Part shown: in pieces, positions 1 to 49,658 of the stretch
Position numbering within the stretch: the first letter of the stretch is position 1
How the letters are laid out: each line of letters opens with the position of its first letter
NCBI GenBank assembly: GCA_020719845.1
Contig: DYPP01000010.1
Coordinates: 1-49,658, forward strand
Reading direction: 5' to 3'
Origin: Treponema denticola
GTDB taxonomy: Bacteria > Spirochaetota > Spirochaetia > Treponematales > Breznakiellaceae
DNA length: 49,658 nucleotides
Position numbers and translations under genes: made by a program
The notes under the pieces: model-generated
What the model saw: the letters and a program-made list of their open reading frames with translations, nothing else
Told to the model about the DNA's origin: nothing
Database searches by the model: none

Positions 1-81
1 GCAAACCGTTTAAATCCGCCAAAATCCGAGAAAATACTGAGGCTGTCTGATAACTAACCGAGTTATCAGACAGCCTCAATT
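1..81 (-). repeat. Partial copy of the 176-bp palindromic element, cut by the window start
   Basis: Read on the minus strand, this stretch matches the left half of the elements at 15736-15911 and 22021-22196 almost base for base, so it is a third copy in opposite orientation. It holds the terminal hairpin at 38-78: an 18-bp perfect stem with a 5-base loop (AACCG). It also holds one arm of the central inverted repeat (CCGCCAAAATCC at 17-28). The rest lies outside the window. The outer AATT edge is at 78-81, 35 bases before the chosen clpB start. Confidence 0.9.
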
Positions 82-110
82 TGCCATTCGACCCTTTTCG
101 ATCGTATTTT
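81..110 (+). promoter_or_regulatory. Possible clpB promoter abutting the repeat
   Basis: TTGCCA at 81-86 and TATTTT at 105-110 are separated by 18 bases, resembling a sigma-70 promoter. The first base of the -35 hexamer is the last base of the repeat. The -10 box ends only six bases before the preferred clpB ATG at 117, so the transcript would be nearly leaderless. No CIRCE-like inverted repeat is visible here. Confidence 0.35.
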
Positions 111-116
111 ATGATC

Positions 117-2687
<2,571 letters not shown>

Positions 2688-2732
2688 CGGGGCACAATAA
2701 TGCCGTCGCCCGCTGCGGGCAAAGGGGTGGGT

Positions 2733-4904
2733 ATGGCGGAAGGGATTTCTGAAACCGGAGCGGCGGCGTACTTGGACTGTTCCCTGACCGTCGACGCGCG
2801 GGCCCGGGATCTGGTGTCCCGGATGACGGTGGCCGAAGCGGCGGGACAGCTGCTCTTTCAGGCGCCGGCCCTGCCCCGGTTGGGGATTCCCGCCTACAAC
2901 TGGTGGAACGAAGCCCTGCACGGCGTGGCCCGGGCCGGTACGGCCACGGTGTTCCCCCAGGCCATCGCCCTGGCGGCTACCTTTGATCCCGACCTGGTGC
3001 GCACCGTGGCGGAGGTCATCGCCACGGAAGGTCGGGCCAAGTTCCACGAAGCCTGCCGGCAGGGCGACCGGGGCATCTACAAGGGGCTGACCTTCTGGTC
3101 CCCGAACGTCAACATCTTCCGGGATCCCCGCTGGGGCCGGGGTCAGGAGACCTACGGCGAAGACCCCTGGCTGACCGGCCGCCTGGGCGTGGCCTTCGTC
3201 CGCGGCCTGCAGGGCGACGATCCGCGCTACCTGAAGACCGCGGCCTGCGCCAAGCATTACGCCGTCCATTCGGGACCCGAAAACCTGCGCCACAGCTTCG
3301 ACGCCCGGGTGTCGGTCAAGGACCTGCGGGAAACCTACCTGCCCGCCTTCCGCGACCTGGTGCGGGAAGCCGGGGTGGAAAGCGTGATGGGCGCCTACAA
3401 CCGCACCAACGGCGAACCCTGCTGCGGCAGCCCGACCCTGCTGGGTAACATCCTGCGGGACGAGTGGGGCTTTGCCGGCCATGTGGTGTCCGACTGCTGG
3501 GCGATCAAGGACTTCCACGAAAACCACCAGGTCTGCGCCACGCCGGAAGAATCCGTGGCCCTGGCGCTGAACAGCGGCTGCGACCTCAACTGCGGTCAGC
3601 TGTACGGGAAAATCATGGACGCCCTGGACCGGGGGCTGGTGACCGAAGCCACGATCCGCCGCTCCGCGGTGCGCCTGATGGTCACCCGCATCAAGCTGGG
3701 CCTCTTTGATCCCCCGGAGGAAGTTCCCTACGCTGCCACACCTTACGAACTGGTAGACTGCGCCGCGCACCGCGACCTGGCCTTCGAGGCCGCCCAGAAG
3801 GCGCTGGTGCTGCTCAAGAATGCTGACGGTGTCCTGCCCCTGGACCGCGCCGCCGTCCGGACGCTGGCGGTCATCGGCCCCAACGCTACATCCCTGGAAG
3901 CTTTGAAGGGCAATTATTGCGGTACTCCTTCCCAGGCTTTGACCGCGCTGGAGGGTATCCGCGCCGCCGCTCCGGAGGCGCGCATCCTCTACGCCGAAGG
4001 ATGCCACCTCTACAAGGACAGGGTCGAGGACCTGGGCGAAGCCCAGGATCGCCTGGCGGAGGCGGTGGCTGCGGCGCAGCGCGCCGACGCGGTCGTGCTC
4101 TGCCTGGGCCTGGACCCGAACATCGAAGGCGAGGAGGGGGATCCGGGCAATCAGTACGCCGCAGGGGACAAGCCGGACCTGGACCTGCCGGCTTCCCAGC
4201 AAGCCCTGCTGGAAGGCATCGTCCGCGCCGTGCCGGGCAAGCCGGTGGTGCTGGCGGTATTTTCCGGCAGCGCCCTGGCCCTGGACTGGGCGGACCGGCA
4301 CGTATCCGCCATACTGCAGGCTTGGTATCCCGGCGCCGAAGGCGGCCGGGCTCTGGGCGCCCTGCTCTTCGGCGACTATTCGCCCTCCGGCCGGCTCCCG
4401 GTGACCTTTTACCGCAGCGCCGCCGACCTGCCGCCCTTTACCGACTACGCCATGGCCAACCGCACCTACCGCTATTTTACCGGCACGCCGCTGTACCCCT
4501 TCGGCTTCGGCCTGTCCTACACCCGTTTTGCCTACGAAGACCTGCGCATCGACGGCTTGTCTTGCCGGGTGCGGGTACGGAATACGGGGGAGCGGGCGGG
4601 GGACGAAGTAGTCCAGCTATACCTGTCGGGTCCCGGCGCCGGCGCCGGCCAGCCCCTGCGGCAGCTGCGGGGCGTACGCCGGGTCCACCTGGAGCCGGGG
4701 GCGGCGGCGGAGCTGGTTTTTGAGCTGGACCAACGAGCGCTTTCCCAGATCGATGAAGCTGGACGCCGCCGGCGGGTGCCCGGGCGCTATACGCTCAGCG
4801 TCGGCGGCCATCAGGGCGATCCCCGGAGCCGGGAGCTCACCGGTCAGGCGGCGCTCAACGCCCGGTTCGAATTGGGCGGAGCCGCCGCCGTACTGGAATA
4901 CTGA
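2733..4904 (+). CDS. Glycoside hydrolase family 3 beta-glucosidase/xylosidase
   Basis: This 723-aa enzyme should release terminal beta-linked sugars from oligosaccharides. The N-terminal barrel holds the GH3 nucleophile motif (VVSDCWAI, Asp254). The second domain has EGEEGDPGNQ, typical of the acid/base region in xylosidase/arabinosidase-like members. A fibronectin-III-like domain closes the protein (last about 100 residues). There is no signal peptide, so it probably acts on imported oligosaccharides in the cytoplasm. ATG 2733 is preferred over 2700 because AAGGGG sits just upstream of it. The order resembles Xyl3A-type beta-xylosidases, but glucosidase activity cannot be excluded. No sugar transporter is adjacent, so the substrate is not suggested by context. 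Confidence 0.9.
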   Translation: MAEGISETGAAAYLDCSLTVDARARDLVSRMTVAEAAGQLLFQAPALPRLGIPAYNWWNEALHGVARAGTATVFPQAIALAATFDPDLVRTVAEVIATEGRAKFHEACRQGDRGIYKGLTFWSPNVNIFRDPRWGRGQETYGEDPWLTGRLGVAFVRGLQGDDPRYLKTAACAKHYAVHSGPENLRHSFDARVSVKDLRETYLPAFRDLVREAGVESVMGAYNRTNGEPCCGSPTLLGNILRDEWGFAGHVVSDCWAIKDFHENHQVCATPEESVALALNSGCDLNCGQLYGKIMDALDRGLVTEATIRRSAVRLMVTRIKLGLFDPPEEVPYAATPYELVDCAAHRDLAFEAAQKALVLLKNADGVLPLDRAAVRTLAVIGPNATSLEALKGNYCGTPSQALTALEGIRAAAPEARILYAEGCHLYKDRVEDLGEAQDRLAEAVAAAQRADAVVLCLGLDPNIEGEEGDPGNQYAAGDKPDLDLPASQQALLEGIVRAVPGKPVVLAVFSGSALALDWADRHVSAILQAWYPGAEGGRALGALLFGDYSPSGRLPVTFYRSAADLPPFTDYAMANRTYRYFTGTPLYPFGFGLSYTRFAYEDLRIDGLSCRVRVRNTGERAGDEVVQLYLSGPGAGAGQPLRQLRGVRRVHLEPGAAAELVFELDQRALSQIDEAGRRRRVPGRYTLSVGGHQGDPRSRELTGQAALNARFELGGAAAVLEY

Positions 4905-4953
4905 CCCTCCGGTTCCACCGCGTTTTTTCCATAGTTTTGCAGGGGGTTCATCC

Positions 4954-5988
4954 ATGAAGCCGCGTTTTTATTTTGCCGTCTGCCAGACCGGGGCGGAAAA
5001 GGTCGTCAAGCAGGAAGTCACCGGCGAGCATCCGGGCTTACGGTTCGCTTTTTCACGTCCCGGATTCGTTACTTTTAAGGAAGAAGACGATGCCGCTCCC
5101 GCCCTGGAGCTGGAGCGGGCTATTTTTACCCGCCTCTGGGGCCAAGTCCTGGGCCAGGCCCGGGAACCCGCAGGGCTGGCGGACCTGCTGGCCCTCATAC
5201 CCGCGGGCAGCATCGTGCACGGCTTTGACCGGGATCTGTACCTGGCCGGCGACGAGCCCCTGGGTTTTGTGCGCCACCTGCATATCGACGGGATCCTCAA
5301 GGACCGTCCGGGGCTCAACGAAGCGCCCCGCATCGGGGACGAGGTGTACAGCCTGATCTGGGTGGATGACTTTTTGGTGTTCCTGGGCCGGCACCGCCAC
5401 GCGGGTTTTATGCTGACCCGCCGGGGCAACCTGCCGGATCGGCGCCTGCCCCCCGAGTCGCCGTCCCGGGCCTACCTCAAGCTCGAAGAAGCCTTCAGCC
5501 GCTTCCGGCCGCCGCTGGAAAAGGGCCAGCTGGCGCTGGAGCTGGGCTGCGCGCCCGGCGGCGCCACCACGGCCCTGCTCAACCGGGGCCTGCGGGTGCT
5601 GGGTGTGGACCCCCAGCACCTGGATGAACGCGTGGCCGCGCGTCCCGGTTTTATCCATCGGCGCAAGGCGGTCAAGTACCTGACCGCCGAAGACCTGGCC
5701 GACCTGAACCCCGACTGGCTGGTGGTGGACATGGGCATCAGCCCCCGGGAAGCCCTGGCGGAGCTTACCCACGCCCTCAAGCTGCTGCGGACCCGCTTCG
5801 GCGCCGGACTAAGGCTGCGCCAGGGCTTTCTGACCCTCAAATTGAACGATTGGCGTCTAGTCCCGGAAATCCCCGCCTACCTGCGGCGGCTGGAAGAACT
5901 CGGTTTCCACGACCTGACGCCCATCCAGCTGGGCACCAACCGCCGGGAGTTTTTTGTCCGGGCGGCGCGTTTTGCCCCGCCGCATTAA
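4954..5988 (+). CDS. RlmM-like 23S rRNA ribose 2'-O-methyltransferase
   Basis: This is a SAM-dependent methyltransferase of the FtsJ/RlmM type, 344 aa. The SAM-binding loop LELGCAPGGAT begins near residue 195. The catalytic K-D-K-E tetrad of 2'-O-methyltransferases is visible as K176 (AYLKLEEA), D259 (VVDMG), K296 (LTLKLND) and E332 (RREFF). The N-terminal 150 residues would be the RNA-binding part, as in RlmM, which modifies 23S rRNA C2498 in Escherichia coli; that target is inferred by family. ATG 4954 is preceded by AGGGGG. The stop codon TAA overlaps the stop of the convergent creD by four bases (ATTA). Confidence 0.8.
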   Translation: MKPRFYFAVCQTGAEKVVKQEVTGEHPGLRFAFSRPGFVTFKEEDDAAPALELERAIFTRLWGQVLGQAREPAGLADLLALIPAGSIVHGFDRDLYLAGDEPLGFVRHLHIDGILKDRPGLNEAPRIGDEVYSLIWVDDFLVFLGRHRHAGFMLTRRGNLPDRRLPPESPSRAYLKLEEAFSRFRPPLEKGQLALELGCAPGGATTALLNRGLRVLGVDPQHLDERVAARPGFIHRRKAVKYLTAEDLADLNPDWLVVDMGISPREALAELTHALKLLRTRFGAGLRLRQGFLTLKLNDWRLVPEIPAYLRRLEELGFHDLTPIQLGTNRREFFVRAARFAPPH

Positions 5989-7340
5989 TCCGGGTCCGGG
6001 TCCGCGGCCCGGGACCGGCGGCCGTACCAATCCACCTTGCGGGTGACGAACATCACCAGCGCCGTCACGGCAAAGGCCAGCAGGGAGCCGATCAGCAGGG
6101 CCCAGTCTTCGGACTGCAGGGTGATGAACATGAAAAGGTAGGAAACGATCATCACCGGCACCAGATACCAGGTCTCCGGACCGCCGTTCAGCACGGACCG
6201 GCCGTAGACGTACATCATCGCCGTCAGGGCCGTCGCCGAAACAAGGTAAGCCAGGTTGAAGGCCAGGTGTTCGGAGAGGGAAAGCAGCAATAGATAAAAA
6301 ACGACGTTGCCGATACCCGCCAACAGGTACTGGACGGGGTGGATTTCCTTTTTCTTGAGCATTTCGAGCAAAAAAAGCGTCAGGAAGGGTACGATGATGA
6401 ACAAAAGGGCGTACTTGACCGCCCGTTCGTTCAAAGCGTACTGGTCCAGGATGGTCACAAAATCGACGCCGTAGTAGCCCGACGCCAGCAGTTGGTCCAC
6501 CTCCTCCGTGTCCCGCCAGTACAGGGGAATCCCCCGGCTCAGGTAACTGTTCTGCCACTGGGCGTCAAAACCGGCTTCGTCCAGCGCGCTGGCCGTCGGC
6601 AGGTAGTAGCCCTGGAACGAAGGGGAAGCCCAGTTGGAGCGGATGCGCAGGCTGGTTTCTTTGCCCAGGGGCAAAAAGCGCGCGTACCGGCTCCCCTGGA
6701 CGGCCAGCCGGATCTGAAAAGGGAAGTCCGTCGTGCCGTCCAGGACCAGCGGGGCGTGGATGCCGCCGGTTTGGGCTCCCAGACTCCGGTTGCCGGGCTT
6801 GAAAACCAGCTCCGCATCGCCCCAGCGGGCCGTTTCCACGGCGCCGAGTCCCTTCTGGTCCGCCAGGCTGAGCACGATCTCCGCCTGGTCCAGCAGGGGC
6901 CTCTGATCTTCCGCCAGGCTCGCCAGGGCTTCCTCCAGATCGAACCGACCGTCGATCAGCACCGTGCCGCTGTACAGGGGCACCGAAAAGATGCCCCGTT
7001 TCTTGACCAGCGTTTCCAGGTTGACGTCCAGGCTGGTCCGGGCGGGGCTGATCCAGAAGTCGTAGACCCAGGGGCGCAGCTCCCGGGTTTCCCGTCCCTG
7101 GGCGTCGGTAGCCCGTACTTCTTCCCACTGCCGGACGGGAATGCGCAGCAGCGGTCCGCCCAGGCTGAGGGACCCGCCCCAGGCGGCAACCAGCTCGGCT
7201 TCCACTTCCTCCGACCGATATGCCCTTTCCCGAACCAATTCCCGGACAAAGCTCACGGGAACCAGCATGAACAGGATCAGGAAGGCCAAGAGCAGGGCCT
7301 TGAATCCGAAACCGCTGAAATACTTGCGCACATTGTTCAT
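5985..7340 (-). CDS. creD: CreD-family inner membrane protein
   Basis: The 451-aa product has one N-terminal membrane helix (about 13-31), a large extracytoplasmic beta-rich region (about 32-300) and five closely spaced helices in the C-terminal third (about 305-430). This is the topology of CreD (PF06123), a protein of unknown biochemical function that CreBC controls in enterobacteria. GGAG lies upstream of the ATG on the minus strand. The gene diverges from a response regulator / histidine kinase pair starting at 7717, which supports the CreD assignment by context. Its 3' end overlaps the convergent methyltransferase gene by four bases. Confidence 0.88.
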   Translation of the reverse strand: MNNVRKYFSGFGFKALLLAFLILFMLVPVSFVRELVRERAYRSEEVEAELVAAWGGSLSLGGPLLRIPVRQWEEVRATDAQGRETRELRPWVYDFWISPARTSLDVNLETLVKKRGIFSVPLYSGTVLIDGRFDLEEALASLAEDQRPLLDQAEIVLSLADQKGLGAVETARWGDAELVFKPGNRSLGAQTGGIHAPLVLDGTTDFPFQIRLAVQGSRYARFLPLGKETSLRIRSNWASPSFQGYYLPTASALDEAGFDAQWQNSYLSRGIPLYWRDTEEVDQLLASGYYGVDFVTILDQYALNERAVKYALLFIIVPFLTLFLLEMLKKKEIHPVQYLLAGIGNVVFYLLLLSLSEHLAFNLAYLVSATALTAMMYVYGRSVLNGGPETWYLVPVMIVSYLFMFITLQSEDWALLIGSLLAFAVTALVMFVTRKVDWYGRRSRAADPDPD

Positions 7341-7485
7341 CGGAGAACTCCTTCATATTGGTGCTGGGATCAACTCTATTCCAGGGTTGGGGCTGATTTG
7401 CGCCGGAATTGCGGCAAAATTCCGGCAAAGCGGGTCCGCACCGGCACCGGGTGTACAAAAACCCCAGTCCCTGTGGTATTTTAGG
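7341..7485. other. creD upstream region with a perfect inverted repeat
   Basis: No gene is visible in these 145 bases. They hold a perfect 9-bp inverted repeat (GCCGGAATT at 7402-7410, AATTCCGGC at 7418-7426, 7-base spacer) about 65 bases upstream of the creD start. This could be an operator or a leader hairpin for creD. No convincing -35/-10 pair for creD was found on the minus strand. Confidence 0.45.
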
Positions 7486-7714
7486 TAGGAGCCTATCGGA
7501 CTTGTGAACGCAAGGAAGGGTGAATGAAGGCAATGAGACAAACAAAGACCCAATATGCCTCCGTCCAGCGCTTTTTGACCAGGACTCGGCGCTCTGCGGC
7601 GCAAAATCGGCTCGTCAATCGGGCCATACAGGAAGTATGGCCCTCAATCCTCACCAATTTTTCACTCGCAGATCACCTTCGCCTGGTCAAAATCCCAAGT
7701 CCGACAGGCTCCTA
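7486..7714. mobile_element. TA-flanked MITE or deleted IS relic with terminal inverted repeats
   Basis: The left end (TAGGAGCCTATCGGACTTG, 7486-7504) and right end (CAAGTCCGACAGGCTCCTA, 7696-7714) are inverted repeats with one mismatch. Each is bounded by TA, compatible with a 2-base target duplication. Inside are a second inverted pair (TTTTTGACCAGG near 7573, CCTGGTCAAAA near 7682) and a perfect 9-bp hairpin, GGGCCATAC/GTATGGCCC, near 7620. At 229 bp it has no room for a transposase. The only internal reading frame (7524-7715, 63 codons) ends in the terminal repeat and is not a convincing gene. It fills the space between creD and the response regulator, whose ATG begins two bases after it. 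Confidence 0.6.
7650..7676 (+). promoter_or_regulatory. Three TCAC direct repeats at 11-bp spacing, possible response-regulator site
   Basis: CTCAC (7650), TTCAC (7661) and ATCAC (7672) recur exactly every 11 bases, one helical turn. The spacing and sequence resemble the enterobacterial CreB 'cre tag', TTCAC-N6-TTCAC. The site lies 41 bases before the response regulator start. It sits within the mobile-element relic, so chance resemblance is possible. Confidence 0.3.
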
Positions 7715-7716
7715 GG

Positions 7717-8430
7717 ATGAACCGCATCGCCGTGGTGGATGACGAAAAAAACATACGGGAGATGATCCGTTTTGCCCTGGAACGGGAAAACTATGCGGTG
7801 GATGAATACGCCAACGGCGAAGAAGCGTGGGCTTCATTTGAACGGGACTACCCGGACTGCATCGTCCTGGACATCATGATGCCCCGCATGGACGGCATGG
7901 AGCTGTGCCGGCGCATCCGGGGCCGGGGCGTGGCCACGCCGATCGTTTTTCTGTCGTCCCGGGACGAAGAGATCGACCGGGTACTGGGGCTGGAATCCGG
8001 CGGCGACGACTACGTCTGCAAACCCTTCGGCATGCGCGAACTGTTGGCCCGCATCCGGGCAGCCCTGCGCCGCGCGTCGCCCCGGAACGCCGGTTCGGGG
8101 TTCGAACCGGCGGCGGACGCGGCTTTTTCCCTGGTCCGGGGGCCGCTGCGCATGGATGAGGACCGGGGCATGGCAGAATGGAAGGGCCGCGACGTCGACC
8201 TGACGGTGACCGAATTCCGGATGCTGTACGCGCTGGCGGTACAACCCGGGGTGGTCAAAACCCGTGAGCAGTTGATGCGCCGGGCTTTTCCCGAAGACGG
8301 CTACCCCAACGACCGGGCGGCGGACAGCCACCTCAAGCGCCTGCGCCGGAAGCTGGGCGCGGCGGATCCGGAATTTTCAGCCCTGGAAACCGTCTACGGT
8401 CTGGGCTACCGTTTCCGGTTGCCCGGATGA
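7717..8430 (+). CDS. OmpR/PhoB-family response regulator, CreB/ChvI-like
   Basis: The 237-aa protein has a receiver domain with acidic pocket D8-D9, phosphoacceptor D52 (VLDIMMP) and conserved K102 (CKPF), followed by a winged-helix DNA-binding domain (about 140-235). The segment FLSSRDEEIDRVLGLE is close to the equivalent region of both CreB and ChvI. The start is fixed by the domain edge, but there is no strong Shine-Dalgarno because a mobile-element relic ends two bases upstream. It is coupled to the kinase gene by an ATGA overlap. CreD next door favours a CreB-like role; the kinase sensor resembles ChvG. Confidence 0.92.
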   Translation: MNRIAVVDDEKNIREMIRFALERENYAVDEYANGEEAWASFERDYPDCIVLDIMMPRMDGMELCRRIRGRGVATPIVFLSSRDEEIDRVLGLESGGDDYVCKPFGMRELLARIRAALRRASPRNAGSGFEPAADAAFSLVRGPLRMDEDRGMAEWKGRDVDLTVTEFRMLYALAVQPGVVKTREQLMRRAFPEDGYPNDRAADSHLKRLRRKLGAADPEFSALETVYGLGYRFRLPG

Positions 8431-10025
8431 AGGGCCTTTCCGCCCGGCTGCTGATCTTCAACCTGTTGCTGCTCTTTCTGCCCCTGGCCAGCCTGCTCTA
8501 CGTGGATACTTATGAAAAGCAGCTGCTCGCCGCCCAGGAAGCGTCCCTGATCCAGCAGGGCCGCATCTTCAGCTCCGCCCTGTCCGGCAGCGACCTGGGC
8601 GCCGACGCCCAGCGGATCCTGGAGCGGTTGGGCGGCCGGGTGGATGCGCGCATCCGGGTGGTCAATCGGGACGGGCGCCTGCTGGCCGACTCGGCGGCCG
8701 GAAAAACGGCTGCGCCGGACACCGGCGCCGGCGCTTGCCGGGATGATTCGCGTCGGGGCGAAACCGCCAAGGACCAGCTTCTCTACCGTCTGGCCGTATA
8801 CCCGCTGAACCTGTTCCGGCGTTTGTTCTTTCCCCCCGCGCCGGCCTACGATACGGGGGAATACTATTCCGGCAAAACCGTCCTGCTGGGACCTGAAGTG
8901 CTGGCTGCCCTGGCAGGCCGCTACGGCGCCGCGACCCGGCTTTCGACCGGGGGGCAGCGCTCGGTCAACCTCTATTCGGCGATCCCGATTCCCGGAGCGA
9001 CGCCGGAAGAAATCCGCGGGGTAGTCCTGGTTTCCCGCTCCACCTACAACATCCTGCTCAACCTGTACGTCTTCCGGCTGGACATCATCCGCATCTTCGT
9101 CTTTTCTCTGGTAGTGTCCCTTGTCCTGTCGCTGGTGCTGTCCCTGACCATCACCATGCCCATCCGCCGCCTGCAGCAGGAGGCGGAACGGGTCCTGGAT
9201 CCGGCGGGCCGTTTCGGCGGACATTTTACCGGACTGAAGCGTCGGGACGAGATCGGCAGCCTTTCCCGGGCGCTGTCCGGCCTGTCGGCCAAGCTGGAAA
9301 AAAGGATCGGCTTCATCGACCGCTTCATCGCCGACCTGCTGCACGAGCTCAAGAACCCGCTGACGGCGATCCGGGGCGCGGTGGAGATGGCCGTAGATTC
9401 ACCCGGGAAAGAGGCGCGCCTATTGGCCGGCATCGGCGCGGAAGAACGGCGCATGGAGCGGCTGCTGTTCCGGCTGCGGGAGCTGAGCCAGATCGACAAC
9501 CTGCTGGAGCGGGAAGGGGCGGACGTGCTGGACCTCGGGCAGGCGATTCCCCTGATCCTGGCGCGGTATCCCGACCGTTCCGACTCCGGCGCCGCGGTCG
9601 GTTTCCACGACCACGTCGGGCAACCCGCCCTGGTGCGGGTCAATCCGGACCGGCTGGTGCAGGCGCTGACCAATCCGGTGGACAACGCCCTTTCTTTTTC
9701 GCCCGCCGGCTCGCCGGTCGACGTCCATCTGGAGGCAGGGTCGCCGAAAGGCAAGCCGATCTTCCGGATTCGGATCGAAGACTCCGGTCCGGGGGTGCGC
9801 GCGGCCAGCTTGTCCAAGGTTTTTGACCGGTTCTATTCGGACCGGGGCGAATCCGGCGAACAGGTTCATTCCGGTCTGGGCCTGGCCATCGTCCGGAGCA
9901 TCGCCGCCGGGTACGGCGGGTCCTGCGCCCTGGAAAACAGGGAATCCGGGGGCTGCCGTTTTATCCTGGAGCTGCCCGGCTGGGCGGGCGCCGGCAAGCC
10001 GGCGGGTTTTTCAGCTTCCGGCTAG
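8427..10025 (+). CDS. Membrane sensor histidine kinase, ChvG/CreC-like
   Basis: The 532-aa kinase has an N-terminal helix (about 9-26), an extracytoplasmic sensor region (about 27-210), a second helix (about 213-240), a HAMP domain, and a HisKA domain with phosphoacceptor H306 (LHELKNPL). The ATP-binding domain carries an N box (NPVDNALSF), DSGPGV and GLGLAIV. The sensor region resembles that of ChvG, which senses acid and envelope signals in alphaproteobacteria. It is translationally coupled to the response regulator (ATGA overlap) and ends in a CTAG shared with the stop of the convergent gene. The signal it senses cannot be read from the sequence. Confidence 0.9.
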   Translation: MKGLSARLLIFNLLLLFLPLASLLYVDTYEKQLLAAQEASLIQQGRIFSSALSGSDLGADAQRILERLGGRVDARIRVVNRDGRLLADSAAGKTAAPDTGAGACRDDSRRGETAKDQLLYRLAVYPLNLFRRLFFPPAPAYDTGEYYSGKTVLLGPEVLAALAGRYGAATRLSTGGQRSVNLYSAIPIPGATPEEIRGVVLVSRSTYNILLNLYVFRLDIIRIFVFSLVVSLVLSLVLSLTITMPIRRLQQEAERVLDPAGRFGGHFTGLKRRDEIGSLSRALSGLSAKLEKRIGFIDRFIADLLHELKNPLTAIRGAVEMAVDSPGKEARLLAGIGAEERRMERLLFRLRELSQIDNLLEREGADVLDLGQAIPLILARYPDRSDSGAAVGFHDHVGQPALVRVNPDRLVQALTNPVDNALSFSPAGSPVDVHLEAGSPKGKPIFRIRIEDSGPGVRAASLSKVFDRFYSDRGESGEQVHSGLGLAIVRSIAAGYGGSCALENRESGGCRFILELPGWAGAGKPAGFSASG

Positions 10026-10909
10026 AAAGAGAAGGCCAGAACTTCCTCGGCCAGCACGATGACCACCCGGCCTTCCCGCAGCAGGCGCCGGTTTTCTTCC
10101 CGGGAAATGAGTTCCAGCGCGTCGTTCCGGTCGATGATCGGGTCCGTGGGCCGCACGCCGAAGAAGCCGCGGGCCAGAATGCGGGCCGGATGGTCGCCCA
10201 CCAGGGCGCGGAGGTCGTCATCCAGTCCCGTCGGCGTGGACGCCAGTACCCGGCGGGCGGCGGCGTAGCGGACGATCCCGGCGGACTTGGCCCGCAGGGG
10301 GTCCACCATGTTCCGTTCGTACAGCAGGTTCATGTCGCTGTCCCAAATTTTGGGGAAAAAGCAGGGCTGTCCCCGGGCGACGGTTTTTTTGCCGTGCACG
10401 GGGAGCGGATCGTCGGCCAAAATGATGATTCCCGTATAGGGGCGGCTGGGTACGTCCATCAGCGTCCGGGGCACGTCAGTGGCCGTCCGGTGCCGGATCA
10501 ACGCCGCCTGAAGGGGCAGCAGGTCCACGGCGTACGCGGTGTTGAGGGTTTGCAGGTCGACGGAAAGGTAGGGGGCGGCTTTTTGGGCGCCCGAGGATAC
10601 CGAACCCAGATCCCGCAGCGCGTATTCGCCCCGGTCGATCAAATCCGATAGGTCGTCGGCGGAATCCACGGGCAGCCGGAGCAGGGGCGCCAGCACCAGA
10701 TCGGGGAACTCCATCGCCGCCAGTTCTTCCGCCTGGGCCCGGCCGGTGGGCAACGACAGCCCCGCAGCGGCCAGATCCAGACTTGAAGTCGCGTGCAGCC
10801 GGAATTGGTCCCAGGCTACGTGGCCGCGGAGGCTGATTTTGGCGTCCTGGGCTTGCAGCAGCGAAAAAAGACTTACTCCGATAGCAGCGACCAGTCCGAG
10901 GCGTTTCAT
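10022..10909 (-). CDS. Secreted protein of unknown function, linked to a lytic transglycosylase
   Basis: This 295-aa product is not one I recognise. It begins with a clear signal peptide (positive start, hydrophobic LVAAIGVSLFSLL, then a likely cleavage after LLQAQ), so it should be periplasmic or surface-exposed. No cysteine lipobox follows. The body is alternating hydrophobic and charged, and the C-terminus is notably hydrophobic (VVIVLAEEVLAFSF). It is the last gene of a three-gene minus-strand operon and overlaps the upstream MltD-like gene by ATGA, which suggests a linked job in the cell wall or envelope. Its stop codon shares a CTAG with the convergent kinase gene. Confidence 0.75.
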   Translation of the reverse strand: MKRLGLVAAIGVSLFSLLQAQDAKISLRGHVAWDQFRLHATSSLDLAAAGLSLPTGRAQAEELAAMEFPDLVLAPLLRLPVDSADDLSDLIDRGEYALRDLGSVSSGAQKAAPYLSVDLQTLNTAYAVDLLPLQAALIRHRTATDVPRTLMDVPSRPYTGIIILADDPLPVHGKKTVARGQPCFFPKIWDSDMNLLYERNMVDPLRAKSAGIVRYAAARRVLASTPTGLDDDLRALVGDHPARILARGFFGVRPTDPIIDRNDALELISREENRRLLREGRVVIVLAEEVLAFSF

Positions 10910-12309
10910 AGCGGTCCCCCCGCCTTCAGTATCGGCGTCTTCAGCACTTTTCCTTCCCTGAGCAGCGTGGAAAGATCCATTCCGTTGGCCTGGGCCAGGA
11001 TTTCGGGGTCCACGTCGTAGGCCAGGGCGATCGCCCAGAGGGTTTCTCCCTTCTTGACCAGGTGGGTGCCGTCGAAGCGCAAGGCCGGGTCGGCGCGGCG
11101 CACCTGCTCGTAGGGGCCGACTTCCTTGAAGGCCGGCACGACGATGCGGGCGCCCAGCTGCAGGTATCGGGCTTTCAACCCCGGGTTGACGTTCAGGATC
11201 TGCTCCACCGCCACGCCGTAGTGCCGGGACAAGGCCGAAAGGGTATCGCCGGAACGGATGGTATGAAAGTAGTATTTGATCAACTTGGCCGTCTGGTCGG
11301 CCAGGATGGCGCTGACCGCCGCGGCGTCTTCCCGGCGGACCTTGAGCCGGTACTCCGGACCCGGCGGGGTGACGGCGTAGCGCAGCTCCGGATTGGCCTG
11401 CTTGAGCAGCGCCGCGTCCAGGCCGGCCTGCTGGGCCAGCAAGCCGAGGTCCACGGTCCTGCCGACGGGCACGCGCTCCCATTCGACGCTTTCCGGCCAG
11501 CCGAGGTCCAGCCCGTAGCTGCCGGCCCGGTTTAATATCCGGGTCAGGGCGACGAACTTGGGCACGTACTGGATGGTTTCGGGTTTCAGCAGTTTCCGGT
11601 CGCAGAGGACCCAGTAGTCCCTGGTCCCCGCCTTTTTGACCGCCCGGTCCACGGCGCCCAGCCCGGCGTTGTACGCCGCCAGCGCCAGGGGCCAGTCGCC
11701 GAAGTAACGGTAGTTCTCTTCCAGTTTGCGCAGCGCCGCGTCGGTGCTCTTCCAGAAATCCCGGCGTTCGTCCACCCAGTCGTCGACGCGCAAGCCGAAG
11801 GGGGCGATGCTGTTGGCCATGAACTGCCACAGTCCGACGGCGCCGGACCTGCTGACCGCCGTGGGCAGGTAGGCGGATTCCAGCACCGGCAGGTAGGCCA
11901 GTTCCGGCGGCAAGCCGCGGCGCTCGACTTCCCGGCGGATAAAGGGCAGGTAGGGTTGTCCCCGGGCCAGGACCGCCTTGAGCCACTGCAGGCCGCCGGG
12001 GGACGCGTACTGCGCCAGATAGCGCCGTTCCAGCGGCGTATCCCGGCCCAAGATGGTCTGTTCCGCCGGCGTCGCGCCATGCCAGACCAGGGCCCGGGGC
12101 AACGCGGCCTCCGCCGTCCGGCCGGCGGGATCGCGGCGCGCCCAGCGGCCCGGACCGCTGGGGACGGCGATCTCCGGGCGGGCTTCCACCGGCGGTGTTG
12201 TGCCGGCGGCTTCCTCCGCCCCGGCCGGCGGCCCCCCGAAGGACAGGGCCAAGACGGCGGTCAGGGCGATCCTGAGGACGGAATCAAGCCTGCGTCCGGT
12301 TTGGGGCAT
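10906..12309 (-). CDS. MltD-like membrane-bound lytic murein transglycosylase with LysM domains
   Basis: This 467-aa exported enzyme should cleave peptidoglycan glycan strands. It has an N-terminal signal sequence, then an SLT (transglycosylase) domain with catalytic Glu144 in VLESAYLP and the characteristic GAVGLWQFM and ALAAYNAG segments. Two C-terminal LysM peptidoglycan-binding repeats follow (SGDTLSALSRHYGV and KGETLWAIALAYDV). The ATG at 12309 is chosen because the signal peptide begins there and it overlaps the upstream stop as TGATG. It sits between a TPR lipoprotein and an unknown secreted protein in one operon. Confidence 0.92.
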   Translation of the reverse strand: MPQTGRRLDSVLRIALTAVLALSFGGPPAGAEEAAGTTPPVEARPEIAVPSGPGRWARRDPAGRTAEAALPRALVWHGATPAEQTILGRDTPLERRYLAQYASPGGLQWLKAVLARGQPYLPFIRREVERRGLPPELAYLPVLESAYLPTAVSRSGAVGLWQFMANSIAPFGLRVDDWVDERRDFWKSTDAALRKLEENYRYFGDWPLALAAYNAGLGAVDRAVKKAGTRDYWVLCDRKLLKPETIQYVPKFVALTRILNRAGSYGLDLGWPESVEWERVPVGRTVDLGLLAQQAGLDAALLKQANPELRYAVTPPGPEYRLKVRREDAAAVSAILADQTAKLIKYYFHTIRSGDTLSALSRHYGVAVEQILNVNPGLKARYLQLGARIVVPAFKEVGPYEQVRRADPALRFDGTHLVKKGETLWAIALAYDVDPEILAQANGMDLSTLLREGKVLKTPILKAGGPL

Positions 12310-13385
12310 CAGAATTTTTCTCCATAGTAAACACCCGCCCATTCCCAACGACCGTGTATCTCCGGATCTTCGGGAAAGTTGATTTTACGGAAATACAGGT
12401 ACCAGGTGGAAATTCGCTGGGACCAGCCCCAGGTGCGGAGATAGGCTTCGTTGGCGTTGGAGGTTGCGTCCAAGGTCGGCGCATAACGGATGCGGTTGCC
12501 CGACATAAAATCCGACAGGTTGAATTCGGCCATGTTGGTCGTATCCGCATCTTCCTGTTCCCAGGACTTGGCAAAAAAATTGACTTTGGCCCGGTATTTG
12601 CGCAACTGGACGCTGCTGCCCGCGTCCAGGGCGGATTTAACCGCAGACATCAAGGTATCCAGGCTTTCAAAGGTCCAATCCTTGGGCGAATTATAGAAGT
12701 CCACGATTTTTTTGGCGTAGCCCAGGGCGTCGGGAAAGCCCGGAATGGTGCTCGTATAGTAGGGCATGAATTTGGTGTAGGTCTGGATGGCCGAATCCCA
12801 GGCGCCGATGCGTTCGTAGGCTTGGGCCAGCATGAAATAGCTCTGACCCAAATCCACCTTGTCCGGGAAACGGGAAATGAGTTCCTGGTAATACCAGACC
12901 CGTTGCTCCGGCTTGTCGACCAATCCGAGCAGCTTGTTGAGCGACACCAGGTGGATGGATTCGCCCCGCACGGTCAGATCGGGATAATTCTTGACGATCC
13001 GGTCAAAATACAGGGCCGCCACGGGTTTTGCGCCCTGCTGGACGTAGATGTAGGCGGTCATGAGCAGCAGGTAGGCGTTGTAGGGATCATCCGGGTGCCG
13101 GGAAACCCACTCGGTAAGAAAATTGGCCAGTTTGCCGTACTGCTTCAGACGGAGCATCTCGTTGGCTATTTCCCGGACCACCGAGAACTGTTCCTCCCCG
13201 GCCTGGGGTTCGGCGGCCAGCAGCGCAAAGAGATCATTCAGCATCTCCCGGTCCGGCCCGCTCCCGGTCAGGTAGTAGGCGCCGGAGGACCCGGCCAAGG
13301 GTCCGGAAAAACGCGCCCGGCAGGACACGGCGAGGGACAGGGAAATGATAACCAGCAGAATTCTGGGGGATGTACCGATCCTCAC
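12309..13385 (-). CDS. TPR-repeat lipoprotein
   Basis: The 358-aa product has a lipoprotein signal peptide with Cys22 (LSLAVSC) and helical tandem repeats (about 45-260) resembling TPRs of the YfiO/BamD type. The C-terminal stretch is rich in aromatic residues. The start is GTG at 13385. It is the first gene of a minus-strand operon with the MltD-like enzyme, so a role in cell-wall turnover or outer membrane assembly is plausible but inferred. It diverges from the membrane-protein gene at 13453. Confidence 0.8.
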   Translation of the reverse strand: MRIGTSPRILLVIISLSLAVSCRARFSGPLAGSSGAYYLTGSGPDREMLNDLFALLAAEPQAGEEQFSVVREIANEMLRLKQYGKLANFLTEWVSRHPDDPYNAYLLLMTAYIYVQQGAKPVAALYFDRIVKNYPDLTVRGESIHLVSLNKLLGLVDKPEQRVWYYQELISRFPDKVDLGQSYFMLAQAYERIGAWDSAIQTYTKFMPYYTSTIPGFPDALGYAKKIVDFYNSPKDWTFESLDTLMSAVKSALDAGSSVQLRKYRAKVNFFAKSWEQEDADTTNMAEFNLSDFMSGNRIRYAPTLDATSNANEAYLRTWGWSQRISTWYLYFRKINFPEDPEIHGRWEWAGVYYGEKF

Positions 13386-13413
13386 GGTCGGATACTACCA
13401 CAGGGGTATCCCA

Positions 13414-13443
13414 TTGGCAAGAGAAGGGTGCTCCCGCTATACT
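13414..13443 (+). promoter_or_regulatory. Sigma-70-like promoter for the membrane protein / TPR pair
   Basis: TTGGCA (13414-13419) and TATACT (13438-13443) are 18 bases apart. The -10 box ends nine bases before the ATG at 13453, so the transcript would begin almost at the start codon and leave out the GGGAAG in front of it. Confidence 0.45.
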
Positions 13444-13452
13444 GGGAAGTAT

Positions 13453-14007
13453 ATGGGCGACAAACCAATGCGCAGACTGGCGGCGGAGCTGGCATTTATT
13501 TTCGGACTCTCCTTGATGCTGCTGGGCAGCGTGCTGATGGTGGCCACCCTGGCCGGCTTGCCCCGGCTGGCGATCCTGCCCGCGAGCCTTGCCATCATTA
13601 TCGGCGCCGGGTTTGCCGTTCTAGCCATCAAACTGAACAAACGCTCCTTGTACATCTTTCTTTCCGTTTTTTTTAGTCTGACGGGCATTCTGCTCTTGCT
13701 GGTGGCCATGAAGGCGATTCCCGCGTCCCCGGCGGATCTGTGGCCCTTCGCTTCCGTTTTTGCGGGCCTGGCCCTGCTGCCCGCCGGGTGGAGCCGCTTT
13801 GCCGGTTTCAGCGTCAAATTCGTCATTCCCGCAGCCGCCTTCCTGTTGCTCGGGATCGTGCTGCTGGTTTTTTCTTTGGGCATGGCTCCCTTTTCGTTCA
13901 AGACCTTCATTCTGCTCTGGTGGCCGCTGCTGCTGGTCATAGCCGGACTTATTCTGGCGGTGCTGTCTTTCAGCCCTCCGGCCAGGGTGGGGGATGAAGG
14001 AAAGTGA
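13453..14007 (+). CDS. Small polytopic membrane protein, LiaF-N/DUF5668-like
   Basis: The 184-aa product is almost wholly hydrophobic, with about six predicted membrane helices in pairs separated by short basic turns. The pattern resembles the membrane half of LiaI/LiaF-type proteins, but no specific family is certain. The start ATG has GGGAAG upstream; ATG 13468 is an alternative. The stop overlaps the GTG start of the next gene (GTGA), so the two are co-translated. Confidence 0.7.
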   Translation: MGDKPMRRLAAELAFIFGLSLMLLGSVLMVATLAGLPRLAILPASLAIIIGAGFAVLAIKLNKRSLYIFLSVFFSLTGILLLLVAMKAIPASPADLWPFASVFAGLALLPAGWSRFAGFSVKFVIPAAAFLLLGIVLLVFSLGMAPFSFKTFILLWWPLLLVIAGLILAVLSFSPPARVGDEGK

Positions 14008-15722
14008 CCCGCCCCGCGTACGGGCGGGCGGCGGCGTGCGTGCTGGCGCTGTCCGCTCTGGGTTTTGGTGCCTGCGCGACGGCTCCCCGGGCGCCGGTAC
14101 CCGACGTACCCCTGCAGGGCGACGGAACGTCGCCCCCGCCGGCCGACCGCCCTCCGGGGATAGCGGACGAACTGAAGGCCCTGGTGGAGACCGGGACGCC
14201 GCCATCCCTGCTGCGGGCCCTGGATCTTATCCGCAGCCGGGACCTGGGCCAGACCGAATTCGGCCGGGTGATGAGCGCCGTGGCGGTGACCATCCTGCGC
14301 AGCCTGTACCCCGAGGTGTCCGCGGACCTGCCCGCGGCGGACCCGCCGCCCACGGAACGGTACGCCCGCATCCTGCGGGACGCGCAAAAGGGAGCCTATA
14401 CGCCGGCTGCCGGCGGGTCCGAGGATTTTCTGGAACACGTGCTGCCCTTTTTTGCCCTGCTGGATGAAACCCGGTCCGAGCGTCTGGCCCGCGCCCTGCC
14501 GGACCTGCGCCGGGCCGCGGTGTTGAATACCGGTTCGGTCCTGGCGCCCTATTTTCTGGGCCTGGTGGCGGAACGCACCGCCACTCCCGGGGAAGCCCGG
14601 GAGTTCTACGCCGCCGCCTACGCCCTGTCGGCGGATTGCTACCCTGCGGCGCTGGGCATGGCCCGGGTGTACATCGGCGCGGGACAGATACCGGAAGCGG
14701 TGCGCCTGCTGTCCGACCTGGTGTCCCGGTATCCGGACAACTACGGCATCAAGCGCTCCCTGGCGTTGGCGTATTACCAGGCGGGGGATTGGTCCCGGGC
14801 AGGACCCGCATTGGCGGAAATATTGCAGCGGAACCCGAAGGACCGGGCTTTTCTGCTCATGCGCGCCCATGTTCTGGTGGAGCAGGGTCAATTCCTGCAA
14901 GCCCAGCCCCTGCTGGACGCCTACGCCGCGACGGAAGCCGTGGACCGCTTGTACCTGTTCCTCAAAGCCCGCATCCAGTCCGAAGCGTACCGCAACGACG
15001 ACGCGGCGCTGACCTATCTCCGTTCCATCCTGCGCACGGATCCCCAGGATGGAGAGGCGGCGGTATTCGCCGCGCGCCTGCTGATGGGGTCCTCCCGACC
15101 GGAGGACCAGGAAGAGGGCCGCCGCCTGCTGGCGGAACTTCTAAAAACCGCGGCGCCGGCGCCGGCGGTGCTGGACCTGGCCCTGCGGGACGCCATCCGC
15201 CGGGAAGCCTGGAAGGAGGCGCTGCCCTACGTGGAAACGCTGCTGCTGGAGCGCCGTTCCGCCCCGGACCTGGTCAACGCCTACACGGTGCAGCGGGGGC
15301 TGCGGAACAACGCCGCCGCCCTGGCGCCGGCCAAGGAACTGTACGACCGCGACCCGGGGGATGAAACCGGCGTCTCCACCTATATCGCCGCCCTGATCGG
15401 AGCGGGACGGCGGGAAGAAGCGGGGCGCATGATCGACGAACGGTTGTCCACGCTGCCCGGGGGCAGCGTCAAAAGCCGGTACTATTACCTGCGGAGCCGG
15501 ATGAAGACCGACGAAGAGGCGGTCATGAACGACCTGCGTTCCAGCCTGTTCGAAGATCCCCGCAACCTGGACGCCCTGATCGCCATGCTGGAGGTCTACG
15601 ACAAGCGCAAGGATGAGCGCCGGGCGGTGTATTACCTCAAGCAAGCCCTGGCTCTGGCGCCGGACAATCCCACCCTGCAAAAGTACCGAACCGCGTATAT
15701 CGGGCTTTTGGGAACCCGGTAA
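14004..15722 (+). CDS. Large TPR-repeat lipoprotein
   Basis: The 572-aa product has a lipoprotein signal peptide (Cys24 in LGFGAC), a proline-rich linker, and then tetratricopeptide-type helical repeats covering most of residues 160-570, with typical alanine/tyrosine spacing (for example ALAYYQAGDW and YYLKQALALAPDNP). It starts with GTG overlapping the preceding stop and has GAAGGAAA upstream. TPR lipoproteins usually scaffold envelope complexes; the partner is unknown here. A complete palindromic repeat begins 14 bases after its stop. Confidence 0.82.
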   Translation: MTRPAYGRAAACVLALSALGFGACATAPRAPVPDVPLQGDGTSPPPADRPPGIADELKALVETGTPPSLLRALDLIRSRDLGQTEFGRVMSAVAVTILRSLYPEVSADLPAADPPPTERYARILRDAQKGAYTPAAGGSEDFLEHVLPFFALLDETRSERLARALPDLRRAAVLNTGSVLAPYFLGLVAERTATPGEAREFYAAAYALSADCYPAALGMARVYIGAGQIPEAVRLLSDLVSRYPDNYGIKRSLALAYYQAGDWSRAGPALAEILQRNPKDRAFLLMRAHVLVEQGQFLQAQPLLDAYAATEAVDRLYLFLKARIQSEAYRNDDAALTYLRSILRTDPQDGEAAVFAARLLMGSSRPEDQEEGRRLLAELLKTAAPAPAVLDLALRDAIRREAWKEALPYVETLLLERRSAPDLVNAYTVQRGLRNNAAALAPAKELYDRDPGDETGVSTYIAALIGAGRREEAGRMIDERLSTLPGGSVKSRYYYLRSRMKTDEEAVMNDLRSSLFEDPRNLDALIAMLEVYDKRKDERRAVYYLKQALALAPDNPTLQKYRTAYIGLLGTR

Positions 15723-15735
15723 TGATGATAATAAT

Positions 15736-15911
15736 AATTGAGGCTGTCTGATAACTCGGTTAGTTATCAGTCAGCCTCAGTATTTTCTCGGATTTTGGCG
15801 GATTTAAACGGTTTGTGTTGCTAAAACCAGGTAAAACCGCCAAAATCCTGCAAAAATACAACATTGAGGTAGCTGCCCCGTAACTCCCTGAGTTACGGGG
15901 CAGCCTCAATT
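15736..15911 (+). repeat. 176-bp palindromic element, complete copy
   Basis: The element runs from AATTGAGGCTG to CAGCCTCAATT. Its left hairpin (15739-15779) has an 18-bp stem with one mismatch. The right hairpin (15872-15904) has a 15-bp perfect stem and a CCT loop. The middle has a further inverted repeat, GGATTTTGGCGG (15790-15801) with CCGCCAAAATCC (15837-15848). By eye it differs from the 22021 copy at six of 176 positions. It lies between a TPR gene and rubrerythrin. The bases from 15912 to 16034 hold no gene and no clear promoter that I could assign. Confidence 0.93.
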
Positions 15912-16034
15912 TCGATTATGACAAAAAAGGGCGATTCAACTCTTGATAAATTCGCCGATCGGTAGCACACTGGGGGCAGGAGTGTTCCGTCGCTTTCCCG
16001 CGGAATGCCGCAACCACGAGCAAGGAGCGTGTCG

Positions 16035-16610
16035 ATGAACAGTCTGAAGGGCACCAAGACGGAAAAAAACCTGCTGACCGCGTTCGCCGGGGAATCCCAG
16101 GCCCGCAACAGGTATACCTACTTTTCCAGCAAGGCCAAGGAAGAAGGGTATTTCCAGATTTCCCAGATTTTTACCGAAACCGCGGATCAGGAAAAAGAGC
16201 ACGCCAAGCGGCTCTTCAAGTTTCTTGAAGGCGGAGAAGTCCGGATCGAGGCGACTTTCCCGGCGGGGGTCATCGGAACCACCTCGGAAAACCTGCTGGA
16301 GGCCGCAGGCGGCGAAAACTACGAATGGAAAACCATGTACCCGGATTTTGCCAAAGCGGCCCGGGAAGAAGGCTTCAGCGCCATAGCCACGGTATTCGAA
16401 GCCATCGCGGTGGCGGAAAAACAGCACGCCAAGCGCTACGAAAACCTCAAGGCCAACGTGGATTCGGGCAAGGTCTTCAAACGGGAAGCCAAGACGGTCT
16501 GGCGCTGCATCAACTGCGGCTACATCATGGAAGCCGCGGAGGCCCCCCCCATGTGCCCCGCCTGCGCGCATCCCCAGGCGTATTTTGAAGTGCTCAGCGA
16601 GAATTGGTAA
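16035..16610 (+). CDS. Rubrerythrin
   Basis: This is a cytoplasmic diiron peroxidase that reduces hydrogen peroxide in anaerobes, 191 aa. The ferritin-like domain carries the iron ligands E20, E53, H56, E94, E97, E128 and H131, matching the known rubrerythrin spacing. The C-terminal rubredoxin-like domain has C158-x2-C161 and C174-x2-C177. AAGGAG precedes the ATG. It heads a run with superoxide reductase and rubredoxin, which would supply its electrons. Confidence 0.97.
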
Positions 16611-16624
16611 TAGAGGAGGAAATG

Positions 16625-16999
16625 ATGGCCAAGCAGAACGAAATTTACAAGTGCGAGATTTGCGGCAATATCGTGGAGGTCCTGCACGGCGGCGCCGGCG
16701 ATCTGGTCTGCTGCGGACAGCCCATGAAGCTGATCGTAGAAAATACGGTGGACGCGGCCAAGGAAAAGCACGTGCCGGTGATCGAAAAAACCGTCGCCGG
16801 CTACAAGGTCTCTGTCGGTTCCGTGGCGCACCCTATGGAAGAAAAGCACTATATCGAATGGATCGAACTGATCGCCGACGGCGTCAGCCACCGCAAGCAT
16901 CTCAAGCCCGGAGACGCGCCGGTGGCGGAATTCGCGGTCAGCGCCAAAACGGTGGTTGCCCGGGAATACTGCAACCTCCACGGCCTCTGGAAAGCGTGA
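16625..16999 (+). CDS. Desulfoferrodoxin (superoxide reductase)
   Basis: The 124-aa protein reduces superoxide to hydrogen peroxide without making oxygen. It has the N-terminal desulforedoxin-type iron site (C10, C13, C29, C30) and the catalytic site (H49, H69, H75, C116, H119) with the conserved E47-K48 loop. These numbers equal those of the Desulfoarculus baarsii enzyme, which supports ATG 16625 over the neighbouring ATG at 16622; AGGAGG is well placed for it. It lies 14 bases after rubrerythrin, which can remove the peroxide it produces. Confidence 0.97.
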
Positions 17000-17035
17000 G
17001 CTTTCGGCACTACACTACTGCGTAAGGAGAATCGG

Positions 17036-17197
17036 ATGCAGAAATACGTTTGCGACGTGTGCGGCTATATCTACGACCCCGCCCAGGGCGATCCGGACGG
17101 CGGCGTCGGTGCGGGAACCTCGTTCGAAGCGCTGCCCGCCGACTGGGTCTGCCCCATGTGCGGCGCCGGCAAGGATGATTTTTCCCCCGTGGACTGA
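17036..17197 (+). CDS. Rubredoxin
   Basis: This 53-aa electron carrier has the iron-binding cysteines in [10 protein letters not shown] (C6, C9) and [13 protein letters not shown] (C39, C42), with the conserved aromatic core. AAGGAG precedes the ATG. It would deliver electrons to the superoxide reductase and rubrerythrin encoded just upstream. A strong terminator follows 25 bases after the stop. Confidence 0.96.
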
Positions 17198-17222
17198 TTG
17201 ACATCCGAGGCGGGGGATCTTG

Positions 17223-17261
17223 GGCTGTTCCGCGCCCTTGCCGCGCGGAACGGCCTTTTTT
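17223..17261 (+). terminator. Rho-independent terminator after rubredoxin
   Basis: A 13-bp stem with one G-T pair (GGCTGTTCCGCGC with GCGCGGAACGGCC) encloses the loop CCTTGCC and is followed by six Ts. It should end the oxygen-defence transcript. Confidence 0.88.
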
Positions 17262-17274
17262 ATAGGAGACACGC

Positions 17275-17565
17275 ATGCTTTCACGGGAAGACTATATTTT
17301 CACCATCGGCTACGACGGACCCGCCGCGGTGGTCGACGGCCAGGCCAAGCGCCGCTACGGGACGCTGGGCACGCGGGAACTGGCTGAGAAAGGCTTGTTC
17401 CGGGCGGCCTATTGTTCCGCCGTCTACGCCAAGAACGACCGGGAACTGGACACGTTGATTGAAATCTACAACCGCTCTGCCGGGACTTCGCATACCCGGG
17501 ACTACGCCTTTGACCGCCTTTTCGGCGTTTTTCCGGTGGACGTCAAAAAATCCATCGTGCTCTGA
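17275..17565 (+). CDS. Small protein of unknown function
   Basis: The 96-aa product is cytoplasmic in character (no signal peptide or membrane helix) and I do not recognise a family. The start is fixed by TAGGAG before the ATG. It begins 14 bases after a terminator, so it depends on read-through or on a promoter within the terminator region. The sequence is mixed and well-folded-looking, with FTIGYDGPAAVVDG near the start. Its position after rubredoxin may hint at redox biology, but nothing in the sequence shows it. Confidence 0.7.
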   Translation: MLSREDYIFTIGYDGPAAVVDGQAKRRYGTLGTRELAEKGLFRAAYCSAVYAKNDRELDTLIEIYNRSAGTSHTRDYAFDRLFGVFPVDVKKSIVL

Positions 17566-17611
17566 AGCGGAGGATCCGTTTCCGGGCGCGATTTTGCCGG
17601 TTTAAGGCGCC

Positions 17612-17640
17612 TTGACCGAGTTCCGGGCCTGTGGTACTTT
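17612..17640 (+). promoter_or_regulatory. Sigma-70-like promoter of yajC-secDF
   Basis: TTGACC (17612-17617) and TACTTT (17635-17640) are 17 bases apart, 33 bases before the yajC ATG. This is one of the best promoter matches in the window. Confidence 0.6.
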
Positions 17641-17672
17641 ACGGAGAATACTCTTATTAAGGATGTTTCCGA

Positions 17673-18122
17673 ATGAATTCATTTATTTCTCCGCTCTTTC
17701 AGGGCGCGCAGCTTCTGATGGGGGCCTCCGACGTCGGCGGCGCTTCCAGTTCGCCGGCTTCCCTCATTTCCACCTTTGTGCCCTTCGGTCTGGTCATCCT
17801 GATTTTCTACTTTTTGATCATCCGGCCGCAGAACAAGAAGCAGAAGGACACGGAGCGCATGCTCTCGGCCATCAAGAAGGGCGACCAGATCGTCACCATC
17901 GGCGGCATCCACGGGACCATCAGCGCCCTCAAGGACGGCAGCGTGGTCGTAAAAGTGGACGACAACACCAAGATTGAGTTTTCCCGCAGCGCCATCGCCT
18001 CGGTAGTCGCCGATCCGTCCAAGGCCGAAGAGGCCAAGGGCAGCGCGTCCAAGAAGACCAAGGCCGCCAAAGCGGAAAAAACGGAAGAATCCACCCCGGC
18101 GGCTGAAGAATCCGCAAAATAG
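17673..18122 (+). CDS. yajC: Preprotein translocase subunit YajC
   Basis: YajC is a single-pass inner membrane protein associated with SecDF. The 149-aa product has a membrane helix (about 36-53), the hallmark IIRPQNKKQKD segment after it, then a KOW-like domain. It is longer than E. coli YajC (about 110 aa) because of a lysine/alanine/glutamate-rich tail. AAGGA precedes the ATG. secD starts 29 bases after its stop. Confidence 0.96.
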   Translation: MNSFISPLFQGAQLLMGASDVGGASSSPASLISTFVPFGLVILIFYFLIIRPQNKKQKDTERMLSAIKKGDQIVTIGGIHGTISALKDGSVVVKVDDNTKIEFSRSAIASVVADPSKAEEAKGSASKKTKAAKAEKTEESTPAAEESAK

Positions 18123-18151
18123 CAGTACACCTCGATTATTGGAGCAACGGC

Positions 18152-19873
18152 ATGAGTAAAAGGTATCGGTTCTTCATCATCCTGGCCACGGTAGCGGTCT
18201 GCCTGGCGTTTCTTTCGCCGACCCTGCGGTGGTACTTTACGGTTCCCAAAGAAGACCAGGCGCTGGCGCTGGGTTCCCGGGAACAGATCAAGGTCTACGC
18301 CAACCGCAAGGCCCAGGCGGATATCAAGGAACTCAAGGAACTGGCCCGTTCCGGCGGCGCCATGCCGGAGCGCCTTTCCTTTTTGACCGGCACCGCCAAA
18401 GCCAACTACAAGTTGATGAAGATGACCGCGCCCCAAACCTGGGATGCCAAAGCGGTACTGGCCGCCTTCGCGGGGGAAAAAGAAGCCCTGGACGGCATCG
18501 AAACCAAATATCGGGATGAAATCCTCAAACTCAAAGACCTGCACCAGAGCGCGATACAGCTGGGCCTGGACCTGTCCGGCGGCATGAGCGTGGTCATCCA
18601 GGCCAACCTGGATTCCCTGGCGGAACGCCTGGGACGGGCGCTCAACGCCGACGACCAGGAAGACGCCATCAACCGGGCGCTGGAAGTGCTCAACAGCCGG
18701 ATCGACAAGTTCGGCCTGACCGAACCGGTCATCCGCCGGCAGGGTGCGGACCAGATCTACGTGGAAATACCCGGCGTAGCCGATCCGGACCGCATCAACT
18801 CCATCATCATGGGCAAGGGCAACCTGGCCTTCCACATCGTGGACGACGAAGCCACCGCGGCTTTTCTGAGCTACTACCAGAACTACCCGACCAACACCTT
18901 CGACGGCGAAGGCAACCTGCTGGATCCGACCATCGTGCCCGCGGACGTGGTCATCCGGGGCGTCTATGAAAAGGACAGCTATGGTCTGGACGAGCTGGTG
19001 GGCTACACGGCCATCAAGAAGGAAGTCGGCCTGGACGGCAACCACATCAAGAACGCCCTGGTGGACCGGGACGCGGTGACCGGACGTCCGGAAGTCACCT
19101 TCATCCTCGACGCCGAAGGCGGGGAAATCTTCTACCAGCTGACCTCCGCCAACGTGGACAAATCCCTGTCCATCGTCATGGACAACAAGGTCAAGTCCCG
19201 GGCGCGCATCCAGGAAGCCATCCGGGACCAGGTCCGCCTGACCGGTTTCGACGCCGACGAGGCCAACAACATCGCCCTGATCCTGCGCACCGCGGCCCTG
19301 CCGGTGGAACTGGAGCCCGTCAACCAGCAGGCCATCGGCGCTTCCCTCGGGGAGGACACCATCCGCCGGGGCTTGAACGCCCTGCTCGGCGGCATCGCGG
19401 CGGTCATGCTGTTCATGCTGCTATTCTACAAGGGCGCGGGGGTCAACGCCGTCGTAGCCCAGATCCTCAACCTCTTCATCATGCTCAGCATCCTGTCGGC
19501 CTTCAACCTGACGCTGACCCTGCCCAGCATCGCCGGTTTCATCCTGACCATCGGCATGGCCGTGGACGCCAACGTCATCGTCTTCGAGCGCATCAAGGAA
19601 GAGCTGCGCCTGGGCAAAGGCCGCAAGGCTTCGGTGGACGCGGGCTTCGACAAGGCCTTCTGGGCGATCATGGACTCCAACATCACCACTTTCATCGCCG
19701 CCATCTTCCTGTCCCAGCTGGGCAGCGGTCCGATCCAGGGCTTCGCGGTCAGCCTGGCCATCGGCGTCATATCCTCCGTGTTCACCGCCCTTTTCGTTTC
19801 CCGTCTGATCTTCGACTTCGGCACCGACGTGCTGGGTCAAAAGAAGGTCTCCATCAGCTGGAGGATCAAGTAA
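18152..19873 (+). CDS. secD: Protein translocase subunit SecD
   Basis: SecD uses the proton or sodium gradient to help pull exported proteins across the inner membrane. The 573-aa product has an N-terminal helix, the LGLDLSGGMS motif at the start of the large periplasmic domain, and a C-terminal block of membrane helices with TIGMAVDANVIVFERIKEE. TTGGAG lies before the ATG. The TAA is followed directly by the secF start. Confidence 0.97.
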   Translation: MSKRYRFFIILATVAVCLAFLSPTLRWYFTVPKEDQALALGSREQIKVYANRKAQADIKELKELARSGGAMPERLSFLTGTAKANYKLMKMTAPQTWDAKAVLAAFAGEKEALDGIETKYRDEILKLKDLHQSAIQLGLDLSGGMSVVIQANLDSLAERLGRALNADDQEDAINRALEVLNSRIDKFGLTEPVIRRQGADQIYVEIPGVADPDRINSIIMGKGNLAFHIVDDEATAAFLSYYQNYPTNTFDGEGNLLDPTIVPADVVIRGVYEKDSYGLDELVGYTAIKKEVGLDGNHIKNALVDRDAVTGRPEVTFILDAEGGEIFYQLTSANVDKSLSIVMDNKVKSRARIQEAIRDQVRLTGFDADEANNIALILRTAALPVELEPVNQQAIGASLGEDTIRRGLNALLGGIAAVMLFMLLFYKGAGVNAVVAQILNLFIMLSILSAFNLTLTLPSIAGFILTIGMAVDANVIVFERIKEELRLGKGRKASVDAGFDKAFWAIMDSNITTFIAAIFLSQLGSGPIQGFAVSLAIGVISSVFTALFVSRLIFDFGTDVLGQKKVSISWRIK

Positions 19874-21091
19874 ATGAAGCGCATCATCAATTTTTCCAGA
19901 TACTTCCTCCCCACGACGATCCTGTCCTTTGTCCTGATCCTGGCGGGGATCGTCGGCTATTTCGTGAACGGCGGCTTCAACCTGGGCGTCGACTTCCAGG
20001 CCGGCCTGATCCAGGAAGTACAGTTTGCCCCGGCTTCCTTCTCCCTGACCTACACGGGCAAGGGCACCGCGTCCATTTCCATGGAAAAGACGCAGCTGGA
20101 CATCGTCATTTCCGGATCGGACGTCGAAAAAGCCACCTTTTCCTTTCCCTACGCTTCCTACGCCACCGTGGGCGCCCTGATCGACGGGCTGCAGGCGGTG
20201 GAAGCCCTGACGGTGTCCCCCATCGGCGACCGGGCGGGCCAGAGCGTGGACCTGATCCAGAGCGCCCAGGGCAATCCGCGGCTGGGCTCGGTGCCCTATA
20301 CGGTCCATTTCTTGCCCCCCGGGTCGCCGGCCATCGCCATCGATACGGTGCGGCAGGCGCTCAAATCCGTGGGCTCCGCGTCCGTGCAGATGCTGGGCAA
20401 GGGCGAAGAGCGCAAGTTCATGATCCGCATTGAGGACCAGGGGCACGAGTCCGGCTTTGCCCAGACGGCGACGGAACAGATCCAAACCGCCCTGGGGGCC
20501 GCTTTCGGCCAGGATCAGGTGGCCATCGCCCGCACCGACTACGTGGGTGCCCGGTTTTCCAAGCACCTGACCGACCAGGCGGGTTTGCTGGTGGTGCTGA
20601 CGCTGCTGCTGATCCTGGTGTACGCGTCCTTCCGCTTCAAGTTTGAATTCGCCCTGGGCGCGGTGCTGGCCACCGCCCACGACGCGCTGATCATGATCGC
20701 CTTCATCGCCTGGACGCGGATGGAATTCAACACCACCACCATCGCGGCGCTGCTGACCATCCTGGGCTATTCGATCAACGATACCATCGTCATTTTTGAC
20801 CGTATCCGGGAAACCGTCCGGCTCTACCCGGACGACAGTTTTCTGCAGAACATGAACCGGGCGATCACCGAAACCCTGGGCCGGACTTTCATCACCACCG
20901 TCACCACCATGCTGGCGGTCCTGTCGCTTTTCATCTTTACTTCGGGCAGCATGAAGGATTTTGCCCTGGCCCTGCTGGTCGGCATGACCAGCGGCGTATA
21001 CTCCACCATTTTTGCCGCTTCGGCCTTTGTCTACTTCTGGAAGACCCAGGCCGCCAAACGGGCGCTGCGACCGGCTACGGCCAAGGCCTGA
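19874..21091 (+). CDS. secF: Protein translocase subunit SecF
   Basis: SecF partners SecD. The 405-aa product has an N-terminal helix, the NLGVDFQAG motif, a periplasmic domain larger than in E. coli SecF (about 323 aa), and five C-terminal helices with the conserved LGYSINDTIVIFDRIRE. The ATG follows the secD stop with no gap, and its GGAGG lies inside the end of secD, so the two are coupled. A terminator follows. Confidence 0.97.
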   Translation: MKRIINFSRYFLPTTILSFVLILAGIVGYFVNGGFNLGVDFQAGLIQEVQFAPASFSLTYTGKGTASISMEKTQLDIVISGSDVEKATFSFPYASYATVGALIDGLQAVEALTVSPIGDRAGQSVDLIQSAQGNPRLGSVPYTVHFLPPGSPAIAIDTVRQALKSVGSASVQMLGKGEERKFMIRIEDQGHESGFAQTATEQIQTALGAAFGQDQVAIARTDYVGARFSKHLTDQAGLLVVLTLLLILVYASFRFKFEFALGAVLATAHDALIMIAFIAWTRMEFNTTTIAALLTILGYSINDTIVIFDRIRETVRLYPDDSFLQNMNRAITETLGRTFITTVTTMLAVLSLFIFTSGSMKDFALALLVGMTSGVYSTIFAASAFVYFWKTQAAKRALRPATAKA

Positions 21092-21118
21092 ACCCGCCGC
21101 AGAACACGATTGTTTTGG

Positions 21119-21146
21119 GGCCCAGCCACATGGCTGGGCCTTTTTT
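21119..21146 (+). terminator. Rho-independent terminator after secF
   Basis: A perfect 9-bp stem (GGCCCAGCC with GGCTGGGCC) around the loop ACAT is followed by six Ts. It should end the yajC-secDF transcript just before ispH. Confidence 0.92.
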
Positions 21147-21159
21147 GCAAGGATCACAC

Positions 21160-22026
21160 GTGAAAGTCCTACGGGCCAAGTCATACGGTTTCTGCATGGG
21201 CGTCCGGCGGGCGGTGGATATGGCCTACGCCGAAGCCGGTTCGGCGACGACGGCCAAGGTGGCCACCATGGGACCGTTGATCCATAATCCCCAGGCTCTG
21301 GCGGCGCTGCGGGAACAGGGCGTGGATGAGTTGGCCGACGTCGGACCGGCCGCCGACCTGGCGGATACGACGGTGGTCATCCGCGCCCACGGCGTCGCGC
21401 CGGCGGTGCAGCGGCGCCTTGAAGATTCGGGCGCCCGGATCGTGGACGCCACCTGCCCCCGGGTGCGCCTGAGCCAGAAAAAAGCCCGGCTGCTGAGCGG
21501 GGCAGGGTACCGCCTATTTCTGGCCGGGGAAAGCCATCACGGGGAAATCGTCGGCATCCAGGGCTACGCGCCGGACTGTCTGGTGGTGGCCGGCGCGGAG
21601 GAAGCCCGGGAACAAGCCCTGGCGCTGCGGCGGCAGGACGAAGGGTTGAAAACCGCGCTCATCGGTCAGACGACTCTCTCGCAGGAGGAATTCGCGGCCA
21701 TCGCCGCCGCCCTCCGCTCCGTGTTCCCCGACCTGGAAGTCTACGACACCATCTGCCGGGCCACCAAGGACCGGCAGAACGCCCTGCGGGCGCTCTGCGC
21801 CAAGGTAGACGCCCTGGTCATCGTGGGGGGCAAGAATTCCGCCAATACCCGCCGCTTGCACGAGCTTGCCCTGCAGAGCGGCAAGCCCGCCTGGCACGTG
21901 GAAACCGAAGCCGAGCTGCCCGCCGGAATCGGCGCCTACGCGGTGGTCGGACTCAGCGCCGGCGCTTCCACCCCGGACGCGGTCATCGACCGGGTAGAAG
22001 CGCGGCTGCTGTCCCTCCCGAATTGA
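21160..22026 (+). CDS. ispH: 4-hydroxy-3-methylbut-2-enyl diphosphate reductase IspH
   Basis: IspH is the last enzyme of the MEP isoprenoid pathway, making IPP and DMAPP with a [4Fe-4S] cluster. The 288-aa product has the three cluster cysteines C12 (FCMGVRRAV), C99 (DATCPRV) and C199 (DTICRAT), plus the IRAHGV and GKNSANTRRL motifs. The start is GTG at 21160, with AAGGA eight bases upstream. The last codon and the TGA stop (22021-22026) lie inside the left end of a palindromic repeat, so the repeat defines the C-terminus. Confidence 0.96.
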   Translation: MKVLRAKSYGFCMGVRRAVDMAYAEAGSATTAKVATMGPLIHNPQALAALREQGVDELADVGPAADLADTTVVIRAHGVAPAVQRRLEDSGARIVDATCPRVRLSQKKARLLSGAGYRLFLAGESHHGEIVGIQGYAPDCLVVAGAEEAREQALALRRQDEGLKTALIGQTTLSQEEFAAIAAALRSVFPDLEVYDTICRATKDRQNALRALCAKVDALVIVGGKNSANTRRLHELALQSGKPAWHVETEAELPAGIGAYAVVGLSAGASTPDAVIDRVEARLLSLPN

Positions 22027-22196
22027 GGCTGTCTGATAACTCGGTCAGTTATCAGACAGCCTCAGTATTTTCTCGGATTTTGGCGGATTTAAACGGTTTG
22101 TGTTGCTAAAACCAGGTAAAACCGCCAAAATCCTGCAAAAATACAAGATTAAGGTAGCTGTCCCGTAACTCCCTGAGTTACGGGACAGCCTCAATT
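22021..22196 (+). repeat. 176-bp palindromic element, second complete copy
   Basis: The ends are AATTGAGGCTG and CAGCCTCAATT. The left hairpin (22024-22064) is a perfect 18-bp stem with loop CGGTC. The right hairpin (22157-22189) is a 15-bp stem with loop CCT. Compared with the 15736 copy, the right stem carries T at 22161 with A at 22185 where the other has C with G, a pair-preserving change. It overlaps the last six bases of ispH and lies 82 bases before valS. Confidence 0.94.
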
Positions 22197-22208
22197 GAAA
22201 CCGGGTCG

Positions 22209-22237
22209 TTGAATTGTTCATGCCGATCAGTTATCAT
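22209..22237 (+). promoter_or_regulatory. Sigma-70-like promoter of valS
   Basis: TTGAAT (22209-22214) and TATCAT (22232-22237) are 17 bases apart, 41 bases before the valS ATG and 12 bases after the repeat. No T-box leader is visible in the short gap. Confidence 0.55.
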
Positions 22238-22278
22238 CGATTCTCCGGTGCTGTTTATTTCTCGTCAAGGAGTCGTCC

Positions 22279-24933
22279 ATGAAGGCGGTTGAACTGGCTA
22301 AAGCCTATGATCCTCCGAGTTTTGAAGACCGCGTCTACGCCCTGTGGCAGTCCTCGGGCTCGTTTCAGCCCGTTGCCGGTCCGGCAACTGAAAAGCCGAA
22401 AAAACCCTTCGTGGTGGTGATTCCGCCGCCCAACGTCACCGGCGTGCTGCACATGGGCCATGGCTTGAACAATTCCCTGCAGGACATCATCGTCCGCTTT
22501 CACCGCATGAGCGGCGAACCGACGCTGTGGGTGCCCGGTACGGACCACGCGGGCATCGCCACGCAGAACGTGGTGGAAAAAAGACTCAAAAAAGAAGGCA
22601 AATCCCGGCATGACCTGGGGCGGGAAAAATTCGTCGAAGAAACCTGGAAGGTAAAAAACGAACATCACGAAGTAATCAGCCGGCAGCTGGCCAAGATCGG
22701 CGCCAGCGTGGACTGGAGCCGGGAGCGCTTTACCCTGGACGAAGGCCTGTCCACGGCGGTGCGGGAAGTGTTCGTCACCCTCTACGAGCGCAACCTGCTG
22801 TACAAGGGCAAATACTTGGTCAACTGGTGTCCTTCCTGCGGTACCGCCCTGTCGGACGACGAGGTGGAGCACGAGGACGTGGACGGCGCCATGTACCATA
22901 TCCGCTATCCCCGGGCCGGGGGCGACGGCTTTATCGAGGTAGCCACCACCCGGCCGGAGACCATGCTGGGGGATACCGCGGTGGCGGTGCATCCCGAAGA
23001 TGAACGCTACGCGGGCCTGCACGGGACCGGCGTTATTCTGCCTTTGACGGGCCGCACCATCCCGGTGGTGGCGGATGCCTACGTGGACCGGGAATTCGGC
23101 ACCGGAGCGGTCAAGATCACCCCCGCCCACGACCAGAACGACTGGGAACTGGCCCAGCGCCACGATCTGCCGGTGATCAATATTTTGACTCCCGACGGCC
23201 GGCTCAACGACGCGGTTCCGGAAAAATATCGCGGCCTGACCGTGGAAGCGGCGCGCAAGCTGGTGGTGGCCGACCTGGAAGCCGCGGGGCTCTTTGTCGG
23301 CCAGGAAAAAATACACCACGCCATCGGCCACTGCTACCGTTGCCATACGGTGATCGAACCTTTCCTGTCGGAACAGTGGTTCGTGCGCATGAAGCCGCTG
23401 GCGGAGAAGGCGCTCAAAGCCTGGAAGGACGGGGATATCGTCTTTTATCCCAAAAAATGGGAAAACACTTACGAGCACTGGCTGGCCAACATCCGCGACT
23501 GGTGCGTCAGCCGCCAGCTCTGGTGGGGGCATCGCATTCCCGCCTGGTACTGCGCCCACTGCGGCAAGACCGTCGTCGCCCGGGAAGAGCCCCTGGAATG
23601 CCCCTACTGCAAGAGCACCGAGCTGGAACAGGACCCGGACGTGCTGGACACCTGGTTCTCCAGCTGGCTGTGGCCCTTCAGCACCCTGGGCTGGCCCAAG
23701 GATACGGCGGATTTCCGCAAGTACTATCCCACCACGACCCTGGTCACCGCCTACGACATCATCTTCTTCTGGGTCGCCCGGATGATCATGGCGGGACTCG
23801 AGTTTACGGGCAAGGCGCCCTTCCGGGACGTGTACATCCACGGCCTGGTGCGGGACAAGCAGGGCCGCAAGATGTCCAAGAGCCTGGGCAACGGGCTGGA
23901 TCCGCTGGAGCTGGTGCAGGAATACGGCGCGGACGCGCTCAAGTTCACTTTGGCCTTTCTGGCCGCCCAGGGCCAGGACATCCTGATCGACAAGGATTCG
24001 TTCAAGCTGGGCTCCAAGTTCGCCAACAAGGTCTGGAACGCCAGCCGCTACATCCTGATGAACCTGGAAGGCCGCGCGGAAATCCGGAACCCCGAGCTGA
24101 TCCCCATCGACCGCTGGATCTACGCCCGTCTGGACGGCGCCGCGGCCGCCATGGCCGGCGCCTTCCGTTCCTACCGCTTCAACGACGCCGCCGGGACCGC
24201 CTACGAGTACTTCTGGAACGATTTCTGCGACTGGTACCTGGAAGCCACCAAGCTGTCCTTCCGCGGCGGGAGCGAGGCGGAAAAGGATCGGGCGACGGCG
24301 GTGCTGCTGGACGTGCTGGCGGAATCGCTCAAGCTCATCCATCCCCTGATTCCCTTCGTCACCGAAGAAATCTACGGCAAGCTGCCCAACGCCCGGGGCC
24401 TGCTGATCAACGCCCGCTTCCCCGAGGGCATCCCCGGACGGGCGGACCCGGCGGCGGAGGCCGAGTTTGCCGCGGTGCAGGAACTGACGCGCCTGGTGCG
24501 CACCCTGCGCAGCGAATGTACGGTCCCCCCGGAAAAGAAAATCCGGGTGGCCGTATTCACCCAGCCGGAATTTGCCTACGCCGACGCTCTGGACCGCAAC
24601 CGGGGCCTGATCGTCCTTTTGGCCGGCGTGTCGGAACTGTCGCTTTCCGCGTCCCCACCGGGCCGGCAGGAGGGCGCCATCGGCGTGGCGGGCAAGGGGT
24701 TTTCCGCCTTCGTATTCATCCGCGACGCGGTGGATACCCGGCTGCTGGCCCAGAAATTCACCAAGGACCTGGAAAAGGACAAGAAATTCCTGTCCGTGCT
24801 GGAAGCCAAGCTGGCCAACGAGAACTTTGTCCGCAACGCCCCGGTGGATCTGGTCGCGGAAGAACGGGCCAAGCTGCCGGACCTGCGGGACCGGATTCGG
24901 AAAGTACAGACCTATATCCGGGATTTGGGCTAG
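22279..24933 (+). CDS. valS: Valyl-tRNA synthetase
   Basis: This is a class I synthetase that charges tRNA-Val, 884 aa, the usual length. The HIGH motif is HMGH at 58-61 (PPPNVTGVLHMGH) and KMSKS is at 531-535 (GRKMSKSLGNG). The editing domain (about 190-350), an anticodon-binding helical domain and the C-terminal ValS coiled-coil arm (last about 65 residues) are all present. A CPSC/CAHC-type set of cysteine pairs suggests zinc binding. AAGGAG precedes the ATG. Confidence 0.98.
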   Translation: MKAVELAKAYDPPSFEDRVYALWQSSGSFQPVAGPATEKPKKPFVVVIPPPNVTGVLHMGHGLNNSLQDIIVRFHRMSGEPTLWVPGTDHAGIATQNVVEKRLKKEGKSRHDLGREKFVEETWKVKNEHHEVISRQLAKIGASVDWSRERFTLDEGLSTAVREVFVTLYERNLLYKGKYLVNWCPSCGTALSDDEVEHEDVDGAMYHIRYPRAGGDGFIEVATTRPETMLGDTAVAVHPEDERYAGLHGTGVILPLTGRTIPVVADAYVDREFGTGAVKITPAHDQNDWELAQRHDLPVINILTPDGRLNDAVPEKYRGLTVEAARKLVVADLEAAGLFVGQEKIHHAIGHCYRCHTVIEPFLSEQWFVRMKPLAEKALKAWKDGDIVFYPKKWENTYEHWLANIRDWCVSRQLWWGHRIPAWYCAHCGKTVVAREEPLECPYCKSTELEQDPDVLDTWFSSWLWPFSTLGWPKDTADFRKYYPTTTLVTAYDIIFFWVARMIMAGLEFTGKAPFRDVYIHGLVRDKQGRKMSKSLGNGLDPLELVQEYGADALKFTLAFLAAQGQDILIDKDSFKLGSKFANKVWNASRYILMNLEGRAEIRNPELIPIDRWIYARLDGAAAAMAGAFRSYRFNDAAGTAYEYFWNDFCDWYLEATKLSFRGGSEAEKDRATAVLLDVLAESLKLIHPLIPFVTEEIYGKLPNARGLLINARFPEGIPGRADPAAEAEFAAVQELTRLVRTLRSECTVPPEKKIRVAVFTQPEFAYADALDRNRGLIVLLAGVSELSLSASPPGRQEGAIGVAGKGFSAFVFIRDAVDTRLLAQKFTKDLEKDKKFLSVLEAKLANENFVRNAPVDLVAEERAKLPDLRDRIRKVQTYIRDLG

Positions 24934-24941
24934 CGGCAGCC

Positions 24942-25493
24942 ATGAATACCGAGGAAATGCTGCGCCTGAAGAGCATGCACATCGCGCCGTACATGCAGCT
25001 GGCCACGCTGCTGATCGGCAAAAGCCGGGAGGGCGGGGGCAACATGTTCCGCCACCAGCTGGACACCATGGCCACCCTGCTGGACTACGGCTACATCGAC
25101 TCGGTGCTGCTCAAGGCGTCGGTGGTGCACGACCTGGTCGAAGATTTGCCCGATTTCAACCACAACCTGCTCTTGTCCATCGATTACGAAAGCCCCGCAG
25201 TCTACGACCTGGTGCTGGAAGTCTCCCGCCGCCCCGACGAGACCAAGGCCGAATTTTTGACCCGCATCAAAGAAAAGGGTACCCAGCAGGCCAAGGTGCT
25301 CAAGGTGGCGGACCGCATCTCCAACATGATCAGCCTCGGGTTCGTGACCAATACGGAATTCATCGCCCGCTACAGCGACGAAACCGAGCGCTACATCTAC
25401 CCCATCGCGCAAGAGATCAACGTCGCCATGCTGGGCGAACTGGAAACCCTGGTCGCCAGCCGACGCCGCTATCTGGTCAGCTGCGTGTTTTAG
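24942..25493 (+). CDS. HD-domain phosphohydrolase, RelA/SpoT hydrolase-like
   Basis: The 183-aa product is a single HD domain. The order FRHQLDTM...ASVVHDLVEDLPDF...KVLKVADRISNM mirrors the metal-binding and substrate motifs of the (p)ppGpp hydrolase half of RelA/SpoT proteins (HDxxED, then KLADRxxNM). There is no synthetase, TGS or ACT domain, so it could be a stand-alone small alarmone hydrolase. Other nucleotide substrates are equally possible. The ATG follows the valS stop by eight bases, so it is probably co-transcribed with valS. Confidence 0.8.
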   Translation: MNTEEMLRLKSMHIAPYMQLATLLIGKSREGGGNMFRHQLDTMATLLDYGYIDSVLLKASVVHDLVEDLPDFNHNLLLSIDYESPAVYDLVLEVSRRPDETKAEFLTRIKEKGTQQAKVLKVADRISNMISLGFVTNTEFIARYSDETERYIYPIAQEINVAMLGELETLVASRRRYLVSCVF

Positions 25494-25517
25494 GCGCGCT
25501 GCAGCCCGGGGGGTTGA

Positions 25518-26702
<1,185 letters not shown>

Positions 26703-26755
26703 CGCTGATCGTTGCCGGAAACGAGCGGCCCCGCCGGGGCTGAATGATTCCCGCG

Positions 26756-26788
26756 GGCTCCGTCCATCATCGGCCGGAGCCTTTTTTT
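26756..26788 (+). terminator. Intercistronic terminator or attenuator between gap and pgk
   Basis: A 7-bp stem (GGCTCCG with CGGAGCC) around a 12-base loop is followed by seven Ts. It lies 27 bases before pgk, so it may lower pgk expression relative to gap rather than end the operon fully. A small GCCCC/GGGGC hairpin lies just upstream near 26729-26741. Confidence 0.75.
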
Positions 26789-26814
26789 CAGTTCCACGGT
26801 TATCGGAGGAAGAC

Positions 26815-28074
26815 ATGATCAAGACCGTAAAGGATGTAAGTCTCAAGGGCAAACGGATCGTCATGCGGGTGGACTTCAACGTCCCCATGAAGGACGGCAA
26901 GGTGCAGGACGATACCCGCATCACTGCGGCCATTCCGACCATCAAATACGTCCTGGACCAGGGCGCCAAGAGTCTGGTGTTGATGAGCCATCTGGGGGAT
27001 CCCAAAAAAGACGCCAAGAAAGCCCGGGAAAAGGCGGAAAAGGACGGCAGAACCTTTGACGAAGCGGCTTTTATCGCCGGCAAGCACCGCATGGCCCCGG
27101 TGGCGGCCTACCTGCAGGGCAAACTGGGCGTGCCCGTCGCCTTTGCCGGCGAAGATTCTTGCTTCGGCAAGAAAGCCTTCATCGACAGCCAGAAAGACGG
27201 CACGGTGGTGATGCTGGAGAATACCCGCTTTCATAAGGAAGAAACCAGCGAAGACGCGGCGGAACGGGACAAGCTGGCCCGGGAACTGGCCACCTACGGC
27301 GAAGTGTTCGTCAACGACGCCTTCGGCACCGCCCACCGGGACCACGCGTCCACCGCCTCGATCGCCAAATTCGTCCCGGTAGCGGTGGGCGGATTTTTGA
27401 TGCAGAAAGAAGTAGCCTACCTGGAACCCATCGTCGTCAGCCCGGTCAAGCCGCTGGTGGCCATCATCGGCGGCGCCAAGGTTTCTTCCAAGATCGCCGT
27501 GCTGGAAAGCCTGCTCAAGAACGCCTCCGCCCTGGTCATCGGCGGCGGCATGGCCTATACCTTTTTGAAGGCCCAGGGCCATACGGTAGGCAAATCCCTG
27601 GTCGAGGACGACCAGATCGATACGGCCAAGAGCATTCTGGCGGCGGCCCAAAAAGCGGGCGCTGAAATCGTGCTGCCCGTAGACCACGTCTGCGCTGCGG
27701 CCTTCGACGCCGGCGCTGTTCCGGTGGCGGTGGATTCCCTGGACGTGCCCGAAGGCTTGATGGGACTGGACGTGGGTCCCAAGACGGTGGCCAAATACAA
27801 GGCCGTCCTGGCCAAGGCCAAGACCATCGTCTGGAACGGGCCGGTGGGGGTGTTCGAGTTCGAGAATTTCGCCCAGGGGACCAAGGACGTAGCCCTGCTG
27901 GTGGCGGAAGCCACCGGCCGGGGCGCCGTGACCGTGGTCGGCGGCGGCGATTCGGTGGCGGCGGTCAACAAATTCGGCCTGGCCGAAAAAATGAGCCACG
28001 TATCCACCGGCGGCGGCGCCTCGCTGGAACTGCTGGAAGGCAAGAAGCTTCCGGGTATCGAAGTCTGTAGGTAG
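26815..28074 (+). CDS. pgk: Phosphoglycerate kinase
   Basis: PGK transfers the acyl phosphate of 1,3-bisphosphoglycerate to ADP. The 419-aa product shows the N-terminal VDFNVPM and SHLGDPK motifs, the RDHAST segment, GGAKVSSKI at the start of the nucleotide domain, and the C-terminal glycine-rich [10 protein letters not shown] and [13 protein letters not shown]. It is slightly longer than the typical 390-400 aa. TCGGAGGA precedes the ATG. tpiA follows after eight bases. Confidence 0.98.
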
Positions 28075-28082
28075 GAGCAACC

Positions 28083-28829
28083 ATGCGTAATTATTTTATC
28101 GCCGGCAACTGGAAAATGCACAAGACCCGGGCCGAAGCCGCGGAACTGGCCAAGGCGCTGGTCGCCCAGCTCAAGGATGGCAAGCACAAATACCTGGTGG
28201 CGCCTTCCTTTACCGCTCTGGAGACGGTGGCGCCCATCGTCAAGGGTTCCAACATCCTGCTGGGCGCCCAGAATATGGCCGCCGAGGAACAGGGCGCCCA
28301 TACCGGCGAAGTTTCGGTGCTGCAGCTCAAGGATCTGGGCGTGCAGGTGCTCATCCTGGGCCACAGCGAACGCCGGCACGTTTACAAGGAAGACGACGCG
28401 CTGATCAACAAGAAAGTCAAACTGGCCCTCCAGCACGGCCTGGAGGTGATCCTCTGCGTCGGCGAACTGCTGGCGGAGCGGGAAGCGGGCCAGGCGGAAG
28501 CGGTCTGCGAAGCCCAGACCGTCCAAGGCCTGGCGGGCGTATCCGCGACGGACCTGAAGCGCGTAACCATCGCCTACGAACCCGTCTGGGCGATCGGCAC
28601 GGGCAAGACCGCCACGCCGGAAGACGCCGACGCCATCCACGCCTACATCCGCAAGGTGGTGTCCGGTCTGTACGGCGACGCGGCGGCCAAGGCGCTGTGC
28701 ATCCAGTACGGCGGCTCGGTCAAGGCCGACAACGCCGCCCAGCTGATGGGCAAGCCCAACATTGACGGCGCCCTGGTGGGCGGAGCGGCCTTGAAGCCGG
28801 AAACCTTCGTACCCATCGCCAAATTCTGA
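28083..28829 (+). CDS. tpiA: Triosephosphate isomerase
   Basis: This glycolytic isomerase interconverts dihydroxyacetone phosphate and glyceraldehyde 3-phosphate. The 248-aa product has all catalytic residues: N9 and K11 (GNWKM), H94 (LGHSERR) and E166 (AYEPVWAIGTG), plus the phosphate-binding QYGGSV loop. AGGAG precedes the ATG. It is coupled closely to pgk. Confidence 0.98.
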   Translation: MRNYFIAGNWKMHKTRAEAAELAKALVAQLKDGKHKYLVAPSFTALETVAPIVKGSNILLGAQNMAAEEQGAHTGEVSVLQLKDLGVQVLILGHSERRHVYKEDDALINKKVKLALQHGLEVILCVGELLAEREAGQAEAVCEAQTVQGLAGVSATDLKRVTIAYEPVWAIGTGKTATPEDADAIHAYIRKVVSGLYGDAAAKALCIQYGGSVKADNAAQLMGKPNIDGALVGGAALKPETFVPIAKF

Positions 28830-28836
28830 TCCCTCC

Positions 28837-28865
28837 GGCGGATACCCCGTGTACGGGTATCCGCC
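28837..28865 (+). terminator. Strong hairpin after tpiA, probable terminator
   Basis: A perfect 11-bp stem (GGCGGATACCC with GGGTATCCGCC) encloses a 7-base loop eight bases after the tpiA stop. The T tract is short (only TTT after GC), so it could instead be a transcript-protecting hairpin. Confidence 0.6.
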
Positions 28866-28886
28866 GCTTTCCGGACCGATACGCCC

Positions 28887-28915
28887 TTGCATATCTTTTC
28901 GGCATTCGATAAAAT
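28887..28915 (+). promoter_or_regulatory. Sigma-70-like promoter of secG
   Basis: TTGCAT (28887-28892) and TAAAAT (28910-28915) are exactly 17 bases apart, 36 bases before the secG ATG. It may also drive the PTS IIA-like gene and the V-ATPase genes, because no other promoter or terminator was seen before them. Confidence 0.6.
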
Positions 28916-28951
28916 GACCGGCAGTATTTATTCGTAGATGGAGCGTCATAT

Positions 28952-29320
28952 ATGGGTCTTATTGGAATTCTGCTTTTGGTTGTTTTTGTGATCGTCGCCG
29001 TCCTGCTGGTGCTCATCGTGCTGGTGCAGAACGAAGAAGGCGATAGCCTGGGCGGCATCTTCGCCGGCGGCAGCTCATCCGCCTTCGGCTCGCGGTCCGG
29101 CAACGTGCTCACCAAGACGACTTCTATTCTCGGCGCCTTGTTCCTGCTTTCGAGCTTTGGGCTGGCCATGATCAACCGAACTTCCAGCGATACCGGCGTC
29201 GAAGCCGCCGCCCAGTCCTTGCAGACCGGCGCGGCCACGTCCGAGTGGTGGGCGGACGCCGAAGCGGTGCCGGCACCCGAAGCGGCTCCCGGCGAAACCA
29301 CGTCCGAAACGGCCAAGTAG
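28952..29320 (+). CDS. secG: Preprotein translocase subunit SecG
   Basis: SecG is the small, non-essential SecYEG subunit. The 122-aa product has two membrane helices (about 5-26 and 53-72) separated by the conserved loop with VQNEEGDSLGGIFAGGS, then an alanine/glutamate/threonine-rich tail. TGGAG lies upstream. Its position after tpiA is common in many bacteria. Confidence 0.93.
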   Translation: MGLIGILLLVVFVIVAVLLVLIVLVQNEEGDSLGGIFAGGSSSAFGSRSGNVLTKTTSILGALFLLSSFGLAMINRTSSDTGVEAAAQSLQTGAATSEWWADAEAVPAPEAAPGETTSETAK

Positions 29321-29371
29321 GGCCGGATTCCGCTCGGGTCAGCGATACAAATAAACGGAGGGCCGACGTCG

Positions 29372-29845
29372 ATGCTCCTACACGAAACCTTTCCCGTCGA
29401 ATTCATCAAGGTCGGGTTGGAAGCGGAAGACAAGGACGAAGCCTTTGAGGAGCTGGTGGACCTTTTCTGCCAGGCCGCCCATTCCGAGGCCCGGGAGGAA
29501 ATTCTGGCCGCGGTGCGCGACCGGGAAGCCAAGATGTCCACGGGCATCAAAAAGGGCATCGCCATTCCCCACGGCAAAACCAACGCGGTGGACCGGGTAT
29601 ACGGCATCCTGGGCGTATCCAAAAAAGGGATCGACTACGACGCCCTGGACGGAGAACCGGTCTACCTGCTGTTCATGATGCTGGCGCCCCAGAAAGACAC
29701 GGAAAAGCACCTGCGCCTGCTCAAGCGGCTGGCGGAAATTCTGGACAACCCCCAATTCTACACCGACCTGCTGAGTCAGAAAGACGCCCCGGCGGCGCAT
29801 AACATAATCCGAAAATACGAGGACGTGCTCATCGCCCTTGACTGA
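29372..29845 (+). CDS. PTS EIIA fructose/nitrogen-type domain protein
   Basis: The 157-aa protein is a single EIIA domain of the PtsN/fructose family, with the phosphorylatable histidine H67 in GIAIPHGKT. No EIIB or EIIC permease is near, so it is more likely regulatory than transport-linked, like PtsN, although this is inference. GGAGG precedes the ATG. It lies between secG and the V-ATPase genes; only 11 bases separate it from the first of them. Confidence 0.88.
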   Translation: MLLHETFPVEFIKVGLEAEDKDEAFEELVDLFCQAAHSEAREEILAAVRDREAKMSTGIKKGIAIPHGKTNAVDRVYGILGVSKKGIDYDALDGEPVYLLFMMLAPQKDTEKHLRLLKRLAEILDNPQFYTDLLSQKDAPAAHNIIRKYEDVLIALD

Positions 29846-29856
29846 AGCGGGATATC

Positions 29857-30165
29857 ATGGATGATCAGGATGTACTGCAGCATTTGTTGGCCGTGGAATC
29901 CGCCGCGGCCGCTCTGGTGGACGACGCCCAGCAAGAAGCCGATCGCCGGATAGCGGAATCTGAAAAAAAAGTACGCCAGACGCATGACGAACAGTACGGA
30001 TCCCGCCTGGCGGCTCTGGAAGCCGAATATCTCCGCCACGAGGCGGACACGGGAGCCGAATATCGCCGTACCCTCGATCAATACCGCCGGGCCCAGGAAG
30101 ACCTCGCCGTAGACGAACGACGCTTCGCCGAGCTTCTGGGCCGATTCCTTTTGGGAGACCGATAG
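29857..30165 (+). CDS. V-type ATPase peripheral stalk subunit, G/H-like
   Basis: The 102-aa product is one long charged helix rich in alanine, glutamate and arginine, as in the G/H subunit that pairs with subunit E in the peripheral stalk. Identification rests on the coiled-coil pattern, size and its place at the head of the V-ATPase genes rather than on residue motifs. The next gene begins one base after its stop. Confidence 0.75.
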   Translation: MDDQDVLQHLLAVESAAAALVDDAQQEADRRIAESEKKVRQTHDEQYGSRLAALEAEYLRHEADTGAEYRRTLDQYRRAQEDLAVDERRFAELLGRFLLGDR

Positions 30166-30166
30166 G

Positions 30167-31168
30167 GTGACCACCTCCGGGGAGCGGGCCTACGCCTACG
30201 CCAAGGCCTGCGGCATCCTGGGTAAATCCTTTATCGGGCCCCGGATTGCCCGGTTGGCCGGCATCGCGCGGCTCTCCGACCTAGACCGGCTGATTTTTGC
30301 CGCAAAAACCGTCGAACTGCCGGAACGGGAACTGCTGGTCGACCTGGAGCGACGGATCAGCCGCCGTACCATCGGACAGATTCTGGCTTTGGTCGCCAAC
30401 TATCCCCGGCTTCCGGACCTGCTGGAGCGGTTGATCCGGGCCTGGGAGTACGCGGATGTAAAAACCGCGCTCAACGCCCGGTCGGCTGATGGGATATCCC
30501 CGCCAGAGTCGACGGACCTCGGCCGTCTCGGGACGGTGGATTTTTCGGCCTACCCGGACCTGAAAGCCATGCTGCGGGGTACGGAATTCGACTGGGTAGC
30601 TCAAAACCAGACGCCGGCGGCGATGGCGGTGCAGACCGAACTGGACCAGCGCTACTACCATTCGTTGTGGGAAGCCCTGCGGAAGACTCCCCGGGGAGAA
30701 CGCGTCTATACCGAGCGGCTGTTGGCGGAAGAGATCAGCCTGAAAAATTGCGCCTGGGCTTTGCGGCTGCGGGTGTACTACGACTATCCGGAAGCCGAAA
30801 TCCGGAAGAACCTGGTGGATCTACCCTACTCGGGCGGTTCCTTGCAGGACGACGCGCTGGCGACCCTGAGCCGGGCGGTGGATCAGCGCTCCGAGTGGCG
30901 CGGCTGGAACCGGGAATACCTGCTGAATCCGGAAAAGCCCGGCGAAGCCTGGCGCGTCGATCCACGCTGCGTCCAGAACGCCGCGGCCAACCGTTTGTAC
31001 CGGCAGGCCCGACTCTATTTTCGCCGCCGCCCCTTTACCCTGGATTCGACGGCCTGTTTCATCAAATTGAAGCAGTTTGAAGAAAACCTGCTGACCAGCG
31101 TCGCCGAAGGCCTGGCGCTGGGGCTATCTTCCCGGGACGTACTGAGCCTGCTGGAGGTTCGCGCATGA
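30167..31168 (+). CDS. atpC: V-type ATPase subunit C (AtpC/NtpC)
   Basis: Subunit C (eukaryotic d, AC39 family) is the cap linking the central rotor to the membrane ring. The 333-aa all-helical product has the usual length and the tyrosine/arginine-rich repeats of the family. The start is GTG at 30167. It overlaps subunit I by ATGA. The assignment is supported by gene order. Confidence 0.85.
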   Translation: MTTSGERAYAYAKACGILGKSFIGPRIARLAGIARLSDLDRLIFAAKTVELPERELLVDLERRISRRTIGQILALVANYPRLPDLLERLIRAWEYADVKTALNARSADGISPPESTDLGRLGTVDFSAYPDLKAMLRGTEFDWVAQNQTPAAMAVQTELDQRYYHSLWEALRKTPRGERVYTERLLAEEISLKNCAWALRLRVYYDYPEAEIRKNLVDLPYSGGSLQDDALATLSRAVDQRSEWRGWNREYLLNPEKPGEAWRVDPRCVQNAAANRLYRQARLYFRRRPFTLDSTACFIKLKQFEENLLTSVAEGLALGLSSRDVLSLLEVRA

Positions 31169-33168
31169 TTCGGCCGCGCCGCATGAAACGCCTGGAACTG
31201 ACCCTGCTCCGCCACGACGCGGACCGGATAATCGAATATCTGGGACGCCGGGGCGTGATGCACCTGTCCTCCGAAGAGCCGGCGGCGGAAAATACAGACG
31301 GCGGCGACACGGCGCGGCGGATGGCGGCGGTGATCGAAACGTTAACCTCCCAAGCCGCGTATCTGGACGTCGCCCTTCCCGAAGAAATGGATGACCAGGT
31401 CGGGATGCCCGGGGCGGAGGATGAAGCGCTGTCCACCCGCATCATGGACCGGATCGCCGCCCTGCGGGCGAACGAACTGGCGGTCATGGACGAAAAAAGG
31501 AAGCTGGAAGAAGCCCTGGGCGAAGCCCAGGCTTTTTCCAATCTGAAGGCGCCCTTTGCGGAGCTGGATCAGCTTTCTTACCTGACGCTGCGCATCGGGC
31601 GTCTGGATCCGGACAAGCGGCGGTCCCTGCAAGAAAACCTGGGCGACCGGGCGGTGGTGATTCCCCTGGGGGAAGGGGACCGGGTCTTGGCTGCGGCATC
31701 CCGCAAAGGCCGCTTTGCCCTGGATACGGAGCTGAAGAATTCGGATTTTACCCCCTTGGTCATTCCCGAAGGGTTCATGGGCGTGCCCGATGAGCTTACT
31801 GCGGGCTTAAGCCAACGTCTGGGCGACCTGGATATCCGGCTGTCCGGGCTGGCGGCCGAAAAGCGGCAGGCCGCCGCCGAGTACGGCCCCCTGCTGCTGC
31901 GCCTGCATTCTTCCTACCGCATGGCCATGGCCGTCGAACGGCTCAAGTCCCGGCTTCAGGCCACCAAAAACGCCCTCAGCCTGAGCGGCTGGGTGCCGGC
32001 GGATACGGTCAAAAGCCTGGTCGCCGACCTGCTGCGCCTCAGCGGCGGCCGGCTGGCGGTCCGCGCCTACGATCCGGAGGAACGGAAAGAAATTCAGGAT
32101 GGCCGCGAGAAGGTGCCGGTTTCGCTCCAGCACGGGGCCTTCGTCAAAGGGTTCGAGGGGGTGGTTTTTTCTTACGGTGCCCCCCTGTACGGCACCATCG
32201 ATCCCACCTTTTTCGTCGCCCTGTCCTTTACCCTGCTGTTCGGCATCATGTTCGGCGACATGGGCCAGGGCGGGGTGCTCCTGCTGCTGGGAATCCTGGC
32301 GGGCAAGCGGGGCTGGCGGGCCCTGGCGGGCCTGCGTACCTTTTCCGTACCCCTGCAGGCGGTGGGCATCGCCTCCATGGTGGTGGGCTTCCTGGACGGC
32401 GAGGTTTTTTCCAACGAACACCTGCTGATCCGTCCCACCCGGGCCATCACCGGCTTGCTGACGGGCGTACCGACGGACCGCATCCTGCATCTGATGCCCG
32501 AAAAGGGCAACCTGGAACGGTTGTTCCTGTTTTTCGCCTTCACCGTCGGGGTGGGAGTCCTGATCAACTCCATCGGCCTGATCATCAACATCATCAATCA
32601 GTGTACGCTCCGCCGTTGGGAACACGCGTTTTTTTCCAAGACTGGTTTAGCCGGGGCTTTGCTGTTCTGGTACGCCCTTTTCATGGGCGTCCGCCTGGCG
32701 CTGGGCGGGACTTTTGCCTGGTTCGACGCCGTCGGCCTGGCCCTGCCGGCGACGGCGCTATTTCTGGGCCCCGCCCTGTGGCGTCTGCTCAGCCGGGAAC
32801 GGCCGGTCTTCAAGGACGGTTTTCTGGTGTTCTTGATGGAGGGCTTTGTCGAGCTGCTGGAATCGGTCACCTCCTATACGTCCAATACGGTCAGTTTTTT
32901 GCGGGTGGGCGCCTTTGCCCTGTCCCACGCGGTGCTGTCGTTCATCGTGTTCAGCCTGGCCGACATGGTTTCCGGAGCCGGTTTCGGCGGCCCGGTGTTT
33001 TCTTTTTTGGTATTGCTCCTGGGCAACGCCATCATTATCCTGCTTGAGGGCATGATCGTCGCCATCCAGGTGGTGCGTCTGCAATATTACGAGTTCTTCA
33101 GTAAATTCTTTACCGAGACGGGCGTGGAATTCGCGCCGTTCCGATTTCGCCGGGAGGTTCAGGAATGA
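31165..33168 (+). CDS. atpI: V-type ATPase subunit I (membrane stator)
   Basis: Subunit I corresponds to eukaryotic subunit a and forms the ion half-channels. The 667-aa product has a soluble N-terminal half with coiled coils (about 1-330) and a C-terminal half with seven to eight membrane helices. Conserved segments visible are LLFGIMFGDMGQGG and, near the end, TSNTVSFLRVGAFALSHA, which holds the functional arginine. It is coupled to subunit C and to subunit K by ATGA overlaps. Confidence 0.95.
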   Translation: MIRPRRMKRLELTLLRHDADRIIEYLGRRGVMHLSSEEPAAENTDGGDTARRMAAVIETLTSQAAYLDVALPEEMDDQVGMPGAEDEALSTRIMDRIAALRANELAVMDEKRKLEEALGEAQAFSNLKAPFAELDQLSYLTLRIGRLDPDKRRSLQENLGDRAVVIPLGEGDRVLAAASRKGRFALDTELKNSDFTPLVIPEGFMGVPDELTAGLSQRLGDLDIRLSGLAAEKRQAAAEYGPLLLRLHSSYRMAMAVERLKSRLQATKNALSLSGWVPADTVKSLVADLLRLSGGRLAVRAYDPEERKEIQDGREKVPVSLQHGAFVKGFEGVVFSYGAPLYGTIDPTFFVALSFTLLFGIMFGDMGQGGVLLLLGILAGKRGWRALAGLRTFSVPLQAVGIASMVVGFLDGEVFSNEHLLIRPTRAITGLLTGVPTDRILHLMPEKGNLERLFLFFAFTVGVGVLINSIGLIINIINQCTLRRWEHAFFSKTGLAGALLFWYALFMGVRLALGGTFAWFDAVGLALPATALFLGPALWRLLSRERPVFKDGFLVFLMEGFVELLESVTSYTSNTVSFLRVGAFALSHAVLSFIVFSLADMVSGAGFGGPVFSFLVLLLGNAIIILLEGMIVAIQVVRLQYYEFFSKFFTETGVEFAPFRFRREVQE

Positions 33169-33464
33169 AACGTTCACTTATCGTCATCGCCCTTGCTTTG
33201 CTCGCCCTGTCGGGGGCGCACGCCCAGGAAGCCGCCCAGACCGCCGCCGGCACCGTGCTGGCCTGGAAGTATATCGCCGCAGCGCTGGCGGTGGGCATTT
33301 CCAGCATCGCCGGCGGCCTGGCGGTCGGCCAGATCGGCGCCGCCGCCATGGGCGCCATGAGCGAGAACCCGGAACTCTCCGGCAAGGCGCTGCCCTACGC
33401 CGGCCTGGCGGAAGGGATCTGTCTTTGGGGCTTCCTGGTGGCGCTCTTTATCCTGCTCATCTGA
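33165..33464 (+). CDS. atpK: V-type ATPase subunit K (ion-binding ring)
   Basis: This 99-aa proteolipid forms the rotor ring. It has an N-terminal signal-like helix (ending ALSGAHAQ), then a single two-helix hairpin. Helix one has GGLAVGQIGAAAMG and helix two has the ion-binding glutamate E83 (YAGLAEGICLWGF). Q56 in helix one is a residue used in sodium coordination in some rings, but the position after E83 is glycine rather than serine or threonine, so proton versus sodium use is unresolved. It has one hairpin, shorter than the doubled NtpK of Enterococcus. Confidence 0.95.
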   Translation: MKRSLIVIALALLALSGAHAQEAAQTAAGTVLAWKYIAAALAVGISSIAGGLAVGQIGAAAMGAMSENPELSGKALPYAGLAEGICLWGFLVALFILLI

Positions 33465-33467
33465 GCC

Positions 33468-33809
33468 GTGGATTATTATTGCATCGGCGACGCCGAGCTG
33501 GCGACGGCTTTCCGCTTTGTCGGCATCGAGGGTACGCCGGTCTCTTCCCCGGCTGAAGCCCTGTCCGCTTTCCGCCGCCTGACCGAAGGCTACGTGGAGG
33601 GCGCGGAAACGGTGCTGCCCGGCGCGCTGTCCTGCCGGGTCCTCATCCTGACCGAAGAAGCGGCGGATTGGCTGGGTCAAACCCTGACCGACTGGCAGTT
33701 GTCCGGCCGCTATCCGTTGGTGGTGGAGATCCCGGGCCTGATGGGCAAGCTCCCGGGGCGCAAAACCCTGGTGGACGCCATCCGGGAAGCGATTGGAGTA
33801 CGGGTGTAA
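33468..33809 (+). CDS. atpF: V-type ATPase subunit F
   Basis: Subunit F is a small central-stalk protein. The 113-aa product has the alternating alpha/beta pattern and the conserved C-terminal VEIPGLMGK region. The start is GTG at 33468, three bases after the subunit K stop, with no strong Shine-Dalgarno, consistent with translational coupling. Confidence 0.85.
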   Translation: MDYYCIGDAELATAFRFVGIEGTPVSSPAEALSAFRRLTEGYVEGAETVLPGALSCRVLILTEEAADWLGQTLTDWQLSGRYPLVVEIPGLMGKLPGRKTLVDAIREAIGVRV

Positions 33810-33811
33810 GC

Positions 33812-34414
33812 ATGGAAGAACTGCGATCTACCGAAACCCTGGACCGGGAAATCCTGGAGGATGCCCGCAAAAAGGCCGACCGGATCCTCAAGACCGCCGA
33901 ACAGGCGCTGCGCGCCGGCGCGGAGGCGGGGGAAAACAAAACCCGGGCCGCCGTCGCCGAGCTGGAACGCCTGCACGCCGAACGGATGGCCCGGCGGACC
34001 AAGGACGGCTATGCCCGGCTGCCGCTGGACCAGCGTCGGATCCGCTCCGAACGGACCGACCGGAAGCTGCGGGCCGCCGCGGATTCCTACCTGGCGGCGC
34101 TGCCCCGGGAAAAGCTGCTGTCCCTTCTTTCCGGTGAATTGGCGCTGCGCCGGGACGCCTTGCCGTCCGCGGACATCCGGGTCGATGCCCGCGGGCTGCG
34201 CCGGGAAGAAGCCGCGGCGCTCCTGGAAAGTTCGCTGGCCGACCGGCAGTGGAGCCTCGAAAGCCAGACCGCCGAAGGGCCCATGGAACTGCAGCTGGAC
34301 GCGCCGGACGTGCGGGTTACCGCTTCTGTCCCGGCGCTGGTGGAGGATGTCCTTGCCGACAAGCGCGCCGAGCTGGTTACGGCGCTGTTCGGAGCGGAGG
34401 CCACCGATGATTGA
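33812..34414 (+). CDS. atpE: V-type ATPase subunit E
   Basis: Subunit E pairs with the G/H subunit in the peripheral stalk. The 200-aa product has a long N-terminal coiled coil (about 8-80) and a globular C-terminal domain, as in the family. The ATG at 33812 follows the subunit F stop by two bases. Its end overlaps the start of subunit A by eight bases. Confidence 0.88.
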
Positions 34415-36197
34415 AGGTCATGTTCGCCGCGTCTCGGGGCCGATCATCCGGGCTAGCGGGCTGGGCAGCGCGGGGCTGTTCGACGTGGTCGAGGTCGGGG
34501 ATAACCGCATCATCGGCGAGATCGTCCGGCTGGAAGGCCAGGAAGCGATCATCCAGGTCTACGAAGACGACACGGGCCTCAAGATCGGCGCTGCGGCCCG
34601 CTCTACCGGGCGGCCCTTGTCGGTGCTGCTGGGGCCGGGCCTGATCGGCACCATCTACGACGGCATCCAGCGCCCGCTGGAAGCCCTCTACCGCCAGGAC
34701 GGCGCCTTTCTGCAGCCCGGCGCCCGGGGCGAAGCGCTGGACGGCAAGCGGCTGTGGCGTTTTGTGCCCGATCCGGCTTTGGCGGAACGCCTGGGGCGGG
34801 GCGAAAAGATCGCCGCCACCGCGGGTCTGGTCCTGGGCACGGTCAAAGAAACGGAAAGCATTACCTGCAAGATCATGGTGCCCCCCGGCGGCGCCGGCGG
34901 CCTGCTGACCGAATTGAAGGCCGAGGCCGACTGCACCATCACCGAGCCCATCGGCCGCAGCGACACCGGCACGGACTTTTTGTTGGCCCAGTGGTGGCCG
35001 GTGCGGCTGGCCCGGCCCAGCGCGCGCAAGCTGGCGCCGGACCGCCCGCTGGTTACGGGGTTGCGGGTCATCGACGTGTTCTTTCCCCTTTCCAAGGGCG
35101 GCACCGCGGCCATTCCCGGCGGCTTCGGGACGGGCAAGACCATGACCCAGCATTCGGTGGCCAAATGGTGCGACGCCGACGTCATCGTCTATATCGGCTG
35201 CGGCGAACGGGGCAACGAGATGACCGACGTGCTCACCGAATTCCCCCGACTGATCGATCCCCGCACCGGGCGGTCGCTGATGGAGCGGACCATCCTGATC
35301 GCCAACACGTCCAACATGCCCGTGGCCGCCCGGGAGGTTTCCATCTACACCGGCGTCAGTCTGGCCGAGTTCTACCGGGACATGGGCTACCACGTGGCCA
35401 TCATGGCGGATTCCACCAGCCGTTGGGCCGAGGCCCTGCGGGAACTTTCGGGCCGCATGGAAGAAATGCCCGCGGAAGAAGGTTTTCCCGCCTACCTGCC
35501 CACCCGGCTGGCGGAATTCTACGAACGCGCCGGCCGGGTGGATACGCTCAACGGCGTGGAAGGGTCGGTGACCATCATCGGCGCGGTCTCGCCGCCCGGA
35601 GGCGACTTTTCCGAGCCCGTCACCCAGCACACCAAACGTTTCATCCGTTGCTTTTGGGCCCTGGACCGGGACCTGGCCAACGCCCGCCACTATCCGGCCA
35701 TCAGCTGGATCGACAGCTATTCGGAATACGCCGAAGAAGTCCAGGATTGGTGGGAGCGGGTCAATCCCGCCTGGCCGCAGGTGCGCCGGGCCGCCCTGGA
35801 TTTGCTGAAGAAGGAACAGCGGCTGTCGGAAATCGTCCGGCTGATCGGTCCCGACGCCCTGCCCGACGACCAACGCCTGGTCCTGCTCAGCGCCGACATC
35901 GTCAAGAACGGCTATCTGCAGCAGAATTCCTTTGACGACGTGGACATGTTCTGCGCCCCGGCCAAGCAGGTGCGTCTTTTGGAGTTGATGATGGCTTTTC
36001 ATGAGCAGGCCATGACCATCATCAAGCTGGGCGCGCCCCTGACCAAGATCGCCTCCCTGCCGGTCCGGGAACGGCTTTCCCGCCTCAAAAGCGAGGTGTC
36101 GAACGAAGACGACGCGGCGCTGACCGCCTTTGAGCGGGACATGCGCCAAGCCCTGGAAACGCTGGAGCGGGGCTACCGCGCCAAGGAGTCCCTATGA
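34407..36197 (+). CDS. atpA: V-type ATPase catalytic subunit A
   Basis: This is the nucleotide-hydrolysing subunit, 596 aa. The P-loop is GGFGTGKT at about 238-245, preceded by the [10 protein letters not shown] segment, with the large non-homologous region (about 110-190) characteristic of V-type A subunits. The Walker B region, [11 protein letters not shown] and the conserved [16 protein letters not shown] are present. The ATG at 34407 overlaps the end of subunit E. Subunit B overlaps its stop by ATGA. Confidence 0.98.
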
Positions 36198-37645
36198 GGG
36201 GAGTGGAATACCGGCATCTTTCCCGGATCGAAGGCCCGGTGGTGGTTACCAAGCGCAGCGCCGGCGTCGGCTTCGGCGAAGTCGCGGCGGTGTACGACCG
36301 CTCCGGCGGACGCCGCATGGGCCGGGTGGTGGACCTGAGCGCAGACTGGGCGGCGATCCAGATTTTCGGCTCCAGCACGGGGCTTTCCGCCGAAGATTCC
36401 CGGGTGGAATATCTGGGGCGTCCCATGGAGCTGCGGGTCGGCCCGGGACTGCTGGGCCGGGTGTTCGACGGCCTCGGCCGCCCTGCCGACGGCTACGGCG
36501 AAATATTTTCTTCCCACCGGCGGGACATCAACGGGCTGCCCATCAATCCCTACGCCCGGACCTATCCCCGGGACTTCATCCAGACCGGCGTCTCCGCCAT
36601 CGACGGCATGAACACGCTGATCCGGGGCCAAAAACTGCCCATTTTTTCCGGCAACGGCCTGGCGCATAACCGGCTGGCCGCCCAGATCGTCAGGCAGGCT
36701 AAAATCCGCAGCGCGGATGAAAATTTTGTGGTCGTCTTCTGCGCCATGGGCGTCAAATACGACGTGGCCCGCTTCTTCCTGGACGATTTTGAACGCTCCG
36801 GCGTGCTGGCCAACGTGGTGGTCTATCTGTCCCTGGCCGATGCGCCGTCCATCGAACGCCTGGTCGCCCCCCGCTGCGCGTTGACTGCGGCGGAGTACCT
36901 GGCCTACGAGCGGAACATGCACGTGCTGGTGGTGATGACCGACATGACCAACTACTGCGAAGCCCTGCGGGAAGTCTCCTCCATCCGGGGCGAAGTGCCC
37001 AGCCGCAAGGGGTATCCGGGCTACCTGTACTCGGATCTGGCGTCCCTCTACGAGCGGGCGGGCAAGATCGAAGGCTCCTCCGGGTCCATCACCCAGATTC
37101 CCATCCTGACCATGCCCAACGACGACATCAGCCATCCCATCCCGGATCTTTCCGGCTACATCACCGAAGGCCAGATCGTGCTGGACCGGGAACTGGCCCA
37201 GCGGGGCATCTATCCTCCGGTGGCCGGATTGCCCAGCCTGTCCCGGCTGATGAAGGACGGCATCGGTCCGGGCATGACCCGGGAAGACCACAAGGACGTC
37301 TCCAGCCAGCTCTTCGCCGCCTATTCCCGGCTCAAGGCGGTGCGCAATTTGGCGTCCATCATCGGGGAAGAGGAGCTTTCGGCGGCGGACAAGCGCTATC
37401 TGGCCTTCGGCGAGCGCTTTGAGCAGGATTTCCTGTCCCAGGGCGTCGACGAGGACCGCAGCATCGAGCGCACCCTGGATCTGGGCTGGAAAATCCTGTC
37501 CGTCCTGCCCCGGGACGAACTGCTGCGCATCAAGCCTGAATTCATCGAGAAATACCTGGCCCAAGCCGGCCGGGACGAAAGGGACCTGGTGGACGAAGAA
37601 CCAGAAGACGCCCGGCTGCGCAGCGCGGGACACGGAGGCTGGTAA
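36194..37645 (+). CDS. atpB: V-type ATPase regulatory subunit B
   Basis: This non-catalytic subunit alternates with A in the hexamer. The 483-aa product has the family start ([12 protein letters not shown]), the degenerate nucleotide loop SGNGLAHN in place of a P-loop, and the conserved [20 protein letters not shown] segment. Gene order and length agree. It is coupled to A (ATGA) and to D (TAATG). Confidence 0.97.
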
Positions 37646-38268
37646 TGGCCCGCGAGGCGATCGCCCCGACCAAGAGCAACCTGCTCCGGGTAAAGGAACG
37701 GCTGGCCACCGCCGAGCAGGGCTACGACCTGCTGGAGCAGAAGCGGGAGATCCTGGTCATGGAACTGATGCGCACCGTTGAAGAAGTGAAGATGCTGGAA
37801 CGGGATCTGGCCCGCCGGGTGGAAACCGCCTATCCGGCGCTCAAACGGATGCTGGTGGTCGTCGGACGGGAACGGGCGCAGCGGCTTTCCCGGAACGTCC
37901 ATTACCGCTTTGAAATGCGCGAAAAGCGGGTCGTTCTGGCGGGAATGAACCTGCCCGGCCTGGAAGTTCGCCTGCCGGAGGCGGAACTTGCCTATTCCCC
38001 GGCGAATTCGTTTGCGGAATGTGATGAAACTGTGGTAGAATTCTTTCAGTTGCTGAAGATTCTCACCGAGCTGGCGGGCGTGCGGACCATTGCTTGGCGT
38101 TTGGCCCGGGAAGTACGCAAAACCCAGCGGCGGGTGAACGCCCTGGAAAAGCAAGTTATTCCCACCGCCCGGGAAACCCGGTCTTTTATCGAGGCCGCGC
38201 TGGAAGAACGGGAGCGGGAGTCGTTTTTTTCGAGCAAATTGTTGAAAAGGAAGGCCGGCAAGGAATGA
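37645..38268 (+). CDS. atpD: V-type ATPase subunit D
   Basis: Subunit D is the central rotor shaft. The 207-aa product starts with the family signature (PTKSNLLRVKERL) and is two long antiparallel coiled-coil arms around a short hinge region. It ends with a basic tail. Its ATG overlaps the B stop by one base, and it closes the V-ATPase set. Confidence 0.96.
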   Translation: MAREAIAPTKSNLLRVKERLATAEQGYDLLEQKREILVMELMRTVEEVKMLERDLARRVETAYPALKRMLVVVGRERAQRLSRNVHYRFEMREKRVVLAGMNLPGLEVRLPEAELAYSPANSFAECDETVVEFFQLLKILTELAGVRTIAWRLAREVRKTQRRVNALEKQVIPTARETRSFIEAALEERERESFFSSKLLKRKAGKE

Positions 38269-38750
38269 TGAAACCACTCTTTTCCAACATCGTCGTCGCC
38301 GTCTCCGGTTCCGACGCGTCCATCCACGCCGCCAAGTACGCGATCATCATGGCCAAGCTGTACCGTTGCCGGGTGTCGGCGGTCTACGTGGTGGATACGG
38401 CCACCATCCGCCAGCTGACCTTGAGCAAGATATTCATCCAGGAAGAAAGCCAGGAATATGAGCGCAGCCTGGAGGCCAACGGCGAACGGTATCTTTCGTT
38501 CATCGAAGAACTAGCCCGGGTCAAGGGCGTCAAGGTGGAACGGGAACTGCGCCGGGGCGCGGTGTACACGGAAATTCTGAGCGTGGCGGATGAAAAAAAG
38601 GCGGATCTGATCGTGCTCGGCGGTTGGGAAAAAGACCGCAGCGCCCGGGACATCATTTCCCATTCCCATCGGGAGATCATGGTGAACGCCCGGTGTTCGG
38701 TCTTTGTGGTCAAGGAACCCAATATCGATACCCTCTACAAGCAAGCCTGA
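38268..38750 (+). CDS. Universal stress protein (UspA) family
   Basis: The 160-aa product has the Usp alpha/beta fold pattern: NIVVAVSGSDASIHAAKYA at the start and LIVLGGW at the second strand motif. It does not show the canonical ATP motif G-x2-G-x9-G-S/T, so it may be of the non-ATP-binding type. ATG 38268 (overlapping the atpD stop) and ATG 38265 are both possible. It follows the ATPase genes directly, so it is likely in the same transcript and could act in energy stress, an inference. Confidence 0.88.
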   Translation: MKPLFSNIVVAVSGSDASIHAAKYAIIMAKLYRCRVSAVYVVDTATIRQLTLSKIFIQEESQEYERSLEANGERYLSFIEELARVKGVKVERELRRGAVYTEILSVADEKKADLIVLGGWEKDRSARDIISHSHREIMVNARCSVFVVKEPNIDTLYKQA

Positions 38751-38763
38751 CGGAGCGTCCAGG

Positions 38764-39171
38764 ATGAGAATCGCCGTGGTAAGCGCGCCGTCCGCCCGGG
38801 GAAAACCCGTTCCCTGCGTAGCGGCCCTGGTCAAGGGGATGGAAGCCATGGGGCACCGGGTCGACGTGGTGGACGCCTGGACCGAAGACGGCGGGCGTCT
38901 GCCGGGGTACGGATATGTCGCCGTGGTCGCCGAAGCGGTCTCCCTGTTCGGCGGAAAGATGCCCGTGGCGCTGGCCACCCTGCTTTCCGGCACCGGCGCC
39001 CTGGTCGGCAAGAAGAGCGCCGCCTTCCTGTGCAAGACCACGCCGCTGACCGGCAAGGCCTTGGCCAATCTGATGAAGATGATGGAAAAAGAAGGCATGT
39101 ACATCAATTGGTTCGACATTCTGGTCAACGCCGCGCAGGCGGAGGCCGTCGGCAAACGAATCGGGGCGTAA
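38764..39171 (+). CDS. Flavodoxin-like fold protein
   Basis: The 135-aa product begins MRIAVVSAPSARGKP, a beta strand and a phosphate-loop-like turn in the position of the flavodoxin FMN site. Alternating strands and helices follow (VAALVKGMEAMGHRVDVVDA, then GYVAVVAEAVSLFGGKMP). The loop lacks the classic T/S-x-T-G-N-T, so FMN binding is uncertain. It starts 13 bases after the Usp gene. No exact family is recognised. Confidence 0.65.
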   Translation: MRIAVVSAPSARGKPVPCVAALVKGMEAMGHRVDVVDAWTEDGGRLPGYGYVAVVAEAVSLFGGKMPVALATLLSGTGALVGKKSAAFLCKTTPLTGKALANLMKMMEKEGMYINWFDILVNAAQAEAVGKRIGA

Positions 39172-39180
39172 CGGATCGGC

Positions 39181-39957
39181 GTGGAAAACTATTACGAAAT
39201 ACTCGGCGTCGAAAAAAGCGCGGGCGCCAGGGAAATAAAAAAAGCGTATCGTCAACGGGCCAAGAAGGTGCACCCGGATATCGCCGGCGAAGCGGCGCAG
39301 CTGGAAATGCGGCGCCTGATCACGGCTTACGAGACCCTGTCCGACGAGGATCGGCGGGCTGAATACGACCGGGCCTACTTCCGCTTCGTCAAGACCTACA
39401 CCTTCGACTATCGCGCTTTTTTAAAAGAAAACGGCGACGACCCGGATAGTCAGGCCAAGCTCATTTTTTTTGACCTGCTGCACCTGGAAGAGGACGAAGC
39501 CCTGGCGGTCTGGCGCCGGCAGGGCGGCCTGGATTTTGCCCTGGACCGGCATCTGGAACGGGAAGACTGGATGGACTGTACCTTTATCCTGGCGGAAGAA
39601 CTGGACGAGCGGGGCGAGCACTATGAAGCCTTCCAGCTTTTGCTGGATCTGGTCAGGGAAGAACGGCGGCGGCCTTATTTCCGGCACTTCATCGGCGAGG
39701 TGGACGCCCTGGTCAAGGCTTTGGCCCGGGTCAAATTACCCCGGGTGCTGGACGACGCCGATTTGGTGGACTGTCTGGAAGAACTGATCGATGTGGGGTA
39801 TTCTCGACGGGATGAAGCCCGCTGGCTCCGGTCCATCGCTGAAGCCCTGCTGCGCCTGGGCGAACGCAACGAGGCCGCTGCGGCGCTGCAGGCGGCGCTG
39901 CAGCGCGACCCCGATCTGCCGAATATCGTCCGGATCCGCCGCGCCCTGGGCGTTTGA
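39181..39957 (+). CDS. J-domain protein with C-terminal helical repeats
   Basis: The 258-aa protein has an N-terminal J domain (about 3-68) with the HPD triad at 31-33, so it should stimulate DnaK ATPase. It lacks the glycine/phenylalanine and zinc regions of true DnaJ. The rest (about 90-258) is helical and TPR-like, which would select a particular client. The start is GTG at 39181. It is in line with the flavodoxin-like gene and methionine aminopeptidase. Confidence 0.88.
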   Translation: MENYYEILGVEKSAGAREIKKAYRQRAKKVHPDIAGEAAQLEMRRLITAYETLSDEDRRAEYDRAYFRFVKTYTFDYRAFLKENGDDPDSQAKLIFFDLLHLEEDEALAVWRRQGGLDFALDRHLEREDWMDCTFILAEELDERGEHYEAFQLLLDLVREERRRPYFRHFIGEVDALVKALARVKLPRVLDDADLVDCLEELIDVGYSRRDEARWLRSIAEALLRLGERNEAAAALQAALQRDPDLPNIVRIRRALGV

Positions 39958-39966
39958 GAGGTAATT

Positions 39967-40719
39967 ATGATACGTTTGAAAAACAGCAGGCAGATAGACG
40001 GCATCCGCGCTTCCTGCCGGATGCTGAAAACCATGTTCGACGAGCTGGAACCGCTGGTCAAGCCCGGGGTTGAAACCCGGGACCTGGATCACTGGGTCCG
40101 GGACTGGATCGCCCGGGGCGGCGGCAAGCCGGCATTCCTGGGCTACGGCGACGACGCCAACCCCTTTCCGGCGGCGCTGTGCGTCTCGATCAACGAAGAG
40201 GTCATCCACGGGATTCCGTCCAAACGGCGGATTACCGCCGGAGACCTGGTGTCCCTGGACTGCGGCATCGACCTGGGCGGTTTTTTCAGCGATATGGCGC
40301 GCACCCTTGAAGTCGGCGCGGTCAGCGAGGAAGCGCATGAATTGAACCGGATAACCCGGGAGTGCCTGCAGCAGGGCCTGGCGGCGGCGGTCCCGGGCCA
40401 ACGCATCCTGCAGATCGGCCGGGCGGTAGCCGCCCACGCGGCGGACCACGGCTACGGGGTGGTGCACCAGTACTGCGGGCACGGCGTCGGGTTTGCGCCC
40501 CACGAGGACCCCCAGGTGCCCAACCACCCCCACGGCGCCAACCCGCGGATGCTGGAAGGCCTGGTGATCGCCGTGGAGCCGATGATCAACCTGGGTACGG
40601 GGGACGTGGACGTCCAGGCAGACGGCTGGACCGTGGTCACCGCGGACCGTCGCCTTTCCGCCCACTGGGAGCACACCGTAGCCATCTGGGCCGACCACGC
40701 CGAAATCCTGACGCTCTGA
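39967..40719 (+). CDS. map: Methionine aminopeptidase, type I
   Basis: This enzyme removes the initiator methionine from nascent proteins. The 250-aa product has the substrate histidine H81 and metal ligands D98, D109, H172, E204 and E235, matching the type I pattern, with no type II insertion. It lacks the N-terminal zinc-binding extension found in some paralogues. It starts nine bases after the J-domain gene. Confidence 0.97.
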   Translation: MIRLKNSRQIDGIRASCRMLKTMFDELEPLVKPGVETRDLDHWVRDWIARGGGKPAFLGYGDDANPFPAALCVSINEEVIHGIPSKRRITAGDLVSLDCGIDLGGFFSDMARTLEVGAVSEEAHELNRITRECLQQGLAAAVPGQRILQIGRAVAAHAADHGYGVVHQYCGHGVGFAPHEDPQVPNHPHGANPRMLEGLVIAVEPMINLGTGDVDVQADGWTVVTADRRLSAHWEHTVAIWADHAEILTL

Positions 40720-40759
40720 GGCCCCGGCCCTGCAGACCACGGTTTATCACCTGCGCTCT

Positions 40760-40788
40760 TTGTAACCATTCGGCGAAAATTTTATTAT
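40760..40788 (+). promoter_or_regulatory. Sigma-70-like promoter of the HtrA gene
   Basis: TTGTAA (40760-40765) and TATTAT (40783-40788) are 17 bases apart in a locally AT-rich stretch, 66 bases before the ATG. No sigma-E type element was recognised. Confidence 0.5.
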
Positions 40789-40854
40789 ATTGGTACTGTA
40801 GTTTTGCACGCGACAAAACCAGTCAGCCATTTCTTCCATTGCAGGAGTTTCAGC

Positions 40855-42351
40855 ATGAATTTGAAGGATCGTTTGTCGACCAAACAGATATTGGTATTCA
40901 ACCTGGTGCTGCTGGGGACCATTTTTGGCTTTTCCCTGGCTTTTTTGTCCTTTTCGTGTTCCACCCCGTCGGCGCTGAAGACGGCCCGGGCCGAAGCCGC
41001 GCCGGTACCCGTGCCGACGGATGCCCTGGCGGTGGCGGAAAGCATCCAGACCGCCGTGCGTTCCGTGGCGGACGCGCTGCTCCCCTCGGTGGTGGAAATC
41101 AGCGTCGTCGAAGTGAGCAAGCAGCAGGTGCCCCGGTTCGACGGCGTACCCTGGGATTTCTTTTTCGGCACCCCCGACCAGGGCCAGGGCGGGCAGGAAA
41201 AGGAATACCGCTCCCAGGGCCTGGGTTCGGGCATCATCGTCCGCAAGGACGGCAAAGTGTACTACGTGGTGACCAACAACCACGTCGTCGGCGAAGCCGA
41301 AGAAATCACCATCACCCTCAACGACGGCCAGGAGTTCCCGGCCAAGCTGGTGGGCAAGGACGCCCGCAAGGACCTGGCCCTGGTTTCCTTTGAATCCGCC
41401 GAAACGTTCCCCCTGGCGGTACTGGGCGATTCCGACCAGGTGCGCGTCGGCGACTGGGCCATCGCGGTGGGCAACCCGCTGGGACTGATGTCTTCGGTCA
41501 CCATGGGCATCGTCAGCGCCGTCGGCCGGACCGGGGGGCCTGCGGGCAACATCAACGACTTTATCCAGACCGACGCGGCCATCAACCAGGGCAATTCCGG
41601 CGGCGCCCTGGTCAACATCCGGGGCGAAGTGGTGGGCATCAACACCTGGATCGCGTCGCCCTCGGGTGGTTCCGTAGGACTGGGATTCGCCATACCGATC
41701 GACAACGCCAAGAAGGCGCTCAACGATTTTATTGCCAAAGGAAAGATCAGCTACGGCTGGCTGGGCGTATCCCTGATCGACGTGGACAACGGCATCGCCC
41801 AGGACCTGCAGGTGGACGGCAAGCACGGCGCCCTGGTGTCCCAGGTGTTCCTGGGCTCTCCCGCGGAAAAGGGTGGCGTCATGCCCGGCGATTTCATCAC
41901 CCAACTCAACGGCCGGGACATGAAGAACCGGGACCAGCTGGTGTTGGCGGTAGGCGACCTGTTGGCCGGAGAAAAGGCGGACTTTACGATCATCCGGGGA
42001 ACCAAGAAACAACAGGTGACGGTACGCATCGAAGAACGGAAGGACGACGTGGCCGCAGAAAACGGCAAACTGTGGCCCGGCGCCGTGGTGATCCCGCTGA
42101 ACGCCGAAACCCGCAAAGCCCTCAGCCTGGACGACAAGGCCGTCGGGTTGTACGTGGTGGAGGCTATCGACAAGAGCGCGGCGGCCATCATGGGGCTGCA
42201 GCGCGGCGACCGCATCATCGCCCTCAACGGAAAGCCGGTGGCCAGCTTGTCCGGCTTCTATACCGCCCTCAATGAAACCGGCGGTTCGGAGTTGTGGTTC
42301 CAGATCCAGCGCGGCGAGGCCACCCTGGAAACCATGCGCTACAAGCGCTGA
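40855..42351 (+). CDS. HtrA/DegP-family serine protease
   Basis: The 498-aa envelope protease should degrade or refold misfolded periplasmic proteins. It has an N-terminal membrane anchor or signal (about 12-33, ending LSFSCS, with a cysteine that could be lipidated although the lipobox is not canonical). The trypsin-like domain carries H143 (TNNHVV), D173 (KDLALV) and S248 (GNSGGAL). Two PDZ domains follow (about 305-395 and 405-498), as in DegP and DegQ. AGGAG precedes the ATG. Confidence 0.96.
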   Translation: MNLKDRLSTKQILVFNLVLLGTIFGFSLAFLSFSCSTPSALKTARAEAAPVPVPTDALAVAESIQTAVRSVADALLPSVVEISVVEVSKQQVPRFDGVPWDFFFGTPDQGQGGQEKEYRSQGLGSGIIVRKDGKVYYVVTNNHVVGEAEEITITLNDGQEFPAKLVGKDARKDLALVSFESAETFPLAVLGDSDQVRVGDWAIAVGNPLGLMSSVTMGIVSAVGRTGGPAGNINDFIQTDAAINQGNSGGALVNIRGEVVGINTWIASPSGGSVGLGFAIPIDNAKKALNDFIAKGKISYGWLGVSLIDVDNGIAQDLQVDGKHGALVSQVFLGSPAEKGGVMPGDFITQLNGRDMKNRDQLVLAVGDLLAGEKADFTIIRGTKKQQVTVRIEERKDDVAAENGKLWPGAVVIPLNAETRKALSLDDKAVGLYVVEAIDKSAAAIMGLQRGDRIIALNGKPVASLSGFYTALNETGGSELWFQIQRGEATLETMRYKR

Positions 42352-42364
42352 GCCCGGCACTCTA

Positions 42365-42391
42365 TTCCGCCCGGCGCCAGCGCGGGCGGAA
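42365..42391 (+). terminator. Hairpin after the HtrA gene, possible terminator
   Basis: A perfect 9-bp stem (TTCCGCCCG with CGGGCGGAA) lies 13 bases after the stop. There is no T tract directly after it, so factor-independent termination is uncertain. Confidence 0.4.
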
Positions 42392-42459
42392 ACCGCCTGA
42401 GTTTTCCGATTTCCGCCCGCGGTCTTTAAAAAGTTCGGCAATTAGGTTACAGTCTTGGT

Positions 42460-43062
42460 ATGAACAAGGAATTCCTCCCCTACGATACGGTGCGGAACAA
42501 CGCCCTCAAGCTGGCGCACCGTATCCATCAGGACGGCTTTATTCCCGACGTGATCTACGTATCCCTGCGGGGCGGCGCGTATCTGGGCAATGTCATCAGC
42601 GAATATTTCAAGATCATCCGCGCCGAAGGGCGTCCGGTGTATTACGCCGCAGTCGTCGCCCGTTCCTACACGGACGTGCGCAAGCAGGAGCGCGTCATGG
42701 TGGACGGCTGGACCTACGCGCCGGAACACCTGCGCACCGGCGACAAGGTGCTGCTGATCGACGACATCTTCGATTCCGGCCGCACCGTCAACCGCCTGGT
42801 GGAGATTATCCTGGAAAAGGGAATTCCCCGGCAGGATCTGAAGGTAGCGGTGCACGACTACAAGTATTTTCGGGACCAAAAGGACCAGCTGCCGGTGCAG
42901 CCGGATTACTGGTGCCGCAAGCACGATCTTTCCGTGACCGACGAGGACCAGTGGATCCACTACATGAGCCATGAATTGGTGGGCTTGACCAGGGTCGAAC
43001 TGGAAACCCATTATTACAAGGACGATCCGGAATTGAGAACAGTTCTGGATGCGATAAAGTAA
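42460..43062 (+). CDS. Phosphoribosyltransferase (hypoxanthine/xanthine-guanine-like)
   Basis: This 200-aa type I phosphoribosyltransferase carries the PRPP-binding signature VLLIDDIFDSGRTV at 97-110 and an upstream VYVSLRGGAYLG-type loop (IYVSLRGGAYLG, about 32-43). It probably salvages a purine base; similarity to Gpt and Hpt is general and the substrate is not fixed by sequence. No Shine-Dalgarno precedes the ATG. TACAGT lies seven bases upstream, so the message may be leaderless. A 28-bp inverted repeat follows its stop. Confidence 0.85.
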   Translation: MNKEFLPYDTVRNNALKLAHRIHQDGFIPDVIYVSLRGGAYLGNVISEYFKIIRAEGRPVYYAAVVARSYTDVRKQERVMVDGWTYAPEHLRTGDKVLLIDDIFDSGRTVNRLVEIILEKGIPRQDLKVAVHDYKYFRDQKDQLPVQPDYWCRKHDLSVTDEDQWIHYMSHELVGLTRVELETHYYKDDPELRTVLDAIK

Positions 43063-43069
43063 GCGGAAC

Positions 43070-43097
43070 AACTCTAAAAACTGAAGTTTTTGGAGTT
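43070..43097. promoter_or_regulatory. 28-bp AT-rich inverted repeat before the secreted-protein genes
   Basis: AACTCTAAAAACT and AGTTTTTGGAGTT form a 13-bp inverted repeat with one G-T pair and a two-base centre. It begins eight bases after the phosphoribosyltransferase stop and ends 28 bases before the next start. The stretch is AT-rich in a GC-rich genome. It could be an operator or a terminator for the upstream gene. Confidence 0.55.
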
Positions 43098-43125
43098 GAC
43101 TCAAGTAGGCAACCCGGGGGCGCGC

Positions 43126-46101
43126 ATGCGGTATCGGCACATCCTGATCGCACTCGTCGGACTGGCGTGGCTGACGTCCGTCTGGGGTACGGGGCCGGAT
43201 GCAACCGGTATCCTGACCAACGCGTCGGAGGGTTCGTTCCCGGCGGATCAGCGTTTCTGGTTCTCCGTGCCTCCGGGCCAACGGCTCAGGCTGGTTCTGG
43301 ACGACAAGGAGCTGTATCGCGGTCCCGGTCCCGGGGCGGCCTTGCTTTCCGCGCCCACCGGGGGGGAACGCGCGTACGCGCTGGTCGTCGAACGCCGTTC
43401 CGCCCCTCCCGAAGACACCCTTGAAGAAACGAGGACGTACCGGGTGGTCATCGACCGCCGGGCGCCGGCGGCGCCGGTCTTCGGCTCCCATCGCAACGAG
43501 GCGGGGGAGTGGGAGCTGACCGTCTCCGCCCCAGGCGGCGATGAAATCGAGATCCTGGCGGCCGAAGGGGCTTCCGGACCCGTGCGCCGCCCTCAATCCC
43601 GGACCTTCGTCGCCGGGGACGAGGATCTTTACCTGGCCGCCTGGACCGTGGATGGGGCGGGCAATTATTCGGCCCCCGTGCCCTTCGTGTTCGAACCCCT
43701 GCGCCTGGAGCTGGAAAACCCGGTGTCCGGGACCTGGGCCAACCGTCAGCGCTTGGTGGTGCGCTCCCGGGGCGCCCGGGAACTGCGCTGGACCGACGAC
43801 GGCAGCGATCCCCTGGCGGAAGGAGCCCAGATCTATTCCGGCCCGGTCCTGGTGGACCGGACGGGGGAGGTGGTGGTCCGGGTCGCGCTTCAGGCGGCGG
43901 ACGGCCGGGTGGAAGAACGCCGGGTGTCCTATACGGTAAGCGCCGGGACCGCCGATCCGGATTCGCTGACTGTGATTTTTGCCGAAGCGGAAGCGGAGAC
44001 GCTGCGGACGGATACGGTGCTGACCGTTCCCCCGGATTATCTGTGGGCCCTAGGCGACGGACGCTGGCTGAACGGCGGCGTCGCGGTTACGCTGCGGCCC
44101 TTCGCCTTCGGCAGCCGTCTGCTTCCCCTGCAGCTTTCCGGCGCCCGCGGACACCAACGGTTCGTTTTTACCCTCCTGGCCGACCAGGCCGGGGCGCCGC
44201 TTCCGGCAACCGCCGGCGGCGTTCCCGGGACGGTGCCGCTTGATGGCCTCGCCGAGAGCGCCGCGGATCAGCCGCAACCGGCCATTCTGCGCCACGGACC
44301 CATCCTCCTGGCGACCTGGCCGGGAACCGATGACGCCATCCGCTACAGATTAGGCGCGGACGGCGCCTGGACGGACCTGCGGGGGCCGGTGCTGATATCC
44401 GCGTCCGGGGGGACGCTCCAGTGGTTGACGGAAGCATCCGTCGTCGCCGGGGAACCCTTCAGCCTGACGATCCCGCCCGCGTTGCCCGGTGGAACCGAAA
44501 CCAAAACCGGAGACGCCGTCCGGGGTCATTTTGAATACCGGTCCCGGGAGTCGTCCTGGACGGAGTTGGACACTATCGTCCTGCCGACCCGGGACGACCT
44601 GGCGCGGCTGGCTCCGGATGCCTGTGACGGCGAGGATATGGCCTGGCGCTTTGTGGATGAAGCGGGTCAGGTCCTGCGTTCCTGGCGAGTGGACCGGCTG
44701 GCGCCGGGGGAACCGCTGCTGACCGCGCCGGAGGAAGATTCCTGGGTGTCCGGCACCGTCCAGATCCGGGCGCAGGGCGGCGCCGGGGATGCGGACGCCC
44801 AAGCCCTGGTTCAGGCGGTGCGCGCGTATCCCTCGGGACGCAGCGATTCGCTTTCCGGCAGCGGCGGCCTTACGCTGGACCCGCCGGCGGAAAGCCCGGT
44901 TGCGGTGGTGGTGACGGCGGTGCTCGTGGATGCGTCGGGCAACCGCGGACCCGTCCTGCAGCGTACTTTTACCGTCGATTCGGATTCAATCTACGTCTCA
45001 TCCCGGGGGAAGGACGGGGCCGACGGCAGCCGGAACCGGCCGTTCGCTACCCTGGAAGAAGCCCTTGCCCGGGCGGAGACTTCGGGGCGCCGGGTAATCC
45101 GGGTCGGCGGCGGCGTCGAGCTGCGGTCCAGCGCCGAAATTCCCCCGGGGATCCGGATCGAAGGACACCATACCGAAACCTGGCAGGCTTCGGGCGCGTT
45201 GTCCCGGATCAGCGCCGCCCCGGGAGCGGGGCTGCACGTCCGGTCCGGCGAGGCGACCCTGGTCGGCCTGACCCTGTCCGCCGCGGACGGAGCCTTGCCG
45301 CTGATCTCCGTCCACCCCGGCAGCCGGCTGGTCATGCAGACCTGCGAGCTATCCGCGCCGGGGCCGCTGTTGCTGTTCGAGTCCGCCCAGGGCGAAATTC
45401 TGGACAGCCTGCTGGACTCCGCCGGCACCGGGGAAGCCCGCATCGTGGTTTTGCGGGCGGAAAATACGGCGCTCCAGCTCAGCCGCACCCGGCTGCAGGT
45501 TTCCGGAATCAACGCGGTAGCCCTGGAGCAACGCGGCGGCAGCCTGGCGCTGATCGACAGCGTCTGCCAGGTCGAGGGCTCCAGGACGGGCATCGGGTTA
45601 TGGCTGCGCGACCTGGCGGGATCTATGTCCGGACTCCTGGCCACGGTCCAAGGCGGCAACTACGCCTCCGTCGTGGATGCCGCCGGCGGTCGGCTGCGCT
45701 GGTCCGGCGGGCTGCTGGCGGCGGAGGGCCGGGACGTGGTCGCGGCGGTGCTGGAGGCGACGGACGGCGAGTTCATCGCCGCCGACTTTCGTCTTGCTTC
45801 GTCTTTTGTCGGTCGGGCCATCGAGGGCCGCGGGCTGTTTCCGGTGGTGCGGGATAGCCGTTTTCTGTACCGCGGCGTAGCGGAACGTTCCGAAGCCTTC
45901 ACCGCCCGTGCTTCGGCTGCCCGGGGGGCGGACGACCGTTACCTGGACCCGGAACCGGCCAGCATCAGCGGCAACCGTTTTGCCGGATTTACGGAGCTGC
46001 TGGACGCGCGGTTCACCTTGGATCAGCTGGATCGGTTCAATCGCCGCTACGCCGGTCCGGGGCGGGAGAACCGCCTGGACCCGGAGGATGCCCCCGAATG
46101 A
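43126..46101 (+). CDS. Large secreted beta-helix protein with Ig-like modules
   Basis: The 991-aa product begins with a signal peptide (MRYRHILIALVGLAWLTSVWG). Residues about 196-285 resemble the chitobiase/beta-hexosaminidase C-terminal (CHB_HEX_C-type) fold, a repeated beta-sandwich, with similar segments further on. From about 623 the sequence has the right-handed beta-helix start IYVSSRGKDGADG...RPFATLEEAL, as in DUF1565/pectate-lyase-like proteins, then many short beta repeats to the end. No catalytic residues are evident, so a surface or periplasmic binding role is likely. GGGGG precedes ATG 43126. It is coupled to the next gene by ATGA. Confidence 0.82.
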   Translation: MRYRHILIALVGLAWLTSVWGTGPDATGILTNASEGSFPADQRFWFSVPPGQRLRLVLDDKELYRGPGPGAALLSAPTGGERAYALVVERRSAPPEDTLEETRTYRVVIDRRAPAAPVFGSHRNEAGEWELTVSAPGGDEIEILAAEGASGPVRRPQSRTFVAGDEDLYLAAWTVDGAGNYSAPVPFVFEPLRLELENPVSGTWANRQRLVVRSRGARELRWTDDGSDPLAEGAQIYSGPVLVDRTGEVVVRVALQAADGRVEERRVSYTVSAGTADPDSLTVIFAEAEAETLRTDTVLTVPPDYLWALGDGRWLNGGVAVTLRPFAFGSRLLPLQLSGARGHQRFVFTLLADQAGAPLPATAGGVPGTVPLDGLAESAADQPQPAILRHGPILLATWPGTDDAIRYRLGADGAWTDLRGPVLISASGGTLQWLTEASVVAGEPFSLTIPPALPGGTETKTGDAVRGHFEYRSRESSWTELDTIVLPTRDDLARLAPDACDGEDMAWRFVDEAGQVLRSWRVDRLAPGEPLLTAPEEDSWVSGTVQIRAQGGAGDADAQALVQAVRAYPSGRSDSLSGSGGLTLDPPAESPVAVVVTAVLVDASGNRGPVLQRTFTVDSDSIYVSSRGKDGADGSRNRPFATLEEALARAETSGRRVIRVGGGVELRSSAEIPPGIRIEGHHTETWQASGALSRISAAPGAGLHVRSGEATLVGLTLSAADGALPLISVHPGSRLVMQTCELSAPGPLLLFESAQGEILDSLLDSAGTGEARIVVLRAENTALQLSRTRLQVSGINAVALEQRGGSLALIDSVCQVEGSRTGIGLWLRDLAGSMSGLLATVQGGNYASVVDAAGGRLRWSGGLLAAEGRDVVAAVLEATDGEFIAADFRLASSFVGRAIEGRGLFPVVRDSRFLYRGVAERSEAFTARASAARGADDRYLDPEPASISGNRFAGFTELLDARFTLDQLDRFNRRYAGPGRENRLDPEDAPE

Positions 46102-47900
46102 GCAGGCTGACGGGCGTGCTGCTGCTGTCCTTGCTGCTGTCCCTGCCCGCGTCCGCCCAGGCGGTCAAAGTCCCCGCCTGGCTGCTGTTCCTGCCCAAAG
46201 CGGATCGGACCACCGCCGCCAGGTACGCAGCGGCCATGGAGCAGGCGCTGGGCGCCATGATCCGGGATCGGACCGCCGCCGTCGCGGCTGAGGCGGCCTT
46301 CGCCCGCAACGCCCGCGTCCTGGCCGCCGCGCTGGATGCGTACGGCGATACCCCCGACCAATTCCGGATCGGCGCCTTCTTGATGGGCAAGAACGATCTT
46401 TCCATCCTGGCCGCCCGGGACGAATTGGTCTTCAACCGACGCCTGCGCTGGGAAACCGCCCGGGATCTGGCGGAAAACCGCTTTGGCCACGTCGAGCAGG
46501 CGGGGTTGGTCACCGCGGCTTCCCTGGAAGAACGCCTCGGCCGCGCCGGGCGTTCGCTGGCCGAGCTCTTCGCGGCACGCATTGCCAAGTCCGCCAAAAA
46601 AAGCCTGGTCCCCGCGGTCACCGCTCTGGAAGACCTGATCGCCGGGCATCCCGATTGCCCCAAAGCCGCTTTTGCCGAGCTGCGCCTGCGGGCGGCGGCT
46701 TTGGACGCGGCGGCGTACCGTTCCTGGTGCGTCGCGCTGGCCGGCGGCGCTCCGCGTTCCCTGGCCGCGGAACTTCCCGTCTCTCCGGATGCCCCGGATG
46801 AACCCGAAACCGCCTACTGGTTGGCCCGGGAGCGGTTTGCCGCAGCGTACGCGTTGCGGGGCGCCCTGCGCAGCGCCCTGCCGGCGGCGGCCGCCGCCGG
46901 CTGGTACGTCGACGTCTATGCCGGCGCCGAACCGGTTCCGGCGGAAGCGCGGCCGGCCATTGAAGCCTGGCTTCGGAATGCGGCTTTGCTGGACCCACAA
47001 CGGCTGGCGGAGCAGACGCGGGAAGACCCCGCCCTGGCGGAGACCCTGGCCGAACTGGGCTCCATCCTGTGGGTAGCGTCGATGCGGCAAGAAGCACGTT
47101 TTGCGGCGGAGCTCGGCCTGGATGCCAAGCTGTTGCGTCCAGCGCTGGACGTCATCTGGGCTGTGGTCCATACCCCGGTGCCGAAAGCGGCGACAACGGA
47201 CGTCGCGATGCCGGATACCGTCAAAAAGGTCCCGGCAATTGATCTGCGGGCGGTGCTGCGGGCGGACCAGGTTGCGGATGCCCTGAACGGGACCGACGAC
47301 CCTTCCGCCCTGGTGGACGCCTACCTGACGCTTCAGGACGATGCCGCCGGGAGGGACGCTTTTCTGCGGGGCTTCCGCTACCAAGCGGTCCGGGAAAAGC
47401 TGAACCTGGCGCTGGATTCCTGGCTGGTCGAAATCCTCAAGACTTTTTCCGCCCAAGACGACGCCGCCGGAGAATTCCGGCGGGAATCAGGCTTTCCCGG
47501 AGGGGCGCTGGTGGCGTCCGTCGCCCTGCGCCGCACGCTGGATGACGGACGGACCGTGCTGACCGTTCCGCCGCCGGAAACGGTCCGCCCGGCTTTTGAA
47601 AACGCCCGCCGGCTGCTGGACAGCGGAACCGTCGTGCTGGTTCCCCCCGGTGTGGTCGCGGCCCGGCTGCTGGAACCGGACGAACAGCTATTGGTAGGAG
47701 AACAGAACCTCTATCTGGGTTCCGCCGTTGTGGCGGACGCCTGGACCAATCGCCGGCTTGAGGTCTTGTCCGCGCGTTACGGCATACCCGCCGCCCTGGC
47801 CGTCGGGCCGGGGACGGAAACCGGCGCCGCCCTGCGGCGTTACGCCGTACTTTCGGCTTCCGGGTTCCGGTACGCCCATTTATTGAGGCCAAAACGATGA
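46098..47900 (+). CDS. Secreted protein of unknown function
   Basis: The 600-aa product has a clear signal peptide (LLLSLLLSLPASAQA) and no recognised domain. It is mostly alanine-rich and helical up to about residue 450, with a short beta-rich region near 460-545 (VASVALRRTL, TVLTVPPPETV) and a mixed tail. It lies between a beta-helix protein and a lipoprotein with ATGA overlaps at both ends, so the three are very probably made together. Confidence 0.8.
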   Translation: MSRLTGVLLLSLLLSLPASAQAVKVPAWLLFLPKADRTTAARYAAAMEQALGAMIRDRTAAVAAEAAFARNARVLAAALDAYGDTPDQFRIGAFLMGKNDLSILAARDELVFNRRLRWETARDLAENRFGHVEQAGLVTAASLEERLGRAGRSLAELFAARIAKSAKKSLVPAVTALEDLIAGHPDCPKAAFAELRLRAAALDAAAYRSWCVALAGGAPRSLAAELPVSPDAPDEPETAYWLARERFAAAYALRGALRSALPAAAAAGWYVDVYAGAEPVPAEARPAIEAWLRNAALLDPQRLAEQTREDPALAETLAELGSILWVASMRQEARFAAELGLDAKLLRPALDVIWAVVHTPVPKAATTDVAMPDTVKKVPAIDLRAVLRADQVADALNGTDDPSALVDAYLTLQDDAAGRDAFLRGFRYQAVREKLNLALDSWLVEILKTFSAQDDAAGEFRRESGFPGGALVASVALRRTLDDGRTVLTVPPPETVRPAFENARRLLDSGTVVLVPPGVVAARLLEPDEQLLVGEQNLYLGSAVVADAWTNRRLEVLSARYGIPAALAVGPGTETGAALRRYAVLSASGFRYAHLLRPKR

Positions 47901-48934
47901 GGTTTCCCTGGACTCCGCTGGTGCTGGCGCTGTCGCTCCTGTCTTCCTGTACGCCCCGGGACGCGCCGGACGGCGCCGGGCAATCTGCATCCGGCTCCCC
48001 GGCACCGGAGGTGCTGCCGGAGCGGACGGAAGCGCGGTTTTTTTCCTATGCCCGCACGTTGGGTGAAGCGTCGTTGACCTTGGTCGCGCGCACGCTTCCC
48101 GACGGCGTGGGTGATCCGCCCGCCGCCCTGGTACCGGCTTATTCGGGGCGATGGAAGTATAGCGTGGAAGGCCAAAATCTCAGCGTCCACGAGGCTGCCG
48201 CAGTCCAACAGCCGCCGGCCGACGCGCCCTGGGAGCCGGACAACGACCTCTTGTACCCCTCCGGGCCCCTGGGCCGCTGGCAGGCGCCGTTCGCCATCAT
48301 GGCCGGGCCGGTGGTTTTTAAGGACGCCGTACTGGTGGCCACCGCCGAACCGGCCTTTGTGGTCCTGGACCGGCGGGACCTGACGCTTCGCTCCACCCGG
48401 TCGATGAGCCACCTGGCGCTGGGACCGATGCTGGTGGATGAAGCCGGCGCTACGCTGACCCTGCGGCACGCCGACGGGTCCACCGGGGTGTACGCCTTGT
48501 CGACCCCCGCCGCCCTGCCGGTGCCGGACCCGGTAGCGGCGCTGATCGGCCCCGAAGCGGGGCCCCTGGCGGCCATGGCGGATAAAACCGGCGCCCTGCT
48601 CTCCACGGAGGGCGGTTTTGCCTTTGCGGCGATCGATCCCTACGGTCCGGCGGGAAAAGTCCCTCCGTCGGGGGCGGAACTGGTTCGCTTTGAAGCCTCC
48701 GACCCCGACGCGATCTATCGAATCTACGTCGACGGCGCCGGTGAGCGGCCGTACCTGCTGGCCTTATTCGACCAGGCCGGGGCCCTGATCGCTTCCAACG
48801 TCGAATACCAGGCGGCCAAAGTGCTGGAGTTCACCCCCCGGTCGGCGCAGGTCTACTACGTCGCCGCGGCCTTCATGGGCGCTGCCGGCGAGGGGCAGGC
48901 GGGGCGCCTGGTGATCGTCCCCAAGCAGCCGTAA
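47897..48934 (+). CDS. Putative lipoprotein with beta-propeller-like and PPC-like regions
   Basis: The 345-aa product has a lipoprotein signal peptide with Cys18 (SLLSSCTP). The middle (about 130-230) has short beta repeats like a PQQ-type propeller blade (GPVVFKDAVLVAT, FVVLDRRDLTL). The last about 90 residues look like a bacterial pre-peptidase C-terminal (PPC) beta sandwich (VRFEASDPDAIYRIYV, VYYVAAAFMG). Function is unknown. It overlaps the preceding secreted-protein gene by ATGA; rnhB begins one base after its stop. Confidence 0.78.
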   Translation: MRFPWTPLVLALSLLSSCTPRDAPDGAGQSASGSPAPEVLPERTEARFFSYARTLGEASLTLVARTLPDGVGDPPAALVPAYSGRWKYSVEGQNLSVHEAAAVQQPPADAPWEPDNDLLYPSGPLGRWQAPFAIMAGPVVFKDAVLVATAEPAFVVLDRRDLTLRSTRSMSHLALGPMLVDEAGATLTLRHADGSTGVYALSTPAALPVPDPVAALIGPEAGPLAAMADKTGALLSTEGGFAFAAIDPYGPAGKVPPSGAELVRFEASDPDAIYRIYVDGAGERPYLLALFDQAGALIASNVEYQAAKVLEFTPRSAQVYYVAAAFMGAAGEGQAGRLVIVPKQP

Positions 48935-48935
48935 G

Positions 48936-49514
48936 GTGGTGCTCTGCGGGTTGGACGAAGCTGGCCGGGGTCCGCTGGCCGGCCCCGTCTGCGCCGCGGC
49001 GGTGGTGCTGCCCGCCGATTTTCCGGTGGAAATTCTGGGGGATTCCAAAAAATTGTCCGCCTCCCGGCGGGAGTACGCCATGGGGGTGATCTACGCCCGG
49101 GCTGCTGCCTGGGGCATCGGCTGGGCGTCGGCGGCGGAAATCGACGAGATCAATATCCTCAAGGCCAGTCTGCTGGCCATGGAGCGGGCTTTCGGCGCCC
49201 TGTCCGGGGAAGGTCGCGTGGACGAAGCCGTGGCGGATGGCCTGCACGCTCCCCGGCTGCCCGTACCCTGCCGCAGCCTGGTCAAGGCCGACGCGACCGT
49301 ACCGGCGGTCATGGCCGCGTCCATTCTGGCCAAGACCGCCCGGGACCGGATGATGATCCGCTACTCCTGGCTGTACCCGGAATACGCCTACGAACAGCAC
49401 AAGGGCTATCCGACCAGGCTGCACTTTGCGCGCCTGGCCGAGCACGGTCCGTCTCCCATCCAGCGCCGCAGTTTTAGTCTTCGGCTTTGCCGTCCTCCCG
49501 ACGGAACGTCCTGA
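48936..49514 (+). CDS. rnhB: Ribonuclease HII
   Basis: RNase HII removes ribonucleotides from DNA and RNA primers. The 192-aa product shows the signature GLDEAGRGPLAGPV with D7 and E8, further acidic residues D101 (VADG) and D119 (KADATVPAV), and the C-terminal QHKGYPTRLH. The start is one of two adjacent GTG codons (48936 or 48939). Its last 41 bases overlap a minus-strand gene end, and the tail past about 180 may be species-specific. Confidence 0.93.
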   Translation: MVLCGLDEAGRGPLAGPVCAAAVVLPADFPVEILGDSKKLSASRREYAMGVIYARAAAWGIGWASAAEIDEINILKASLLAMERAFGALSGEGRVDEAVADGLHAPRLPVPCRSLVKADATVPAVMAASILAKTARDRMMIRYSWLYPEYAYEQHKGYPTRLHFARLAEHGPSPIQRRSFSLRLCRPPDGTS

Positions 49515-49658
49515 CCGTCCGGGGTTTGCGGGCTGCGGGTTTGGCGGGGCCGTCGCCGGTTTTTTTGGCTCCCCGGGGTCGGGGCTCGGCGCCGCTCCGC
49601 GGCCGATCCGGTCGGTCGCCGCGATCCGGTCGGTCGCCGCGATCCGGTCGGTCGCCGC
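49474..49658 (-). CDS. C-terminal end of a minus-strand gene with a GDRPDR repeat tail (partial)
   Basis: Reading the minus strand from the window end gives an uninterrupted frame of 60 residues up to a TAA at 49474. It is arginine, proline, aspartate and lysine rich: three GDRPDR repeats followed by a basic tail ending RREDGKAED. Such tails occur on RNA helicases and pseudouridine synthases, but the catalytic part is outside the window, so no function is given. The start is off the window. It converges on rnhB with a 41-base overlap. Confidence 0.65.
   Translation of the reverse strand, partial: GDRPDRGDRPDRGDRPDRPRSGAEPRPRGAKKTGDGPAKPAARKPRTVRTFRREDGKAED
49605..49658. repeat. Tandem 18-bp repeat, three perfect copies reaching the window end
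   Basis: GATCCGGTCGGTCGCCGC occurs three times head to tail with no change. It is in frame with the minus-strand reading frame and encodes GDRPDR per unit. The array may continue beyond the window. Confidence 0.95.

What the first reader, a model, noticed from the sequence alone, without database searches (positions are those of the whole stretch)
15736..15911. A 176-bp fully palindromic intergenic element in three copies
Two complete copies (15736-15911, 22021-22196) and one partial inverted copy (1-81) share terminal inverted repeats, a hairpin at each end, and a central inverted pair around the loop GTGTTGCT. The element as a whole can fold into one long hairpin or cruciform. It carries no coding capacity. 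Three copies in 50 kb suggest many in the genome. It could be a MITE (the edges AATT|GAGGCTG...CAGCCTC|AATT fit a 4-base target duplication) or a REP/BIME-like element moved by an IS200-like transposase.
Basis: seen in the sequence. Interest (0 to 1): 0.75.

Follow-up and report, generated by a model that had tools for sequence, protein, structure and literature searches.

The report
Hairpin-ended MITE family in spirochaetes
The repeat is a small non-coding jumping element (a MITE) that duplicates 4 bases where it lands; about 27 copies sit in this spirochaete genome and relatives occur in other spirochaetes, and its unusual point is that each end is itself a hairpin and that single end-hairpins also occur alone.

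Summary
The repeat is real, and its main reading as a MITE with a 4-base target duplication holds. It is not one full palindrome. It is a 168-bp core made of three hairpins in a row: A, centre, C. The host genome has 15 intact copies (92-100% identical to the query) and at least 12 more cut at contig ends. The window's "partial copy" at 1-81 is one of these. Diverged relatives occur in other spirochaetes, including Treponema caldaria (84% identical).

Over 44 elements from several genomes, the four flanking bases form exact direct repeats in 31 cases (13.9 expected, P<1e-4). They are often not AATT, and similarity drops sharply beyond four bases. Removing one copy plus one AATT rejoins an HD-domain gene. 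This indicates movement by a DDE-type transposase. REP/IS200-type movement is not supported: a REP-type transposase gene exists but has no such hairpins beside it.

Single 36-54-bp end-hairpins also occur alone. In the host genome, two of these match exactly what deletion between short direct repeats inside the full element would leave. Hairpin arms differ between lineages but keep pairing.

The helper transposase was not found. The ends resemble IS1182-type insertion sequences, but that link is inferred. This is a new variant of a known kind.

The parts
15736..15739 (.). left 4-bp target duplication (AATT) of copy 1
15740..15778 (+). copy 1, left terminal hairpin A (39 bp; outer 17 bp is the terminal inverted repeat GAGGCTGTCTGATAACT)
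15780..15859 (+). copy 1, central hairpin (loop around GTGTTGCT)
15869..15907 (+). copy 1, right terminal hairpin C; inner foot GTAG, outer end ...GGGGCAGCCTC; both arms carry a paired change relative to the family consensus
15908..15911 (.). right 4-bp target duplication (AATT) of copy 1
22021..22196 (+). copy 2: AATT + 168-bp core (A 22025-22063, centre 22065-22144, C 22154-22192) + AATT, between a LytB/IspH-like gene and a valyl-tRNA synthetase-like gene
1..81 (-). copy 3, cut by the start of the contig: outer part of the centre, hairpin A (39-77) and target duplication AATT (78-81), just upstream of a clpB-like gene

Best explanation
A non-autonomous DNA transposon (MITE) with hairpin ends. 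SHOWN: it has a 168-bp non-coding core with about 17-bp terminal inverted repeats (GAGGCTGTC-YSR-TAACT). It is dispersed in at least 27 copies in this genome. Elements of the family are flanked by a 4-bp A/T-rich direct repeat that covaries between the two sides, and at least one copy splits a gene that closes up when the element and one repeat are removed. INFERRED: a DDE transposase supplied in trans binds the two terminal repeats, moves the element and makes a 4-bp staggered cut. The transposase is probably of the DUF772/IS1182 type, whose members in related spirochaetes have similar ends and sometimes hairpin ends (about even odds for this sub-claim). INFERRED: solitary 39-bp hairpins in this genome are mostly remnants left when replication slips between short direct repeats inside the element (GACAGCCTCA gives solo A, GCTGTC gives solo C). 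In one relative, a 54-bp single-hairpin form appears to have moved as a unit. INFERRED: hairpin arms stay complementary through template-switch correction of quasi-palindromes, or because a hairpin end is useful to the element.
For: Copies and identity: 15 full copies, 92-100% identical to the query, mean pairwise identity 95.8%; three cores at unrelated sites (L006, L008, L010) carry the same differences from consensus, so are identical. Target duplication: 31 of 44 elements have exact 4-mers on both sides against 13.9 in shuffles, P<1e-4; matches at the four positions are 39, 38, 44, 38 of 44 and fall to 10 of 44 just outside on one side and 19 of 44 on the other. Non-AATT pairs: AATC/AATC, GATT/GATT, ATTT/ATTT, AAAT/AAAT, TACT/TACT, AACT/AACT, TATT/TATT. 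Empty-site readings: L008 gives an ORF whose PolyA_pol_RNAbd match (weak, below the Pfam cut-off) crosses the junction and runs into an HD domain; L077 (solo hairpin) gives an ABC-exporter-like ...AHRLATVRRAGRI|VVL... (no Pfam hit for the L077 piece). Same architecture elsewhere: T. caldaria L087 (84%), G170 L088 (78%), and 119-bp elements with different sequence in G323. Solo forms: in silico deletion between direct repeats of copy 2 gives sequences identical to L074 and L068. Ends: true IS1182 transposases in relatives have GAGACTGTGTCAAAACTC ends (L117) or hairpin ends GGGGCTGTC... (L114/L232).
Against: No DDE_Tnp_1, DDE_Tnp_1_6 or DUF772 transposase in the 3.3-Mb assembly. No autonomous element with exactly these ends was found in 394 genomes of the order searched by end sequence. 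AATT dominates in this genome, so much of the duplication evidence comes from relatives; solo hairpins in this genome alone show no excess of exact repeats (4 of 9, shuffled mean 4.1). No orthologous empty site in a close relative could be compared, since no other genome of the genus appeared among the relatives searched.
Confidence: 0.82

Rival explanations
1. REP/BIME/REPIN-type element mobilised by a REP-associated tyrosine transposase (RAYT, Y1/HUH), recognising single-stranded hairpins.
For: The genome encodes a RAYT (L082 2196-2702, NCBIfam NF047646 over cut-off). Hairpin C has GTAG at its inner foot, the REP tag described in PMC3733652. Hairpin folds are conserved by covariation.
Against: Covarying 4-bp direct repeats flank the elements, which Y1 enzymes do not make (established knowledge of IS200/IS605). 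No copies of hairpins A or C in the 5 kb around the RAYT gene, and no inverted repeats close to it. The GTAG tag is on one hairpin only, faces inward, and is GAAG in T. caldaria, G170 and G323.
Confidence: 0.07
2. The ends are mobilised or targeted by stem-loop-replacing transposition, as proposed for IS1272 (IS1182 family): solitary hairpins are targets that full elements replace.
For: IS1272 targets and replaces inverted repeats (PMC5678879). IS1182-like L232 in a relative sits between flanks AAAAGAGAA and TTCTCTTTT, which are inverted repeats of each other. Solitary hairpins with the same ends exist.
Against: New IS1272 insertions have no target duplications (PMC5678879), while these elements do. 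The HD-gene insertion closes up around one AATT with no palindrome lost. Solo forms are exactly explained by deletion.
Confidence: 0.08
3. A conserved structured RNA or bidirectional terminator kept for a cellular function, spread secondarily.
For: Strong folding, conserved hairpin-A loop RACCG with covarying arms across 16 sequences. One terminator-like match at 22022-22066.
Against: No Rfam match at gathering thresholds. Copy 1 has no terminator-like match. One copy splits a gene, and target duplications mark insertion.
Confidence: 0.03

Closest known systems
Prokaryotic MITEs (review PMC10969869: under 500 bp, terminal repeats of about 4-30 bp, direct repeats, stem-loop transcripts)
   Same: Size, terminal inverted repeats, 4-bp target duplication, no coding capacity, A/T-rich targets, stable folding.
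   Different: Each end is itself a near-perfect 39-bp palindrome; solitary end-hairpins occur; three-hairpin layout conserved across genera with covarying arms; helper transposase unknown.
IS1182-family insertion sequences (including IS1272, PMC5678879)
   Same: Similar terminal repeats in relatives (GAGACTGTGTCAAAACTC in L117, apparent 4-bp repeat GCGG; GGGGCTGTC... with hairpin ends in L114/L232).
   Different: No transposase in the element or found in the host assembly; IS1272 replaces stem-loops without target duplication, whereas these elements duplicate 4 bp.
REP/BIME/REPIN elements with RAYTs (PMC3733652)
   Same: Short palindromes, one GTAG-footed hairpin, a RAYT gene somewhere in the genome.
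   Different: Target duplications present; RAYT gene not flanked by these hairpins; tag not conserved; tens, not hundreds, of copies.

Membership tests
MITE | short, non-coding, dispersed multicopy element under 500 bp | tested here: met
   168-bp core, 15 full and at least 12 contig-end copies
MITE | terminal inverted repeats | tested here: met
   40-48 nt inverted arms at 71-78% including the outer GAGGCTGTC; near-constant outer ends in all full copies
MITE | target site duplication of fixed length | tested here: met
   4 bp; 31 of 44 exact against 13.9 shuffled, P<1e-4
MITE | insertion into otherwise intact sequence (empty site) | tested here: met
   L008 joins an HD-domain ORF (weak PolyA_pol_RNAbd match across the junction); L077 joins an ABC-exporter-like motif, with no Pfam hit. 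Reading-frame inference, not a comparison with a sister strain
MITE | an autonomous relative with the same ends | tested here: inconclusive
   none found with these ends; assembly is fragmented and short contigs may be missing
IS1182-derived element | ends like those of IS1182 members | tested here: inconclusive
   L117 end GAGACTGTGTCAAAACTC against MITE ends GAGGCTGTCYCAAAACT in relatives; similar, not identical
IS1182-derived element | an IS1182-type transposase in the host | tested here: not met
   no PF05598, PF13751 or PF01609 match in the assembly; absence from a fragmented assembly is weak evidence
IS1272 stem-loop-replacing insertion | no target duplication; target hairpin lost | tested here: not met
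   duplications present
REP/BIME (RAYT-mobilised) | hairpin with GTAG tag at one foot | tested here: inconclusive
   present at the inner foot of hairpin C in this genome, absent from A, GAAG in most relatives
REP/BIME (RAYT-mobilised) | hairpins flank the RAYT gene | tested here: not met
   none in 5 kb around L082 2196-2702; inverted-repeat search near it empty. PMC3733652 notes that some RAYT-like genes lack flanking REPs
REP/BIME (RAYT-mobilised) | no target duplication | tested here: not met
   duplications present

The most novel reading that the evidence does not exclude
A family of DDE-mobilised elements whose unit of recognition is a folded hairpin end: complete 36-54-bp palindromes transpose as units with a 4-bp target duplication, and selection for the hairpin keeps the arms complementary while their sequence drifts between spirochaete lineages.
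Probability: 0.15. Interest if true: 0.7.

Novelty: new variant of a known kind. Interest (0 to 1): 0.4.

Why it matters
It gives spirochaetes of this order a MITE family with a clear target duplication and layout, and explains many of the breaks in this assembly. If the hairpin ends are recognised as structures by a DDE enzyme, it would join IS1272's proposed stem-loop targeting as evidence that some DDE transposases read DNA shape, and 36-54 bp would be very small for such an element. The solitary hairpins look like a bacterial counterpart of solo LTRs: remnants that mark past insertions.

Tried and rejected
Searched the host genome for PF13751, PF01609, PF05598: no match. Checked both Y1 transposase loci for the hairpins: none. 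Looked for the element in viral contigs and plasmids: none. A pattern scan of the GTDB genome collection gave only two contigs, Spirochaeta sp. UBA9216 and Treponema sp. Emb289P1bin65. Examined ends of DUF772 and DDE_Tnp_1 insertion sequences in relatives for a matching autonomous element: similar but not matching ends; ISAs1-like copies in G258 have unrelated ends (CACGGAAATCAATTTTTG). The ISAs1-like gene beside a GAGGCTGTCCTGTAACTTC end in G130 (L177) points the wrong way to belong to that end. L165 looked like an autonomous 1.17-kb element but carries an XRE-type regulator and a lipoprotein-like gene, no transposase. A structured-RNA reading was considered: no Rfam match.

Full report
OBSERVATION. 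The two full copies are where stated and are 97% identical. The window is a complete contig of a 3.3-Mb, 252-contig genome, and copy '1-81' is cut only because the contig starts there. The element is not one palindrome: its overall self-complementarity is about 68-69%. It folds into three consecutive hairpins, A, centre and C, with z = -13.4 on one strand and -14.3 on the other. Self-complementary arms are listed.

COPY NUMBER. A whole-genome search gives 15 full copies (174-176 bp matched, 92-100% identical to the query). Twelve contigs start or end inside hairpin A or the centre, and at least seven contig ends fall on the C side, so at least 12 more copies are collapsed at assembly breaks. 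Solitary A hairpins (L073-L078) and C hairpins (L068, L070, L071) also occur. Cores differ by 0-14 bases (mean identity 95.8%); L006, L008 and L010 are identical cores at different sites. Some amplification was therefore recent.

DISTRIBUTION. Full elements of the same layout occur in the 3,239,340-bp genome G027, whose length equals that of Treponema caldaria H1 (PMC3739177), at 84%, and in G170 at 78%. An end-sequence search of 394 genomes of the order hits 22 genomes; only G000 and G323 have many. G323 carries 119-bp elements with the same three-hairpin order but other sequences, and 54-bp single-hairpin elements. Named records with a solitary hairpin are Spirochaeta sp. UBA9216 and Treponema sp. 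Emb289P1bin65. The host genome is thus taken to be a spirochaete; its name was not given.

TARGET DUPLICATION. In this genome nearly all flanks are AATT, which alone cannot tell duplication from element sequence. The exceptions decide: AATC/AATC (L009) and GATT/GATT (L012) here, and ATTT/ATTT, AAAT/AAAT, TACT/TACT, AACT/AACT, TATT/TATT in relatives. Over 44 elements, 31 are exact against 13.9 in shuffles (P<1e-4), and high identity is confined to four positions. Two readings give the empty site directly. In L008 the joined ORF has a PolyA_pol_RNAbd match across the junction (E 2.8e-4, just below the Pfam cut-off) followed by an HD domain. In L077 a solitary hairpin interrupts an ABC-exporter-like motif, AHRLATVRRAGRI|VVL; this piece had no Pfam hit.

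SOLITARY HAIRPINS. Copy 2 contains the direct repeats GACAGCCTCA and GCTGTC, each pair 129 bp apart. Deleting between them in silico gives sequences identical to L074 (solo A) and L068 (solo C), AATT flanks included. That explains solo forms here without separate transposition. In G323, however, near-identical 54-bp units sit at different sites with AATT/AATT and ATTT/ATTT, which suggests they moved as units.

HAIRPIN CONSERVATION. Sixteen A-type hairpins from about a dozen genomes align without gaps. Eleven of 17 pairs show changes on both sides, the covariation score is 0.473 against 0.199 for shuffles and at most 0.148 for slid pairings, and the loop RACCG is kept in most. The set was gathered mostly with a seed in the loop and a minimum of 12 pairs, so the percentage paired is inflated; the two-sided changes are less affected. 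Within this genome, copies L001 and L014 each carry a compensating double change in hairpin C (2 observed, 0.23 expected, P = 0.017). Either template-switch correction of quasi-palindromes (own knowledge) or selection would do this; I cannot separate them.

WHICH TRANSPOSASE. None of PF01609, PF13751, PF05598 is found in the host assembly. True IS1182 members (NCBIfam NF033551 over cut-off) in relatives have related ends: L117 GAGACTGTGTCAAAACTC with an apparent 4-bp repeat GCGG, and L114/L232 with hairpin ends GGGGCTGTC.... A group of 376-402-aa DUF772 transposases, nearest to IS1182 but below cut-off where scanned, has ends such as GAGCCTCTTTCAAAACT; apparent repeats TTAA, TCTA and TCAA were seen for members of that group. 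I rate an IS1182-like helper at about even odds.

REP RIVAL. One of the two Y1 genes is a genuine RAYT. It has no inverted repeats close to it, and the target duplications speak against Y1 movement. GTAG at the foot of hairpin C is suggestive but is GAAG in most relatives.

CONTEXT. Copy 1 lies between a TPR-protein gene and a rubrerythrin gene, copy 2 between lytB/ispH and valS, the cut copy upstream of clpB. There is no consistent terminator signal.

Noticed in passing
L165 2284-3455 (G323:C16): Ends of the same MITE kind, 1.17 kb apart, flanked by ATTT/ATTT, enclose a small XRE-type regulator and a lipoprotein-like gene: possibly a cargo-carrying version.
   Followed up: partly
L169 1524-1577, L170 1971-2024, L174 start: 54-bp single-hairpin elements, near identical, with AATT or ATTT duplications: very small mobile units.
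   Followed up: partly
L018 and L030 (G000:C248 and C147): A second palindromic repeat (AGAGTCAACTCCAAAAACTTCAGTTTTTAGAGTTGTTCCGCTTAAAACGC) lies beside element copies; similar three-hairpin arrays with AGACTTGT ends occur in L128 and L192.
   Followed up: partly
L082 2196-2702 (G000:C241): A REP-associated tyrosine transposase gene without flanking palindromes.
   Followed up: partly
L232 (G167:C187), ends near 1120 and 2871 after reversal: An IS1182 member with hairpins at both ends whose flanks AAAAGAGAA / TTCTCTTTT are inverted repeats, as if it sits inside a palindrome.
   Followed up: partly
window 22021-22028: The stop codon of the lytB/ispH-like gene (AAT TGA) straddles the target duplication and the first bases of copy 2; the joined empty site would also give a stop there.
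   Followed up: no
G000 contig ends (e.g. C36, C47, C120, C145, C154, C163, C168, C211, C217, C218, C230, C236): At least 19 contig ends fall inside this element, so it is a notable cause of the assembly's fragmentation.
   Followed up: yes
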